Part shown: one piece after another, positions 1 through 62,007 of the stretch
Layout of the letters: each line of letters begins with the position of its first letter
How positions within the stretch are numbered: the first letter of the stretch is position 1
NCBI GenBank assembly: GCA_014236755.1
Contig: JACCKY010000034.1
Coordinates: forward strand, 1-62,007
DNA: 62,007 bases
Direction: 5' to 3'
Source: Candidatus Petromonas tenebris
Lineage (GTDB): Bacteria > Bacillota > Clostridia > Peptostreptococcales > Caminicellaceae
Notes under the pieces: model-generated
Databases searched by the model: none
Seen by the model: only the letters and a program-made list of their open reading frames with translations
Told to the model about the DNA's origin: nothing
Position numbers and translations under genes: made by a program

Positions 1-1535
1 TATTCCCATTCAATAGTTGAAGGAGGTTTACTGGTTATGTCATAAACTATTCTGTTTACTCCATCTACTTCATTTACTATTCTGTTTGAAATCTTTTCAA
101 GTACATCATAGGGTATTCTAGCCCAATCGGAGGTCATACCGTCGGTACTTGTAACTGCTCTTATTCCTACTGTATGGGCATAGGTCCTCTCGTCTCCCAT
201 AACTCCTACGCTTCTGATGTTAGGTAATACTGTAAAATATTGCCATATATCGCGGTCTAGTCCTGCCCTTCTAATCTCTTCTCGTAAAATAGCATCGGAC
301 TCTCTTACTATCCTAAGTTTCTCTTCTGTTATTTCGCCAAGAACTCTAATGGCCAGTCCTGGTCCCGGGAAAGGTTGTCTCCAAACTACTTCCTCCGGCA
401 TACCTAGCTCTTCTCCAACTTTTCTGACTTCATCCTTAAAAAGCTGTCTTAGAGGTTCTATAAGGTCAAACTCCATATCTTCTGGTAATCCTCCAACATT
501 ATGATGACTCTTTATTACTGCAGCTTCATCAGTACCACTTTCTATAACGTCAGGATAAATGGTTCCCTGCAATAGATAGTCCACTTTACCTAGCTTTTTG
601 GCCTCTTCTTCAAATACTCTTATAAATTCTTCTCCTATTATTTTTCTCTTTTCTTCCGGGTCCGTTACTCCCTTTAATCTGCTCAGAAATCTTTCTCCGG
701 CATTTACTCTAATAAGGTTCATATTGAACTTTTCACTAAAAAATTTCTCTACCTGGTCACCCTCGTCCTTTCTTAAAAGACCATGATCAACAAATATACA
801 GGTGAGCTGGTCTCCGATAGCTCTATGAACCAGAACGGAAGCAACTGAAGAGTCTACTCCACCGGACAGACCGCAAAGAACTTTTTTATCTCCAACCTTT
901 TCCTTTATTTCTGCTACTGTTTTTTCTACAAAGTTATGCATAGTCCAGTTTCCTGAACATCCGCATATCTCATAAAGAAAGTTCTGTATAAACTGCCTTC
1001 CAAAGGGGGTATGCTCTACCTCGGGATGAAACTGTACTGCATACAACTTCTTTCCAATATTTTCCATAGCTGCTACGGGACAGTTGTCGGTGGAAGCAGT
1101 TACATTGAATCCTTCTGGCGCTTCTTCTATAAAATCCGTATGACTCATCCAACACACAGACTGATTCTTTATGTCTTTAAAGATGTCTTTACCGCTTTCT
1201 ATGTTAAGCTTTACCTTTCCATACTCCCTTGAAGGCGCCCTATTAACCTTTCCATCAAACATCTTAGCCATTAATTGCCCACCATAACATATACCTAAAA
1301 TCGGTATGTCAAGTTCAAATATTTCCTTTGATATAGTGGGTGCATCTTCTGCATATACACTAGCCGGACCTCCGGTAAATATGATACCCTTTGGATTCTT
1401 CTCCTTGATTTTCTCTACTGGATATCTATAAGGCACTATTTCACAGTATACATTTGCTTCTCTGACTCTCCTGGCAATCAGTTGGTTATATTGTCCTCCG
1501 AAATCTACTATCAGTACTAATTCCTTCGCCTCCAT
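1..1535 (-). CDS. guaA: GMP synthase (glutamine-hydrolysing), cut within its stop codon
   Basis: Converts XMP to GMP using glutamine and ATP, the last step of de novo GMP synthesis in the cytoplasm. Reading the minus strand from an ATG with the SD AGGAGG gives 511 codons ending IEWE, the usual GuaA C-terminus; the last base of the stop codon lies outside the window. The N-terminal class I amidotransferase domain shows the oxyanion segment FTGGPASVY (about 53-61), the nucleophile in GICYGGQ (Cys about 83) and the His-Glu pair in QFHPEVEHT. The ATP pyrophosphatase domain starts with the P-loop GLSGGVDSS (about 222). The C-terminal dimerisation domain is complete. guaB ends 36 nt upstream, so the two form one guanine operon, probably under the riboswitch ahead of guaB. 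Length is normal for the family. Confidence 0.97.
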
Positions 1536-1571
1536 GTCGACCTCCTCTTTCTGTTTTTGACCTTTAGTTTT

Positions 1572-3056
<1,485 letters not shown>

Positions 3057-3069
3057 TTATATTTCAAGA

Positions 3070-3270
3070 ACAAAGACGTCTTAGGCACTTTGTTAGTTCT
3101 TAGTTCTTAGCCCTTAGCTCTTGGCAAATCCAGGTCATTCTTTAGGGTCTTTCCTGTAGCTCGTCACCTGTCACCTATTTGTCATGAGCGGTCAGCCGTT
3201 AGCTGTTAGCCTTTTTAATATTTCACTGGTAAAAGTTTATAATTTCTTGCAAAAATATTGGAATTCCTTA
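3070..3270 (-). repeat. A+D repeat element in the guaB leader
   Basis: Family A element joined to module D. In the minus direction it reads module D (about 3185-3270), then heptamer-like blocks related to AGAGCTA and AACTAAG, then a weak hairpin at 3072-3092 just before the guaB SD. It sits between the guanine riboswitch and guaB, so it should be transcribed in the leader. Confidence 0.85.
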
Positions 3271-3278
3271 ACAATAGC

Positions 3279-3330
3279 TAAAGGTCTGCATAGTAATTCC
3301 AACTGAGTGAAATTATTATACAGACCTTTA
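3279..3330. promoter_or_regulatory. 52-nt inverted repeat in the guaB leader
   Basis: Arms TAAAGGTCTG and CAGACCTTTA are perfect complements, and the inner sequence also pairs (AGTAATT with AATTATT). No U-tract follows on the minus strand, so it is not a standard terminator. It may be part of the expression platform or the boundary of the D module, which in other copies begins just after a hairpin. Confidence 0.5.
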
Positions 3331-3344
3331 TCCCTTCAAAAAAA

Positions 3345-3445
3345 GAGTATGATATTTAAATCTATAAAATATGTGACTTAAAATAGGCTAGGGGAGCCCT
3401 GTAGCCCGACAAATATAATTTTAAAGTCACAAATGCAGATTTAAA
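3345..3445 (-). terminator. Expression-platform hairpin after the guanine riboswitch
   Basis: On the minus strand TTTAAATCT and GTGACTTTAAAAT pair with ATTTTAAGTCAC and AGATTTAAA, closing on an inner GGCTA/TAGCC stem. A run of seven U follows about ten nt later. A long terminator-like stem directly downstream of the aptamer suggests control by transcription attenuation. Confidence 0.6.
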
Positions 3446-3459
3446 GTCTATAATAACTT

Positions 3460-3530
3460 CACCCATAGTCAGGTAATTTACGGTCACCTGGTAGAGACAT
3501 CCAGACCTTATTACTGGATTTATATGAGTG
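3460..3530 (-). promoter_or_regulatory. Guanine (purine) riboswitch aptamer upstream of guaB
   Basis: The minus strand matches the purine aptamer closely. P1 is CACTCATATAA paired with TGGGTG. P2 is ATCCAG/CTGGAT. J2/3 is TCTCTACC. P3 is CAGGT paired with ACCTG around the loop CCGTAAAT, and the J3/1 core is GACTATGGG. The specificity base is C (GACTATG), which in this family means guanine rather than adenine. It should shut off guaB-guaA when guanine is plentiful. Confidence 0.93.
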
Positions 3531-3687
3531 CTTAAACTTTTTTTATTTTTATATAAACTATCAAATTTAAAGACTGTTGTCAATACAATTAATAAAAGTT
3601 AATATTTTCAAAAAATAAGATAGTCCTGTTGTAATTATATTATAAAACCAAAACAAGACTATCATCAGTTTAAAATCTTTCACTATT

Positions 3688-3855
3688 CTATTCTTCTTTA
3701 TCTTCCTGGGAAGCAAGAGCGCCAGGGTCTTCTCCCATAGAGACATGGGGATCCTGCATACTAGTCAGAGGGCTATAGCTAGCCGTATTATTCCTTTTAG
3801 CTTTTCCATTTCTATTACCTCTAAACATCTCAAATAAATTATCCAAAAATCCCAT
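3688..3855 (-). CDS. Small hypothetical protein, 55 aa
   Basis: A short gene with a strong SD (AGGAGG, 7 nt before the ATG). The product begins MGFLDNLFEMFRGNRNGKAK, a short amphipathic start followed by a basic patch, and ends in an acidic, probably disordered tail (QEDKEE). No signal peptide, membrane segment or known domain is visible. It is divergent from the coat-protein genes, and an A-element hairpin lies just upstream of its SD. I do not recognise a family. A sporulation role is only a guess from its neighbours. Confidence 0.7.
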   Translation of the reverse strand: MGFLDNLFEMFRGNRNGKAKRNNTASYSPLTSMQDPHVSMGEDPGALASQEDKEE

Positions 3856-3877
3856 TAGTACACCTCCTCTCCTAAAC

Positions 3878-3960
3878 CAAAGCGTCTTCGACGCATTTGT
3901 TAGCTCTCAGCTCTTAGCTCTTGGTAAATCCAGGTCATTCTTTAGGGTCTTTCCTGTTTA
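3878..3960 (-). repeat. Short A element upstream of the 55-aa gene
   Basis: Hairpin AAAGCGTC-TTC-GACGC followed on the plus strand by heptamer blocks (TTAGCTC, TCAGCTC) and the conserved TCATTCTTTAGGGTC segment. It lies in the promoter region between divergent genes. Confidence 0.8.
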
Positions 3961-4073
3961 CCCATTTAATTTTATACTCTTCATGAATTTACAAGCTATA
4001 TTAAGTCCAACATGTCAAATAATAATCTATATAGTTAATAGTTCGTAAAACAAAGGAGGTCGAAACCGCTCTT

Positions 4074-4280
4074 ATGAATTCAACAAGATTTGATGCCCCC
4101 AATCTAAAGATACTAGAAGAACAGTTGTCCTACGAGTCTATGATGAATAAAAAGTATAATCAGTATGCAGGTTTATGCAAAGATGCCCAGCTAAAAAATC
4201 TATGCTGTGAAGCAGCAAAAAAGCATAAGGAAAATTATAAAGCTTTACTCAGCATTTTAAACTCTTATCAATATCAATAG
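4074..4280 (+). CDS. Small coat-associated protein, CotF partner (pair 1)
   Basis: A 68-residue helical protein with SD AAAGGAGGT. Its heptad-like pattern, and the block Q-Y-A-x-x-C-x-D-A-Q-L-K, match the partner in pair 2 (Y-A-A-R-C-Q-D-S-Q-I-K), so the two are paralogues. It lies 52 nt ahead of a CotF-domain gene. Families like this are found beside spore coat F genes in Clostridia and are thought to be spore coat or outer-layer components made in the mother cell. It carries three Cys residues, two of them adjacent (LCCEAA), which could allow cross-linking. The function is inferred from context. Confidence 0.75.
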   Translation: MNSTRFDAPNLKILEEQLSYESMMNKKYNQYAGLCKDAQLKNLCCEAAKKHKENYKALLSILNSYQYQ

Positions 4281-4332
4281 TATTTCTAAATTTTGAGAAT
4301 TAATTCATAAAAGTGCTAAGGAGGCAAGACAT

Positions 4333-4623
4333 ATGGCAAATCTCATGCCCAATCGGACAGTATTTTCAGAAAGGGAAATAATGAATGACCTTTTAATGTC
4401 AGAAAAACAGATTGCTTCAGCATATAGTACAGGTATAATTGAATCAACCTGTCCTAACCTGAGGAAAACCTTAACCATGTGTCTCGATAATGCCCAAAAG
4501 TGTCAATACAATGTTTTTAGTGCAACGAAACAGCGAGGATGGTATCAGGTTAAAGAAGCAAACTTTAAGGATATCCAAAATGCCCAAACCAAATACTCAA
4601 AAATTTTAAATCAGTTATATTAA
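4333..4623 (+). CDS. Spore coat protein, CotF family (pair 1)
   Basis: A 96-residue Coat_F-type protein. The ferritin-like helical pattern is visible: SEREIMNDLLMSEKQIASAY, then a second helix (LRKTLTMCLDNAQKCQYNVF) and the GWYQVKEA segment that parallels GYYTTAQN in the pair 2 protein. The SD AAGGAGG precedes the ATG. It ends just before an intrinsic terminator, so 4074-4623 is a two-gene unit. Expected site is the spore coat. It is more diverged than the pair 2 copy. Confidence 0.85.
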   Translation: MANLMPNRTVFSEREIMNDLLMSEKQIASAYSTGIIESTCPNLRKTLTMCLDNAQKCQYNVFSATKQRGWYQVKEANFKDIQNAQTKYSKILNQLY

Positions 4624-4624
4624 T

Positions 4625-4650
4625 ATATAACCAGCCTTTGCTGGTTATAT
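4625..4650 (+). terminator. Terminator after coat pair 1
   Basis: Perfect 11-bp stem ATATAACCAGC-cttt-GCTGGTTATAT followed by the T-rich GTTTGTATTT. Confidence 0.85.
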
Positions 4651-4731
4651 GTTTGTATTTAGGATATATTTAAATCAAGTCTTGTTTTTGGAATAATATA
4701 ATCTATTTCACTTTGTATATTTATCTTTTCA

Positions 4732-4756
4732 TTAACACACAATAAATATGTGTTAA
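4732..4756. promoter_or_regulatory. Dyad TTAACACA-N9-TGTGTTAA ahead of coat pair 2
   Basis: An 8-bp perfect inverted repeat with a 9-nt spacer, 37 nt before the start codon at 4794. The size and spacing fit a dimeric repressor or activator site. I cannot assign the protein. Confidence 0.4.
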
Positions 4757-4793
4757 ACCACAACAAAACAAAATGAGAAAGGAGAAAACCTTC

Positions 4794-5000
4794 ATGGCTA
4801 ACTTAAACCAAATTAATTTAAGCAATATTAATCAGATGGAGCTACAAAACCTAAGACATATTATTGATAGTCACAAAACTATGGCTGCCAAACTTAATGA
4901 TTATGCTGCAAGATGTCAGGACAGTCAAATTAAACAAATGTTCCAACAGGCTGCACAGTCAGCTCAAACTACTGCACAACAGTTAACTAATAAATTATAG
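4794..5000 (+). CDS. Small coat-associated protein, CotF partner (pair 2)
   Basis: A 68-residue helical, Gln- and Asn-rich protein (NLNQINLSNINQMELQNLRH). The start is placed at the ATG giving MANLNQ, which has GAAAGGAG upstream; an ATG seven codons earlier overlaps that SD. It is paralogous to the 4074 gene and is followed 44 nt later by a CotF-domain gene, repeating the two-gene arrangement. Probably a spore coat or outer-layer component; function inferred. Confidence 0.78.
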   Translation: MANLNQINLSNINQMELQNLRHIIDSHKTMAAKLNDYAARCQDSQIKQMFQQAAQSAQTTAQQLTNKL

Positions 5001-5044
5001 GTTCCACAAATAATAATAATAATAATATAATGGAGGTATATAAT

Positions 5045-5338
5045 ATGGGTATGCAAGAAAGAGATATGGTAAATGATGTTCTTTCTATGACTAAGGCCAG
5101 TATGTCAGATTATACTAAAGCCATTGGAGAATGTAGCAATACAAGCTTAAGAAATGCTCTTACTCAGCTTAGAGGAGAAGCTGAACAATTCCAAAATCAG
5201 TTAGCTCAAATAGCTACTCAAAAAGGATATTATACAACAGCACAAAATGTAACTCCCCAGGACAGACAACAGGTTAAATCACAGCTTTCTCAAGGTATGA
5301 CTGGACAACAAGGTACAATGGGCAGACAGATGAAATAG
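5045..5338 (+). CDS. Spore coat protein, CotF family (pair 2)
   Basis: A 97-residue Coat_F protein with the family pattern QERDMVNDVLSMTKASMSDY, TKAIGECSNTSLRNALTQLR and QKGYYTTAQNVTPQD, ending in a Gln/Gly-rich tail (MTGQQGTMGRQMK). The start is the ATG giving MGMQERD, because the SD GGAGGT overlaps the earlier in-frame ATG. It is convergent with the epimerase operon and ends before a bidirectional terminator. Likely made in the mother cell and placed in the spore coat. Confidence 0.88.
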   Translation: MGMQERDMVNDVLSMTKASMSDYTKAIGECSNTSLRNALTQLRGEAEQFQNQLAQIATQKGYYTTAQNVTPQDRQQVKSQLSQGMTGQQGTMGRQMK

Positions 5339-5352
5339 CTCAGAGATTTTTT

Positions 5353-5380
5353 AGGACTCCATATGTACGGAGTCCTTATT
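5353..5380. terminator. Bidirectional terminator between coat genes and epimerase
   Basis: Stem AGGACTCC-N8-GGAGTCCT, with T-rich flanks on both strands (TTTTTT on the left, TTATTAT on the right). Confidence 0.8.
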
Positions 5381-5387
5381 ATATATC

Positions 5388-6485
5388 TTAAAAACTTACA
5401 TTTAGGTACTCAATACCTTTGACCTCTTCAAATCCAAATCCAGGCTTATCCGATAAAGTAATTTCATATTTATCAAAATCTGCTCCTCCACGGACTAAAT
5501 CTTCTTTGCAAAGTATAGGAACATCTAAATCCACCTTCGTAATGATGGCTTTGGCAGCCGCCAAGTGGGCAGCAGCCGTAGCCCCTATGCTACTCTCCAT
5601 CATACTACCAATCATACACTCTATACCAGCTGTTTCCGCCATTGCTGCAATCTTTAGGGCGTTATATATTCCTCCAGTCTTCATAAGCTTCAGATTTAAA
5701 AGATCAGCAGCCCTCATATTGATTATTTCCATAGCATCTTTAGGAGAAAATACACTCTCATCGGCTAGAATAGGCAGATATACATTATCAGTCACAAATT
5801 TCAGTCCCTCAAAATCATGGGCCTTGACTGGCTGCTCGACTAACTCAATATTTATATCTAAATCTTCTAACTTTCTTATTATGCTTACAGCCTCCTTAGG
5901 CTTCCATCCCTGGTTGACATCCAATCTTAAAGCGATATCCCTTCCAACTGACTTACTAACGGCCTTAATTCTCTGCAAATCCTTTTTAGAATCTTTACCT
6001 ACCTTAATCTTTAGAGTCTTATATCCTGCTTCTACCGCCTCCAAGCTGTCCTTAACCATTTCATCGGGTTCATTTACGCTTATGGTAATATCGGATACTA
6101 AACTTTTTCTATATCCACCTAGCAATTTATATACTGGAGCGTTATAAAGCTGACCGTATAAATCATATAACGCAATGTCTACGGCTGCCTTTGCACTGGT
6201 GTTTTTGACCAAGCAGTTGTTTAGTTTTACCATAACTTCTTCAAAGTTTTCTATATCAAGTGAAACTATATTTTTCTTTATATACTCTATTCCTCCAACA
6301 ATTGCTCCCGTCGTATCTCCTGTTATGACTTCTGTCGGGGCTGCTGATCCATAGCCTATATTTCCGGTATCAGTCAAAACCTCTACTATAATGTTTTCAA
6401 CACTACTTACCGTCCTTAAAGCAGTCTTAAAAGGCTTTTTCAAGGATACCGATATCTTTCCGATTCTAATATCTTTAATCTTCAT
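5388..6485 (-). CDS. L-Ala-D/L-Glu (dipeptide) epimerase, enolase superfamily
   Basis: Epimerises dipeptides such as L-Ala-D-Glu released from peptidoglycan so they can be used as ordinary L-peptides. The 365-residue sequence has the mandelate-racemase-type N-cap (to about 125) and barrel. Visible catalytic features are LKIKVG (the K-x-K general base), metal ligands in LRLDVNQGW, ELVEQPV and LADESVF, and the opposing Lys in LNLKLMKTGG. The SD AAAGGAG supports the start. It is last in a run with an M20 peptidase and LD-carboxypeptidase, which fits murein tripeptide recycling. The exact dipeptide range cannot be read from sequence. Confidence 0.88.
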   Translation of the reverse strand: MKIKDIRIGKISVSLKKPFKTALRTVSSVENIIVEVLTDTGNIGYGSAAPTEVITGDTTGAIVGGIEYIKKNIVSLDIENFEEVMVKLNNCLVKNTSAKAAVDIALYDLYGQLYNAPVYKLLGGYRKSLVSDITISVNEPDEMVKDSLEAVEAGYKTLKIKVGKDSKKDLQRIKAVSKSVGRDIALRLDVNQGWKPKEAVSIIRKLEDLDINIELVEQPVKAHDFEGLKFVTDNVYLPILADESVFSPKDAMEIINMRAADLLNLKLMKTGGIYNALKIAAMAETAGIECMIGSMMESSIGATAAAHLAAAKAIITKVDLDVPILCKEDLVRGGADFDKYEITLSDKPGFGFEEVKGIEYLNVSF

Positions 6486-6611
6486 TATTTAACCACTCCT
6501 TTCCAAAACTATACCTACATCGTGGCTTAGTCTTTCTCTCATTTGAATATAGAAACAGGACTTCAGAGGAGCAAGAAGGATTATCATAGCTTAAATCACA
6601 TATGCGTATTC

Positions 6612-7808
6612 CTATAAAAGATTTTCCTGGAGAATGCTAAGTACATTTTGAACCTGAAGTGCAACCCCTATAGCCAAACAATCCTCATCTATATCGAACA
6701 GACAATGGTGTCCATCATGGATAATTCCCTTTTCAACGTTTCCACACCCTAGTCTAAAATAGGCACCAGGAGCCTTTTCCAAAAAATATGCAAAATCTTC
6801 GGCTCCTAAACTGGCCTCCTTAATTATTCTCACCTTATCTTTGCCTAAAATTTCCTCGCCGTTTCTCTTTACCAATTCTACCATGTTGTCGTCATTTATA
6901 AGAGAGGTATAGCCTTGCTCTATAAATACTTCTCCCTTCCCACCCATGGATTCACTTACATTGTATACTATTCTTTTAATCTTCTCTAAAACCCTATCCC
7001 TCGTCTCAGGAGTAAGGGTTCTAACTGTACCTATTATTTCTATTTTATTTGCAATTATATTACCTCTTTGTCCTCCATGGATTCTTCCAAGGGTCACCAC
7101 AGCAGAATCTCTAGGATCAATGTTCCTGCTTACAATAGACTGTAGTGCTACTACCACATGACTTGCTATAAGTAGTGCATCAACACCTGAATGCGGATAG
7201 GCTCCATGGGTGCTTTCCCCATGTATTACTATCTTTATGCCGTCGGCAGATGCATTCATCTTGCCGAATTTGACCCCAATTTCTCCCACTGGGATTTCAG
7301 GGGCAACATGAAGTCCAAACACTGCATCTACCACTGGATTTTCCATTATCCCTTCTTCGATCATTGGTTTAGCGCCTCCCACGGATTCCTCCGCCGGCTG
7401 AAATATAAGCTTTACGTTACCCTTTAGATTATCCCTCATACCACTTAAAACCTTTGCAGTCCCTAAAAGTATAGCCATATGGGCATCGTGCCCGCAGGCA
7501 TGCATCTTACCTTCTTTAGTAGACCTATATTCGACTTCTTTTTTATCTTCTATGGGAAGGGCATCCATATCAGCCCTCAGGGCTACTGTCTTTCCTTCTT
7601 CCTTCCCTCGTATGATTCCCAGTATGCCAGTCTTTGCTATCCCTTTCTTGTATTCTATCCCCATTTTTTCCAAGTACTCAGTTATTTTTTCACCTGTTCT
7701 AAATTCCTCCATACCGAGTTCAGGATTTTTATGAAAATCTCTCCTTACTCCTATTACCCATTCCTTTATTTCTTCTGCCAGAGTTAATATATGTACTTTT
7801 TTATCCAT
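6612..7808 (-). CDS. M20 family amidohydrolase / metallopeptidase
   Basis: A 398-residue zinc or manganese hydrolase of the hippurate hydrolase/aminoacylase group. Metal ligands and catalytic residues are visible in ALRADMDALPIED, HACGHDAHMA and FQPAEES; the dimerisation domain lies at about 185-300 and GAEDFAYF near the C-terminus supplies the last ligand. Family members remove N-acyl groups or cleave dipeptides. Its ATG overlaps the upstream LD-carboxypeptidase stop by one base (TAATG), showing translational coupling. In this operon it may cleave a murein-derived peptide, but an unrelated N-acyl amino acid substrate is possible. Confidence 0.9.
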   Translation of the reverse strand: MDKKVHILTLAEEIKEWVIGVRRDFHKNPELGMEEFRTGEKITEYLEKMGIEYKKGIAKTGILGIIRGKEEGKTVALRADMDALPIEDKKEVEYRSTKEGKMHACGHDAHMAILLGTAKVLSGMRDNLKGNVKLIFQPAEESVGGAKPMIEEGIMENPVVDAVFGLHVAPEIPVGEIGVKFGKMNASADGIKIVIHGESTHGAYPHSGVDALLIASHVVVALQSIVSRNIDPRDSAVVTLGRIHGGQRGNIIANKIEIIGTVRTLTPETRDRVLEKIKRIVYNVSESMGGKGEVFIEQGYTSLINDDNMVELVKRNGEEILGKDKVRIIKEASLGAEDFAYFLEKAPGAYFRLGCGNVEKGIIHDGHHCLFDIDEDCLAIGVALQVQNVLSILQENLL

Positions 7809-8737
7809 TATAAAACAGCACTCTCCTTCAATACGAGTTTTTTCTTATTAGCATCCATAAGAGCATTTACTCCCAGAGGCAATGTCATCATAGGACTGCA
7901 GTGGCCTGCCTTAACATTATAGATAGTAGGCTTTTTTAAGGGTAAAATTATATCTTTAAATACCTCCATTAACGTAAGGCTTCTTTCGGGTTTCTCAGGA
8001 GTGCAGTCATTCCAATCTCCTAGTATTATACCCTTTGCCTCTTGAAGCTTTCCCCCATGATAAAGCTGAGTAAGGAGTCTGTCTATCCTATATACCTCCT
8101 CCCCTATATCTTCTAGAAAAAGTAGTTTGCCCTTGGTATCTATTTCATAGGGAGTACCGAGACAGGAACATATCATTGCCAGATTGCCCCCCACTATCTG
8201 ACCCTCAGCCTTTCCTTCATAAAGACATTTTATTTCCTCATCCTTAGGATTATATACTTTAATTACTTCTTGCCCGGTAATTAAATTCATAAGAGATATT
8301 TCAGTGAAATCATCCATACCATCTGCTATCTCAGAGGTCACCATAGGGCCATGAAACGTCACCAGCTTGCAAATCTGATTGAAAACTACATGAGTAGTAG
8401 TTATATCACTATATCCTACGTAGACCTTTGGATTATTTTTTACAATATTGTAGTCAATTTTATCTAATATCCTGGGAGTTCCATATCCTCCCCTCAGACA
8501 AATGATGCCGTCTACTTCCTTGTCAGCAAACATGGCATTTATATCTCTTGCCCTGAGGTCATCTTCTCCAGCTAGATACCCATATCTTTTATAACAACTT
8601 TCTCCCATCTTTACCTTAAAACCCATCTCCTCCAGAACTTTTTTCCCCTTCTCTATCTTTTCTTCTTCGTAGGAGGGACTGGAAGGAGCTATAACTCCGA
8701 TAGTATCCCCACGCTTTAATCGTTTCGGCTTTATCAA
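7808..8737 (-). CDS. LD-carboxypeptidase (peptidase S66, LdcA/MccF-like)
   Basis: Removes the terminal D-Ala from murein tetrapeptides (L,D bond) during cell-wall recycling. The 309-residue form starts with the family motif KPKRLKRGDTIGVIAPSSP. The nucleophile Ser sits in the GYSDIT region after CLRGGYGTPRILD, and the Glu and His of the Ser-Glu-His triad lie in the C-terminal half (near KAGHCSPM). I chose the TTG at 8737 because GGGAGGGG precedes it by 5 nt; a GTG twelve codons upstream has no SD. First gene of the three-gene recycling run. Cytoplasmic, since no signal peptide is present. Confidence 0.88.
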   Translation of the reverse strand: MIKPKRLKRGDTIGVIAPSSPSYEEEKIEKGKKVLEEMGFKVKMGESCYKRYGYLAGEDDLRARDINAMFADKEVDGIICLRGGYGTPRILDKIDYNIVKNNPKVYVGYSDITTTHVVFNQICKLVTFHGPMVTSEIADGMDDFTEISLMNLITGQEVIKVYNPKDEEIKCLYEGKAEGQIVGGNLAMICSCLGTPYEIDTKGKLLFLEDIGEEVYRIDRLLTQLYHGGKLQEAKGIILGDWNDCTPEKPERSLTLMEVFKDIILPLKKPTIYNVKAGHCSPMMTLPLGVNALMDANKKKLVLKESAVL

Positions 8738-8805
8738 TCTAAACCCCTCCCAATATATGGAACTTATAGACACTAGCTTAACCCATAATATTCTAATAAA
8801 TGCAC

Positions 8806-8876
8806 AAAAGCGTCTTATGACGCTTTGTTAGTTCGTAGTTAGTAGTTGGTAGCTCTTAATTAGATCTTAGTAAATT
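8806..8876 (-). repeat. A element upstream of the LD-carboxypeptidase
   Basis: Hairpin AAAGCGTC-TTAT-GACGCTTT followed on the plus strand by heptamers GTTAGTT CGTAGTT AGTAGTT GGTAGCT. In the minus direction it lies downstream of lysA. Confidence 0.8.
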
Positions 8877-8894
8877 TAGGCATTTACTATTTAT

Positions 8895-9027
8895 CTAAGA
8901 TTCAATTTATATTAATTTAGGGATTTTGAAGCATTTGTTGCTACTTCTGTCTTCTTATTCATTATTTCTTTTATCCTATCTACTATTTCCTTTCTCTATA
9001 TCCCGTCACCTGTCACTTTTTACCCTT
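8895..9027 (-). repeat. Partial C element and heptamer tract after lysA
   Basis: 8895-8957 resembles the left arm of the C palindrome (AAGATTCAATTTATATTA, then GATTTTGAAGCATTTGTTGCT). Next to the lysA stop, the minus strand reads AGTGACAGGTGACGGG, the GGTGAC-type heptamer tract seen after many genes here. Confidence 0.7.
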
Positions 9028-10329
9028 TTACCTCAAATACTCCGGAACCCTATCTTTCCTTATTAAGTCATCATATGTCTCTCTTTCTACTATTATCTCC
9101 GCATTACCTTCATTTACAAGCACAACTGCCGGTCTTGGAATCCTATTATAGTTATTAGACATAGAATAGTTGTATGCTCCTGTACTAAATACAGCCAATA
9201 TATCTCCTGATTCAACTTCAGGCACTTTAAGATTCCATATCAATATATCGCCAGTTTCGCAGCATTTTCCAGATATGGTTACAACCTTATTTTTCTCTTC
9301 ATCAGCTTTATTAGCTATTACCGCATCATATTTTGCTCCATATAGAGCAGGTCTAGGATTATCGGGTATACCTCCATCTACCGATACATAAGTCCTAATA
9401 TCCGGTATCTCCTTTATTGAACCTATTGTATAAAGGGTTATTCCTGCTTCCCCTATAACCCATCTTCCAGGTTCTATAATCACGGTGGGTATATCTAAGA
9501 TAAGTTCATCGCATTTTTTATATATTTTTTCCATTATGGCATCAGTAAAATAACTTAGAGGCTTAGGATCATCTCCATGGGTATAATATATTCCATATCC
9601 CCCACCAGTATTTAGCTCCCTTGTTACAAATCCAAATCTGTCCTTAATCTCCTTTATCAGAACCATAACCCTTTCTACTGCTCCAATATGGGATTCATTG
9701 CTAAATAGCTGAGACCCTACGTGGAAGTGAAAGCCCATTAATTCTATGTTTTCATATTTTATTCCTTTTTTTACTGCTTCAAATATGACATTCTCTGTAA
9801 GAGGGATTCCAAACTTTGAATCCTTTTGTCCTGTAGAAATGTATTTATGGGTATCTATTTCCACCCCTGGAGTAATTCTAAAAAGCACCTTTACCTTCTT
9901 ACCATGTTCTTTAGCTATTTTGTTTATAAGTTCAATCTCCCAAATATTGTCAACTACTATTCTTCCAACATCGTTATTTATAGCAAGTTCAAGTTCTTCT
10001 ATCGCCTTATTATTGCCGTGAAAAAACACCCTTTCCATGGGAAAATTCGCCTTTATTGCAGTGTATATTTCTCCACCCGAAACTACATCCAGATCAAGGC
10101 CTTCTCTTTCAACAATTTTGCACATGGCAAGATTTAAAAAGGCTTTACTGGCATATGCCGCCCTCGTATTTTGATATTTAAACAAAAATTCATCTCTGAT
10201 TTCCCTGCATCTATCCTTCACTATCTCCTCTGATATAACATACAATGGAGTTCCAAATTCCTTTGCAAGCCAAGTCGTATCACAGCCACCAAATATCAAA
10301 TTACCATTTTTAATATTTAAATTCGGCAC
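9028..10329 (-). CDS. lysA: Diaminopimelate decarboxylase
   Basis: A PLP enzyme that decarboxylates meso-diaminopimelate to L-lysine. The 433-residue protein shows the PLP Lys in AYASKAF, the phosphate-binding GGGYGIYY, and the active-site Cys motif SGKCCETGD with the dimer-partner residues near GAYNYSMSN. The start is uncertain. A GTG at 10329 is preceded by GAGGAAGG at good spacing, while a TTG six codons earlier overlaps that SD. It is a single-gene unit whose upstream region contains a canonical sigma-54 promoter, and the neighbouring gene encodes a sigma-54 activator. Sigma-54 control of lysA is unusual. No lysine riboswitch is visible. Confidence 0.95.
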   Translation of the reverse strand: MPNLNIKNGNLIFGGCDTTWLAKEFGTPLYVISEEIVKDRCREIRDEFLFKYQNTRAAYASKAFLNLAMCKIVEREGLDLDVVSGGEIYTAIKANFPMERVFFHGNNKAIEELELAINNDVGRIVVDNIWEIELINKIAKEHGKKVKVLFRITPGVEIDTHKYISTGQKDSKFGIPLTENVIFEAVKKGIKYENIELMGFHFHVGSQLFSNESHIGAVERVMVLIKEIKDRFGFVTRELNTGGGYGIYYTHGDDPKPLSYFTDAIMEKIYKKCDELILDIPTVIIEPGRWVIGEAGITLYTIGSIKEIPDIRTYVSVDGGIPDNPRPALYGAKYDAVIANKADEEKNKVVTISGKCCETGDILIWNLKVPEVESGDILAVFSTGAYNYSMSNNYNRIPRPAVVLVNEGNAEIIVERETYDDLIRKDRVPEYLR

Positions 10330-10447
10330 AACAATCACCTTCCTCAATTAGTATATTTATTTATAAGCTTTTAATTCTCTTTAAATATTTGTCGAAATAA
10401 ACGTTCTTTTCACTTCTATTTATTAAAATCAATCATTTATATTCTTC

Positions 10448-10462
10448 GCAATTATTGTGCCA
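10448..10462 (-). promoter_or_regulatory. Sigma-54 (-24/-12) promoter for lysA
   Basis: Minus strand TTTGGCAC-AATAA-TTGCG matches the sigma-54 consensus TGGCAC-N5-TTGC at every defined base with exact spacing. It would start transcription near 10436, about 105 nt before lysA. The activator gene at 10891-12750 lies directly upstream. Confidence 0.88.
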
Positions 10463-10481
10463 AAGTGAAATAATTTTAAAT

Positions 10482-10659
10482 TAACCTCTTGTGCTAGTTA
10501 CTCTAACAGTATAGCTTTAAATATCCTTCAATGTTTCCTCTGAAGCGACTTTGAAGAGTTGTTTTTACCTCTAAATATCTTTTCTATTAAAACAGCTCTT
10601 CTACGGAGCCTGAAGAGGATTATTGAAGGATATCTATAAGGAACTAGCGAGGCAAGTTA
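10482..10659 (+). repeat. B palindromic element (copy B1)
   Basis: About 175 bp imperfect inverted repeat. The left arm begins TTAACCTCTTGTGCTAGTTA and the right arm ends GAACTAGCGAGGCAAGTTAA; both converge on AAAACAGCTCTTC-type sequence near the centre. It lies just upstream of the lysA sigma-54 promoter. Confidence 0.85.
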
Positions 10660-10745
10660 ATTTATATAAAGCAACAAATCTTCACATGAGCCAGAAGGGT
10701 TCTCAAAATCCTAATAAGTTTAACCTTGAACTTTGTTATCTATAG
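10660..10745 (+). repeat. Right arm of a C element joined to B1
   Basis: Contains AAAGCAACAAATCTTCACAT, GAGCCAGAAGG, TCTCAAAATCCTAATAA and AACTTTGTTATCTATA, the conserved right half of family C. The same B-plus-C junction recurs near 43.2 kb. Confidence 0.8.
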
Positions 10746-10816
10746 ATCAAAATTTAATAAAACAACGCTTTTTCCGTTTTTGCGAACAACCTGCTTTTTT
10801 TCTCATTGAATAAATC

Positions 10817-10842
10817 TTGTACTTTAACTATAGTTTGTACAA
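10817..10842. promoter_or_regulatory. TTGTAC-N14-GTACAA dyad, possible activator site
   Basis: A dyad with an inner palindrome AACTATAGTT, between the activator gene and lysA, about 355 bp upstream of the -24 element. That is within the usual range for a sigma-54 enhancer site. The assignment is speculative. Confidence 0.3.
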
Positions 10843-10861
10843 AACCCAAATATTCAAAGTC

Positions 10862-10899
10862 AGTCCGAAAAAACGTACTAATTTCCGGATTTACGGACT
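10862..10899 (-). terminator. Inverted repeat at the 3' end of the activator gene
   Basis: On the minus strand AGTCCG, which includes the last codons, pairs with CGGACT 26 nt later; TTTTTT lies inside the loop rather than after the stem. A weak terminator candidate. Confidence 0.35.
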
Positions 10900-12750
10900 C
10901 TTTATATTGTACTTTTTTAATTTATCATAAAAACTGGTTCTACCTATGTCTAAAGCTTCCATTGCCAACTTTTTATTTCCATTAAAACTCTTTAATGCAT
11001 TAATTATTGCTTCTTTTTCAGCTTCCTTTACTACATCCTTTAATCTCTTTAGATTCTTTTTATTGTCTTTATTATCCTCATTCTTTGTTTCTATCTGCAA
11101 ATGTTTTGACAGTATAGTACTTCCTTCACATAGATTAACTGCCCTTTCCAGTATGTTTTCAAGCTCCCTCACATTGCCGGGCCAGTTATATTCATTTAGC
11201 TTCTTCAAGGCCTCACCTGATATGTGCTTACTTTCAGTACCTACTTTTCTGCATATTCCAGGTAATATTGAGTAGACAAGGGGATATATGTCCTGCTTTC
11301 TTTCCCTGAGGGGAGGTATCCAAATAGGAAATACGTTTATCCTGTAAAACAAATCCTCTCTGAATCTTCCTTCTAAAACCTCATTTTCCAGGTTTTTGTT
11401 TGTAGCAGCAATGATTCGAAAATCTACGCTAATTTCCTTTGTCCCACCCACTCTAAAAAAGCTTCTACTCTGCAGCACCTTAAGCAGTTTTACCTGCATG
11501 AGAGTGGGAATTTCTGCTATCTCATCCAGAAAAATCGTTCCTCCGTCTGCCATTTCAAAAAATCCAATCTTTCCCCGAGCCCTTGCCCCGGTAAAGGCTC
11601 CAGATTCATAACCAAAGAACTCACTTTCAATCAAGGTTTCCGGTATAGATCCACAGTTTACATGTATAAAAGGTTTGTCTTTTCCCTTACTCGCATTATG
11701 AATTTCTTTTGCAATAAGTCCCTTTCCCGTACCGCTTTCTCCTAAAATTAACACTGTAGAATTAGATTTTGATGCCTTGTAAAGAAGATTTTTAACATTT
11801 TTTATTTGAGGGCTTTCCCCTACCACTTTCAAAAACAGTCCGGATATCTTCTCCTCCTGCCTCAATTGTCTCTCCATCTCTTCCAGTTTTACCAGAGCCT
11901 GGTCCCTTTCTTCACTGACTTTTCTCAGCTCTGTTATATCTTTAACCTTTAATATGGCCCCTACTCTCATATTATCTTTATCTACAGGTATTAGAGTACA
12001 AAGAGTAGGCCGTCCATTTATTTCTATAAATTTATCTTTGTAACTCAAATTTTTACCTTTAGCAGCCTCATAGAACTCCTTAATATCAGGCATAAATCCA
12101 TGTACATCAAAAATGTTCCTTCCGATCACATTTACTGCCTCCGTATCCTTTCCCTTTGCCATATATTTTTTACCGCATAAAAGATCACGGATACTTTCCT
12201 TACGAATGGTATATCCTCTGGCCTGATAGAACTTTATCTTCCTTGTCTTACCATCAAGTACTACCATGTGTCCAAGAGTACTTATATATTCTATTTCAAA
12301 ACTTTCATCATCTATAGATATATTTATGGTTTTATTTATAGGATCTATATATGCCATTATTTTCGTGTCTAAAAAGTTGGTCTCAAGCCGAAGCCCTTCT
12401 TCACTGTTTCTCTGAAAACGATAGTATGGCTTTACATTTTTTTCACCATATATACCTACAGCAATTATAGAATCTCCTAAGTCTATTTCCTCATCTTCAA
12501 TCCCTATCAGTTTTAAATCTTCAGACTGTAGCCCTCCATCGTCTCCACCTAGGTAATTGTCAGCTATAATAACTATATCGCCCTTTACAATTTTACCTGC
12601 TTCGTGCCCTTTTCCCTGGTTATATATGACTCCAAAAATTTCTTTTGCTTTTTTGTTGTATATTTGGATTTTGCCATCACCATCTATGAAAATTAATCCC
12701 TCCGACACTACATCGGTAAACTTCGTTATATATTCTCTATCTTTAAACAC
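10891..12750 (-). CDS. Sigma-54-dependent transcriptional activator with PAS domains
   Basis: A 619-residue bacterial enhancer-binding protein. An N-terminal PAS-type segment (about 5-40, EGLIFIDGDGKIQIYNKKA) is followed by a long middle region with a second PAS-like part (about 205-275) and a coiled coil (about 278-300). The AAA+ domain spans about 305-540, with Walker A GESGTGKG (337-344), the sigma-54-contacting loop GAFTGA (384-389) and Walker B FLDEIAEI. A Fis-type helix-turn-helix is at the C-terminus (LAMEALDIGRTSFYDKLKKY). There is no receiver domain, so it probably senses a small ligand through the PAS region. It starts at GTG after GGAGG. The most likely target is the adjacent lysA. 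Confidence 0.93.
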   Translation of the reverse strand: MFKDREYITKFTDVVSEGLIFIDGDGKIQIYNKKAKEIFGVIYNQGKGHEAGKIVKGDIVIIADNYLGGDDGGLQSEDLKLIGIEDEEIDLGDSIIAVGIYGEKNVKPYYRFQRNSEEGLRLETNFLDTKIMAYIDPINKTINISIDDESFEIEYISTLGHMVVLDGKTRKIKFYQARGYTIRKESIRDLLCGKKYMAKGKDTEAVNVIGRNIFDVHGFMPDIKEFYEAAKGKNLSYKDKFIEINGRPTLCTLIPVDKDNMRVGAILKVKDITELRKVSEERDQALVKLEEMERQLRQEEKISGLFLKVVGESPQIKNVKNLLYKASKSNSTVLILGESGTGKGLIAKEIHNASKGKDKPFIHVNCGSIPETLIESEFFGYESGAFTGARARGKIGFFEMADGGTIFLDEIAEIPTLMQVKLLKVLQSRSFFRVGGTKEISVDFRIIAATNKNLENEVLEGRFREDLFYRINVFPIWIPPLRERKQDIYPLVYSILPGICRKVGTESKHISGEALKKLNEYNWPGNVRELENILERAVNLCEGSTILSKHLQIETKNEDNKDNKKNLKRLKDVVKEAEKEAIINALKSFNGNKKLAMEALDIGRTSFYDKLKKYNIKSP

Positions 12751-12899
12751 ATCCGTCTCCTCCTTATTTAATTAATTATATACTAATCCCATGTATTTTA
12801 AAACAAGCTGACCAATATAACATACGGCAAATAGTCAGAATTTTCTAAGTTTAACTTGTAATGGGCTAGGGTAAATATTATACAAAGGAGGGATGACAT

Positions 12900-13400
12900 A
12901 TGTTTAACGTAATAGCTACTTTTAACGATATAATCAATCTTAAGAAGCTTATTAAAATCTTAAGAAAAAACCCAAAGATCAAGGGGCATATGCTGGTTGT
13001 GAATAAATCTACAGATATCGAGGAAAATGAAACATATATATCAAGCGTTCTCATCAATCGCTCAAGGGAAATATCAAAATTGAAACTAGATGACACCTTG
13101 AAGGGAATAATTTTTGGAGCTATTATCGGGGGATTATCTTCACTAGGGGCATTATTATTTAACATTAATTTGCTACACATATCAACCCTAACAATTATTG
13201 GAGGAGGGGCAATCGTTTTTTATGGAGCAGCAGTTGGTTCCATAATAGGACTTTTAATAAGCAATATAATCAGAAAATATGACGAAACAAATTTCAGCGG
13301 TGAAATGACTCTAATAATCAAGGATGTAGATGATGATACTAAGGGTATTGTTCTAAACACTATAAAAGAATATGATCCTGTTAAAATCAAAGTATATTAA
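12900..13400 (+). CDS. Membrane protein with a glycine-rich hairpin
   Basis: A 166-residue protein. The N-terminal 85 residues form an alpha/beta domain (MFNVIATFNDIINLKKLIKI and HMLVVNKSTD). Two Gly-rich membrane segments follow (IIFGAIIGGLSSLGALLF at about 93-110 and IIGGGAIVFYGAAVGSIIGL at about 118-138), then a short soluble tail. This layout resembles small general-stress membrane proteins with a ferredoxin-like head, but I cannot name the family firmly. SD AAAGGAGGG precedes the ATG. It is divergent from the sigma-54 activator, so a shared regulatory region of about 150 bp is possible. Confidence 0.75.
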   Translation: MFNVIATFNDIINLKKLIKILRKNPKIKGHMLVVNKSTDIEENETYISSVLINRSREISKLKLDDTLKGIIFGAIIGGLSSLGALLFNINLLHISTLTIIGGGAIVFYGAAVGSIIGLLISNIIRKYDETNFSGEMTLIIKDVDDDTKGIVLNTIKEYDPVKIKVY

Positions 13401-13675
13401 AAACAAATGCGTCTGATGACGCATTTGTTAGTTCTTAGTTAGTAGTTCGTAGTTGGTAGCCCTGATTAGCTCTTAGTCCTTAGCTCTTGGCTCTTGGCAA
13501 ATCCTAGTCGTTCTTTAGGGTCTTTCTTGCGGCCCGTCACCTTTTTGCCATGAGCGGTCAGCAGTTAGCTATTAGTCTTTTTAATATTTAACTGGTAAAA
13601 GTTTGTAATTTCTTGCATCACTTGAATTTACTTTGTTTTACACCTACAATTTTTTTAAATATTTGAGTTCTTATG
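13401..13675 (-). repeat. A+D repeat element (A4)
   Basis: Minus-strand order is D (GAACTCAAATATTT onward), the GGTGACGGGCC segment, AAGAGCTAAGG blocks, then AACTACGAACTA heptamers ending in the hairpin AAATGCGTC-ATCA-GACGCATTT, which abuts the stop codon of the convergent 12900 gene. It follows groL in orientation. Confidence 0.85.
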
Positions 13676-13683
13676 CAAAAATA

Positions 13684-13714
13684 AAAGAGTGGGAAAATCC
13701 CACTCCTCTTTTAA
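13684..13714. terminator. Bidirectional terminator between 12900 gene and groL
   Basis: Stem AAAAGAGTGGGA-aaa-TCCCACTCCTCTTTT with A and T tracts on both sides. Module D starts directly after it in the minus direction. Confidence 0.85.
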
Positions 13715-13726
13715 TATAGATATACA

Positions 13727-13905
13727 ATTCTAAGATTAAATTTATATTACTTTAGGGATTTTGAGGTTTCCTTCTGAGTGATTTTGAAGCATTTGTTGCT
13801 ACTGCTATTTTTTTTAAAGAGGGCAAATCTTCACATGAACCAGAAAGATTCTCAAAATCCTAATAAATTAAACCTTCGGCTTTGTTATCTATATTTATTA
13901 GCTAA
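13727..13905. repeat. C palindromic element (C2) after groL
   Basis: Left arm AAGATTAAATTTATATTACT and GAGGTTTCCTTCTGAG, centre TTTGTTGCTAC, right arm CACATGAACCAGAAAGATTC and TTTGTTATCTATA. The arms are imperfect reverse complements over about 80 bp. Confidence 0.8.
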
Positions 13906-13915
13906 AATTGTTTGA

Positions 13916-15586
<1,671 letters not shown>

Positions 15587-15654
15587 CTATTTTAAAAACG
15601 ATAATACATGGTTTTATGAAATTTAAGAAGCTTAATTAGATAGAAGATACGATA

Positions 15655-15725
15655 CAGGAGAGAAGGTACTGGGTTTATGTATTACTCTTTTAACCTTTCT
15701 CCTTTCTCTTTTCTCCTTTTTCTTT
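15655..15725 (-). repeat. Heptamer tract between groS and groL
   Basis: Immediately after the groS stop the minus strand reads AGAAAAA GGAGAAA AGAGAAA GGAGAAA GGTTAAA AGAGTAA, an imperfect array with period 7. It lies inside the groS-groL transcript and carries SD-like GGAG repeats far from any start codon. Confidence 0.75.
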
Positions 15726-16013
15726 TTATTGCTCAACAATAGCTAATATATCACTTTGTCTTAAGATAGTATATTCTTCGCCATCATACTTAACTTCAGT
15801 TCCTGCATATTTTGAAAATATTACTTTATCTCCTGGCTTAACTTCCATCTTTACTTCCTTACCGTCAACCAATCCTCCTGGACCAACTGCTACTACTTCA
15901 GCAATTTGAGGCTGTTCTTTAGCCTGGCTTGGCAGCACTATACCGCTTTTAGTCTTTTCCTCTGCCTCTAATTTCTTGATAACGACTCTGTCACCTAATG
16001 GCTTAATGTTCAT
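15726..16013 (-). CDS. groS: Co-chaperonin GroES
   Basis: The 10-kDa lid of the GroEL chamber. 95 residues, with the family start [14 protein letters not shown], the mobile loop around [19 protein letters not shown], and the conserved VGPGG and [14 protein letters not shown] segments. SD AAGGAGG. First gene of groS-groL. The leader contains a perfect CIRCE element, so heat-shock control by HrcA is expected. Confidence 0.98.
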
Positions 16014-16072
16014 TGTAAAACCTCCTTAATCTTTTTTTATTTTCTTATATAGAATTTTAATTGACAATTTTA

Positions 16073-16099
16073 TTAGCACTCACTTCTGCCGAGTGCTAA
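16073..16099. promoter_or_regulatory. CIRCE operator (HrcA site) of groS-groL
   Basis: Perfect TTAGCACTC-N9-GAGTGCTAA, 60 nt upstream of groS, within the expected leader. HrcA binds this to repress chaperone genes when cells are not stressed. An AT-rich stretch with a plausible -10 lies just upstream on the minus strand. Confidence 0.97.
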
Positions 16100-16303
16100 T
16101 CACAATATTAATGTATAATATATATATTATTAACGCAAATTTCATTTATAGCTATTTTTTGTAATTAACTATAAATATTCATCATTTATATATTTTTTCT
16201 TATCAATACTTCTATTATCTACTTTTTTCTTATAATTATTCTTTATTTCTTTGTTTTTTATTTTTTGTTTTGTCCTGCTTTGTTATTTTTTTGTTTTCTC
16301 AGC

Positions 16304-16335
16304 AAAAAACCTGCAGATTTTTGAAATCTGCAGGT
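16304..16335 (-). terminator. Terminator of the copper-amine-oxidase-N gene
   Basis: On the minus strand AACCTGCAGATTT-caa-AAATCTGCAGGTT is followed by TTTTTTGC. The remaining gap to groS is AT-rich, and I see nothing else in it but the CIRCE region. Confidence 0.92.
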
Positions 16336-16347
16336 TCAATCCTTGCC

Positions 16348-17439
16348 TTACTCAGTTGTCAAATTTTCAGAAGTATTTTCTCCATCTGTTATCTCTTCCT
16401 CTAACTCAATAGTCTCTGTTTCTCCATCCCAGTTAACTGCAAGCCCCAAAGTTTCTGCTATAAATCTTAGGGGTACGTAGGTTCTTGAACTCATTATCTC
16501 TGATTTTGTATCAAGGACAACCTTCTCTCCATTTACATATACTTCACTGTTGTCTATCGGAAGAAGTATTTCGATATCTCCTTTAATTATAGTTACTTCC
16601 CTTGTTTCACCGTTCCAATCTACCTGTGCCCCAAAACCTTCTACTATAGCCCTTACCGGAACCAAAGTTCTGCCTCCCTTTATAACTGGAGGAGTATCAA
16701 ATTTCATTTCTGCCTTATTAGATAATATGCTGTCAACCTCTAGCACCTTTACATTTTTATTTTTTGCCAATATTTCTTTTTCAGCCTCTTGCAGTCTTTC
16801 TAGCTCTTCTTCAGTATACTTATTTCTTACTACTTCTTTTCTTTGAAGCTTGATTCTCTTCATTTCCTGTTTTAATGTATCCATTTGCCCTTTTAATTCT
16901 TCAATCTGTACTTTTAAGGTATTTGCCAATTCTGCATCTCCATTTTCCACTGCTTCTTCATACTGCTTCTCCAATTCATCCTTCTGGTCTTCAATCTCAT
17001 CTTTTTGAGCTTCTACTTCATCCTTTTTGATTTCTAATTCTTCTTTTATCTTTTCCCATTCTTTGTTAAGACCTTTGCCTTTTCCCTTTTTTGTAGCACC
17101 TGATATTGAATCTACATTATTCTCATTGTTCACATCATTATCATTATTCTCATCATTATCATCCTCATTCTGAACCTCATCTTCTAACGTTTCCTCTTTT
17201 TCCAATTCTTCTTGGTCTTCAATATCTTCATCTTCTAATTCCTGCTCAACTTCTATTTCGAGTTCTTCTTCAATTTCAACACCATTTTCTTCATTCTCAA
17301 TCTTTTCTTCGTTTTTAGTTGAAACCTCAATTTTATTTCTTTTCTCTTCTCCTCTTTCTTTACCGTCTGCAAATGCAAAAGTAAAGCTGGATAAAACAAG
17401 CATCAAAATTAGCGTTACCAATAAAACTTTCTTAATCAT
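16348..17439 (-). CDS. Secreted protein with coiled coil and copper amine oxidase N-terminal domain
   Basis: A 363-residue exported protein. A signal peptide (about 1-25, LLVTLILMLVLSSFTFAFA) is followed by an extremely acidic, low-complexity region (about 40-110, many E, D and N). A charged coiled coil comes next (about 130-210, EIEDQKDELEKQYEEAVE). The C-terminus has a copper-amine-oxidase N1-type domain (about 240-345) with the paired motifs GGRTLVPVRAIVEGFGA and SSRTYVPLRFIAETLGL. This domain is common in Clostridial surface proteins and does not imply oxidase activity. Probably cell-wall associated; role unknown. SD AGGAGG. Confidence 0.88.
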   Translation of the reverse strand: MIKKVLLVTLILMLVLSSFTFAFADGKERGEEKRNKIEVSTKNEEKIENEENGVEIEEELEIEVEQELEDEDIEDQEELEKEETLEDEVQNEDDNDENNDNDVNNENNVDSISGATKKGKGKGLNKEWEKIKEELEIKKDEVEAQKDEIEDQKDELEKQYEEAVENGDAELANTLKVQIEELKGQMDTLKQEMKRIKLQRKEVVRNKYTEEELERLQEAEKEILAKNKNVKVLEVDSILSNKAEMKFDTPPVIKGGRTLVPVRAIVEGFGAQVDWNGETREVTIIKGDIEILLPIDNSEVYVNGEKVVLDTKSEIMSSRTYVPLRFIAETLGLAVNWDGETETIELEEEITDGENTSENLTTE

Positions 17440-17560
17440 ATGTAATATCCTCCTTTATTTTTTTATAAAATGATTTATTATAGTATACGAACTTCCTAAT
17501 TAATTTGGGTACCCCTTTTATAATTTTTTTAAAAATAAAGAAAGGACCTAAACTCTTCCT

Positions 17561-18247
17561 CTAATCTCCACTCTTTGTTGGAATAAACGGTATAATTTCT
17601 CTAGCTAAATTAATTATAGGCATAGTTTGAAGCCAAACCTTACCCGGTCCTTTAAGTCTAGTCAGAAATAGACCTTCTCCGCCGAAAAATATATTTTTAA
17701 CCCCCTTAACCATTTCGATATCGAAATCTACAGTAGGTTCAAACATAGCAACATGTCCTGTATCTACCTTTAAAACTTCACCAGGAGCAAGGTCATATTC
17801 TACTACCTCTCCATCTACTTCCATAAAGACAATTCCCGGACCAGTAACTTTTTGAAATATAAATCCCTCTCCACCAAATAGTCCAGCTCCTAGTCTCTTT
17901 CTAAAGTGCATTTTTAGCTTTACCGATCTTTCTGCACACATAAATGTCTTCTTTTGGCATATTAGCGATTGTCCTGCTGAAAGCTGTACCGGAATAATCT
18001 TACCTGGCATAGATGAAGGAAAGGCTATGGTACTTCCATTCTTTTCAGCTGTGTAGGTTACCATAAACAATGATTCTCCAGACAACTTTCTTGCGATACT
18101 TCCAAAAAGCCCGCCCTCCATATTTGTACTCATTCTGATACCGTCTGACATCCAGCCCATACCACCGGATTCAGTAAAAATACTTTCACCCTTGTCAAGC
18201 TCCATAACTGCTACAGGCAGATTACCTCCTTGAATTTCATATTTCAT
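17561..18247 (-). CDS. AIM24 family protein (TIGR00266 type)
   Basis: A 228-residue all-beta protein. It opens with MKYEIQGGNLPVAVMELDKG and has GGMGWMS, then a long run of beta strands with the GLFGGEGFIFQKVTGPG and LFLTRLKGPGKVWLQT repeats that typify this family. Both halves contain the G-x-G-L/F-F pattern, suggesting an internal duplication. The biochemical role in bacteria is not established. It is likely monocistronic, between a MATE pump and the secreted coiled-coil protein. A start codon follows AGGATGTG. Confidence 0.88.
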   Translation of the reverse strand: MKYEIQGGNLPVAVMELDKGESIFTESGGMGWMSDGIRMSTNMEGGLFGSIARKLSGESLFMVTYTAEKNGSTIAFPSSMPGKIIPVQLSAGQSLICQKKTFMCAERSVKLKMHFRKRLGAGLFGGEGFIFQKVTGPGIVFMEVDGEVVEYDLAPGEVLKVDTGHVAMFEPTVDFDIEMVKGVKNIFFGGEGLFLTRLKGPGKVWLQTMPIINLAREIIPFIPTKSGD

Positions 18248-18308
18248 CTAATCACATCCTTTGGATAATTTGTTATCTATATTATATGATTACCATTATT
18301 TAACTTTC

Positions 18309-18418
18309 AATCCCAAGTTAACCTCTTTACTAGATCTTCTTACTAAAGCAAGCTAATCTATCTAAGCTGCCTATAAGATTTCTGCTGAGGCGACTTTGAA
18401 GGTTTGATTAGCCAAAGC
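18309..18418. repeat. Degenerate B-like element
   Basis: Shares AGTTAACCTCTT, ACTAGAT and GCTGAGGCGACTTTGAAG with the B palindrome but is much diverged. It lies right after the MATE stop. Confidence 0.5.
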
Positions 18419-19783
18419 TTAAACCTCAATATCAAGCCACTTACCAGAATTAAACCTTAAATAAAATAGAGCTGCAGGCACTAAAAATTCTATGTTTGTA
18501 GCAAAAAATACTCCCTTTATTCCCATGTTCGTCAGATTGATGAAAAGATAAGTAAGGGGTACAAATATCCCCCATACCCTGAGAATCGTTACAAGCATTA
18601 CCCTCTTAGTATCTCCGGCACCCCTGAGTGCCCCAGCATATATGAGCATAACAGCTATGGCCCATTCCTGAAAAGCAGCAATCCTTACAGGTACTATAGC
18701 TGCATTTATAGTCAATATATCACTTACAAATATACTTATCAGTGCCTTAGGAAACATAAAAAACATCATTCCTAAAAACAGACCCATAATAGCTCCCAGA
18801 GCAGCAGCTACATTTCCGCTTTTTACTGCCATCTCTTTCTTCTCAGCTCCTAAATATTGTCCTACTAAAGTAGTGGCAGCTATTGATATTCCGAAGGCAG
18901 GCATAAAGGATATCGATTCTATCCTTATAACCATATTAAATATGGCATGGCTTACTTCTCCCAAAGCAATAATCATAAAGTTTATGACTATAAATGAAGT
19001 CTGCATGAAGCACTGCTCTATGGCAGCAGACCAACCTATTTTTACTATTCTTTTGATCATTTTTATTTTAAGTTTTAAATTTTCTAAAGTAAGTTTTATC
19101 TTTTTATTTCCCACAAAGGTTAACGCTATTAAAAATATAGCTCCTAAGGCCCTTGATATTGTTGTGGATAGGGCAGCCCCTCCCATTCCCATTTCAGGAA
19201 ATATCCATAATCCATATATCAAAAAGGCATTCCCTACTATATTAAGAATATTTACAGCTCCATTAACGAGCATGGGGGTTTTTGTATCTCCTGCCCCCCT
19301 CAATGAACTAGAAACAGAAAAAGTAATCAACATGAAAAATTGACTGTAAATAACTATTCTCAAATATTCAAGACTTAAGTCTATAATATTTTCCTTTGCC
19401 GGAAACAGTCTTATAAATTTTTCATGAAAGATTACCATTGTTAAAACAAGAATTAGACCAATTGAAAGATTGAGCAGCAGTGATTGACCAGCTCCTTCAT
19501 TGGCCTTTTCATATTCCTTTGCTCCTATATGCCGAGCTACTATTGCCGTTGTCCCTGCATTAAGAGCAGAAAAGATAAATACTACTGGAAAAACTATTTG
19601 GTTTGCCATTGCCATGGCGGATATACCTGCCGATTCTAAATATTTTCCTATCATAATAGTATCAGCAATGCTTACTAAAGTCGTAAGCAACATTTCAATC
19701 ATCGAAGGTACAGCTAAAATAAGAATTTTCTTTAAAATAGTAAATCTTTCTTCTCCTATAAATCTATTTAGTCTATATTCCAT
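18419..19783 (-). CDS. MATE family efflux transporter
   Basis: A 454-residue integral membrane protein with about 12 hydrophobic segments in two related halves, as in MATE drug/sodium antiporters. Typical motifs are PSMIEMLLTTLVSIADTIMIG in helix 1, SSLRGAGDTKTPM, and the second-half equivalent GALRGAGDTKRVM. The repeated RGAGDT marks the internal duplication. SD TTGGAGGAG. It lies downstream of two A elements, with no operon partner. The substrate cannot be read from sequence. Confidence 0.93.
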   Translation of the reverse strand: MEYRLNRFIGEERFTILKKILILAVPSMIEMLLTTLVSIADTIMIGKYLESAGISAMAMANQIVFPVVFIFSALNAGTTAIVARHIGAKEYEKANEGAGQSLLLNLSIGLILVLTMVIFHEKFIRLFPAKENIIDLSLEYLRIVIYSQFFMLITFSVSSSLRGAGDTKTPMLVNGAVNILNIVGNAFLIYGLWIFPEMGMGGAALSTTISRALGAIFLIALTFVGNKKIKLTLENLKLKIKMIKRIVKIGWSAAIEQCFMQTSFIVINFMIIALGEVSHAIFNMVIRIESISFMPAFGISIAATTLVGQYLGAEKKEMAVKSGNVAAALGAIMGLFLGMMFFMFPKALISIFVSDILTINAAIVPVRIAAFQEWAIAVMLIYAGALRGAGDTKRVMLVTILRVWGIFVPLTYLFINLTNMGIKGVFFATNIEFLVPAALFYLRFNSGKWLDIEV

Positions 19784-19866
19784 GACTCCTCCAAGTTATA
19801 TATACTTAGTGTACTAAATAAATTGATTATATCATTTTTTATATAGTTTATACAAACTTTTTCTGA

Positions 19867-20268
19867 ACAAAGGCGTCTGGCGACGCTTTGTTAGTTCGTA
19901 GTTGGTAGCCCTGATTAGCTCTTAGTTCTTAGCTCTTGGCTCTTGGCAAATCCTAGTCGTTCTTTAGGGTCTTTCTTGCGGCCTGTCACCTTTTTGCCAT
20001 GAGCGGTCAGTTTTTCAAAAAATGTTTGAACTCCTAGACAAGAACAAATGCTTCTAACGACGTATTTGTTAGCGACTCATTTGTTAGTTCTTAGTTCCTA
20101 GCTCTTAGCTTTTAACAAATTCAGGTTTATCACTATTCACTTTTCGGTTTACGCCACCCGCTACTCGGTTAGAGTCAGTCCTTCGGGCAATTCTTTCGAG
20201 GCTATGCACTAGGCACTGAGCTTTGGATTTCATTCTTTTCCGTCACCCGTTACCTGCAACCTAAGTAA
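19867..20268 (-). repeat. Double A element between DUF554 gene and MATE
   Basis: In the minus direction, after the DUF554 stop come GGTAACGGGTGACGG heptamers, a hairpin region near 20043-20070, a short D fragment, the GGTGACAGGCC to CTAAGAGC block, then the hairpin AAAGCGTC-GCCA-GACGCCTTT at 19873-19892. Two A units are joined here, the only such tandem in the window. No gene is seen in this 485-bp gap. Confidence 0.85.
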
Positions 20269-20958
20269 TTATAATCCAAATGCACTTCTAATGATAAAAT
20301 ACGCAAGGGGTATAAAAATTGCCGGCAGCATATTTCCTACCTTTATTTTTTTAACTTCAAGTATATTGAGGCCTATTGCTATAATCAACAATCCTCCTAC
20401 CGCCGTCATATCAGCCACTACCGAATCTATTAAAAACTGTTTCATAAAAGAAGCAGTAAGAGTTATTAAGCCCTGATAAAGAAATACTGGAATTGCAGAA
20501 AATAACACACCTATTCCAAAGGATGATGTAAATATAATAGATGATATACCATCCAACACGGATTTGGCAAAGAGGGTTTCATGATTATTTGTAAGTCCGC
20601 TTTCAAGAGAACCTACTATAGCCATAGAACCAACACAGTATAATAGGCTCGCTGTAACAAAGCCCTTAGCAATTCCATCGCCCATATTAGAAAATCTTTT
20701 CTCCACCATTTGCCCCAGATTTTCCAGCCTTTCTTCAATATCTAAAAACTCTCCAATAAAGCTCCCTATAGCCAAGCTAAAAATCACCAACATCAAGTCA
20801 TTAACCTCTAAGGCATTCATTATACCTATTAGTACAACTGCCAGACTTATGGACTTTATAACTGTCTCATTATATTTTTCTGGCATTCTTAATCCGGTTA
20901 TAAGTACCAAACCACTTCCCACTAAAATTGCCAAAGCATTTACTATAGTTCCTAACAC
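20269..20958 (-). CDS. DUF554 family membrane protein
   Basis: A 229-residue protein with about seven hydrophobic segments. It starts MLGTIVNALAILVGSGLVL, typical of DUF554 (YdfK-like), and has GSFIGEFLDIEERLENLG and GLTNNHETLFAKSVLDGISS. The function is unknown; family members are assumed to be transport-like. The start is GTG with GGGGGAG upstream. The gene follows the OGG gene by 23 nt, so they are probably co-transcribed. Confidence 0.9.
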   Translation of the reverse strand: MLGTIVNALAILVGSGLVLITGLRMPEKYNETVIKSISLAVVLIGIMNALEVNDLMLVIFSLAIGSFIGEFLDIEERLENLGQMVEKRFSNMGDGIAKGFVTASLLYCVGSMAIVGSLESGLTNNHETLFAKSVLDGISSIIFTSSFGIGVLFSAIPVFLYQGLITLTASFMKQFLIDSVVADMTAVGGLLIIAIGLNILEVKKIKVGNMLPAIFIPLAYFIIRSAFGL

Positions 20959-20981
20959 ATTTAGCTCCCCCTTTTTTTCAC

Positions 20982-21860
20982 TTACTTCTTTTTAATTTTT
21001 AGCTCCCTTGCATAATAAAAAAGATATTGCTGAGCAAAACCTGCCAGATTTCCAAATTTCTCTTGGGCAAATTTCTGTATTTTCTTAAGGCCTGTCCCCT
21101 CTGGAAGATAAAAGTATTCCATAACTCTTTTTACCCATACATCTATGGGGAATGCATCGTCCTTGTCCATTGAGAATAACATTATACAGTCGGAAACCTT
21201 AGGGCCTACACCGGGAAACAACATCAGCTGCTCCCTAACCTCAGATGTATTTAAATCCCTTAGTTTATAGATATCTACAGTTTTTTCAGTAACAAATTTA
21301 GCTGCATTTAGTATGTATTTGCCTCTAAATCCTATACCCTTAAACTGTATATCCTCTACCTCCAAGCCATTCAAGCTTTCAGGTGTGGGAAAGCTGTAGT
21401 ATTTCCTTCCCCTATATTCTCCTATATATTCTCCATAATTTTTACTTAAAGCCTCAATAGCTTTTTTAATCATAGATATCCTATTATTGGCTGATGTAAT
21501 AAAAGAGACTAAAGTCTCCCATTCATCCTGCTTGAGTATCCTTATACCGTGACCAAAGTTTACTGCAGTCTCCATAGTCTCATCTAGACCCGAAAGGGTT
21601 TTCTTTATATTTCCATAATCTCTATCCATGTCAAAGTAATGGTGCCATATATTTTTATAATCTTCATAGGTGGTATTATTAATAAATACTTTATCCTCTT
21701 CTTTCTTTAAGTTGATTAATCTTTTAAATGCAACGCCTGTATAACTCCCATCCTCTTCTTTATTCCATCTAAAGCATTGACCGCACTCAAATATGTGGGG
21801 CAGCTCAAAATCCTTTACTCCCTCTAAAACTACTCCATTTTCTATTTCCCTTACCTTCAT
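20982..21860 (-). CDS. 8-oxoguanine DNA glycosylase, OGG1 type
   Basis: Removes 8-oxoguanine from DNA and can nick the abasic site. The 292-residue protein has the OGG N-terminal domain (FECGQCFRWNKEEDGSYTG) and an HhH-GPD core. The hairpin LMLFPGVGPKVSDCIMLF includes the catalytic Lys position, and the conserved Asp lies in DAFPIDVWVKRVM. I placed the start at the ATG giving MKVREIE, with GAGGTG six nt upstream, rather than a GTG three codons earlier. It is first of a two-gene unit with DUF554. Confidence 0.9.
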   Translation of the reverse strand: MKVREIENGVVLEGVKDFELPHIFECGQCFRWNKEEDGSYTGVAFKRLINLKKEEDKVFINNTTYEDYKNIWHHYFDMDRDYGNIKKTLSGLDETMETAVNFGHGIRILKQDEWETLVSFITSANNRISMIKKAIEALSKNYGEYIGEYRGRKYYSFPTPESLNGLEVEDIQFKGIGFRGKYILNAAKFVTEKTVDIYKLRDLNTSEVREQLMLFPGVGPKVSDCIMLFSMDKDDAFPIDVWVKRVMEYFYLPEGTGLKKIQKFAQEKFGNLAGFAQQYLFYYARELKIKKK

Positions 21861-21933
21861 ATTTAACACCTCAATCTATTTCATATACTCTATATATTAT
21901 AACAATCTAGCGAGGTTATTAAAACTATTTTTA

Positions 21934-22168
21934 AAAGAACAAAGACGTCTCGACGCTTTGTTAGTTCGTAGTTGGTAGCCCTGATTAGCTCTTAGTTCTT
22001 AGCTCTTGGCTCTTGGCAAATCCTAGTCGTTCTTTAGGGTCTTTCTTGCGGCCCGTCACCTTTTTGCCATAAGCGGTCAGAAAAAGTTTGTGATTTCTTT
22101 CATCGCTTGAATTTGCTTCGTTTTATATCCACAATTTTTTGCAAAAATGTTTGAGTTCCTTAGAAAAA
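21934..22168 (-). repeat. A+D repeat element after cobT
   Basis: Minus order is D (GGAACTCAAACATTTTTGC onward, starting directly after the cobT terminator), GACCGCTTATGGC, GGTGACGGGCCGC, CCAAGAGCCAAGAGC, AACTACGAACTAA, and a hairpin GCGTC/GACGTC region at about 21938-21962 ahead of the OGG gene. Confidence 0.85.
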
Positions 22169-22217
22169 AAAGTTACAATTTATAGGATATAAATTATTTC
22201 CCCTATAAATTGTAACG
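22169..22217 (-). terminator. Terminator of cobT
   Basis: A perfect 15-bp stem, GTTACAATTTATAGG paired with CCTATAAATTGTAAC, followed on the minus strand by a run of T. Confidence 0.92.
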
Positions 22218-22239
22218 TTTCTTCTTTATGATAAAGTAC

Positions 22240-23286
22240 TTATACTGGTATACCCGCCTCTGCGAAGGTAATCATTTCATTATTCATATACACTGCAGAC
22301 TCTATTATGTTGAAGGCCAACACAGCTCCACTTCCCTCTCCTAGTCTCATATCCATATTTAGCATCGGCTTTAATCCTAAAATCTCAGATGCTTTGATTG
22401 CACCTTTTTCAATAGAAGCATGGGAAGGAATCAAAAAGTTTTTCGTTTTAGGCTGTATAGCACATGCTATAAGAGCAGCAGCCGTAGATATAAAACCATC
22501 TACCACTATAGGGACTCTATTTGCTGCTCCTGCAAGCATAACCCCTGCCATTCCTCCTATTTCAAGACCTCCAACCTTAGCCAATACGTCTATGCCATCC
22601 TCCGGGTTTGGTTTGTTTACGTCAATAGCCCTTTTAATTACCCCTGCCTTATATTCAAGCTTCTCCACAGGATAATTAGCCCCTATACCGGTTACCTCCA
22701 AGGGGTCATAGCCTCCAATAACAGAAACTATGGCAGCACTTGGAGTAGTATTGCATATTCCCATTTCTCCCGTAGCCAACAGATTAACACCTTTATTTAT
22801 CTCACTGCTTGCTATCTCAATTCCAACCTCTAAAGCTTTTATAGCTTCCTCGGTAGTCATAGCAGGACCCTTTGCCATATTGTCAGTTCCATATTTAATT
22901 TTTCTATTAATGACATTAGGGTCATCTATATCTTCTAATACTCCTACATCAACAGGCACAACATTTGCACCCGCTTGCTTTGCCAATGCACATACTCCTG
23001 TAACCCCTTTTGCAAAATTTCGAGTTTGAATAGCAGTAACAGTCTGAGGAAAAACAGCCACTCCCTCTTCGTATACTCCATGGTCAGCAGCCATAACTAT
23101 AACTGATTTTTTATCAACCTTCGGGAATAGTTTTCCAGTTATGCCTGCAAGTTGTACTACTATTTCTTCTAATCTCCCAAGACTTCCCGGGGGCTTGATG
23201 AGATTATCGACCCTTTTTCTGGCTTTTTCCATTGCCTCTTTGTCCAGATTACCGATTTCCTTAATAGTTTGTTTTAATAAGTTCAT
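22240..23286 (-). CDS. cobT: Nicotinate-nucleotide-dimethylbenzimidazole phosphoribosyltransferase
   Basis: Makes alpha-ribazole phosphate from nicotinate mononucleotide and dimethylbenzimidazole, for the lower loop of cobalamin. The 348-residue protein has KPPGSLGRLEEIVVQLAGI near the start, MAADHGVYEEGVAVFP, GEMGICNTTPSAAI and the C-terminal GEGSGAVLAF. The start is the ATG with AAGGAGG; an upstream extension would run into the terminator of the leader. It is alone behind a cobalamin riboswitch, with no other cob genes in this window. Confidence 0.96.
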   Translation of the reverse strand: MNLLKQTIKEIGNLDKEAMEKARKRVDNLIKPPGSLGRLEEIVVQLAGITGKLFPKVDKKSVIVMAADHGVYEEGVAVFPQTVTAIQTRNFAKGVTGVCALAKQAGANVVPVDVGVLEDIDDPNVINRKIKYGTDNMAKGPAMTTEEAIKALEVGIEIASSEINKGVNLLATGEMGICNTTPSAAIVSVIGGYDPLEVTGIGANYPVEKLEYKAGVIKRAIDVNKPNPEDGIDVLAKVGGLEIGGMAGVMLAGAANRVPIVVDGFISTAAALIACAIQPKTKNFLIPSHASIEKGAIKASEILGLKPMLNMDMRLGEGSGAVLAFNIIESAVYMNNEMITFAEAGIPV

Positions 23287-23317
23287 AATAATCCTCCTTG
23301 AAATAAAATTATCAATA

Positions 23318-23367
23318 AAATAAAAAAGTCCATAGCTTGCTTGCATACTACAAACAAACCATGAACT
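23318..23367 (-). terminator. Riboswitch-controlled terminator before cobT
   Basis: On the minus strand GTTCATGGTTTGTTTG pairs, with two G-U pairs and one mismatch, with CAAGCAAGCTATGGAC, followed by TTTTTTATTTT. It sits between the cobalamin aptamer and the cobT SD, so it is the likely OFF switch. Confidence 0.85.
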
Positions 23368-23395
23368 TTACCTTCATTCATGATTATCTAAAAAC

Positions 23396-23590
23396 TTTAG
23401 GCAGGTCTCCTGGCTCAGGCTCACTGCCTTTAAACGCCTTCCCGATTCTAGTTATTAAGCAATATCAGTGGCATATGTTTAAAGGCTCACCTTTACAGTG
23501 GCGGGTCCGCTGAAGATTCTCACTTCATTCCCTATTCTCCCTAATTTTTGTACTATCCCAAATACATAAAATTAGGGCACCTAAAATTCA
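23396..23590 (-). promoter_or_regulatory. Cobalamin riboswitch upstream of cobT
   Basis: The minus strand has P1 (TTTTAG with CTAAAG), the GGTGCCC start, the core GCCACTGTAAAGGTGAGCC, a second GCCACTG, GGGAAGGCG, and the B12-box end GAGCCAGGAGACCTGCC. This is the adenosylcobalamin aptamer architecture. With the terminator that follows, it should stop transcription of cobT when cobalamin is present. Confidence 0.95.
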
Positions 23591-23712
23591 TAGACTATTT
23601 AATTTTTCTAAAAAACTCTATTCTACATAGATTTGAAAATTCCTGCTGAAAATTAATAAGTTTTAAATTATTTCCAGTCGAATATTGAATTTTAGCTTTT
23701 CGCCCTAAAAGA

Positions 23713-23739
23713 ATGACCTTAAAGCGTCGCTAGACGCTT
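23713..23739 (-). terminator. A-type hairpin after gdhA
   Basis: Minus AAAAGCGTC-TAGC-GACGCTTT directly after the gdhA stop, then GGTCATTCTTTTAGGG, a remnant of the A element. Only a short T run follows the stem. Confidence 0.65.
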
Positions 23740-23745
23740 TTGTTC

Positions 23746-24998
23746 TTAATACCATCCTCTTAGCTTCATAGCAGTTGCTATTCTCTTAATAGACATCATG
23801 TAAGCTGCAGTTCTCATATCAACTTCATGTTCTTCTTTCAATTGCCAGATTTCTTCAAAAGATTTGTGCATTAATGCTTTTTGCTTTTCTTGTACTTCTT
23901 CAAATGTCCAGTAGTAGTTCATTAGGTTTTGTACCCACTCGAAGTATGAAACAGTAACTCCACCAGCATTTGCTAATATATCAGGAACTAAAACAATACC
24001 TTTCTCGAATAATACTTTATCAGCTTCCGGAGTTGTAGGCCCATTGGCACCTTCACAAACAATCTTAGCTTTCACGTCGTCTACATTTTTAGAAGTTATT
24101 TGATTTTCCAGTGCACATGGGAATAACATATCAACGTCCATAACTAATACTTCGTCTCTATCTACTTCCTTAGTTGCTCCTGGGAATCCTTTTACATGTT
24201 TGTTTTCTTTAGTGTACTCAACTAAATCTTTAATATCTAATCCGTCTTCGTTGATTATACAGCATGAAGAGTCAGACACCGCAATAACTTTAGCTCCCAT
24301 TTCTTCAATGTATAAACCTGCATAGCTTCCAACATTACCAAAACCTTGAATTGCGACTGTAGCTCCTTTTACATCCAAGCCTATTTTATCAGCAGCTTGC
24401 TTAGCCATAATTGCAACACCATATCCAGTTGCTTCAGTTCTTGCTAAGGATCCACCAAACTCAACAGGTTTACCAGTCATAACTCCTGGTTCATTGTATC
24501 CTCTAATCTTACTGATTTCATCAACCATCCATGACATAATTTGCCCATTAGTGTTCACATCTGGAGCCGGAATGTCCTTCTTGTCTCCTACAAAGAATGC
24601 TACAGCTCTTGCATATCCCCTTGATAATCTTTCCAACTCACCTTGAGATAATTCATTCGGATCAACTATTATACCGCCTTTACCTCCACCGTATGGAAGT
24701 CCTATAACTCCACACTTGAAAGTCATCCAAGTAGATAAAGCCTTAACTTCATCTCTTGAAACGTCAGGATGGAATCTTATACCACCTTAGTTGGACCAGG
24801 GGCATCATTGTGCTGTGATCTAAAGCCTTTAAAAGTTTTGATGCTTCCATCATCCATTTTTACTGGAATAGATACTTCTAATACTCTTAGAGGATTCTTC
24901 AGGATCTCGTATACTGCCGGTTCTGCACCAAGCTTGTCACATGCAGTTTTAATTTGCCTTTGAGCAATTTCAAATGGATTTAAAGTTTTTTCAGCCAT
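23746..24998 (-). pseudogene. gdhA: Glutamate dehydrogenase with a 1-nt frameshift
   Basis: Interconverts glutamate and 2-oxoglutarate plus ammonia. The gene is full length (about 417 codons) but split. The N-terminal part reads MAEKTLNPFEIAQRQ to NDAPGPTK and then a premature stop (24777). The rest resumes in another frame with IRFHPDVSRDEVKALSTW, MTFKCGVIGLPYGGGKGG (substrate Lys) and GNVGSYAG (Rossmann loop). The junction is near 24787, where the expected AAAGG reads AAGG, so one A is missing. Motifs on both sides are intact, so this is a recent lesion or a sequencing error. SD AAGAGGAGG. A good sigma-A promoter lies 430 nt upstream. Confidence 0.9.
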
Positions 24999-25435
24999 TA
25001 GGTTTGACCTCCTCTTAAATATATGTTATTAAAAAAATTTATGTTCTATGGTTATAGAATTTACTTCTATTATTATTTTTTATTAGTTCTTTATAAAATC
25101 GCTTCATAGAAATGCAATTCAAAATTCATAATTGTTAAGAGGTTAACTTTTCATACTTTCTTTAATAAACTAAATTTTCAACAAAATGCATTAAAAAAAC
25201 GTTTTCCTGCATGCCATAATATATCTACGAAGTCATATTCGCTAAATTGTTAAGACTGTTCATTGTAAAATACTACCTTATAACATGAAATACTAAATTT
25301 GTTTTGAAAAATTGCTCTCGTTCTTTGTCAAAATAAATACCATTGTTTATTTTTGGAAAATTCAAAATATTCTTTCAATTGCAATATTTCAGGCGCTTCC
25401 TTTGTTGTTTTGAAATTTTTCTTTCTTCCAAATAC

Positions 25436-25464
25436 ATTATAACATATGGAGTTTTTTTTGTAAA
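25436..25464 (-). promoter_or_regulatory. Sigma-A promoter for gdhA, with long leader
   Basis: Minus strand TTTACA, 17-nt spacer, TATAAT. It would make a leader of about 430 nt before gdhA (24999-25430). The leader is AT-rich. I see no recognised riboswitch, terminator or convincing leader peptide in it. Confidence 0.7.
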
Positions 25465-25509
25465 CAACTTATCTATTTTTTAATCTTGATTATTAAATAA
25501 TTTTTAGTG

Positions 25510-25774
25510 GCTTTTCGTTACTTAATTAGTCACTAGTTCTTAGTCCTTGGCTCTAATTTAAGGCAATGGCTTTTCGCTCTTTGCTATTCGGTTAGGGTCG
25601 TGCTTTTGGGTACTCTAGATATTGATCTTTGGGGTAATCTTTTAAGTCTTTCCGGTAACCCGTAACCCGTTCTTGAATCTCTTAACTCTTTTTTCCCCGT
25701 TCCCTGTCCCCTGTCACCTGTCACCCGCTTTTAAATATTTTAACTCTCAACTCTTAACTCCCCTTATCCTTTAC
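25510..25774 (-). repeat. A element after the P-loop/Asp23 gene
   Basis: Immediately after the stop the minus strand runs in heptamers: GGTAAAG GATAAGG GGAGTTA AGAGTTG AGAGTTA. Then come GGTGACAGGTGACAGGGGAC, CGGGTTACGGGTTACC, CGAATAGCAAAGAGCG and CCAAGGACTAAGAACTAG. It lacks the terminal GCGTC hairpin. Confidence 0.8.
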
Positions 25775-26596
25775 CTATCTCCTGTCTACTAATAAACTCT
25801 TTACAAACACATCAATAGACAAAATATTTAAAGCAGTCATGTTTTCAATTTCCCTTTTAATCCTCTTTTGAAGAGACTCTATAATCTCTGTAAGTATATA
25901 CCCGTATCTAACAACAATATCCAGCTTTATTACCACTCCATTTGGATAATTTATAAGGTTAACTCTTGTTATTTTATAAAGACCGTCAATATGCTCACCG
26001 GCAAATTTAATTATTTGTGTAATAGCCTTGTCTGAGATGGTATACTTACCCAAATAGCTAAAGGTGGGTCTAACTACCGATTTTTCTGTAAGCTGCATTG
26101 TATTATCCTTTCTCCTTCTGAATATCTTTAAAGGATCTATAAAATACCCGGAAAAATGCTTTTTTATTTCAAATGTAGGAACTGGAATTACATGCTTGCC
26201 TTCATGCTTTCTATATTTTTGTGCTGTAGCTATCTCCTCTTTTGTAGCGATGTCTTCTATATATACGATTTGATCTATTGGTGCAATTTTCAAATTTTCT
26301 GCTATTAGATTCACCATTTTCTCCGAAGTTCCAATTATCAATATTCCATCGGGGTTATAATCTTCTATTGCATTTAATGTCTTTTCCCTATGTTCCTTAT
26401 CTAGAAACAATGCCCTCTTAACTGCAGCTATTTTTGTTTTCTCTCTTTTAGCGGAACTCCCTGCAATTACTTTATTTCCCTTTATTAAAAGACCGTCATC
26501 TATTATGTATTCGATATCCATCTCATAGGCAAGAGTCACTGCTCTATAACTTTTACCCGTGCCGCTTTTCCCTACAAGGGCTATAATTTTCATCAT
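25775..26596 (-). CDS. P-loop NTPase fused to an Asp23/Gls24-type domain
   Basis: A 273-residue two-domain protein. Residues 1-165 form a P-loop module with Walker A GKSGTGKSYRA (9-19), an ADDGLLI-like strand (IDDGLLIKGNKVIAG) and LIIGTSEKMVNLIA. Residues about 170-273 resemble the Asp23/Gls24 (DUF322) domain: FSYLGKYTISDKAITQIIKF, GLYKITRVNL and VVIKLDIVVRYGYILTEI. Asp23 proteins are linked to envelope stress; the fusion partner may bind or phosphorylate a nucleotide. There is no membrane segment. The start could be either of two adjacent ATGs after GAGG. It appears monocistronic. The last residues (DRR and the stop) run into a heptamer array. Confidence 0.8.
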   Translation of the reverse strand: MMKIIALVGKSGTGKSYRAVTLAYEMDIEYIIDDGLLIKGNKVIAGSSAKREKTKIAAVKRALFLDKEHREKTLNAIEDYNPDGILIIGTSEKMVNLIAENLKIAPIDQIVYIEDIATKEEIATAQKYRKHEGKHVIPVPTFEIKKHFSGYFIDPLKIFRRRKDNTMQLTEKSVVRPTFSYLGKYTISDKAITQIIKFAGEHIDGLYKITRVNLINYPNGVVIKLDIVVRYGYILTEIIESLQKRIKREIENMTALNILSIDVFVKSLLVDRR

Positions 26597-26707
26597 TTAT
26601 ACCTCTTTTCCTGTTATTTCTTTATAGTCTAGAAATTCAAATACAATCTAAATACAATGATAATCATTATAAATTAGTCTTTTTTTACTTTTTTTACAAT
26701 AAGATTG

Positions 26708-26946
<239 letters not shown>

Positions 26947-26990
26947 TCAAGCAATACATAAAAGTATAAAAAAGTATATAAGATTTCTAA

Positions 26991-27023
26991 AAAGATTAAG
27001 CTCATAGCTTAATCTTTTTTATT
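26991..27023 (+). terminator. Terminator of the ferredoxin gene
   Basis: AAAAAGATTAAGCT-cat-AGCTTAATCTTTTTT. Module D of a plus-oriented A element starts just after it. Confidence 0.92.
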
Positions 27024-27222
27024 GCATAGGAACTCAAACATTTTAAAAAAAAATTGCAGGTATAAAGCAAAGTAAATTCAAGGGATGCAAGAAATTACAA
27101 TTTTTTACCAGTTAAATATTAAAAAGGCTAACAGCTAACTGCTGACCGCTCATGGCAAAAAGGTGACAGGCCGCAAGAAAGACCCTAAAGAACGACTAGG
27201 ATTTGCCAAGAGCCAAGAGCAA
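27024..27222 (+). repeat. D+A element in plus orientation, running into marR
   Basis: The only full D+A copy on the plus strand; it follows the plus-strand ferredoxin gene. It begins GGAACTCAAACATTTT, has GCTGACCGCTCATGGC, GGTGACAGGCCGC and GACCCTAAAGAACGACTAGG, and stops inside CCAAGAGCCAAGAGC, where marR coding sequence takes over. It has no terminal hairpin. Confidence 0.88.
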
Positions 27223-27637
27223 CCTTACTAAGGAACTTAAGGATAGCTTTTTCTTCATTAAGTGTTATATCATTCAAAATAAAATCCAACAGTTTTTTCT
27301 GTTTCTGTACTATATCATTAAATATATCTTGTCCTCTTTCAGTCAATCTAAGCATATAAACCCTTTTATCCTTCTCAGATCTCTCTTTTTCCAAATACCC
27401 TGTTGATACCATCCTATTGATAATAGAGGTCATAAGCCCTCTATCTATTTCAGTTTCTTTTATTAAGCTATATATTGACTTCTCTTTATCTTTTCCGATT
27501 TTTTTTATAATATATATATCTAAAAAGGAAAAATTCTCACTTTTTGTATCCAGCTCAAAACCCTTTTTATCTAATAACAAAACTCTATGAATTACCTTTT
27601 CAAACATTTTATTTATTTCTTTATAATAATTGGCCAT
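27185..27637 (-). CDS. MarR family transcriptional regulator with a repeat-derived C-terminus
   Basis: A 150-residue winged-helix repressor. The DNA-binding part includes TEIDRGLMTSIINRMVSTGYLEKERSEKDKRVYMLRLTERG, the helix-turn-helix and the wing with its Asp-Lys-Arg. The final residues GSWQILVVL and the stop codon are encoded by the inverted A element, so the native tail of the last helix has been replaced. That helix helps dimerisation in MarR proteins, so activity may or may not survive. SD TAGGTGG. It is divergent from the TRAP operon, with 540 bp between, and could regulate it. Confidence 0.88.
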   Translation of the reverse strand: MANYYKEINKMFEKVIHRVLLLDKKGFELDTKSENFSFLDIYIIKKIGKDKEKSIYSLIKETEIDRGLMTSIINRMVSTGYLEKERSEKDKRVYMLRLTERGQDIFNDIVQKQKKLLDFILNDITLNEEKAILKFLSKVALGSWQILVVL

Positions 27638-28177
27638 AAAACCACCTACTGATAATTATTTTCACTAAATTATATCATAAAAAAGCCCATACAGCAAAAT
27701 CTTAAATTTGTTTTAACTTTTACAATTTTCAAAATTATTTTTGTAGTTTTCGGTAGTTTTATGTAGTATATAGTAGTTATTAAAATATATTAAATGTAAT
27801 AATTACCATTTCAACAAATATGGTATGTATGCATTCGTGTATTATTTTCCGAATCTTCTGCTTTATCGCTTGACTGGTCTGCTAAAATACATTATAATTT
27901 AGATAAAATTCAATATCATATTTATGCAGCTCTATTAATGGCTATTGTGTATCCCATAATAGCTTAATTAATGGAACCCAGTATAATAATACACTACTAC
28001 TATGCGTATATGCATTGAATTAAAGTGGATTAATTTATCTGGGTATTTATTGTTTTTGGTGCTTTTAAAAGCCCTTAATATTTGTCAATTTTCTACATTC
28101 TACATTTTTTAAATTTGAAGAAGGACAAGAATTCAGGGCTTTTAAAATATATAAAAATTAAGAGGGGGAATATTGTA
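27638..28177. other. Gene-free region between marR and the TRAP operon
   Basis: 540 bp, very AT-rich. It holds a small hairpin (GCTATT-N11-AATAGC near 27941-27963) and GTAG-rich heptamer-like text near 27745-27780. No gene, riboswitch or repeat family A-C is seen. Promoters for both divergent units must lie here, but I cannot pick them with confidence. Confidence 0.5.
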
Positions 28178-29197
28178 ATGAAGAAAAGCATTGCATTACT
28201 ACTTGTAATGGTATTAGTTGCTTCATTTGCCTTTGCTGGCTGTACACAGCAACCGGCTGAAGCACCTAAACAGGAAGAAAAACAAAACAATGAGAGCGCC
28301 GAAAATGCAGGCGGCAAAACTATGGAATTAGCTTTCGCAACAGGTGGTACCTCAGGTACATATTACCCACTTGGTGGTGCAATAGCTAATGTTTGGAACA
28401 AGAAAATTGAAGGTATAAACGTAACAATTCAACCTGCAGGGGCTTCAGTTGAAAATATCAACAGAGTTGCAGCCGGAGAGGTTGATATCGTTTTAGCCAT
28501 GAACAACGTTGCAGATGACGCTTACAATGGAAATGGCAAGAGTTTCCCTAAGCCTCTTAAGAACTTTAAAGCAGTTGGAGTTGTTTACCCTGAAGTTATG
28601 CACGTTGTAACTACTCAGGCTTCTGGAATTAAATCTATAACTGACTTAAAGGGTAAGTCAATCAATCCTGGACCTCCAGGAAGTGGTACTTACGTTACTG
28701 CGTTACCTATATTAGAAGCTTTTGGTATTGGACCTAAGGACTTTACTCCAAAGCCAGGTAGCTTCTCCGATGCAGTTGCTGGATTAAAAGACGGTACAAT
28801 CGACGCTGCATTTGCAGTAGTTTCATTCCCTGCTTCAGCAGTTAAGGAAATCGCTACTACTAATCCAGTTAAAATTCTTGAAATCGATGGTGAGCCATTT
28901 GATAAGTTAAAGGAAAAAGTTCCATTTGTATCTAAGTTTACTATCACAGGCGGAGAATATAACGGTCAAGATGAAGACGTTACTACCGTTTCACTGCAGG
29001 CGGTTATGTATGTAAGAGAAGATTTACCAGAAGATCTAGTATACAATTTAGCTAAAGTAATGTATGAAAACACTGACGCTATAGCAGAAGGCCATGCAAG
29101 AGGTAAACAAATCAAACTTGAAAATGCACTTAAAGGTGTAACTACTCCTGTTCATCCTGGAGCATTAAAATATTTTGAAGAAAAGGGAATCAAGTAA
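28178..29197 (+). CDS. TAXI family TRAP transporter solute-binding lipoprotein
   Basis: A 339-residue extracellular binding protein of a TRAP-TAXI importer. A lipoprotein signal (MKKSIALLLVMVLVASFAFAG, then the lipid-bearing Cys) is followed by a Glu/Asn-rich linker. The mature protein has FATGGTSGTYYPLGGAIANVW, ITDLKGKSINPGPPGSGT and GTIDAAFAVVSFPASA, all typical of the family. The start is the ATG after GAGGGGG; a long upstream extension is not needed. First of a three-gene operon with DUF1850 and the fused permease. TAXI substrates are poorly known; amino acids and organic acids are possible. Confidence 0.95.
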   Translation: MKKSIALLLVMVLVASFAFAGCTQQPAEAPKQEEKQNNESAENAGGKTMELAFATGGTSGTYYPLGGAIANVWNKKIEGINVTIQPAGASVENINRVAAGEVDIVLAMNNVADDAYNGNGKSFPKPLKNFKAVGVVYPEVMHVVTTQASGIKSITDLKGKSINPGPPGSGTYVTALPILEAFGIGPKDFTPKPGSFSDAVAGLKDGTIDAAFAVVSFPASAVKEIATTNPVKILEIDGEPFDKLKEKVPFVSKFTITGGEYNGQDEDVTTVSLQAVMYVREDLPEDLVYNLAKVMYENTDAIAEGHARGKQIKLENALKGVTTPVHPGALKYFEEKGIK

Positions 29198-29208
29198 ATA
29201 GTTGGATA

Positions 29209-29239
29209 GGCCGGGATAGTTTTCCTATCTCGGTCTTTT
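29209..29239 (+). terminator. Hairpin between binding protein and DUF1850 gene
   Basis: GGCCGGGATAG-tttt-CTATCTCGGTC followed by TTTTAAAA. A partial terminator here would favour the binding protein over the permease, a common arrangement in transporter operons. Confidence 0.65.
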
Positions 29240-29247
29240 AAAATACT

Positions 29248-29769
29248 ATGAAAAGATTTAAACTAATTATAATTGGCCTAATTCTGATACTATCACTTAC
29301 TATAACCGCCCTTTATACCATTACTCTGCTTCAGGTGTATATAGCCGATAAGGGTCCAAATTTTAACAAAATTTTGATTCAACTTCCGGCGAAGACAGGA
29401 GAAAAATTTGATGTTAGATGGATACATTCTGTCAGTCGTAGACCCGTTATAGAAACTTATAAAATTGAAAAAGATTTACGCATTTCAATATTTGAAATGA
29501 AGTTTGATACGTTCAGTGCTAATCTTCCTGCTAGTCCAGATTATAATACTAAATGGGAATATCACAAAGACTATATTCGAGTTTATAACTATGATGTTCT
29601 GTTTGATGCCGTTCCTGTAGTTATAGGTAAAGTGGTAGCAGACCATACACTATACTTCAGAGATAAAGTTATCCATCTTAAGGATGTATATAAACCTGGC
29701 GGATATGTAAAAATCAGAGTAGTAAAAGACATATTGCTAAATTATCTTATTAAGGAGGCATTTAATTAA
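29248..29769 (+). CDS. DUF1850 domain-containing protein
   Basis: A 173-residue protein with one N-terminal membrane segment (about 6-28) and a domain carrying FDVRWIHSVSRRPVIETY and the acidic-aromatic FEMKFDTFSANLP. This family is found almost only beside TAXI-type TRAP genes and is probably an accessory membrane-anchored subunit. It has no clear SD, so translation may depend on the preceding gene. Its TAA overlaps the permease ATG by one base (TAATG). Confidence 0.88.
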   Translation: MKRFKLIIIGLILILSLTITALYTITLLQVYIADKGPNFNKILIQLPAKTGEKFDVRWIHSVSRRPVIETYKIEKDLRISIFEMKFDTFSANLPASPDYNTKWEYHKDYIRVYNYDVLFDAVPVVIGKVVADHTLYFRDKVIHLKDVYKPGGYVKIRVVKDILLNYLIKEAFN

Positions 29770-31634
29770 TGAGTGAACTAAACCTTAAGCCAACATTGGA
29801 TGAAGAAAAACAGCAGGAACTCATGGCTAAATATGATAGGGAATTTTCCTATAGGAAATTATCAGGTGTTTTAGGAAAATTAGCTTTCATAATAGCAATC
29901 GCATGGAGTCTTTGGCAGATTTATACTGCAGGATTCGGTCTTAAACCTCCTACTATTCAAAGAGGAGTTCATGTAGGATTTGCCTTAGTACTTATATTCT
30001 TACTCTATCCCTTTAGAAAAAATGACAAATCAAACAAAGTAAAATGGTATGACTATTTAATGATTGGTGCATCTATTTTAGTTGTAGGATATCATGTGGT
30101 TAATTTCGAGGATTTATTGTTTAGAGCCGGGGCCTACACTCAAACAGACATGATTATTTCTATTATAGCAGTTATACTTGTAATTGATGCAACACGTAGA
30201 GTAGCTGGTCCCGTACTTGTAACCGTTTCAGGAGCATTTTTGCTTTATGCTTTTTTCGGTAACTATGTTCCAGGGTATTTCTCCCATGCTGGCTATAGTC
30301 TTCAAAGAATAACCACTTATGCATGGATAAGTACCGAATCTATACTTGGAATACCTATAATGGTATCAGCAACTTTCATATTCCTATTCTTATTATTTGC
30401 AACTTATTTAAAAATGACAGGTATTGGGGATTGGCTAACTGATTTAGCTTTAGCTCTAGCTGGCCATACTACAGGTGGACCTGCCAAAGCAGCAATCGTT
30501 GCCAGTGCATCTCAAGGTACTATTTCAGGTAGTTCTGTTGCCAATACAGTTGGTACCGGTTCCGTAACCATACCTCTCATGAAAAGTATAGGATACAGAT
30601 CTGAATTTGCAGGTGCAGTTGAAGCTGCAGCTTCAACCGGTGGACAGCTGATGCCTCCTGTAATGGGTGCCGCAGCCTTCATTATGACTGAATTTACTGA
30701 TCTTCCCTACGTTACTATAGCGCTAGCCGCAGCCATTCCAGCGATTTTATACTTCACAGGAATATTTATAATGGTTCACCTCGAAGCTAAGAAAAACGGT
30801 CTTGAAGGAATACCAAAGGCAAAGCTGCCAAAGGCTAAAAAACTTCTAAAGGAAAAATGGTTCTTAAGTATTCCGATATTTGTTATAGTCGGCCTTTTAG
30901 TAAAAGGATATACTCCTATGTACGCCGCACTATTTGGTATCATCTCAACAATATTAATAGGTTTTATAAACTCCTTCGTAGATAAAGAGCAAACCTTTGG
31001 CTTTAAAGAATTAATCCAAGGATTAGAAGAGGGGGCAAAAAGTGCACTTCCTGTTGTAATGGCATGTGCTAGTGCTGGTATAATAGTTGGTGTCGTTACA
31101 TTGACAGGACTTGGAATAAAACTTTCCCACGGAATTGTTTTGCTTTCAGGAGGAAATCTATATCTTACAATGTTCCTTACTATGATAGCTTCAATAATTT
31201 TGGGTATGGGTATGCCTACTACTGCAAACTATATTGTTCAAGCTACTATAGCTGCTCCTGCCCTTATTAAAATTGGAGTTCCTGTAATAGCTGCACACCT
31301 TTTTGTATTCTACTTCGGTATAGTTGCAGACATTACCCCACCTGTTGCGTTAGCAGCCTTTGCAGGCTCGGGTATTGCAGGGGCTAATCCGTTTAAGACT
31401 GGTGTAGAGGCTTCAAAAATAGCTATCGCTGCTTATTTAGTTCCATATATCTTTGCAACCTCTCCGGTACTTGTTTTAGTTAATGCCAACATACCTAGAG
31501 TTTCCCTAGCCCTCGGTACTGCATTAATAGGAATGTTCGGTATAGCCGGAGGTGTCAGCGGTTACTTTATAACCTTCTCTAAAGCTTGGGAGAGAATCAT
31601 ACTATTTCTTGCGATATTAAAACCAGTGCAATAG
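29769..31634 (+). CDS. TRAP transporter permease, fused small and large subunits
   Basis: A 621-residue membrane protein joining the 4-helix DctQ-like part (to about 150) and the DctM-like part. Motifs include GHTTGGPAKAAIVASASQGTI, TVGTGSVTIPLMK and ASTGGQLMPPVMGAAAF, and in the second half GMGMPTTANYIV and FGIVADITPPVALAAFAGS. SD AAGGAGG. The C-terminus ends abruptly in LAILKPVQ. In the next frame the DNA continues GFILLLGMYMLQKNKV to a stop at 31717, which looks like the missing last helix and charged tail. One lost base near 31625-31631 would explain it. Confidence 0.93.
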   Translation: MSELNLKPTLDEEKQQELMAKYDREFSYRKLSGVLGKLAFIIAIAWSLWQIYTAGFGLKPPTIQRGVHVGFALVLIFLLYPFRKNDKSNKVKWYDYLMIGASILVVGYHVVNFEDLLFRAGAYTQTDMIISIIAVILVIDATRRVAGPVLVTVSGAFLLYAFFGNYVPGYFSHAGYSLQRITTYAWISTESILGIPIMVSATFIFLFLLFATYLKMTGIGDWLTDLALALAGHTTGGPAKAAIVASASQGTISGSSVANTVGTGSVTIPLMKSIGYRSEFAGAVEAAASTGGQLMPPVMGAAAFIMTEFTDLPYVTIALAAAIPAILYFTGIFIMVHLEAKKNGLEGIPKAKLPKAKKLLKEKWFLSIPIFVIVGLLVKGYTPMYAALFGIISTILIGFINSFVDKEQTFGFKELIQGLEEGAKSALPVVMACASAGIIVGVVTLTGLGIKLSHGIVLLSGGNLYLTMFLTMIASIILGMGMPTTANYIVQATIAAPALIKIGVPVIAAHLFVFYFGIVADITPPVALAAFAGSGIAGANPFKTGVEASKIAIAAYLVPYIFATSPVLVLVNANIPRVSLALGTALIGMFGIAGGVSGYFITFSKAWERIILFLAILKPVQ

Positions 31635-31721
31635 GATTTATACTGCTACTTGGTATGTATATGCTTCAAAAGAACAAAGTAAATAAAGAAAATAAAACTA
31701 AAAAAAGTAAATCCTAAAATA

Positions 31722-31756
31722 AAAACTACCTTGAATTCAAGGTAGTTTTTATTACT
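31722..31756. terminator. Bidirectional terminator between the TRAP operon and DUF3870 gene
   Basis: AAAAACTACCTTGAATTCAA-GGTAGTTTTT, a perfect palindrome with A and T tracts. It overlaps the DUF3870 stop codon. Confidence 0.93.
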
Positions 31757-32090
31757 TTTCTTCATTTTTCCAAGATTCATATCTGTCAATTGCCCCTTTT
31801 ACAGCTACACAAATAGCTTTCTGAGACAGCCCATGAAACCTTCTCTGTATGTTATCTATCAGCTTATCTACACCTTCTTCATGCAAATTATGTCCAATTA
31901 TTATATCCTTTAAAAATTTTTTAGCTTCGTCCGTAATTAAAGTACAGCTTGTATCTTCTATTACTCCCGTTTTTACATTTATTACTAGCCCTACACCTAC
32001 TACTTCCAAAAGTTTTGCCGCTGAAATACTATTAGGTAACTTTGCATATGAAATAAAATATACAGTTTCGTCACTATAGTTTTTATTCAT
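31752..32090 (-). CDS. DUF3870 domain-containing protein
   Basis: A 112-residue single-domain protein with the family signature YFISYAKLPNSISAAKLLEVVGVGLVI, ITDEAKKFLKDIIIGHNL and HGLSQKAICVAVKGAIDRY. The function is unknown. It is convergent with the TRAP operon and shares its terminator. The start is placed at MNKNYSD, because GGAGGA lies inside the four-codon longer option. An A-element hairpin is only a few nt upstream of the SD. Confidence 0.85.
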   Translation of the reverse strand: MNKNYSDETVYFISYAKLPNSISAAKLLEVVGVGLVINVKTGVIEDTSCTLITDEAKKFLKDIIIGHNLHEEGVDKLIDNIQRRFHGLSQKAICVAVKGAIDRYESWKNEEK

Positions 32091-32103
32091 ATTGTCCTCC
32101 ATT

Positions 32104-32325
32104 AGAACAAAGGCGCCTGACGACGCTTTGTTAGTTCGTAGTTAGTAGTTGGTAGCATATGGAAGTCATTCTTTAGGGTCTTTCTAATTAGTCATTAGTT
32201 CTTAGCTCTTGGCAAACTCAGATTAATCGCTTTTCGCTACTCTCTATTCGGTTAGGGACAATCTTTTGGGTCTTTCCGGTCACCGGTTACCCATCACCTG
32301 TTCCCTATTTCCTATTCTTTTGAAG
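32104..32325 (-). repeat. A element between rex and the DUF3870 gene
   Basis: From the rex stop the minus strand runs GGAAATA GGGAACA GGTGATG GGTAACC GGTGACC, then CGAATAGAGAGTAGCG, CCAAGAGCTAAGAACTAATG, AAGACCCTAAAGAATGAC and AACTACTAACTACG, ending in the hairpin GCGTCGTCAGGCGC next to the DUF3870 SD. Confidence 0.88.
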
Positions 32326-32947
32326 TTTTATAAAGATAAGTAAAAGTCAACAAGCTTTCTACTAAATGTACATTTTCTACAATTACATCATCGGGAACCT
32401 TCAAATCAGTAGGGGCAAAATTCCAAATCGCTTTAATTCCACATTCAACTAACTTATTTGCTACGTCTTGAGCGCTATCTTTGTTAGTACATATGATTGC
32501 CATATCTACATTATTCTTTATTACATATTCCTCTATATTATCCATATCCATAATCTCTACGTCACGGATTTTAAGACCTATAAGCCTTGGATTAATATCG
32601 AACATTGCATCAACGTGGAATCCTTCTTTTTGGAAGTTAGTATAATTTGCAAGGGCTTGACCTAAATTCCCCGCACCAATTATTATAATTTTGTAGTTTT
32701 TGTCTAGTCCAAGGATTTTTCCAATCTCTTTGTAAAGTTCTTCAACATTATATCCATAGCCCTGCTGCCCAAAACCTCCAAAGTTATTTAAATCCTGTCT
32801 TATCTGAGATGCAGTAAAACCTATTATGTCACTAAGTTCCTTTGATGATATTCTTTTAATATCTCTTTCTAGTAAGTCCTTTAAATATCTGTGGTATTTT
32901 GGCAACCTTCTAATAACTGCCATCGATATCCTATTCTTTCTATCCAT
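32312..32947 (-). CDS. rex: Redox-sensing transcriptional repressor Rex
   Basis: A DNA-binding sensor of the NADH/NAD+ ratio that controls fermentation and respiration genes. The 211-residue protein has a winged helix (AVIRRLPKYHRYLKDLLE, ELSDIIGFTASQIRQDLNNFGGFGQQGYGY) and a Rossmann domain with GAGNLGQALANY. The C-terminal domain-swap helix is intact. The start is placed at MDRKNRI (ATG) rather than a TTG three codons upstream. It is divergent from the ABC-F gene. Its stop codon lies at the first unit of a heptamer array. Confidence 0.96.
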   Translation of the reverse strand: MDRKNRISMAVIRRLPKYHRYLKDLLERDIKRISSKELSDIIGFTASQIRQDLNNFGGFGQQGYGYNVEELYKEIGKILGLDKNYKIIIIGAGNLGQALANYTNFQKEGFHVDAMFDINPRLIGLKIRDVEIMDMDNIEEYVIKNNVDMAIICTNKDSAQDVANKLVECGIKAIWNFAPTDLKVPDDVIVENVHLVESLLTFTYLYKTSKE

Positions 32948-33125
32948 AACCAACAAACTCCTACTTTATTAATTTTTATTAAAACTAAAAAAATTATAGC
33001 ATTTTAGAGGTTTTCTGTCAAATAATTATCATCTTTCTATCTATTATATCACACTTTTTTTTAAATAAACCCTTATATATGATAAAATAATTTAAGAATG
33101 CAAAGCTATTTGAGGAGGATAGAAA

Positions 33126-35036
33126 ATGATAGCAATATCATGCAATAATATAAATAAATCCTTTGGAATAGATGTAATTTTAAAGGACATTTCTTTTACA
33201 GTTAATATAGGTGATAAGATAGGACTAATAGGTAAAAACGGTACAGGTAAATCTACTCTCTTTAAAATACTATCGGGTCAGATTCCCTATGATTCGGGAG
33301 ACATATTTATGGCTAAGAACATGAATATAGGTTATCTCAAACAGGACCCCGATTTTGATGAAAATAAAACCATTTATGAAGAATGTATCCCTATATTTAA
33401 AAATATCATAGATATGGAAAAAAATCTAAGAGATCTTGAATTAGAAATATCTAAATATGAAAACCATGACAGCCCTGAGTTTAAAAAATTAATAAATTCC
33501 TATTCAAATTTATTGGAAGAGTTTAATAAAAACAATGGCTATGGCTATAAAAGTGAAATTCGTGGAGTTCTTAAGGGACTAAGCTTTAAAGATGAAGATT
33601 TTAATAAACCCATCTACCAACTTAGCGGCGGACAAAAATCCAGACTGAATATAGCTAAACTTTTACTGAAAAAGCCCGATATACTGCTACTGGATGAACC
33701 TACTAATCATTTAGATATTGATGCCATAGGTTGGTTAGAAAACTTTCTTAAAAATTATTCCGGTACACTCATGATAATTTCCCATGATAGATATTTTCTC
33801 GATCAGGTAGTGGGTAAAATATTCGAAATTGAAAATCATAGCATAATAGGCTATGAGGGAAACTATACAAAATTTGTAGAATATAAAAAAGATTTATATG
33901 AAAATCAGCTAAAAAAATATCAGCAGCAGCAAAAAGAAATAGAACGTCAAGAAGAAATGATAAGAAGATTTAAGCAGCATGGAACTGAAAAGCTTGCAAA
34001 AAGGGCTAAAAGCCGTGAAAAAGCCCTTGAAAAGATAGATATAGTAGAAAAACCTACGTTAAATAATTATAGAACTAGAATTAAGTTTGACACAGACATA
34101 AAAAGTGGTCGTGAGGTTCTGAAGGTCCAAAATCTATCTAAATCCTTTGAAGATAGTCCTTTATTTTCAAACGTAAACTTCGATATCTATAGGGGTGAAA
34201 GGGTAGGCCTTATCGGTCCAAATGGAATCGGCAAAACCACTCTTTTCAAAATTTTATTAGGCAAGCTTGACTATAATGGGGGAAATATCAATATTGGTCA
34301 TAATGTATTTTTAGGATACTTTGACCAAGAACAAAGTAATTTAAATGAAGATAATAACCTAATAGATGAAGTTTGTAATGAAAATCCTAAAATTTCTATA
34401 CCCGAAGCTCGAAATCTACTTGCATCCTTTTTGTTTACTGGCGATGAGGTGTTTAAAAAGGTTGGGGATTTAAGTGGAGGTGAAAAAAGCAGACTTTCTA
34501 TTTTGAAGCTTATGCTCTCTAAGGCTAATTTTCTGCTACTGGACGAACCCACTAATCATTTGGACCTTCCATCTAAAGAAGTACTGGAGGAAGCTCTTAC
34601 AGGTTACAATGGAACCATCTTAACCATATCCCATGATAGGTATTTCTTGAATAAGGTAGCAACTAAAATTTTGGAGATGTCTAAGGAGGGGATTGTTGAA
34701 TATCTAGGTAACTATGATTATTATGTAGAAAAAAAGAGACTCCTGGAATCTCCTGAGGAAGAATCATCTGATAACATCAAAACTAAAACTCAACTAAAGG
34801 AAGAAAGAAGAAAAGAAAAACTTAAAAAAGCCAAAAGAAAAAAACAAAGACTTATGCTTAAGGAACTGGAAGCTAAAATTGCCGCTTTGGAAGATCAAAT
34901 AGCGCATCTTGAGCTTATGATGTGCGACGAAGACATATACAGCAATCCAGACAAGAGCAGGGAGATCCATGAGAAACATGAATCTATTAAGACCCAACTT
35001 GAAAATTTATATGAAAAATGGGAGGAAATAATATAA
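33126..35036 (+). CDS. ABC-F family ATPase (YdiF-like)
   Basis: A 636-residue soluble protein with two ABC domains and no membrane segment, the mark of ABC-F translation factors that act at the ribosomal E site. Walker A motifs are GKNGTGKST (36-44) and GPNGIGKTT; signatures are LSGGQKS and LSGGEKS; both Walker B sites read LLLDEPTNHLD. The linker after domain 1 is rich in Lys, Arg and Gln. A C-terminal coiled coil (about 545-636) follows domain 2. SD GAGGAGG. The position beside rex and near the t6A genes matches the conserved Bacillus ydiF neighbourhood. A housekeeping rather than resistance role is likely. Confidence 0.93.
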   Translation: MIAISCNNINKSFGIDVILKDISFTVNIGDKIGLIGKNGTGKSTLFKILSGQIPYDSGDIFMAKNMNIGYLKQDPDFDENKTIYEECIPIFKNIIDMEKNLRDLELEISKYENHDSPEFKKLINSYSNLLEEFNKNNGYGYKSEIRGVLKGLSFKDEDFNKPIYQLSGGQKSRLNIAKLLLKKPDILLLDEPTNHLDIDAIGWLENFLKNYSGTLMIISHDRYFLDQVVGKIFEIENHSIIGYEGNYTKFVEYKKDLYENQLKKYQQQQKEIERQEEMIRRFKQHGTEKLAKRAKSREKALEKIDIVEKPTLNNYRTRIKFDTDIKSGREVLKVQNLSKSFEDSPLFSNVNFDIYRGERVGLIGPNGIGKTTLFKILLGKLDYNGGNINIGHNVFLGYFDQEQSNLNEDNNLIDEVCNENPKISIPEARNLLASFLFTGDEVFKKVGDLSGGEKSRLSILKLMLSKANFLLLDEPTNHLDLPSKEVLEEALTGYNGTILTISHDRYFLNKVATKILEMSKEGIVEYLGNYDYYVEKKRLLESPEEESSDNIKTKTQLKEERRKEKLKKAKRKKQRLMLKELEAKIAALEDQIAHLELMMCDEDIYSNPDKSREIHEKHESIKTQLENLYEKWEEII

Positions 35037-35051
35037 AAATTTATTTTTCCC

Positions 35052-35079
35052 TAGACTTTTAGGAAAATTTAAGTATAAT
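35052..35079 (+). promoter_or_regulatory. Probable promoter for acpP
   Basis: TAGACT, 16-nt spacer, TATAAT. The leader to the acpP start is about 200 nt. It contains a hairpin (TTAGATG with CATCTAA, about 35142-35175) and repeat E. Confidence 0.5.
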
Positions 35080-35217
35080 AGTAATTGATTATCAATATGA
35101 TAATTTTAGGGAATACCATATTAGATTAAGTGAAACTTAGTTTAGATGTAGATGGAGTTTGTAACTTCATCTAAGCTTTGGTTGAACTAATCTAGGGACT
35201 ATATCTGCTCTTTATTT

Positions 35218-35270
35218 TTCACTTATACAAGTGGAAATGTTAGAGCAGTCAGTCATAGGATTAAAAAATA
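35218..35270 (+). repeat. Repeat E, copy 1, in the acpP leader
   Basis: Contains TGTTAGAGCAGTCAGTCAT (35238-35256), found again exactly at 40159-40177 on the opposite strand, with flanking similarity over about 50 nt. Also holds the small dyad CACTT-atac-AAGTG. Confidence 0.7.
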
Positions 35271-35284
35271 AGGGAGGAATACTA

Positions 35285-35515
35285 ATGGTATTAGATAAGG
35301 TTAAAGAAATTATTATTGAGCAACTAGGATTAGATGAAGATGTAGAAATTACTATGGAAACTTCATTAATGAATGACCTAGAAGCTGATTCTTTAGATGC
35401 TGTGGAAGTTATCATGGCAATTGAAGATGAATTTGACATCGAAATTCCTGATGAAGATGCCGAAGATTTCAAAAACATCGGTGACATAGTAAAATATGTA
35501 GAAGACAGAATATAG
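35285..35515 (+). CDS. acpP: Acyl carrier protein
   Basis: A 76-residue carrier for fatty acid synthesis. It is acidic, with the phosphopantetheine Ser36 in [19 protein letters not shown], and normal length. The start is the ATG giving MVLDKVKE, with AGGGAGG upstream; an earlier in-frame ATG lacks an SD and would add residues unlike the family. It stands apart from other fatty acid genes here, with its own promoter and terminator. Confidence 0.97.
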
Positions 35516-35520
35516 TCTGT

Positions 35521-35549
35521 AGTCTGGAGTAATTTCCAGACTTTTTTTG
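35521..35549 (+). terminator. Terminator of acpP
   Basis: AGTCTGGA-gtaat-TTCCAGACT followed by TTTTTTTG. Confidence 0.92.
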
Positions 35550-35583
35550 TTCTTTTCTTTTTTAGCAAATACAAAATCTTTAA

Positions 35584-35690
35584 TTTAACTTGCCTCGCTA
35601 GTTCCTTATAGATATCCTTCAATAATCCTCTTCAGGCTCCGTGGAAGAGCTGCTTTAATAGAAAAGATTTGGAGGTAATAGTGCTAACTA
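35584..35690 (+). repeat. Partial B element (B3)
   Basis: The left half of the B palindrome, AACTTGCCTCGCTAGTTCC through TTTAATAGAAAAGATTT; the right arm is missing. Confidence 0.8.
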
Positions 35691-35789
35691 TTCTGTTGTT
35701 TATTTTTCTTTTTTAATTTTATTAATTATGCTCATCTCTAAATTATATTTCTTTAGTTAGTTTTGTCCAAATTATTTAGGGGCTAAAAA

Positions 35790-35850
35790 GCTACGAACTA
35801 CGACCCACTAACTAATAAAGTGCCTACGGCACTTTATTACATTTCCCGGG
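35790..35850 (+). repeat. Plus-oriented A fragment with hairpin, downstream of acpP
   Basis: GCTACGAACTACGACCCAC then the perfect hairpin TAATAAAGTGCC-tac-GGCACTTTATTA. The array-then-hairpin order on the plus strand matches the acpP direction. Confidence 0.7.
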
Positions 35851-35989
35851 AAATTTCCCTATTTATTTTAAAAATACAATATAATTCGACAGTATTCTTC
35901 TTTTTAAATGATATTATGTATACCAATTTTTTTGTCATATTTTTTTATTAAGCTGCATATAAATTAATTGAGGAATTTTATGCACATTC

Positions 35990-36113
35990 ATATCCACAAC
36001 TTTCCCACATAATACACAGAATTATCCACAGACATTTGTGAAAACAACTGCTTTCCTGAACTTTCCCACATTATCCACATTTTTATCCACATTTTCATGT
36101 TAATTGTGGATAA
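35990..36113. promoter_or_regulatory. DnaA-box cluster
   Basis: Four perfect DnaA boxes, TTATCCACA at 36022, 36071 and 36083 and TGTGGATAA at 36105, plus one near match (ATATCCACA) at 35990, all within 124 bp. The 858-bp gap between acpP and tsaD has no gene. There is no dnaA or dnaN nearby, so this is a titration or regulatory cluster rather than a demonstrated origin. Confidence 0.75.
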
Positions 36114-36177
36114 AGTATAAGATTTTGTTTATGAGTTTACATAAATGCTTATTAGTATTTTTTTGTTTACACTTTTT

Positions 36178-36386
36178 TAAAGCGTCTGACGACGCTTTGT
36201 TAGTTCGTAGTTAGTAGTTCGTAGTTGGTAGCATGTAAAAGTCATTCTTTAGGGTCTTTCTAATTAGTTCTTAGCCCTTAGCTCTTGGCAAATTCAGATT
36301 AATCGCTTTTCGCTATTCGGTTAGGGACAATCTTTTAGGTTTTTCCGGTCACTGGTCACCCATCACCCGTTACCTATAACTTTTCC
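36178..36386 (-). repeat. A element after tsaD
   Basis: It begins at the tsaD stop: AAGTTAT AGGTAAC GGGTGAT GGGTGAC CAGTGAC, and runs nearly in 7-nt register for about 175 nt to the hairpin AAAGCGTC-GTCA-GACGCTTT and AAAAAA. Confidence 0.9.
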
Positions 36387-37315
36387 CCAAGTTTCAAATT
36401 TGGTACAACATTAAGATACATATCGGCTCCATGTCCCTTTATGTAATCATAATATGCTACACAGCCTATCATGGCAGCATTATCAGTACATAGCTTTAAA
36501 GATGGATATTTAAGTATCAATCCCTTTTTTTCAGCAGCAGATATGGTCTTATCTACCAGCACATCGATAACAGCCTGTTGAAAGCATGCTGCCACATCCT
36601 CTTTAACTATCTCTATTCCCTTTTGTCTTGAGTTATTTAGATAATTCAAAACTGCAGATTTTAACCCGCTAAAGCTAAAGTCGAGACTCCCGTCCTCTAA
36701 ATAGGTCCTTGGAAAATTTATAGCATCCTTGTTTCCCTTTTTAGCCAAATTATCTATCAGAGGTCCGCCAGGATATCCAAGTCCTATGGCTCTGGCAACT
36801 TTATCAAAGGCCTCTCCGGCAGCATCATCCCTTGTCTTTCCTAGCACCTCATACACTCCATAATCCTTCATATGCACAAGATGAGTATGTCCTCCCGATA
36901 CTATTAGGCAAACAAAGGGAGGCTCCAAATCCTTATATTCAACAAAATTTGCATATATATGACCCTCGATATGGTTAACTCCTACAAGGGGTACATTTAG
37001 AGAATATGCCAGAGCCTTAGCTGTAGACAAACCTACAAGTAAAGCACCTACTAACCCGGGACCATAAGTCACGCCTATCATATCTATATCCTTAAAGGTA
37101 ACACCTGCTATTTCCAAAGCTTCATTTATGACATAGCTTATGTTTTCCACATGTTTTCTTGATGCCACCTCAGGAACTACTCCGCCAAATTTCTTATGTT
37201 GGTCTACCTGGGAAGATATTATATTAGAGAGAATCTCCCTACCATTTTTCATAACTGCTACTGAAGTTTCATCACAGCTCGATTCTATACCTAAGGTAAT
37301 CAAATTCTCCTTCAT
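36374..37315 (-). CDS. tsaD: tRNA N6-adenosine threonylcarbamoyltransferase TsaD, with internal deletion
   Basis: Catalytic subunit that transfers threonylcarbamoyl to A37 of ANN-decoding tRNAs, normally essential. Motifs present are [14 protein letters not shown], the metal-binding HxxxH in [21 protein letters not shown] and [13 protein letters not shown]. The protein has 313 residues against the usual 335-340. About 27 residues are missing between SAAEKKG and [19 protein letters not shown]. That segment normally contains the conserved nucleotide-binding GGVAAN motif. The reading frame is kept. It is either an inactivating in-frame deletion or an assembly error. The rest of the gene and its place after tsaE-tsaB-rimI are typical. 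Confidence 0.93.
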
Positions 37316-37384
37316 TTTACCACCTTTTCATATGTATTTTTTACTAACTACTATTATATCCTACAATTATCCATTTAACCAGTT

Positions 37385-37545
37385 TGTATTATAGATGAAC
37401 AACTTTAAGATTGAATTTATATTACTCTAGGAATTTTGAGGTTTCCTTCTGAGCGATTTTGAAGTATTTGTTGCTGCTTCTATCTTTTATTTAAACAAAG
37501 CAACAAATTTTAACCTTGAACTTTGTTATCTATAATCCAGTTTTA
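37385..37545. repeat. C palindromic element (C3) upstream of tsaD
   Basis: Left arm TATAGATGAACAACTTTAAG, GGTTTCCTTCTGAGCG and GAAGTATTTGTTGCTGC; right arm AAAGCAACAAATTTTAACCT and CTTTGTTATCTATA. The inner part of the right arm is deleted compared with other copies. Confidence 0.8.
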
Positions 37546-37589
37546 CTATATATCTTTATATCAAACTTTCTGATGCCCTTCCGTGAACA

Positions 37590-37905
37590 AATCCAAAGTT
37601 TTATTCTTTAGGGTCTTTCTAATTAGCCATTAGTCATTAGTTCTTAGCTCTTGGCAAATTCAGATCAATCGCTTTTCGCTATTCGGTTAGGGACAATCTT
37701 TTAAGTTTTTCCAGTCACTGGTTACCCGTCACCCGTTACCCGTCACCCATTCCCTGTTCCTATTTGACATGAGCGACCAGCAATTAGCTGTTAGCCTTTT
37801 TAATATTTAACTGGTAAAAGTTTGTAATTTCTTGCATCCCTTGAATTTACTTTGTTTTATACCTACAATTTTTTTCAAAAAATGTTTGAGCTCATTAACA
37901 ACAAA
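37590..37905 (-). repeat. D+A element after rimI
   Basis: Minus order is D (GAGCTCAAACATTTTTTG onward) directly after the rimI terminator, CTAACAGCTAATTGCTGG, then GGGTGACGGGTAACGGGTG heptamers, CGAATAGCGAAAAGCG, CCAAGAGCTAAGAAC and AAGACCCTAAAGAAT. The terminal hairpin is absent. Confidence 0.88.
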
Positions 37906-37930
37906 AAAGCGCCTTAAGCGCTTTGTTATA
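37906..37930 (-). terminator. Terminator of rimI
   Basis: Minus AACAAAGCGC-ttaa-GGCGCTTTTTTGTT, directly after the rimI stop. Confidence 0.88.
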
Positions 37931-37933
37931 TTT

Positions 37934-38377
37934 CTATCCTTTCCACATTATTATGGCGTCCTCATTAGTGTCCATATAATATTTCGGTCTTATACCACAA
38001 GACTCAAAGCCAAACTTTTTATAAAGTCTTTGGGCAGGTATATTGCTTTTCCGAACCTCAAGGGTCATCCTATATATTCCAAGCTTTTCTGCATATTCTA
38101 TCATTGATTTTAAAAGATAGCTGCCAATATCTCTATTTCTAAAATTCGGATGTACAGCTATATTTGTAATATGGGCCTCATCTATAATCATCCACATACC
38201 GCCATAGCCTACAATATTATTTTCCAGCTCTACCACAAGATATACTGCAAGCATATTCTCCCTTATCTCCCTTTCAAAGGACTGTCTGGTCCAGGGAGTA
38301 AGGAAACTTTTATTTTCAATTTCCAAAACATCATCTATATCATCTAAAGTCATCTTTCTTACTTTAAGTTCACTCAT
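37934..38377 (-). CDS. rimI: Ribosomal-protein-alanine N-acetyltransferase RimI
   Basis: A GNAT acetyltransferase of 147 residues that acetylates the N-terminus of ribosomal protein S18 in well-studied relatives. GNAT features include ENKSFLTPWTRQSFEREI, the acetyl-CoA-binding segment VHPNFRNRDIGSYLL and LEVRKSNIPAQRLYKKFGF. The start MSELKVRK overlaps the end of tsaB by 8 nt, showing coupling; a longer GTG start is less likely. It sits in the conserved tsaE-tsaB-rimI-tsaD order. Confidence 0.94.
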   Translation of the reverse strand: MSELKVRKMTLDDIDDVLEIENKSFLTPWTRQSFEREIRENMLAVYLVVELENNIVGYGGMWMIIDEAHITNIAVHPNFRNRDIGSYLLKSMIEYAEKLGIYRMTLEVRKSNIPAQRLYKKFGFESCGIRPKYYMDTNEDAIIMWKG

Positions 38378-39095
38378 GCACAACACACCTTTTCATCTTT
38401 TCTTCATACTGCCTTTCTGCTTCTGACTTTCTAAGGTATGTAGGAGCTATATCCAAATAACTCTGGGGTTTTGCCTCTTTATTCTTTATTTTATCAAGGG
38501 CAAGCTGTGCAATGGAAGATGCCCTTTGCATGTTTACATACTGAGGAGCAAATATCGCCTTATCTCCCAATGTATTAGATATTTCATCTTTATATCTGAT
38601 CAATCCGTCCCCAAGGAAAATAATCTTTTCATCTCTATCAATAAGTAGATCCATTAATTCTTTTATAGTGAGGGGTCTGTCAGAAATTACATTTTTAAGC
38701 CTATAGTCCTGCCATTTATATACTCCTGTATATACCTGATTTCTCCTGGCATCCATTATAGGACATATAAGTTCCTTAGAGTATGATATGTTATTGGCAA
38801 GTCCCTCAAGACTCGATATTCCCAGCACGGGAATATTGTGGGGATGGGCAAGCCCTTTGACTGTAGCTATTCCAATTCTTACTCCCGTAAAGGAACCGGG
38901 TCCCCTCGATACTGCTATGAGATCAATATCCTCCATAGTTATATCCAGTGTTTTAAATAATTCATCAATAATAGGCATAAGCTTCTGGGAGTGGGTTCTT
39001 GGGTGATTTATAGAATATTCACCAAGGAGTTTTTCTTCGTTTATCACGGCCACCGTAGCTACCAGCGAAGATGTATCTATAGCCAATATATTCAT
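38370..39095 (-). CDS. tsaB: t6A biosynthesis protein TsaB
   Basis: A 241-residue ASKHA-fold protein that binds TsaD and TsaE in the t6A37 complex. The start MNILAIDTSSLVATVAV and the motif VSRGPGSFTGVRIGIATVKGLA are characteristic. It overlaps tsaE upstream by 4 nt (ATGA) and rimI downstream by 8 nt, so the three genes are translationally coupled. Confidence 0.95.
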   Translation of the reverse strand: MNILAIDTSSLVATVAVINEEKLLGEYSINHPRTHSQKLMPIIDELFKTLDITMEDIDLIAVSRGPGSFTGVRIGIATVKGLAHPHNIPVLGISSLEGLANNISYSKELICPIMDARRNQVYTGVYKWQDYRLKNVISDRPLTIKELMDLLIDRDEKIIFLGDGLIRYKDEISNTLGDKAIFAPQYVNMQRASSIAQLALDKIKNKEAKPQSYLDIAPTYLRKSEAERQYEEKMKRCVVHE

Positions 39096-39553
39096 TCTTT
39101 ATCCAGCTCCTCTACTATTTTTTCAAAATGCTCCGTGGTTCCCTTAAAGTAAAACTCACGTATGTTCCCTTCCTCACCCAGTTTTATCTCTATCCAGAGA
39201 TGAGCATCGGGAATAAGTTCTTCTATCTTTGAAGCCCACTCCACTATGCAGATCCCGCCACCGTAAAAATATTCTTCATACCCAATCTCGTACATTTCTT
39301 CTATATCCATAATTCTGTATACATCAAAATGATATACAGGCAGTCTGCCTTGGTATTCATTTATAATGGTAAAAGTAGGACTTGTAACATCTTCATGGAC
39401 TTCAAGGCCCCTTGCTATTGATTTACTGAGAGTAGTTTTTCCTGCTCCCAAATCTCCTGTAAGACATACAACATCTCCCTTTTCCAATAGTCTTCCCAAT
39501 CTGAATCCAATTTTTTCTGTTTCGTCTACACTTTTACTTACTATCTTTTTCAA
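39092..39553 (-). CDS. tsaE: t6A biosynthesis ATPase TsaE
   Basis: A small ATPase that drives turnover of the TsaBD complex. 153 residues from the TTG at 39553 (SD AGAGGTGG four nt upstream); an ATG eight codons earlier has a weaker SD. Walker A is GDLGAGKTTLSK, then TSPTFTIINEYQG and the conserved VYHFDVYRI and EWASKIEELI. First gene of the t6A cluster. Confidence 0.94.
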   Translation of the reverse strand: MKKIVSKSVDETEKIGFRLGRLLEKGDVVCLTGDLGAGKTTLSKSIARGLEVHEDVTSPTFTIINEYQGRLPVYHFDVYRIMDIEEMYEIGYEEYFYGGGICIVEWASKIEELIPDAHLWIEIKLGEEGNIREFYFKGTTEHFEKIVEELDKE

Positions 39554-39688
39554 TATTCCACCTCTATTCAAAGCCATCTATCCTACTTTCTAAATATATA
39601 TTATCCTATTCTCATCTCTTTATTATATATATAATTACTTATGTAGACAAGCAACTTGTAATAAACGAATTTAGCTATTTTGTGAAAA

Positions 39689-39714
39689 AACTGTCCTATA
39701 TGGACAGTTTTACT
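39689..39714 (-). terminator. Terminator of the Spo0E-like gene
   Basis: Minus AAAACTGTCC-atat-GGACAGTTTTTT, overlapping the stop codon. Confidence 0.88.
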
Positions 39715-39892
39715 TATCACTCAAATTTCCCATTAGATTGTAATAGGCTACTATCAATTCATCTAACTTCTGACTTATCTTTACTACTTCTTCTTCAGTC
39801 GGCTTATCAGTCATGCTTAGGTGTTCTTCAAGCTTTCGCCTAAGCAGGTTAATCCTTTTTAGTAGTTCTTTGCTATCTTTATAACCTGCCAT
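39710..39892 (-). CDS. Spo0E-like aspartyl-phosphate phosphatase
   Basis: A 60-residue protein with the Spo0E pattern: a first helix ELLKRINLLRRKLEEHL, a short loop, and the motif SQKLDELIVAYY, in which the S-x-x-L-D signature is clear. Family members dephosphorylate Spo0A~P or related response regulators and so hold back sporulation. The start is the ATG giving MAGYKDSK, after GGGAGG; in-frame extension upstream enters an A element. Monocistronic, with its own terminator. Confidence 0.9.
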   Translation of the reverse strand: MAGYKDSKELLKRINLLRRKLEEHLSMTDKPTEEEVVKISQKLDELIVAYYNLMGNLSDK

Positions 39893-39924
39893 ATATAATC
39901 CCATCCTCCCAATGATCCCATAGT

Positions 39925-40025
39925 TGTGCAAAGGCGTCTTCGACGCTTTGTTAGTTCGTAGTTGGTAGCATATGAAGGTCATTCTTTAGGGTCTTTCCTG
40001 TGACCTGTTAGCTATCAACTATTAG
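39925..40025 (-). repeat. A element upstream of the Spo0E-like gene
   Basis: Hairpin AAAGGCGTC-TTC-GACGCTTT followed on the plus strand by GTTAGTT CGTAGTT GGTAGCA, TCATTCTTTAGGGTC and CTGTGACCTGTTAGC. It ends short, without the CTATTCG block. Confidence 0.82.
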
Positions 40026-40144
40026 CCATAAATCATTTATAACTCGTTTATATAAACAGTAACTTTTATATATTATATACCAAAAATTTTTACACATAAT
40101 CATCTTTACATTAATTTCCATATAAAGGTTGAGCAATTTAGCAG

Positions 40145-40195
40145 GAATTTTTTATCCAATGACTGACTGCTCTAACACTCTCTCTTCTACAAGTG
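40145..40195 (-). repeat. Repeat E, copy 2, after the amidohydrolase
   Basis: On the minus strand, just after the stop codon, CTCACTTGTAGAAGAGAGAG is followed by the 19-nt block shared exactly with the acpP leader (40159-40177). Confidence 0.7.
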
Positions 40196-40201
40196 AGATA
40201 A

Positions 40202-41359
40202 TTATTTTTTATACACAACCTCTCCGTTAATTATTGTATACAAGGCCTCAGCCTTTATGTCAAAGGGATGCGCACTCCAAATAACTATATCAGCATCCTT
40301 ACCCTCTTTGATACTACCTACTCTGTCCTGAATCTCCATAATTTCAGCAGCATTTATCGTAATCGCCTTTAATGCTTCCTCTTCATCCATGCCGGCTTTA
40401 ACAGCTAGCGATGCACAAAGGTTTAAATGCTGAATAGGTATAACGGGGTGATCTGTCATGATAGCTACCTTAACACCGGCTTTACTTAATATGCCGGGGG
40501 TATCAAAGGTAAGATTTTTAAGTTCAAACTTTGATCGATATCCAAAGCTTGGACCTACTATGGCTGCAATTTTCTCATCCCTTATATGATGAGCTATTAA
40601 ATGTCCTTCAGTACAGTGCTCCAATGTAATCCTTACATCAAACTCCTTAGCTATTCTGATTGCGGTCAATATATCATCAGCTCTGTGGGCATGGGCTTTA
40701 ATGGGTATTTCTTTATTTATAACTTTTTGCATTGATTCCATTTTTATGTCAAAGGCAGGCTTCTTTGTGCTATCTTCCTTAGCTTCCTTCACTTTCATTG
40801 CATACTCTTTGGCCTTCATAAGATTTTCCCTTAGAATAGCAGCCGTTGCCATCCTAGTCATAGGAGACCTCTTTTTCTCCATGTAAACTCTCTTAGGGTT
40901 TTCACCGAAGGCACATTTCATGGCCAAAGGTTCCTTTAAAATCATATTATCTATTCTATCACCATAGGTCTTTATTGCTGCAAACTGTCCTCCTATAACA
41001 TTCGCACTTCCCGGTCCGGTAGCAACACAGGTTACCCCGCCCTCAAGTGCTTCCTTAAAGGTTCTATCCATGGGATTTATACCATCTATCGCTCTCAGAT
41101 GAGGTGTAACAGGATCTGTCATTTCATTTCCATCGGCTCCTTCAAATCCAATGGCATCCTCCCACATACCCAGGTGGCAATGAGCATCTATAAAACCGGG
41201 CATTATAATTTTCCCCTCTACATCTATAATTTCTGCATCAAGGGGCGCTACTAAGTTTTCACCTATTTCTTTGATCTTACCATCTTCTATCAATATACTT
41301 GCTCTCTCGTAGATTTTTCCTTCCATTGTAAAAACTTTTCCATTTTTTATTAAAATCAT
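40202..41359 (-). CDS. Metal-dependent amidohydrolase (imidazolonepropionase-like)
   Basis: A 385-residue enzyme of the amidohydrolase superfamily. The sandwich domain leads into MPGFIDAHCHLGMWEDAIG (H-x-H metal pair). IKAHAHRADDI and TLEHCTEGHLI carry further His ligands and IMTDHPVI the catalytic Asp. The C-terminal part GSIKEGKDADIVIWSAHPFD closes the sandwich. The family includes prolidase-like and imidazolonepropionase-like enzymes; the substrate cannot be told. SD AGAGGAGG. The MFS carrier upstream, in the same direction, might import its substrate. Confidence 0.9.
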   Translation of the reverse strand: MILIKNGKVFTMEGKIYERASILIEDGKIKEIGENLVAPLDAEIIDVEGKIIMPGFIDAHCHLGMWEDAIGFEGADGNEMTDPVTPHLRAIDGINPMDRTFKEALEGGVTCVATGPGSANVIGGQFAAIKTYGDRIDNMILKEPLAMKCAFGENPKRVYMEKKRSPMTRMATAAILRENLMKAKEYAMKVKEAKEDSTKKPAFDIKMESMQKVINKEIPIKAHAHRADDILTAIRIAKEFDVRITLEHCTEGHLIAHHIRDEKIAAIVGPSFGYRSKFELKNLTFDTPGILSKAGVKVAIMTDHPVIPIQHLNLCASLAVKAGMDEEEALKAITINAAEIMEIQDRVGSIKEGKDADIVIWSAHPFDIKAEALYTIINGEVVYKK

Positions 41360-41470
41360 TTTAGTTCCTCCTCTTCTGGATCATAATTTTAGAGTCCGAT
41401 GCTAAGTAATTTGAAATCTACAATAATAATTTATTCAACAATAAGTCTATATTATCCTTCTTTGTATACG

Positions 41471-41490
41471 AAAAAAGCGTCTGACGACGC
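41471..41490 (-). terminator. A-element hairpin acting as a full terminator
   Basis: Minus AAAAAAGCGTC-GTCA-GACGCTTTTTT. Here the A-element hairpin has T tracts on both sides, making it a good intrinsic terminator for the MFS gene. Confidence 0.85.
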
Positions 41491-41770
41491 TTTTTTAGTT
41501 CGTAGTTAGTAGTTCGTAGTTGATAGCATGTAAAAGTCATTCTTTAGGGTCTTTCTAATTAGTTCTTAGCCCTTAGCTCTTGGACCTTGGCAAATCCTGG
41601 TCATTCTTTAGGGTCATAATTCTTCGTTATTCTCCACTCGCTACTCGATTAGGGTTAGGCTTTAGGGTGCTAGGCACTGGTTGCTGGGTTTAGATCAATC
41701 TTTTGGATTTTTCTGGTCACCGGTTACCCGTCACCTGTTTCTTAATCTTTTAACTCTTAACCCCTGCCTC
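41491..41770 (-). repeat. A element after the MFS gene
   Basis: It begins inside the last MFS codons (GGACATA GGAGGCA GGGGTTA AGAGTTA), then GGTGACGGGTAACCGGTGACC, a CTAGCACC section, CGAGTAGCGAGTGGAG, two copies of the GACCCTAAAGAATGAC segment, and AACTACGAACTACTAACTA, ending in the terminator hairpin. Confidence 0.88.
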
Positions 41771-43073
41771 CTATGTCCTTGTATATATTTCTACAATTCG
41801 TCTCCTTTACAAGGAAGGTAAATATAAATCCTATTATAGCCGAAATAAATGCGTACATAAAGGCCTTCTGATAAAGTTCTACTGGAGGCAATGATCCTCC
41901 GAACTTATCAAATACTTTTCCTAAAAGTGGAGGCAATATGGCTGCTCCAAAAAATCCTCCTATATTTACTACCGATGTGGATATACCTGCTATTTCAGGT
42001 GGATTTATTTCTTTAGAACATCCCCATCCCAGTACAAAGACAGAACATGTAAAACCTAATGTAAACAGTAGAGGCATCAATATCGCCACAGGTGGCTTTC
42101 CTCCACCTGCAAATACCAGTACCCACCAACAAGCTACATAAACTGCTCCAAAGATAATCATAGGAAGTTTTCTCTTTTTTATACTGTCAGAAAATTTACC
42201 TATAACTATACTTCCAATTGCTAGTCCCAATACTGCTGCTACCATATAATTAGCAGCTGCCACTTTAGGAATACCGTAGACATCAACTATATAGGAACGT
42301 CCCCAAGTTCCTGTAAGGGATACAAAAGCTCCAAAAAATCCTGCAAATACTACAAAACCTGGCCAAGTTCTGGGATTTGACATAACCTTTATGACGCCTT
42401 TTATAAGCTGGGGCTTCTTACCATCTGATCTATTGACTTGCCTTCCTTCTATCTCAGCTATTGAAGGAAGGCCTATTTCCTCAGGAGTATTTCTTGCAAC
42501 CATATAACATAAAACTGCAATTGCTATAGAAACAAATCCTATAAGAGCAAAGGATGTTCTCCAAGTTAAATATCCAACCATTATAGCTAGTGGAGTCTGA
42601 GCAAGTATTCCTCCCATGTTTCCTACAAATGAGGTTATACCCGACATAGTTCCGAATTCTCTTTCCATAAACCATTCAGACTGAATTTTCAGTATAGAGA
42701 TAAATACAACGGAAACTCCTAATCCCACTAATAATCTTCCAAAAAAAGCCCATCCTATTGTAGGTGCATAACCGAAAACTATTGAGCCTATCCCCGCCAC
42801 CAACGTTCCTGCAGTAACGGTTTTACGGGCCCCTAGAGAATCGGCAAGCATTCCCGAAGGAATCTGCATAAGCATATAGACATAAAAGTACGTTGATCCA
42901 AGATTTGCAAAGGTAGTACTTGATATACCAAAAGCATTTACAAGATCGTCCTTTACTACCCCAACGGCTAATCTGTGGAAAAACACAATTATATACGCCA
43001 GAGCTAGTATACCCCATACAACCCATCGATAAGACATCAGCTTCTTAACCTTCCTATTGTCCAGCTGAGACAT
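41757..43073 (-). CDS. MFS transporter
   Basis: A 438-residue carrier with 12 predicted helices. Helix 1 is WGILALAYIIVFFHRLAVG, followed by MLADSLGARKTV, the MFS loop 2-3 motif, and in the second half GKFSDSIKKRKLP. The sequence is closest in style to the anion:cation symporter/hexuronate group, but the substrate is not identifiable. SD AAAGGAG. The last residues (DIGGRG) and the stop are written in heptamer-array sequence, so the C-terminus may be repeat-derived. It is followed by the amidohydrolase. Confidence 0.9.
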   Translation of the reverse strand: MSQLDNRKVKKLMSYRWVVWGILALAYIIVFFHRLAVGVVKDDLVNAFGISSTTFANLGSTYFYVYMLMQIPSGMLADSLGARKTVTAGTLVAGIGSIVFGYAPTIGWAFFGRLLVGLGVSVVFISILKIQSEWFMEREFGTMSGITSFVGNMGGILAQTPLAIMVGYLTWRTSFALIGFVSIAIAVLCYMVARNTPEEIGLPSIAEIEGRQVNRSDGKKPQLIKGVIKVMSNPRTWPGFVVFAGFFGAFVSLTGTWGRSYIVDVYGIPKVAAANYMVAAVLGLAIGSIVIGKFSDSIKKRKLPMIIFGAVYVACWWVLVFAGGGKPPVAILMPLLFTLGFTCSVFVLGWGCSKEINPPEIAGISTSVVNIGGFFGAAILPPLLGKVFDKFGGSLPPVELYQKAFMYAFISAIIGFIFTFLVKETNCRNIYKDIGGRG

Positions 43074-43100
43074 TTAAATTCTCCTTTCTGTGGGTATCTA

Positions 43101-43295
43101 ACTTAACTCGCCTCGCTAGTTCCTTACAGATATTCTTCAATAATCCTCTTCAGGCTCCGTAGAAGAGCTGTTTTAATAGAAAAGATCTAGTTGCTACCTT
43201 TATCTTAATTTATATAAAGCAACAAATCTTCACATGAGCCAGAAGGATTCTCAAAATCCTAATAAATTTAACCTCGAACTTTGTCATCTATAAAT
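43101..43295 (+). repeat. B left half joined to a C right arm (B4)
   Basis: TCGCCTCGCTAGTTCC through TAATAGAAAAGAT (B), then TTGCTAC, AAAGCAACAAATCTTCACAT, GAGCCAGAAGG and TCTCAAAATCC (C). The gap upstream of the MFS gene holds no other feature I recognise. Confidence 0.82.
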
Positions 43296-43418
43296 AGAAG
43301 AAAAAAAGAAGAAAGTTAAAACCCTATATAGTTTTTTCAAGTCCTTATATAAATTTTATAATATTTTTTTGTATATTTCTACATTTTTTTAATAATAGTT
43401 GCAAAATATTTGTAAATT

Positions 43419-45454
43419 TTAGACACCCTTCATGCTTAAAGAAACCCTGCCTCTCTTGACATCGACACTCAAAACTCTTACCTTTATAACATCTCCAACG
43501 GAAACTACGTCCATAGGATTTTTTACATACCCTTCGCTCATTTCTGAGATATGAACCAATCCATCATTTTTGATTCCTATATCCACAAAAGCTCCAAAGT
43601 CTGTTACGTTACCAACTGTTCCGGTCAGAATCATATCAGGCTTAAGATCCTCTATCTTTAACACATCACTTCTAAATATCGGCTTTGGCATCTCTTCTCT
43701 AATATCTCTTCCAGGCTTTAAAAGTTCTTTAACTATATCCTTCAAAGTCAGTTTTCCTATATCGAGCTCCTTGCTCAGCTTATCTATTCCGTATTCTTCT
43801 ACCTTTTCTTTAAAACCTTCAAGATTGTTGTTTCGAATATCTTCTAGACTATAACCTAATTTTTCTAGTAATTTTTCCGTTTCTCCATAGGATTCGGGAT
43901 GTACAGCAGTGCTGTCCAGTACATTATCTCCGCCGGTTATTCTAAGGAAGCCCGCTGCCTGCTGAAAGGTAGCAGGACCCAATCTGCTTACCTCAAGTAG
44001 CTGATTTCTGTTTGTAAATTTGCCGTTTTTCTCTCTATACTTCACTATATTTTTAGCAACGGATTTTGATATACCTGAAGTATAGCTTAACAACGAAGAC
44101 GAAGCGGTATTAAGATCCACGCCTACACTGTTTACTGCATCTTCAACTACTCCAGCGAGTACCTCATCCAGACGCTTTTGATTAACATCATGCTGATATT
44201 GACCTACGCCCACATGTTTAGGATCGATTTTTACCAGCTCTGCTAGAGGATCCTGAAGTCTTCTGGCTATAGATATGGCTCCCCTTAAGGATACATTAAT
44301 ATCGGGATATTCTTCAGCGGCAAGCTTAGAGGCCGAATAAACAGAGGCTCCGGCTTCGCTGATTATAGTATAGTAAACCTCCTTGTCCAGTTCCTTTAGC
44401 ATATCAGCTACAAAAACTTCTGACTCCCTTGAGGCCGTTCCATTTCCTATAGCTATTATGTCTACATTGTATTTCTTTATCATTTCCTTTAGAGTTTTCT
44501 TTGCTCCCTCTTTTTCATTCTGGGGAGGCGTTGGGTATACGGTATTTGTATCCAAAAGCTTTCCTGTATCATCTACTACTGCAATTTTACAGCCCGTCCT
44601 ATAGGCAGGGTCAAATCCCATGACTACCTTCCCTTTAATGGGTGACTGCATCAGAAGATTTTTAAGGTTTAGGCCGAATACTTTTATTGCTTGCTCCTCT
44701 GCCTTTTCAGTTAAAATATTTCTTATTTCTCTTTCAATCGATGGTGCAATAAGCCTTTTGTAGCTGTCTTCCACAGCCATATCTACATATTTGGACGTTA
44801 TACTTTCTTTTTTCAATATAACCTTTTTCTTTAGCTTTTCTATTATTTCTTCATCGGGAGCTTCTATCTTGACTCTAAGTATCTTTTCTTTTTCACCTCT
44901 ATTTACTGCCAAAACTCTATGGGAAGGGATTTTCCTTACTGCCTCCCTATAATCATAGTACATCTCATATACGGATTCTGCATTTTCCTCGACTACACTG
45001 GAAGTAAGGACTCCTTTCTCTTATCATTTTTCTGTTTTCCGCATCGTCGGATACCATCTCGGCTATAATGTCCATAGCACCCTGTAGAGCATCTTCTACA
45101 GAATTTACTTCTTTTTCTTCATTTATATAATCTTTAGCAATCTCTTCAATATCTCCATCATATATGTTTTGGGCTAGAATTATTTCTGCCAAGGGCTCAA
45201 GTCCCTTCTCCGTAGCTATTGTAGCCCTTGTCCTTCTCTTAGGTCTATAGGGTCTGTAAAGGTCTTCAACCTCTGTAAGAGTTGTGGCAGATTCTATTTT
45301 CTCCTTTAGTTCGTCAGTCAGTTTTTCCTGGTCGGCTATTGATGTAATAACCTCTTCCTTCCTATTTTGAAGACTTCTAAGGTATCCCAATGTTCACTAC
45401 CTGAAACTTCTTTAGATTAAATTCCGATATTAACTGTTTTACAATTAGATCCAT
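43419..45454 (-). pseudogene. Tex-like RNA-binding protein, disrupted by two deletions
   Basis: Tex proteins are conserved RNA-binding factors with a helical core, YqgF-like domain, helix-hairpin-helix and C-terminal S1 domain. Three in-order pieces remain. An ATG at 45454 (SD GGAGAG) gives MDLIVKQLISEFNLKKFQVVN and then stops. The second piece begins YLRSLQNRKEEVITS (near 45390), implying loss of roughly 40-45 residues, including the usual NTIPFIARYRKE motif. The frame breaks again near 45018, where about 13 nt appear lost before GVLTSSVVEENAESVYEMY. The remaining 514 codons are intact, including MGFDPAYRTGCK, QYQHDVNQKRLD and the S1 domain. Not a functional full-length gene as read. Confidence 0.88.
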
Positions 45455-45793
45455 ATATCACTTCTCTCCTCTCTCTTGCTATATTATACCATAAGAATAT
45501 TTAGTTCTTAGTTCTTAGTAAATTCAAATAAATCGTTTTTTGGTTTTCGATATTTAGAAAATCTAACTGCATATATAATACCTTATTTTGTCAAATATAT
45601 CAAAAAAAGAGCATCTCATATAGTAGAAATGCTCATCAGTCCTTATTTGAAAAAATTGGTTCTTCTAGGTTTATGATAATATAAAATAATGTCATGAAAT
45701 ATTTAGCATTAAAGGAATCAAAACACAATTAAATTAATTGTTACAAATAAAATGTACGATAAGTTTTTGGGGTCAAATAACCCACCAGTTTTT
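45455..45793. other. Gap between tex and the 116-aa gene
   Basis: A -10 like TATAAT precedes tex by about 30 nt (near 45482). A small A remnant (TTAGTTCTTAGTTCTTAG) lies at about 45503-45555. An intrinsic terminator for the 116-aa gene is at 45604-45636. No gene is seen. Confidence 0.55.
45604..45636 (-). terminator. Terminator downstream of the 116-aa gene
   Basis: Minus GAGCATTTC-N10-GATGCTC followed by TTTTTTTG. Confidence 0.8.
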
Positions 45794-46144
45794 TTATTTA
45801 CTCTTAAACATCCTAATCAAATTATAGCTTATAGGTAATTTTACCGCTTTAATTTTTTGAGATGTACTTCCTATAGCCAAAATATCTAACTTTTCTTTAT
45901 CAGCTTTATTTCCTTTAGTCTTTTTAATTAATATGTCTTCTTTCTCAATTTTAAAGTTTTTATCGTCTGTAATACCTGACTTAATATCATCTTTTAATTC
46001 TTTTACATTTTTTATATGCTTTGCTCTAAAAATTACTTCTTCTCCTGTTTTTTGACTTTGTCCTGCATATGCAGGGATAAACAATAAAAAGATTAAAACT
46101 AAAGCAAGTGTCGTTGATACAATATTCTTTTTGTTTCCTTTCAT
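45794..46144 (-). CDS. Secreted hypothetical protein, 116 aa
   Basis: It has an N-terminal signal peptide (TTLALVLIFLLFIPAYA, cleavage likely after AYA at about 27) and then a Lys-rich, soluble region of about 90 residues with no recognised domain. SD AAAGGAG precedes the ATG. It is divergent from a small lipoprotein gene, with about 165 bp between. I do not recognise the family. Export is well supported; the function is unknown. Confidence 0.75.
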   Translation of the reverse strand: MKGNKKNIVSTTLALVLIFLLFIPAYAGQSQKTGEEVIFRAKHIKNVKELKDDIKSGITDDKNFKIEKEDILIKKTKGNKADKEKLDILAIGSTSQKIKAVKLPISYNLIRMFKSK

Positions 46145-46310
46145 TTCAGAAAGCTCCTTTCTTATATTATTTTTTCTCGCGGATTTTTATATTGTAACAA
46201 TTTTTAAGAAAATTGTTACAAACTATTTTTTCTTGAAATTTATTCCTATTATTTAGTCTTTTTATATGATATTATTAAATAAATAATTTGTCAAGCAGGT
46301 GAACTTACTT

Positions 46311-46793
46311 ATGAATTTTAAAAAGATTGTTTGTATATTTTCTTTGTTTTCCCTACTATTAATTTCTGTAAGTTGTGCAAACATAAATAAAACTAAAGAA
46401 ATATCAAGGTACAGCTATACTTATTTAGGAGAGAGTAACAGTTGGAGGGTTGAATATTCCATCGAAGGAACTTCTGCTTTCATACCCCAAAAGACTATAA
46501 CTTCCAATGACACTGCTGTTCAAAAGACAACTGAATATGACCATAACTTACAACACACCAAAACTTTGAAGTTTAAATATATTGGTGATTTTGAGAATAA
46601 ATCTGTATCGAACAACATTAGATATGAATTTGTTCATAATGGAACTGATGGCATAATAGAGCTTGATGAAAATAATTCATTTCATCAATCGGAACAATAC
46701 AAAGGTGCTTTCTTTAAAAAAACTGATACTATTGAAATAATAATTTTTATGAACGATAAAAAAGATGTAATAAAGCTAAAGTTACAAGATTAA
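46311..46793 (+). CDS. Small lipoprotein, 160 aa
   Basis: A lipoprotein signal: MNFKKIVCIFSLFSLLLISVS then Cys (LISVSC), followed by a beta-rich domain (YSYTYLGESNSWRVEYSIEG, TKTLKFKYIGDFENKSV, IRYEFVHNGTDG). The pattern of alternating strands with a WRVEY start resembles several small Firmicutes lipoproteins of unknown function. The start is the ATG after CAGGTG; a GTG four codons earlier overlaps that SD. It ends just before the left end of the RAYT element. Confidence 0.8.
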   Translation: MNFKKIVCIFSLFSLLLISVSCANINKTKEISRYSYTYLGESNSWRVEYSIEGTSAFIPQKTITSNDTAVQKTTEYDHNLQHTKTLKFKYIGDFENKSVSNNIRYEFVHNGTDGIIELDENNSFHQSEQYKGAFFKKTDTIEIIIFMNDKKDVIKLKLQD

Positions 46794-46816
46794 ATGAAAG
46801 CATGTATATATGTACA

Positions 46817-47826
46817 GGTCGGGGTCAGGCTTGAATTATTTACTTATTGATGATATGATGATTCTGGTGATTAATATGGTGAGAAGACCACGGATCCATT
46901 ATTCAGGAGCATTATACCATGTAATGGTTAGAGGAAATAATGGAGAAAAAGTGTTTAGTGAAGAAATACAAAAAAGCAAATATTTGGACATAGTGGCTTT
47001 ATATAAAGAAAGATTAGATTTCATAATATATGCCTATTGTATTATGGATAACCATGCCCATTTACTCATCGAAGTAAATGAAGCTAGACTTTCTCAGATT
47101 ATGCAACGAATTCAACAGGTTTATACACAATGGTTTAATCGTAAGTACAGTAGAACAGGTCATGTTTTCCAACAGAGATATAAAGCTTTACTATGTGACA
47201 AAGAAAGATACTTACTTCAATTAATAAAATATATACATAATAATCCGGTAAAGGCAAAGCTAGAATGTGGAATAGAATATAAATGGAGTAGTCATATTTA
47301 TTATATTGGGAAAAAGAATAGCGATATAGTTGATATTTCATATGTTCTAAGCATATTTTCTGAAAACAAAAGTAAAGCTATAAATCAATATTTACAGTTT
47401 ATGAACCTGGATAGTGAAGAAATCATGTATATGGACATAAATGAATGTCTTAAATCAAAATTATCAGTAAAACAAGATGAGAGAGAAGCAATAAAGAAAA
47501 CAAATATAGATAAAATAATAAAAGATATATGTATTAATGAAAATGTCACAGTTAACGACATTACTAAAAGAACAAGAATACAAAAGATATCAGACATACG
47601 TAAAGCAATAGTTCTTCTTAGCGAAAAGTACTGCAATGTCAGTAATAAAATATTAGCTCAGAAACTTAATTTATCCTCATCAATGATATCAAAGATAAAA
47701 TCAGGAAATAGCAAAGGTACAACTTATGTTGGAGATGTTATAAATAGGTGGGAAAAGATAAGTAAATAATTCAAGCCTGACCCCTGACCCTTACAAATAA
47801 TTCAAGCCTGACCCCTGACCCTTACA
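46817..47826 (+). mobile_element. RAYT transposase unit flanked by REP-like inverted repeats
   Basis: Left end at 46817-46846 reads GGTCGGGGTCAGGC then TTGAATTATTTACTTA. The right end at 47758-47793 carries its reverse complement (TAAATAATTCAAGCC then TGACCCCTGACCC). This is repeated in direct orientation at 47794-47826. The ends bracket one transposase gene with little spare sequence. REP-associated tyrosine transposases act on such extragenic palindromic ends. Confidence 0.85.
46876..47769 (+). CDS. REP-associated tyrosine transposase (IS200-like Y1/HUH)
   Basis: A 297-residue single-strand DNA transposase relative. The Y1 domain (1 to about 130) has MVRRPRIHYSGALYHVMVRG, the HUH-type pair in YCIMDNHAHLLIEV, and the region GHVFQQRYKALLCDKERYLL with the catalytic Tyr; YIHNNPVKAKL follows. 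The C-terminal extension (about 210-290) has an HTH pattern like DnaA domain IV (ISDIRKAIVLLSEKYCNVSNK, KLNLSSSMISKIKSG), seen in many such proteins. The start is the ATG giving MVRRPR, with GGTGAT upstream. Stop codon and right repeat overlap (TAAATAATTC). Confidence 0.9.
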   Translation: MVRRPRIHYSGALYHVMVRGNNGEKVFSEEIQKSKYLDIVALYKERLDFIIYAYCIMDNHAHLLIEVNEARLSQIMQRIQQVYTQWFNRKYSRTGHVFQQRYKALLCDKERYLLQLIKYIHNNPVKAKLECGIEYKWSSHIYYIGKKNSDIVDISYVLSIFSENKSKAINQYLQFMNLDSEEIMYMDINECLKSKLSVKQDEREAIKKTNIDKIIKDICINENVTVNDITKRTRIQKISDIRKAIVLLSEKYCNVSNKILAQKLNLSSSMISKIKSGNSKGTTYVGDVINRWEKISK

Positions 47827-47873
47827 CTCCTTTTTTTATTTTGTAAGGATTATTACTTTATTGTTGCATAACG

Positions 47874-47899
47874 TAAGGGCACAATATATTGTGCCCTTA
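47874..47899. terminator. 26-bp perfect palindrome after the chemoreceptor gene
   Basis: TAAGGGCACAATA paired with TATTGTGCCCTTA, with no mismatch. T-rich sequence is weak on both sides, so termination is likely but not certain. Confidence 0.6.
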
Positions 47900-47941
47900 T
47901 AGTCTTATCATCTATTAATTATTTCTGTCACTTGGGATACT

Positions 47942-50059
47942 TTATACTTTGAACTTTTTCACAAGCTCTTGGAGCTTTGCTGACATCTGACTCAATATTT
48001 GTATAGATTCAGTTATGTGATGGCTAGCAGCCTCCTGTTCTTCAACACTTGCCAGCACACTTTGAGTGCCCGAAGCAGTAATTTGAGATATATTGACTAC
48101 CTCCTGAATAGCTCCTTGCACGGAATCCATTCCGGCTGACAGCTGCTCCATGGCTGCTGTAAATTCTTCCATCTCTCCAGCTACCTTATGGGTTTCTTCT
48201 ATTATATCTCTAAAGGACTTGGTTGTTCCATTTATAACTTCAGTACCACCCTGTACCTCTTCAATACTTTTCTCCATGAAATTAACTGCTTTATTGCTTT
48301 CCTTTTGAATCTTGTTTATAAGGTCTACAATTTCCGTAGAAGCAACCGCAGACTGGTCAGCTAGCTTCTTTACTTCATTTGCAACTACAGTAAAACCTCT
48401 ACCGTGTTCTCCTGCCCTAGCAGCCTCTATTGAGGCATTAAGTGCCAGTAGATTTGTCTGTTCAGAAATTTCTTTAATATATTCAACTATATTGCCTATA
48501 TCTCCTATGTGTTTACTAAGCTCCTTTATAAGCAAACTCGAATCTGCCACTCTCTTATTGATATTTTCCATGGTTGCTATGATATCATTTATATTTTGAG
48601 CACCTTTTTCTGCAAGGTCTGATGCATGGGTAGAGGATTTTAATATTTTCATTGAGTTATCAGTTACATTTTTTATACTTCCTGCCATCTGCAGAATGAT
48701 TTCATCGGTTTCCCCTACACTTTCTATCTGTTTGTGAGTATTACCAGCCACTTCTTCTATAATACTTGATATGTGAGAAGATGCTTCGGAAGACTGAGTT
48801 GCACTTTCCTCTAAATTTTTAGAAGAGGTGCTTAACTTACTAGAGGTTTTATTTATATTGTTTATAAGAAGTTTTAGAGAAGCTACCATTTCATTAAGTG
48901 TTGCCTGAAGTATCCCTATTTCACTTGAAGAGTTGACTTTTACATTGTGAGTCAAGTCTCCTTCTTTAATTTTATTGGCCGTATCTATCATACTTAAAAC
49001 CGGTTTTGTAACTCTACGGGCAAAGACAATACTTAATATGATTCCGAATAGTATGCATGCTCCCAGCGTTAACAAAGTTGTCTTAAAAGAGCTTAAAGAT
49101 CTTGCTATCACATCTTCATACTCCTGCTCTACAACAACTCCCCAATTTATACCGGGAACTCTAGCATAACCTCCTATTACCTTTATATTTTCCATGCTAG
49201 GATATACAGTGGCTCCACTTCCATTCTTTTCATTTAATACATTTTTAACTGCCATTATATTTTTTTCCAGAGCATTATAGCCTCTTAACACCTTGCCTGT
49301 AAAGTCTCTATGGGAAATCAATTTTCCTTTATTATCTACTATGTATGCATTTCCTGTATTCCCTATTTTTATATCCTTTATTAAATAAAAGAACTTATCT
49401 AGTCTCAGTTTTCCCCATACAACACCAGTTCTTCCTGATATAGCACTTTCAATGGGCTGGGCAATTATCACCGTGGGCAATTTTGTAGAAGAATCAATAA
49501 AAGAATCCGTTATATATATATTTCCCTCAGCCGCCTGCTTAAACCATTTCTCACCGCTGAAGTTCTTATCCATTCCCTTTTTACCATCTGTAGTAGCCAG
49601 CACATTTCCTTCTAGGTCTATTATATTTAATGAGATAAACTGTCTATTATTTTTTACAATTTTTCCTAAAAGGATATTTTGGGAAAACCCATCCATATTA
49701 GACATATCTATTGAATTAACAGCAGTTTTCACGGTATTAATAGATCCATCAATATATAAACTCACCTGATTTACTATAGAACTGGCTAAAGTTTGGTTAT
49801 CCTTTTTTGCCTGTTTTATAGCCTTTTGATTTTGCAGGTAAAAATTCACACTTCCTATTGTAAAGATAGTAATAAGTAATATGGTAACAGTAACAAAAGA
49901 AATCTGAACCGCAAGTTTTTTGTGGAATTTTACCTTTGACTTATTTTCATTAATTTTAGTCTTACCCTTAGGCTTCTTTTTAACTTTTCCATTTCCTGCT
50001 TTTTGGGAACCAACTTTTTTGCAGGGGTCCTTGTCTTTAGACTTTTTTTCTTTATTCAT
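47942..50059 (-). CDS. Methyl-accepting chemotaxis protein with Cache sensor
   Basis: A 705-residue transmembrane receptor. A very basic N-terminal tail (about 1-45, many Lys) precedes helix TM1 (about 50-70). An extracellular double-Cache domain (about 75-330) shows [35 protein letters not shown] and [17 protein letters not shown]2 (about 335-355) leads to HAMP ([20 protein letters not shown]). The signalling hairpin centres on [29 protein letters not shown]. It likely senses small organic molecules or amino acids and feeds CheA. Monocistronic. Confidence 0.94.
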
Positions 50060-50154
50060 TCAATCCCCTCCACTATACTTTTTGTTTTCTGAATCATACT
50101 AATTGATTTATTTCAACATTTCTTCTAAGAATCCTCTTATTTTTTAATTTACAT

Positions 50155-50362
50155 AAACTAACTTGCCTCGCTCGCTAGTTCCTTATAGATATCCTTCAAT
50201 AATCCTCTTCAGACTCCGTAGAAGATCTGTTTTAATAGAAAAAATTTAGAGGTAAAAACAGCTCTTCAAAGTCGCTTCAGAGGAAACATTGAAGGATATT
50301 TAAAGTTATACTGTTAGAGTAACTAGCACAAGAGGTTAAATTAACTTCTTGTGCCAGTTAAT
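50155..50362 (+). repeat. B palindromic element (B5), nearly complete
   Basis: AACTTGCCTCGCTCGCTAGT to AGTAACTAGCACAAGAGGTTAA, then a partial second end (AACTTCTTGTGCCAGTTAAT). The arms pair over about 75 bp with mismatches, around a centre AAAATTTAGAGGTAAAAAC. Confidence 0.88.
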
Positions 50363-50503
50363 CTATAGATGAACAACTTTAAGATTGAATTTATATTACT
50401 CTAGGAATTTTGAGGTTTCCTTCTGAGCGATTTTGAAGTATTTGTTGAGAAGGATTCTCAAAATCCTAATAAATTTAACCTTGAACTTTGTTATCTATAA
50501 TAA
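50363..50503. repeat. C palindromic element (C4) beside B5
   Basis: Left arm GATGAACAACTTTAAGATTG to GAAGTATTTGTTG, then the right arm GAAGGATTCTCAAAATCC to CTTTGTTATCTATA. The centre is deleted, leaving a short hairpin. The 555-bp gap between the chemoreceptor and prfB holds only B5, C4 and the prfB terminator. Confidence 0.82.
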
Positions 50504-50599
50504 AACAGCTTTCTACTGAACCTGAAATTGTAATGTTTAGTAAGTATAGAAATAAAAAGAAAATAGAATAACTTACAAGTTGATTGCCTATAATGAAAT

Positions 50600-50630
50600 A
50601 AAGGCCTAGACTTTTTATCTAGACCTTTGC
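50600..50630 (-). terminator. Terminator of prfB
   Basis: Minus AAAGGTCTAGA-taaaaag-TCTAGGCCTTT then ATTTC, overlapping the last prfB codons. Confidence 0.75.
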
Positions 50631-51719
50631 TTTAGGTATTCATCTATAAATATATCTATGTCACCATCCATTACCGCCTGAACGTTTCCAACCTCCGTAT
50701 TTGTTCTATGATCCTTTACCAGATTATAAGGGTGGAACACATAGGAACGTATCTGGCTTCCCCAGGCTATCTGGCTGTAATCTCCTTTTAAATCCTCTAT
50801 TTCTTCCTTTTGCTCCATTTCCTTTAGCTCCAGTAGTTTAGCTGTCAGCATTTTCATTGCAGTCTTTCTATTGCTATGCTGAGACCTCTCATTTTGGCAC
50901 TGCACTACTATACCGGTAGGTATATGGGTTATTCTGACTGCAGATTCAGTTTTATTTACATGCTGCCCTCCTGCTCCCGAAGCCCTATAGGTATCTATTC
51001 TAAGATCAGCCGGATTTATTTCTATCTCTATATCATCATTAAGGTCAGGCACTACATCTACGGAGGCAAAGGAGGTATGTCTCTTGCCGGAAGGGTCAAA
51101 TGGAGAAATCCTCACTATTCTATGGACTCCCTTTTCCGACTTCAGATAGCCGTAGGCATTTTCTCCTTCTATGAGGAGCGTAACACTTTTTATTCCTGCT
51201 TCTGTATCAGGAAGTATATCTAGTGTCTTTACGCCATATCCCCTTGTCTCTGCCCATCTCGTATACATTCTGAGGAGCATTTCAGCCCAGTCCTGGGCAT
51301 CCAGTCCTCCGGCTCCCGAGTGTATTGAAAGTATGGCATTGTTTTTATCATACTTTCCACTTAGAAGTGTTTCTATTTTTAACTTTTCTATTCTCAGCTT
51401 CAATCCTTCTATTTCCTTTATAACCTCTTTTTCTATTGAAGCATCCTTCTCTACTATACCCATCTCCGTAAGTAAAAGCAGTTCCTCCCACTTGGAATAG
51501 AGTTCTTCAAAACTTTCAACTTTGTCCTTTAATCTCTTTGAAGTCTGCAAGATTTTTTGAGCCTCTTCATGGTCATCCCAAAAATCTGGTTTTGTCATTA
51601 TCCCCTCTAAATCTTTTATCTCCTTTTTTACACTGTCTATGTCAAAGAGAAACCCTCAGTTCATTCAGTGATATTTCAATTTCCTTTAATTCAGACAAAC
51701 ATTGCTCTAGTAGTATCAT
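50615..51719 (-). CDS. prfB: Peptide chain release factor 2, programmed +1 frameshift
   Basis: RF2 recognises UGA and UAA stop codons and releases the peptide. The first 25 codons (ATG at 51719, SD GAGGTGAT) end at CTT TGA (51647-51642), the universal RF2 shift site, with GAGGG upstream as the internal SD. After the +1 shift the reading goes on DIDSVKKEIKDLEG and MTKPDFWDD to the end, 367 residues in all. The hydrolysis motif SGAGGQHVNKTESAV is intact. The UGA lets RF2 levels control their own synthesis; this is not a lesion. It follows secA, as in Bacillus. Confidence 0.97.
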
Positions 51720-51743
51720 TACATCACCTCTTATATCTTATTT

Positions 51744-51827
51744 AGGTGACCGGTATCCGGTTACAGGTGACAGCTTTGGTTAATATCTTTTCTCTGTTAT
51801 CTATTACCCGATACCCGTCACCTGATT
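51744..51827 (-). repeat. Heptamer array between secA and prfB
   Basis: From the secA stop: CAGGTGA CGGGTAT CGGGTAA TAGATAA CAGAGAA, later CTGTCACCTGTAACCGGATA. It lacks the GCGTC hairpin, in keeping with read-through into prfB. Confidence 0.75.
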
Positions 51828-54527
51828 TTACTTTCCACAACACTTCTTATATTTCTTACCGCTACCACATGGACAAGGGTCGTTTCTTCCTACTTTTTCC
51901 CCTTGTCTCACGAAGGTTTTACCACTTACTTTTACGTTTCTTCTATTTGCTACTCCGTCACCACCAGTCTCGTCGGTTATCCTTGCAACCTGCTCCCGCT
52001 TTGTTTCCGTTTCTACTGTTACATTGAATATATATCTTACGGTATCCTCTTGGATGCTCTTTGTCAGAGCATTGAACATATCGAAGCCTTCTATTTGATA
52101 TGCCCTTACAGGATCTTCATTACCTATAGCTCTTAGAGTTATGCCTTGTCTCAGCTGATCCATAGCATCTATATGGTCAATCCATTTGGTATCAACGACC
52201 CTTAGGAGGATAACTCTTTCAAGTTCCCGCATTCTTTCTTCAGTTATCTCTTTTTCTTTCCTGTCATAAATATCTGTTGCTATATCCAGAATTGTTTCTT
52301 TTAGTTTTTCCTTAGTAAGACTTTCTATATCTTCAAATTTCAGACTGTTCTTTGGCAAGAATATAGTATGCAGGTGGTCTTCCAGTCCCTTTAAATCCCA
52401 TTCTTCAGGATAGTTGGCCTCTGCAGTGTATAGGGCTATGGAGTCATCTACAATCTGCTCCAACATACCTAAGATATGATCCTTTAGATTTTCTCCTTCC
52501 AGAACCTTTCTTCTCTCTCTGTAAATAATCTCTCTTTGCTTGTTCATGACATCATCATACTGAAGTACATGCTTTCTTATGCTGAAGTTTCTTCCTTCAA
52601 CCCTTTTTTGGGCAGTCTCTATAGATTTTGAAAGGAGCTTAGCTTCTATAGGCTCGTCATCTTCCATTCCCAGTTTATCCACTATTCCCTGGATTCTGTC
52701 ACTTCCAAACAGTCTCATGAGGTCATCCTCCAGTGAAATAAAGAACTGAGAAGAACCAGGATCTCCCTGACGGCCTGAACGTCCTCTAAGCTGATTGTCT
52801 ATTCTTCGAGATTCATGCCTTTCAGTACCTAATATATGAAGACCTCCAACCTCCTTAACCTTCTCGGCCTCTTCATCGGTGGTCTTTTTGATTTCACTAT
52901 ATATCTCATTATAAAGTTTTCTTGCTTCCTTGACCTCTTCATCATCGGTTTCCATAAGGCTGGTAACCATAGAGATAACCTTATCGTCATAGCCTTTTTT
53001 CTTGAGCTCATTTTTAGCTATGAATTCCGCATTACCACCTAAGACTATGTCAGTACCTCTACCTGCCATATTTGTGGCGATGGTCACGGCTCCAAAGCGT
53101 CCTGCCTGGGCAACTATCTCAGCCTCCCTTTCATGATGCTTGGCATTCAGTACCTCATGCTTTATACCCTTTCTCTTAAGAAGCTTACTGAGAAACTCTG
53201 AAGTCTCGATGGAGATAGTCCCCACAAGTATAGGTTGACCTTTTTTATGTCTTTCTTCTATTTCTCTAACTACCGACTTAAACTTCCCTTCAAGAGTTTT
53301 ATATACGGAATCCGGCATGTCATTCCTTATAACCGGCTTATTTGTAGGTACAACTACAACATCCATGCCATATATATGCTTGAATTCATCTTCTTCAGTT
53401 TTAGCAGTACCAGTCATACCCGCCAGTTTGTTGTACATCCTGAAATAGTTTTGCAGAGTTATGGTAGCTAATGTCTGGGACTCCCTCCTGACCTCAAGAC
53501 CTTCTTTAGCTTCTATGGCTTGATGGAGGCCGTCGGAATATCTTCTACCAAACATTAGTCTTCCCGTAAACTCATCTACTATAACTATTTCTCCATCCTT
53601 TATAACATAGTCCTTATCCTTTTTCATTAGAGTATGGGCCTTAAGGGCCTGATTTATATGGTGAGATATTTCCATATTCGTAGGATCTGCAAGATTTTCC
53701 AGACCGAAAAACTTCTCTGCTTTTGGAATACCACCCTCATCGGTAAGAACTACTGAATTTGCCTTTTCATCTATTGTATAATCTTCTTCACCTCTAAGAG
53801 TCCTTATAAAGGTGTCGGCTCTATGATAAAGATCTGTGGATTTATCTCCTGCCCCTGATATAATAAGGGGAGTCCTTGCTTCATCTATAAGTATACTGTC
53901 TACCTCGTCTATTATTGCATAGTTTAGATCTCTTTGAACCATTTCCTCTTTATATATAACCATGTTATCCCTAAGGTAGTCAAAACCAAACTCATTATTA
54001 GTACCATAGGTTATATCTGCATTATAGGCTCTTTTTCTCTCTTCCTTTGAGAGGCCGTGAACTATACAGTCCACTGTAAGTCCCAAAAACTCATATATTT
54101 TACCCATCCATTCCTTATCACGGCTTGCCAGGTAATCATTTACTGTTACAACATGTACGCCCTTTCCTTCTAGGGCATTTAAATATACGGGTAATGTGGC
54201 AACCAACGTCTTACCTTCTCCGGTTTTCATCTCTGCTATACGTCCCTGATGCAGAACTATACCTCCAAGGAGCTGAACTCTGTAATGTCTCATTCCTAAA
54301 GTCCTAACAGCAGCTTCCCTGACTACTGCAAAGGCCTCCGGTAATATGTCGTCTAGTGTTGCCCCATTTTTGAGCTTATCTTTAAAATACTGTGTCTTTC
54401 CCTTTAGTTGTTCATTGGATAGAGCCTGCATCTGAGGCTCAAATTCTTCTATCTTATCAACGATTTTAAACAACCTTTTGACTTCTTTTTCGTTAAAACT
54501 TCCAAATATTTTTTCCAATAACCACAT
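51828..54527 (-). CDS. secA: Preprotein translocase ATPase SecA
   Basis: The motor that pushes preproteins through SecYEG. 899 residues, with [29 protein letters not shown] (Walker A), [21 protein letters not shown] (DEAD box), and the second nucleotide domain with [10 protein letters not shown] and [12 protein letters not shown]. It ends in the zinc-binding tail [17 protein letters not shown] placed the start at [11 protein letters not shown], with GAGGGG upstream, rather than 15 codons earlier. The hpf-secA-prfB order matches Bacillus, with DUF5317 inserted. Confidence 0.97.
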
Positions 54528-54625
54528 TATACTCATCCCCTCAAAATTGGATAAAAACATAGATTCTAACAATATATTATATCATTTAATATTACCCGAT
54601 ACAACGTTACTTACTCTCGTAACTA

Positions 54626-54656
54626 AAAGAAGGCAGGATTATACTTTCCTACCTTA
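54626..54656 (-). terminator. Terminator of the DUF5317 gene
   Basis: Minus AAGGTAGGA-N7-TCCTGCCTT then CTTTT. One mismatch in the stem. Confidence 0.7.
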
Positions 54657-55247
54657 CCATCTTGATTTATACCCCATCCTAATCATCCTGCTTTTCATAG
54701 TTAAATAGGACTTTGTCATTTCCCCCTGTATAAATAATACAATACCTAAGGACATAAATATATCACCAACGCTGATAACCTTAGCTAGCGGATAAGGCTT
54801 TGGCACTACTATAAACTTTCCAAAGTATTTTGTCCAGTCCATCACCTTCTCAAGTGGCATATAGTTTAGGATATCCCCGGTTTCTATGCCTTTTACAATA
54901 CTCTCAAGTCCTGCAAACTTCAAACCTTCAAGATATATAGGCATCTTAAATCCATTCATCAACATCACAAACAAATTTAAAAGAACCCCTATTGAAATAA
55001 TCCGAAAGCCCTTTTTATTTAAATTTATTGTGACAACAAATAATATCAGTATTGTCGAAGCAATGTAGAAGTATCTTTGATATTTTTCGACAAATGGAAA
55101 GGCTGGTGCAAGCAGTGGCAATAACTGTAGTAATACTGCAATAAAAATAAGTATCCATCCGTTGATTTTGATTTCTGCCAGATTTGAAAATCTTCCCTTT
55201 CTAATTATACCGATCAAGAGACCTAAAATTGCAGCTTCTAGGAACAT
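54654..55247 (-). CDS. DUF5317 family membrane protein
   Basis: A 197-residue protein with about five hydrophobic segments (MFLEAAILGLLIGIIRKG, ILIFIAVLLQLLPLLAP and others). Between segments it has the conserved NGFKMPIYLEGLKFAGL and LAKVISVGDIFMSLGIVLFIQ. The family is of unknown function and is common in Clostridia. SD AAAGGAGG. It separates hpf and secA, each of which seems to have its own transcription stop. Confidence 0.85.
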   Translation of the reverse strand: MFLEAAILGLLIGIIRKGRFSNLAEIKINGWILIFIAVLLQLLPLLAPAFPFVEKYQRYFYIASTILILFVVTINLNKKGFRIISIGVLLNLFVMLMNGFKMPIYLEGLKFAGLESIVKGIETGDILNYMPLEKVMDWTKYFGKFIVVPKPYPLAKVISVGDIFMSLGIVLFIQGEMTKSYLTMKSRMIRMGYKSRW

Positions 55248-55333
55248 GGCTAACCTCCTTTTAATTAAAACTTTCCTTATTAAAATTAATTCTATATATG
55301 TAAAGAAAAATCCTTTTAAATTTAGGTAAAATT

Positions 55334-55360
55334 TTAAGGCAGCGAAATCGCTGCCTTATA
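55334..55360 (-). terminator. Terminator of hpf
   Basis: Minus AAGGCAGCGA-ttt-CGCTGCCTT followed by AAAATTTT. A strong stem with a modest T tract. Confidence 0.75.
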
Positions 55361-55405
55361 GGTTGCTACTTTCAGAAACCAGTATAAGATGTTATATTAA
55401 ATTTT

Positions 55406-55933
55406 TTAGAAATATGGCTCAATTAAACCGTAATTTCCATCTTTTCTCTTATATACTACATTTACCTCATCTGTCTCTGCATTGGTAAATACAAAGAAGT
55501 TGTGTCCTAATAAATCCATCTGCATTACTGCTTCCTGAGGGTCCATTGGTTTTATAGCAAATTTCTTTGTTTTAACGATTTTAGATTCTTCTTTATTTCG
55601 CTCTGAAACAGGCATATGTTCAAATCTTATTGTTTCATGTCCCTGATATCTCTTTTCAAGCTTAGTCTTATGTTTTTCCATCTGCTTGTGCAACTTATCT
55701 ATTGCTCTGTCTATTGCTGAATACATGTCATCATTTTCTTCCTCTGCCCTTAAAATCGTACCATTAAGCGGTATTGTAACCTCCACGATTTGTCTATGCT
55801 TTTCAACACTTAAGGTGGCCTGAGCTTCAATGTCATCCTTAAAATATTTGCTAAACCTTTCTAGCTTTCCTGTTACTGCATCTTTTAATGCATCTGTTAC
55901 CTCCATATTTTTTCCACTTACAATAACTCTCAT
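55406..55933 (-). CDS. hpf: Ribosome hibernation promoting factor, long form
   Basis: Binds the small subunit and pairs 70S ribosomes into inactive 100S dimers in resting cells. 175 residues. The N-terminal domain runs MRVIVSGKNMEVTDALKDAV, with AIDRAIDKLHKQMEKHKTKLEKR. After a linker the C-terminal dimerisation domain (about 118-175) has VKTKKFAIKPMDPQEAVMQM and LLGHNFFVFTNAETDEVNVVYKRKDGNYGLIEP. SD GGGAGGAG. It sits between the flagellar genes and secA, as in Bacillus. Confidence 0.96.
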   Translation of the reverse strand: MRVIVSGKNMEVTDALKDAVTGKLERFSKYFKDDIEAQATLSVEKHRQIVEVTIPLNGTILRAEEENDDMYSAIDRAIDKLHKQMEKHKTKLEKRYQGHETIRFEHMPVSERNKEESKIVKTKKFAIKPMDPQEAVMQMDLLGHNFFVFTNAETDEVNVVYKRKDGNYGLIEPYF

Positions 55934-55993
55934 AAGCTTCAGCTCCTCCCTAGATATATGCTTAAATGAGTTAGATAGAAACTAACTCAAAAT

Positions 55994-56178
55994 TTAAATT
56001 AACTTGCCACGCTAGTTTCTTATAGATATCCTTCAATAATCCTCTTCAGGCTCCGTAGAAGAGCTGTTTTAATAGAAAAGATTTAGAGATAAAAGCAGCT
56101 CTTCAAAGTCGCTTCAGAAGAAATATTGAAGAATATTTGAAGCTATACTGTTAGAGTAACTAGCATAAGAGGTTAATT
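55994..56178 (+). repeat. B palindromic element (B6) upstream of hpf
   Basis: AACTTGCCACGCTAGTTTCT to TAACTAGCATAAGAGGTTAA. Near-complete arms, with the central AAAGATTTAGAGATAAAAGC. It lies in the probable hpf promoter region, so it may supply or displace promoter elements. Confidence 0.88.
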
Positions 56179-56649
56179 TATATTATCTTATTCATCTTCA
56201 CAGGCTAATATATCTTATTATGTTGATTTGCAAATTTTTTGTTAAGTTTTTTTATGCTTGTCTATATAATTATATTTTACCCATATAAAACCTTCTAAAA
56301 CATTGCACAAATATTTCTTTTTTACAAATTTTGTTAATAACTTATAAGCTTTATTAGATTTTATCCACAGTTTTCTGACTTTTTGTTTTATTATGTTTTT
56401 TAAAAATATAGTGAAAACAAGTTTTTATGCTCTGTTTTTACAAATTTATAAGCATTTTATGATTTTGTTAATAATGTGTATAAACTTCTCCTTTTTTGTG
56501 GATAATGTGTATAAGTCTGTTGATAACTGTTTTTACAGGGCTTTAGATTGTTAATAAGATGTTAACTTTATGTGTATTCGATGTTAATAACAATTTTTTG
56601 TAAGCTTCACAAAAATTTTTTTGATAACAAATATGCAAAATTTTGTCGA
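56179..56649. other. AT-rich gap with DnaA-like boxes and GTTAATAA repeats
   Basis: Perfect DnaA boxes at 56361-56369 (TTATCCACA) and 56497-56505 (TGTGGATAA). One-mismatch boxes are at 56475, 56506 and 56518. GTTAATAA or close variants recur about five times. No gene is seen. The region separates the hpf promoter from the end of the flagellar operon. Confidence 0.6.
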
Positions 56650-56680
56650 AAAAAATCCCAGCCTTAGGCTGAGATTTTTT
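56650..56680. terminator. Terminator of the flaG-fliD-fliS operon
   Basis: AAAAAATC-CCAGCC-tta-GGCTGA-GATTTTTT, symmetric with T tracts on both strands. It ends the minus-strand flagellar operon. Confidence 0.92.
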
Positions 56681-56693
56681 GATGCCTTTGTTC

Positions 56694-57185
56694 TTATTTT
56701 TTTTTATCAAAAAACATAGATTTTACTTGTTTTTTATAGGCACCGTAGGCACCCGTTACTTTTTTTCCTTGTCTTACGCCTTTAAGCCTTTGACCCAAAT
56801 CATTTTTATCCTTGCTTAGTTTACTTATATTTTGGTCATCTATTACCTTTATCTCTTTAGTCAGCTCCATAATTTCGCCAACAATTTTTTTAAGATTTTT
56901 TACTTGAGGATACATTTCTACATTTATTTTGTCGATAGAGTCTATTTTAAGATTCGACTTAAGTTTATCAAATTTAGCGTAAAAATTTAAATCAAGTTCG
57001 TCGATTTCTTTTATATAAGTATCCTTTAAATTAATTTGCTTTATTACAGTTTCTATTTTATTGAGCTCTATAAATTTTTGCTGCCTTTTTGTAATATCCA
57101 ATATATTCTTCATTAGTTCTTTCTTTTTTATACTTATCAAAATCAATTCTTGTATAAGTTTAACATTTTCCATAATATCATCCAT
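56694..57185 (-). CDS. FliT/FlgN-like flagellar export chaperone
   Basis: A 163-residue, Lys-rich, almost wholly helical protein in the position of fliT after fliS. The C-terminal GAYGAYKKQVKSMFFDKKK resembles the tail of FlgN-type chaperones, which hold hook-associated proteins before export. The central region (about 15-130) is predicted coiled coil. Its ATG overlaps the fliS stop region by 8 nt, so translation is coupled. FliT (FliD chaperone) and FlgN (FlgK/FlgL chaperone) cannot be told apart here. Confidence 0.72.
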   Translation of the reverse strand: MDDIMENVKLIQELILISIKKKELMKNILDITKRQQKFIELNKIETVIKQINLKDTYIKEIDELDLNFYAKFDKLKSNLKIDSIDKINVEMYPQVKNLKKIVGEIMELTKEIKVIDDQNISKLSKDKNDLGQRLKGVRQGKKVTGAYGAYKKQVKSMFFDKKK

Positions 57186-57696
57186 TCATACTATTTTCTT
57201 TTGTTGTTTCCTCTTGACTGGATACAACTAAACTTATCGCTTCTTTCCATGTATCTCTCATTTCTTCTGCCAATTCAATAACTTCATCTATAATAACTTT
57301 ATCCTTTTCAATATTTGCTTCCATAAGCCTTCTATTCATAAAATCATATAAACTTCTTAAACCTTTACTTATTTCATAATCCATATTTAAAGTTACGTTT
57401 AATTCTGTGATTATATCTTGTGCCTTTACTATAGCATTATGAGATTTTTCTATGTTTTTTTGATCTATAAATATTTTTGCTTGATTTAAAAACTTTATAA
57501 TGCCATTATAAAGCATCAAAGTAAGCTCCTCAGATCTAGCTGTTAAAATAGCCTGCTCTTTATAATGGTCAAATTTGTTTTTATTTGTCGAAGCTGTACT
57601 ACTATTAGTACTTATTGATGGTTTATTATTTAAACTTGTTCTAAATTTTAAAGCTGAATTTGGTATTGAATAGTTATATGGGTTTTTTATTGCCAT
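57178..57696 (-). CDS. fliS: Flagellin export chaperone FliS
   Basis: Binds the C-terminus of flagellin and keeps it unfolded until export. The core (about 40-160) has NKFDHYKEQAILTARSEELTLMLYNGIIKFL and NYEIS-type MDYEISKGLRSLYDFMNRRLMEANI. At 172 residues it is about 45 longer than usual, because of an N-terminal, Asn/Ser-rich extension before the YKEQAI motif. SD GGGAGTG. It sits between fliD and the FliT/FlgN-like gene. Confidence 0.93.
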   Translation of the reverse strand: MAIKNPYNYSIPNSALKFRTSLNNKPSISTNSSTASTNKNKFDHYKEQAILTARSEELTLMLYNGIIKFLNQAKIFIDQKNIEKSHNAIVKAQDIITELNVTLNMDYEISKGLRSLYDFMNRRLMEANIEKDKVIIDEVIELAEEMRDTWKEAISLVVSSQEETTKENSMNG

Positions 57697-57774
57697 TATA
57701 TTATCACTCCCACAATTACAAAAGTATTTTTTATTTCTTTTATTCTTTAATAACCCATTGTCAATTGTGCTTTA

Positions 57775-59493
57775 TTACATTCCTAATTGAGACATTAACC
57801 ATGACGACTGCTGGTTCATCTCATTTAATGCAGTTTCCATTGCAGAAAATTGACTATAGTATCTATCTTCTATTCTTGCTAACATATCTTCTTGCCTTTC
57901 TATTTGTTCTTCTAATTTAAGTAGTTCTTCCTCTATTATACTTATACTACCATTTTTAAGGTTTGTACCTGTTACAAAATCTGTTAAAATATTTGATCTA
58001 ACATCTCTAAGAAGTTCAGAATCATTGCCCGGACCGGCTTTGTCAATAACATCCTTCATGCCTTCTACCATCGTGTCAAACAACCTTATAACTAACCCAC
58101 TTTTATTATATTTATCTTCATCATCAGTATATTCAGTTGGTTCTTTAAATAACAGGTCTATTACACCACTAGCATTATTAATTATAGCTTCCTTTAGCTC
58201 AGTCTCATCGATAACAAGTTTACCCTTTTCTGAGTACTCACCGGTTTCTATACCTATCTCAGTTAATTGGTTCATTGTACTACTTAGTCCTGAAACAGTT
58301 TCATACATACCAAGTCTAATATTTGACATCATACTTGAAAGAATGCTGTCGTTTTTTAAAAGTCCGCTCTTAGCCATATTTTCCCATTTTTTTATTTGTT
58401 CTTCAGATAATGCTTCCTTTTCTTCATCAGTAAGGGGTTCATAATCTCTGTATACCTTTTCACTTAATTTTTCATTTATTTTACCAATAACTTCATTATA
58501 TTTTTCAACAAAGTTACTTATTTTTTCATATATTGCATCCACATCGGTTTCCACTGCAATATTAGTGGTTCCTGTACTCTTAGCAGTAATATTTATACCA
58601 TTTATGCTAAAAGTATTAGATGATTTAGTAAGTCCTGTTGCATCTCCAAAATCAAATTGTAAGTCTTTCCCAGAATATTTATAGGTATCAGTATCAGGTA
58701 ACTGACTTCCTCCTTTATCGTTTGCAATTTTTAATTTTAGAATATTATTTCCCGTTTCACTACCTATTGCTACATCTTCGTCTGTTGAAAGAAAACCATG
58801 AGAATCATCAATGACCTGAAAATAACTACTCGATCCTGTAGAAGTAGTATTTAAAAAGAATCTATCTAAATCACTATCATATGCAGCTTGTATTCCAATA
58901 TTTGCATTATTTATTTCAGCAATCACATCATCTAGTGTATCTACAGATGTATCAAAGGAAAAAATAGCATATCCATCAGGATAATTTGTACTATCACTTT
59001 CTGTTACATGAGTTTTAATTTTAAAGGTTATTGTTTCTCCAGATGATAAACTAGCAAATTGTTCATAAAGTTTATCGGTACTAGTTTTTCCAGCAACAGA
59101 TATACTTCCTGTACTCGTTTTTGAAACACCTTCTGCAAGCTGAGTTATATTTAAGCTATAAGTTCCATTTAAAGCATTAGCTGTTGCCCTAGCAGTTGCC
59201 TTTGTTTCATCAGAGCTTGATGCAGATTTTACCCATGTAAAACTATCGGAAGATTTATTGTATAATGTTCCATAGGCTGTAGAACCACTTAACCCTAAAT
59301 CTTCTTTAACATCTAATATAAAATTGGCCATTTCCTTATTTATTTCTTGATAGGCCTCTTGCTTCCATAGATTTATTTGTTTATCTTTTTCAAGATTAGT
59401 TACTCTTCTATCCCTTTCTACCTTCATCATATCTGCTACCATTTGATCTATGTCTATACCCGAGCCAAGTCCAAACACACGCATACCTGCCAT
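57775..59493 (-). CDS. fliD: Flagellar hook-associated protein 2 (filament cap)
   Basis: Caps the filament and guides flagellin assembly. 572 residues. The N-terminal domain has VFGLGSGIDIDQMVADMMKVERDRR and LEKDKQINLWKQEAYQEIN. The variable middle is Ser/Thr/Asp-rich. The C-terminal domain has the FVEKYNEVIGKINEKLSEK region and the coiled coil ending IEDRYYSQFSAMETALNEMN. Start after a weak GGGG-type SD. It is the second gene of the flaG operon. Confidence 0.95.
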   Translation of the reverse strand: MAGMRVFGLGSGIDIDQMVADMMKVERDRRVTNLEKDKQINLWKQEAYQEINKEMANFILDVKEDLGLSGSTAYGTLYNKSSDSFTWVKSASSSDETKATARATANALNGTYSLNITQLAEGVSKTSTGSISVAGKTSTDKLYEQFASLSSGETITFKIKTHVTESDSTNYPDGYAIFSFDTSVDTLDDVIAEINNANIGIQAAYDSDLDRFFLNTTSTGSSSYFQVIDDSHGFLSTDEDVAIGSETGNNILKLKIANDKGGSQLPDTDTYKYSGKDLQFDFGDATGLTKSSNTFSINGINITAKSTGTTNIAVETDVDAIYEKISNFVEKYNEVIGKINEKLSEKVYRDYEPLTDEEKEALSEEQIKKWENMAKSGLLKNDSILSSMMSNIRLGMYETVSGLSSTMNQLTEIGIETGEYSEKGKLVIDETELKEAIINNASGVIDLLFKEPTEYTDDEDKYNKSGLVIRLFDTMVEGMKDVIDKAGPGNDSELLRDVRSNILTDFVTGTNLKNGSISIIEEELLKLEEQIERQEDMLARIEDRYYSQFSAMETALNEMNQQSSWLMSQLGM

Positions 59494-59515
59494 AAAAACA
59501 CCCCATTTCCTTTAT

Positions 59516-59878
59516 CTACGCTCTTTCATCCACAAAAAGTCCCGCAAGCTCCCACATCTTGGCTATCATATCCTGAATTTTTTCTGGTGGAAATTCCTTT
59601 ATAACTTTATTTGTCTCAGTATCCATTATTCTAAAAATAATAGCCTTTGTTTTTTCATGAACATGTCTTTCTATTTTTCTATTTACTTTTTCTAATACTT
59701 TGTTAGCTTGCTCAATTGATTTATCAATTAATCCCTCACTAAATCCATTTTCATTCTTAACATCTCGATTAGATATTTCCTTACTGAGTTCCTTTGATAT
59801 TTCTATTGCCTTACTTTCTACATTACCCGTACTGCTCATTGTAGTATTACTTATATTAATAGAAGTATCAATTTTCAT
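59516..59878 (-). CDS. flaG: FlaG family protein
   Basis: A 120-residue protein of the FlaG/YvyC family, which affects filament length. A variable N-terminus is followed by LEKVNRKIERHVHEKTKAI and the conserved end FRIMDTETNKVIKEFPPEKIQDMIAKMWELAGLFVDERA. SD TTGGAGG. First gene of flaG-fliD-fliS-flgN, with a probable sigma-D promoter, divergent from flagellin. Confidence 0.93.
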   Translation of the reverse strand: MKIDTSINISNTTMSSTGNVESKAIEISKELSKEISNRDVKNENGFSEGLIDKSIEQANKVLEKVNRKIERHVHEKTKAIIFRIMDTETNKVIKEFPPEKIQDMIAKMWELAGLFVDERA

Positions 59879-59913
59879 TCTAAATCCTCCAATCGTAAAT
59901 TATTCTATTTATT

Positions 59914-59941
59914 ATTTCGGTAATTTATAGTTAAAAGTTTA
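59914..59941 (-). promoter_or_regulatory. Probable sigma-D promoter for flaG-fliD-fliS
   Basis: Minus TAAA, 16-nt spacer, ACCGAAAT. It has the same spacing as the flagellin promoter but a weaker -10 (5 of 8 match to GCCGATAA). Confidence 0.55.
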
Positions 59942-59991
59942 AGATTTAATAAATTTTTCACTACTTTTTTAATTTTTTTTGCAAATTTTAT

Positions 59992-60019
59992 TAAAGTCTA
60001 TAAACATCACCTCCGATAA
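59992..60019 (+). promoter_or_regulatory. Sigma-D (sigma-28) promoter for flagellin
   Basis: TAAAGTCT, then N12, then TCCGATAA, a close match to the flagellar sigma consensus. It gives a leader of about 145 nt. Confidence 0.75.
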
Positions 60020-60124
60020 TAATAATGAAAAGAAAATCATCAGTAATTCTTTGGCGGCCGACGAAGAGACTTGGTGATTTAAGTTATTTAGGTTGAATGG
60101 TTAACCTACAACCTAAAACTTTTT

Positions 60125-60171
60125 TATGGCAAGGATGCCAAAAACAAATCGTTTCAAGGAGGATGATTTCA
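60125..60171 (+). promoter_or_regulatory. Probable CsrA-binding leader of flagellin
   Basis: A hairpin TGGCA-AGGA-TGCCA (60127-60140) places AGGA in the loop. A second GGA lies in the SD (TCAAGGAGGATG), about 15 nt later. In Bacillus hag, CsrA binds one such hairpin and the SD to block translation until FliW relieves it. The arrangement here is the same. Confidence 0.65.
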
Positions 60172-61682
60172 TGAGAATCAATCACAACTTAATGGCACTG
60201 AACACCCATCGTCAATTGGGAATTGGTAACGCAATGGCATCAAAATCTATGGAAAAATTATCATCAGGCTTAAGAATCAACAGAGCTGGAGACGATGCTG
60301 CTGGTCTAGCAATCTCTGAAAAAATGAGAGCACAGATTAGAGGTCTTAACCAAGCTTCTAGAAACGCTCAAGATGGTATTTCTATGGTTCAAACTGCTGA
60401 AGGTGCACTTCAAGAAACTCAAGCTATACTTCAAAGAATGAGAGAGCTTGCCGTTCAATCTTCAAATGACACTAATGTCAATATTGACCGCCAATCTATT
60501 CAAAACGAAGTTGACCAATTAGCTCAAGAAATAACTAGAATAGCTAATAATACTGAATTTAATAATCAGAAGCTTTTAAATGGAGGTATAAATTCAAATA
60601 ATATAGGTGAAGTTTCTTTCCATATAGGAGCAAACTCAGATCAAAGCTTAAATCTTTCAATTTCTGCTATGGATGCTCAATCACTTGGTGTAGCTAGAGA
60701 TAAGACAACTGCCACTTTAAGTGGTAATACAGATGTTACGGCAGTAGATTTAGATGCTACTCTTGGCTCTGCTATAACTAACGGAACCACGATTACGTTA
60801 AGCGCAAATGCTACTGCGGCAACAGCAACTACAGGTGCTGTTGGCGGTATCACTCTAACTACAACAGGAAATACGTCAGAACTTAACGGATATACTATCA
60901 CTTATGCCGATGGAGGAGACGGTGCGGCTGCTTCAGTAGCTTTTGACGCAGCAAATAAGACATTTACTATCACAGGTGACTTTAACAACACAGATACTAC
61001 TGGTAGTTTTACATCTGGTACTGATGTTGCTACAGCATTGAATGCTGTTTTAACCGCTAATGGATTTACAGCTCAAGTATCTGGAGCAGGTACAGGTAGC
61101 GCAGCTACTGGTGGAACCTCAGGTACTTTTACAGGTGGTATAGGTAGTGGAGAGGTAGAATTGACATTAACGGCTGGAGCAACTACAGAGACTATCGTTG
61201 TTGATAATACAGCTACAAGTGTGAGTTTTAAAGATGCTGCAAAATTTAAAGGCATAAATTTAACACTAGATGGATCTTTAAGTGCATCTACAGCTGCAAC
61301 AATTACAATAGGAACAACTACAGCTAGAAGTGCTTCATTCTCAAACAATGAGAAAGTGGCAGATGCAGTAGCTGCAGCTGGAATAGATGTATCTACTTCT
61401 ACATCAGCTAATTCAGCTATTACAACGATTGATAAAGCATTAGAAAAAGTTTCTTCTGAGAGAAGTAAACTAGGTGCTGTTCAAAACAGATTAGAACACT
61501 CAATTAGAAACTTAGATACTTCAGCTGAAAACTTACAAGCTGCTGAATCTAGAATCAGAGACGTAGACATGGCTAAGGAAATGATGGAATTCACTAAGAA
61601 TAACATCTTACAACAAGCAGCACAAGCTATGTTGGCTCAAGCACAGCAACAACCTAGTGGAGTATTACAACTTCTTAGGTAA
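60171..61682 (+). CDS. hag: Flagellin
   Basis: The filament subunit, exported through the flagellar channel. 503 residues. The conserved N-terminal D0/D1 starts MRINHNLMALNTHRQLGIGN, with SSGLRINRAGDDAAGLAISE. The C-terminal D1/D0 has LGAVQNRLEHSIRNLDTSAENLQAAESRI and ends AMLAQAQQQPSGVLQLLR. The middle (about 175-420) is Ala/Thr/Gly-rich and variable, the surface-exposed part. The start is the ATG after AAGGAGG; an ATG 15 codons earlier spans the CsrA hairpin. The stop codon TAA lies at or next to the 5' splice site of a group I intron. Confidence 0.97.
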   Translation: MRINHNLMALNTHRQLGIGNAMASKSMEKLSSGLRINRAGDDAAGLAISEKMRAQIRGLNQASRNAQDGISMVQTAEGALQETQAILQRMRELAVQSSNDTNVNIDRQSIQNEVDQLAQEITRIANNTEFNNQKLLNGGINSNNIGEVSFHIGANSDQSLNLSISAMDAQSLGVARDKTTATLSGNTDVTAVDLDATLGSAITNGTTITLSANATAATATTGAVGGITLTTTGNTSELNGYTITYADGGDGAAASVAFDAANKTFTITGDFNNTDTTGSFTSGTDVATALNAVLTANGFTAQVSGAGTGSAATGGTSGTFTGGIGSGEVELTLTAGATTETIVVDNTATSVSFKDAAKFKGINLTLDGSLSASTAATITIGTTTARSASFSNNEKVADAVAAAGIDVSTSTSANSAITTIDKALEKVSSERSKLGAVQNRLEHSIRNLDTSAENLQAAESRIRDVDMAKEMMEFTKNNILQQAAQAMLAQAQQQPSGVLQLLR

Positions 61683-62007
61683 TGCTATAAGGGTCCCTTA
61701 AAGGGTAACCTTTAAGTGCAAATCGGGTGAATTGCTGGAACTTCCTAAAGCTCTGCTCCCTACAACGTAATCCGAAAGGATAGGCGTGACAGGTTAAAAA
61801 GCAGTAGAGATGTTACAATGGATAATCAGCAGCCAAGCTCCTGTACCGAAAGGTTGGAGAAGGTTCAACGACTAAGACGAACGTACTACGTAATGAATAA
61901 TGAAAAATGAATAGTGAATAGGTAAAAAATAAAAATCTAAATACTTATTCATTATATGTATATGAGGTCTGTAGGGATTTGAGATGTCCCGAAGTGCCCG
62001 ACAACCT
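61683..62007 (+). ncRNA. Group I intron, 5' part (possibly an IStron), cut by the window end
   Basis: Core elements appear in the right order. A perfect hairpin CTTAAAGG-GTAA-CCTTTAAG comes early. The P element follows (GGTGAATTGCTGGAAC), then Q (AATCAGCAGCC), a hairpin GTACCGAAAGGT, and R (GGTTCAACGACTAAGAC). P4 forms between GCTG and CAGC. The S element, which should pair with R (TAGTC type), is not seen before the window ends, so the 3' half lies outside. After R a heptamer-like stretch (TGAATAATGAAAAATGAA) occurs in what should be a peripheral loop. The core resembles CdISt1-like intron/IS chimeras; a transposase beyond the edge would confirm that. Confidence 0.85.

Follow-up and report, generated by a model that had tools for sequence, protein, structure and literature searches.

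Directly behind the stop codon of a flagellin gene of Candidatus Petromonas tenebris lies a group I intron core with its P, Q and R elements, and the question raised by this locus is where the intron begins and what becomes of the flagellin C-terminus before and after splicing. The window analysed here is an entire contig (C13, 1-62007; 62,007 nucleotides) of a genome in 120 contigs, and it ends inside the intron. We put a probability of roughly three in four on the reading that a group I intron is inserted in the last flagellin codons, after the GCT of MLA^QANQQPQGVLQLLR, and carries its own substitute C-terminus; splicing, the two products, their competition and homing are what we infer from it.

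The intron core, the contig end and the relatives

The preliminary description had reported a P, Q and R core adjoining the flagellin TAA (61680-61682, + strand), and this was borne out. The group I model search that it proposed, run through Rfam on the window, matched RF00028 at 61671-62007 (+) with 58.6 bits against a gathering score of 50 (E 2.6e-12), in an alignment cut at its 3' end by the contig end. The core motifs are genuine, far outside what chance would give, and homologues likewise identify the element as a group I intron. The features, all on the + strand, are as follows.

60171..61682, +: flagellin gene in its unspliced reading, 503 aa, ending in MLAQAQQQPSGVLQLLR and stop (Pfam Flagellin_N E 1.7e-48, Flagellin_C E 2.1e-30)
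60171..61637, +: predicted 5' exon, ending ATG TTG GCT^ (junction predicted from 40 complete homologues; U.G and three more guide pairs)
61638..61682, +: copy 1, flagellin C-terminus QAQQQPSGVLQLLR and TAA (pN/pS 0.228, 35 distinct sequences of 41; swap test)
61638..62007, +: group I intron, 5' part, continuing beyond the contig end (RF00028, 58.6 bits; alignment with 20 complete homologues)
61691..61696, +: internal guide sequence GGGTCC (GGG invariant in 21 rows; 4-bp pairing)
61698..61715, +: P2 hairpin (RNAalifold, all 7 pairs changed on both sides)
61723..61729, +: P3 5' strand (Rfam alignment, RNAalifold)
61730..61740, +: P element, P4 5' strand region (Rfam alignment, RNAalifold)
61824..61837, +: Q element, P4 3' strand and on (Rfam alignment, RNAalifold)
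61863..61879, +: R element, P7 5' strand region (Rfam alignment)
61891..61950, +: AT-rich expansion, peripheral hairpin region between P7 and the P3 3' strand (DNA search, alignment)
61995..62001, +: P3 3' strand, 6 nt before the contig end (Rfam alignment, RNAalifold)

Several related genomes have short matches to parts of the AT-rich expansion, the pattern expected of a dispersed repeat. RNAalifold on 21 introns drew 65 pairs, 40 of them with changes on both sides; P2 onward is supported and P1 was not drawn. Extra hairpins between P7 and P3 characterize subgroup IA2, a putative assignment here; in the stretch from R to the 3' strand of P3, RNAalifold draws hairpin pairs. On the minus strand of the window, Rfam also finds a cobalamin riboswitch (23383-23599) and a purine riboswitch (3446-3547).

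The window holds P, Q and R and is cut before S, and because the intron runs off the contig, the S element, 3' splice site and 3' exon lie outside the sequence. The look for a 3' exon that had been proposed thus found none in the window, and Rfam and DNA searches of the contigs returned neither the missing 3' half nor a second full match to the intron DNA in the genome, where the 503-aa flagellin is likewise the sole full-length match to itself. A degenerate intron, of which copy 1 alone is used, would also leave its 3' half on no contig, and genome G083 does contain a remnant (loci L112 and L134): an intron 3' half alone with a decayed second C-terminus. The window's guide and its paired regions through the P3 3' strand, on the other hand, are intact and fit the family, and a contig ending inside the intron, together with an endonuclease gene cut by the end of another contig, fits an assembly gap over a deletion. 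We consider such decay unlikely, and the unseen 3' half probably resembles that of the relatives. Full-length RF00028 matches were obtained in five of the six related loci searched (L127, L129, L130, L014 and L173, the last with two), and none at gathering score in the type B locus L176.

A DNA search with the intron in 198 genomes gave any match at E 0.001 in 29, with strong core matches in the genome itself and in seven others (G009, G078, G160, G125, G154, G126 and G084), all seven at flagellin ends. Among flagellin loci chosen by protein similarity (the best 80 of 544 relatives), a core profile placed an intron directly 3' of flagellin in 15, two of them the G078 and G084 loci. A phylum sample gave matches in 16 of 398 genomes, the window's own included, and 35 of the 41 genomes in the family of Geobacillus jurassicus match the intron of locus L014, part of these matches lying in other genes. 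Phage (76) and plasmid (2) records matching the query never covered 80% of it, and reached at most 45% among the matches listed.

Once duplicate loci and rows with an identical 200-nt core had been removed, a script classified 76 flagellin introns as 41 of type A, which share the window's flagellin site and include the window, 9 of type B (ATGCT^) and 26 of type C (DVD^). Outside these classes stand L192 (type A, with a 3' exon that did not fit the pattern), a second, type A intron in L207 (truncated where its contig ends), the 3' remnant of L112, and the introns of L204, L104, L116, L108 and L110, which are not in flagellin. The 40 complete type A introns come from Clostridia and Bacilli, class labels that in part we take as given, and measure 343-449 nt. 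This length bears on the proposal that the element is an IStron, a group I intron joined to an IS605-type transposable element. IStrons are known in Clostridioides, but introns of 343-449 nt have no space for a tnpB-like transposase gene, and the associated gene is a separate LAGLIDADG_2 gene. On these two grounds, taken from relatives since the window gives the 5' part, we reject the proposal as the least credible of those considered.

On the core tree the window falls in an all-type-A set of eight rows (SH-aLRT 96), in which its long branch leaves its placement in this quick tree unsure. The types are strongly clustered (none of 200 shuffles as low), with 7 changes against a possible minimum of 2, which suggests that sites or cores were probably swapped more than once. 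Type C and type A introns occur one after the other, about 430-440 nt apart from start to start, within one flagellin gene in G604 locus L173 and in L188-L191, L194, L196-L199, L201 and L203.

Two C-termini and the 5' splice site

Type A introns follow the order copy 1 and stop, short spacer, guide GGG(U/C), P2, core, S (AAGATATAGTC and variants), a G^CAAGC junction, and copy 2 and stop. In complete examples the 5' exon ends ATG.T.GCT and the intron opens with CAA or CAG; copy 1 consists of 14 codons that repeat the flagellin C-terminus, then a stop. A hairpin and a T run stand behind copy 2 in several loci, as judged by eye.

When GCT is joined to CAAGC, MLA runs in frame into QAN(Q/M)(A/Q)PQ.VLQLL in 40 of 40 complete type A introns, a result that holds partly by construction because the script accepted only introns with a 3'-terminal G and a spliced end resembling flagellin. 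The script considered only the first codons of copy 1 and left the -1 base free, though this base is T in 41 of 41. With a G of the guide it forms a U.G pair at the predicted 5' splice site; the terminal 3' G of the homologues, required by the pattern, falls beyond the window's end. The 5' splice site of the window is most likely 61637^61638, after GCT and inside MLA^QA, 42 nt before the stop, so that TAA and the 14 codons before it would belong to the intron. The homologues therefore agree with the earlier suggestions that the site precedes the TAA and that splicing would rebuild the flagellin C-terminus, and they move the intron, which had been placed exactly at the stop codon, back into the coding sequence.

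Guide positions 61692-61695 pair with GGCU^ at 61634-61637 (4 bp). Beside U.G, this exonic P1 has three pairs in the window, as in most introns from the Clostridia side, and two (3 bp in all) in L130, L132 and the Bacilli. In Bacilli the guide finds a better partner 4 nt upstream (5-6 bp, with AUGUU^ or similar); we rejected that site, which in the cases examined would yield MLKQ or MLWQ and not the native MLAQ, and this better pairing remains a weakness of the assignment. In many Bacilli, sites inside copy 1 also score higher than the preferred one, and the window has at least three further U positions that tie with it at 4 bp.

One of these ties, at +36 (61673), lies near the stop, and the Rfam alignment, which starts at 61671, also lays P1 over the stop codon; both are what one would see if the 5' splice site were at the stop and filament assembly depended on splicing. 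Several pairs of that P1 are non-standard, however, and the best near-stop sites among those listed are present in some sequences only. A joint there would repeat the C-terminus rather than rebuild it, and the unspliced frame already holds a complete one. Homologue junctions and P1 pairing led us to reject a site at the stop codon, which we regard as highly improbable, and the earlier proposal that filament production depends on splicing meets the same difficulty, as the unspliced frame already encodes a complete C-terminus of the selected type.

With the preferred site, the first 22 intron nt pair with the 24 nt preceding the guide, the first part of copy 1 forming the 5' strand of this P1 extension. 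In a swap test on 35 distinct pairs, native strands gave a mean of -13.67 kcal/mol and swapped strands -8.16 kcal/mol (sd 0.53), with none of 5000 swaps as low. These energies indicate that the strands of the P1 extension covary and that copy 1 is one of them.

Copy 1 also behaves as a coding sequence. Its stop stands at codon 15 in all 41 sequences (35 distinct), and its entropy is 9.3, 4.05 and 19.17 bits at codon positions 1, 2 and 3. In frame, pN/pS is 0.228, compared with 0.782 and 3.026 in the two other frames and a mean of 0.96 (lowest 0.51) in 200 column shuffles of 20 sampled rows each. The ratio is 0.139 for codons 8-14, outside most of the P1 extension, 0.367 for codons 1-7, and 0.11 for copy 1 of the QS lineage alone; leucine and arginine codons swap between synonymous families. 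The in-frame ratio and the synonymous variation suggest that selection has acted on the protein that unspliced RNA would encode.

When a group I intron sits in a bacterial protein gene, ribosomes enter it before it has folded. At this locus, the first 45 intron nt (61638-61682) would serve both as an alternative C-terminus with its stop and as one strand of the P1 extension ahead of the guide. On unspliced RNA the ribosome would translate copy 1 and stop ahead of the ribozyme core; in spliced RNA copy 1 would be removed and the native copy 2, beyond the contig end, joined. Full-length flagellin would then come from spliced and unspliced RNA alike. A ribosome terminating there would cover P1 and the guide, and translation and splicing therefore probably compete on each transcript.

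The proteins of copy 1 and copy 2 differ in each complete pair listed (for example QSNQMPQ versus QANQQPQ in Bacilli), as they would if splicing were controlled, for instance by temperature, and switched between C-termini or 3' ends that differ in function, chaperone binding, export or mRNA stability being examples, instead of providing a fail-safe. The available part of PMC4853749 describes the splicing of flagellin introns from thermophiles as temperature-dependent and possibly regulatory. The two C-termini are nearly identical, however, copy 1 varies among lineages, and an Rfam search of 61500-62007 at E up to 1 returned the intron alone, with no known sensor domain and no riboswitch. A regulated switch of isoforms is in our judgement possible but improbable, and the substitute C-terminus remains the preferred reading.

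In the Geobacillus family, intronless flagellins are nearer copy 2 for all 18 genomes compared (156 of 162 comparisons, 4 ties); they are also nearer copy 2 in 12 of 12 on the Clostridia side and in 7 of 7 among other Bacilli, the latter two against 62 intronless C-termini (3 of 65 intronless loci gave none). These direction tests left out L171, L172, L173 and the cut type A locus L207; the margin is small in the L127-L129 group, where copy 1 is slightly nearer at protein level (0.87 versus 0.85). Copy 1 thus seems to have arrived with the intron or diverged inside it, and faster divergence of copy 1 could explain the preference instead of arrival. In L066 and L019, 45 nt of copy 2 DNA exactly match the C-terminus of an intronless flagellin at another locus, which suggests recent exchange.

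What had been noticed at the window's end is thus real but to be re-read: its intron would be one of a family that is spread over Clostridia and Bacilli and carries a substitute flagellin end.

Sister introns and a free-standing endonuclease

At the other two flagellin sites (type B, 9 rows with 8 distinct tails; type C, 26 rows with 17), reading without splicing would cut flagellin short and add tails such as LEGIAA, LEVLAA, YALAA and YAEAA; the loci are L173, L174-L186 and the Geobacillus-family loci among L188-L216. All 9 type B tails and 24 of the 26 type C tails end in Ala-Ala, the remaining two ending Val-Ala, so that 33 of 35 have AA before the stop. Host tmRNA tags, decoded in 13 of 15 loci, end AA in every case (GKQNYALAA and GKENYALAA for G202 and G636, both from the Geobacillus family, and ADNNYALAA for the genome of the window), and a tail of YALAA and stop equals the end of the tmRNA tag of Geobacillus and its kin. 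The Ala codons of the tails vary synonymously; the tails lie in what looks like a P1 hairpin, and structure may therefore contribute to their sequence. No AA ending was seen in related introns of other genes, taken to the nearest in-frame stop with provisional 5' splice sites, among the rows that were read as genes, which were all but a few.

Our working hypothesis is that the type B and C tails are an intron-encoded degradation tag on unspliced flagellin. A literature search for intron-encoded degrons gave no relevant match among the matches listed. We hold the balance to be even on the combined proposal that the type A intron supplies a working C-terminus while the introns at the other two sites supply a tmRNA-tag mimic (YALAA and stop, or another ending in AA and stop) that marks truncated flagellin. 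The working C-terminus would make translation before splicing harmless at the type A site, and the tagged, truncated flagellin would go to ClpXP-type proteases before it poisons export.

Another contig of the genome, C58, ends within a LAGLIDADG_2 gene (PF03161, E 8.4e-26) that is preceded there by ORFs read as flgL, fliW and csrA. Judged from this gene order only, C58 probably adjoins C13; between the ends of the two contigs, only short chance-level matches and no overlap were found. If the contigs do adjoin, the block of flagellin, intron and endonuclease, spread over window 57000-62007 and C58, is inverted relative to the relatives, and a search for inverted repeats at the presumed inversion ends gave no clear ones, only short chance-level matches. 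In L170, the C58 locus (8496-9005), a 169-aa protein of repeated DGMDKRL units lies between a csrA-like ORF and the endonuclease gene.

The endonuclease query found the gene in 10 of 21 intron-bearing genomes. An endonuclease ORF is nearby in 17 of 37 intron-bearing loci and in 0 of 65 intronless loci (Fisher 1.7e-9), in a count that takes in the genome's own C58 gene and loci with flanks of unequal length. By type, the ORF accompanies 10 of 24 type A loci (own genome counted), leaving 14 of 24 without one nearby, and 7 of 13 type B/C loci. It lies antisense and downstream of flagellin in the relatives, antisense in 16 of 17; the ORF at L179, on the same strand as flagellin, may be unrelated. 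This association suggests that a free-standing LAGLIDADG endonuclease probably spreads, or spread, the intron by homing. The part of PMC5109656 available to us places a Geobacillus LAGLIDADG gene in the flagellin-flaG interval, and the word intron is absent from that part.

Relation to known systems

Hayakawa and Ishizuka reportedly described, in 2009 and 2012, group I introns in flagellin genes of thermophilic Bacillus/Geobacillus. Those introns and the window's are in the same gene; within the Geobacillus family we find introns in flagellin both where the window has its own and at a second position, in a comparison made outside the published sequences. The thermophilic Bacillaceae introns to which the preliminary description had pointed thus hold as relatives, with a related core in the same gene and, in the Geobacillus family, at the same site. 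Group I introns in flagellin genes are already known from the accessible parts of PMC3984707 and PMC4853749, and the latter assigns the thermophilic Bacillus/Geobacillus intron to IA2. In the parts of the literature searched, a scope to which Hayakawa and Ishizuka 2009 and 2012 do not belong, the two-copy plan has no earlier description.

If this plan holds, the 5' end of the intron doubles as host coding sequence and P1, and the host is unharmed by failed splicing. The locus would then offer a natural test of the competition between translation and splicing, and of how a mobile intron is tolerated in one of the most highly expressed genes; together with the sister introns, it would test whether introns encode protein-quality signals. 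Selection on the read-through peptide, if true, would be a general route for intron life under coupled transcription and translation.

In Clostridioides difficile, a group I ribozyme controlled by c-di-GMP has two RNA outcomes with differing translation results. Two RNA outcomes are predicted here as well, but we found no riboswitch, and both would encode the full protein. In the collaborative homing of phage introns, an ORF-less intron stands beside a free-standing endonuclease gene; the gene here is a LAGLIDADG_2 gene, antisense and downstream of flagellin, and homing is putative.

The closing comparison is with mobile-ORF hybrids of fungal mitochondria (Allomyces atp6; Glomus atp6, atp9, cox2 and nad3), in which an element with an endonuclease gene likewise brings a host C-terminus, with the native one downstream. 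The available parts of PMC3630166 and PMC4019555 report that the inserted C-terminus replaces the native one, which is unexpressed in atp6 and cox2. The present locus, too, has an inserted C-terminus in phase and, in its relatives, the native one downstream, a likeness in working that implies no common descent. Unlike in the fungal hybrids, the ribozyme here could bring back the native end by excising the inserted copy, which is itself part of P1.
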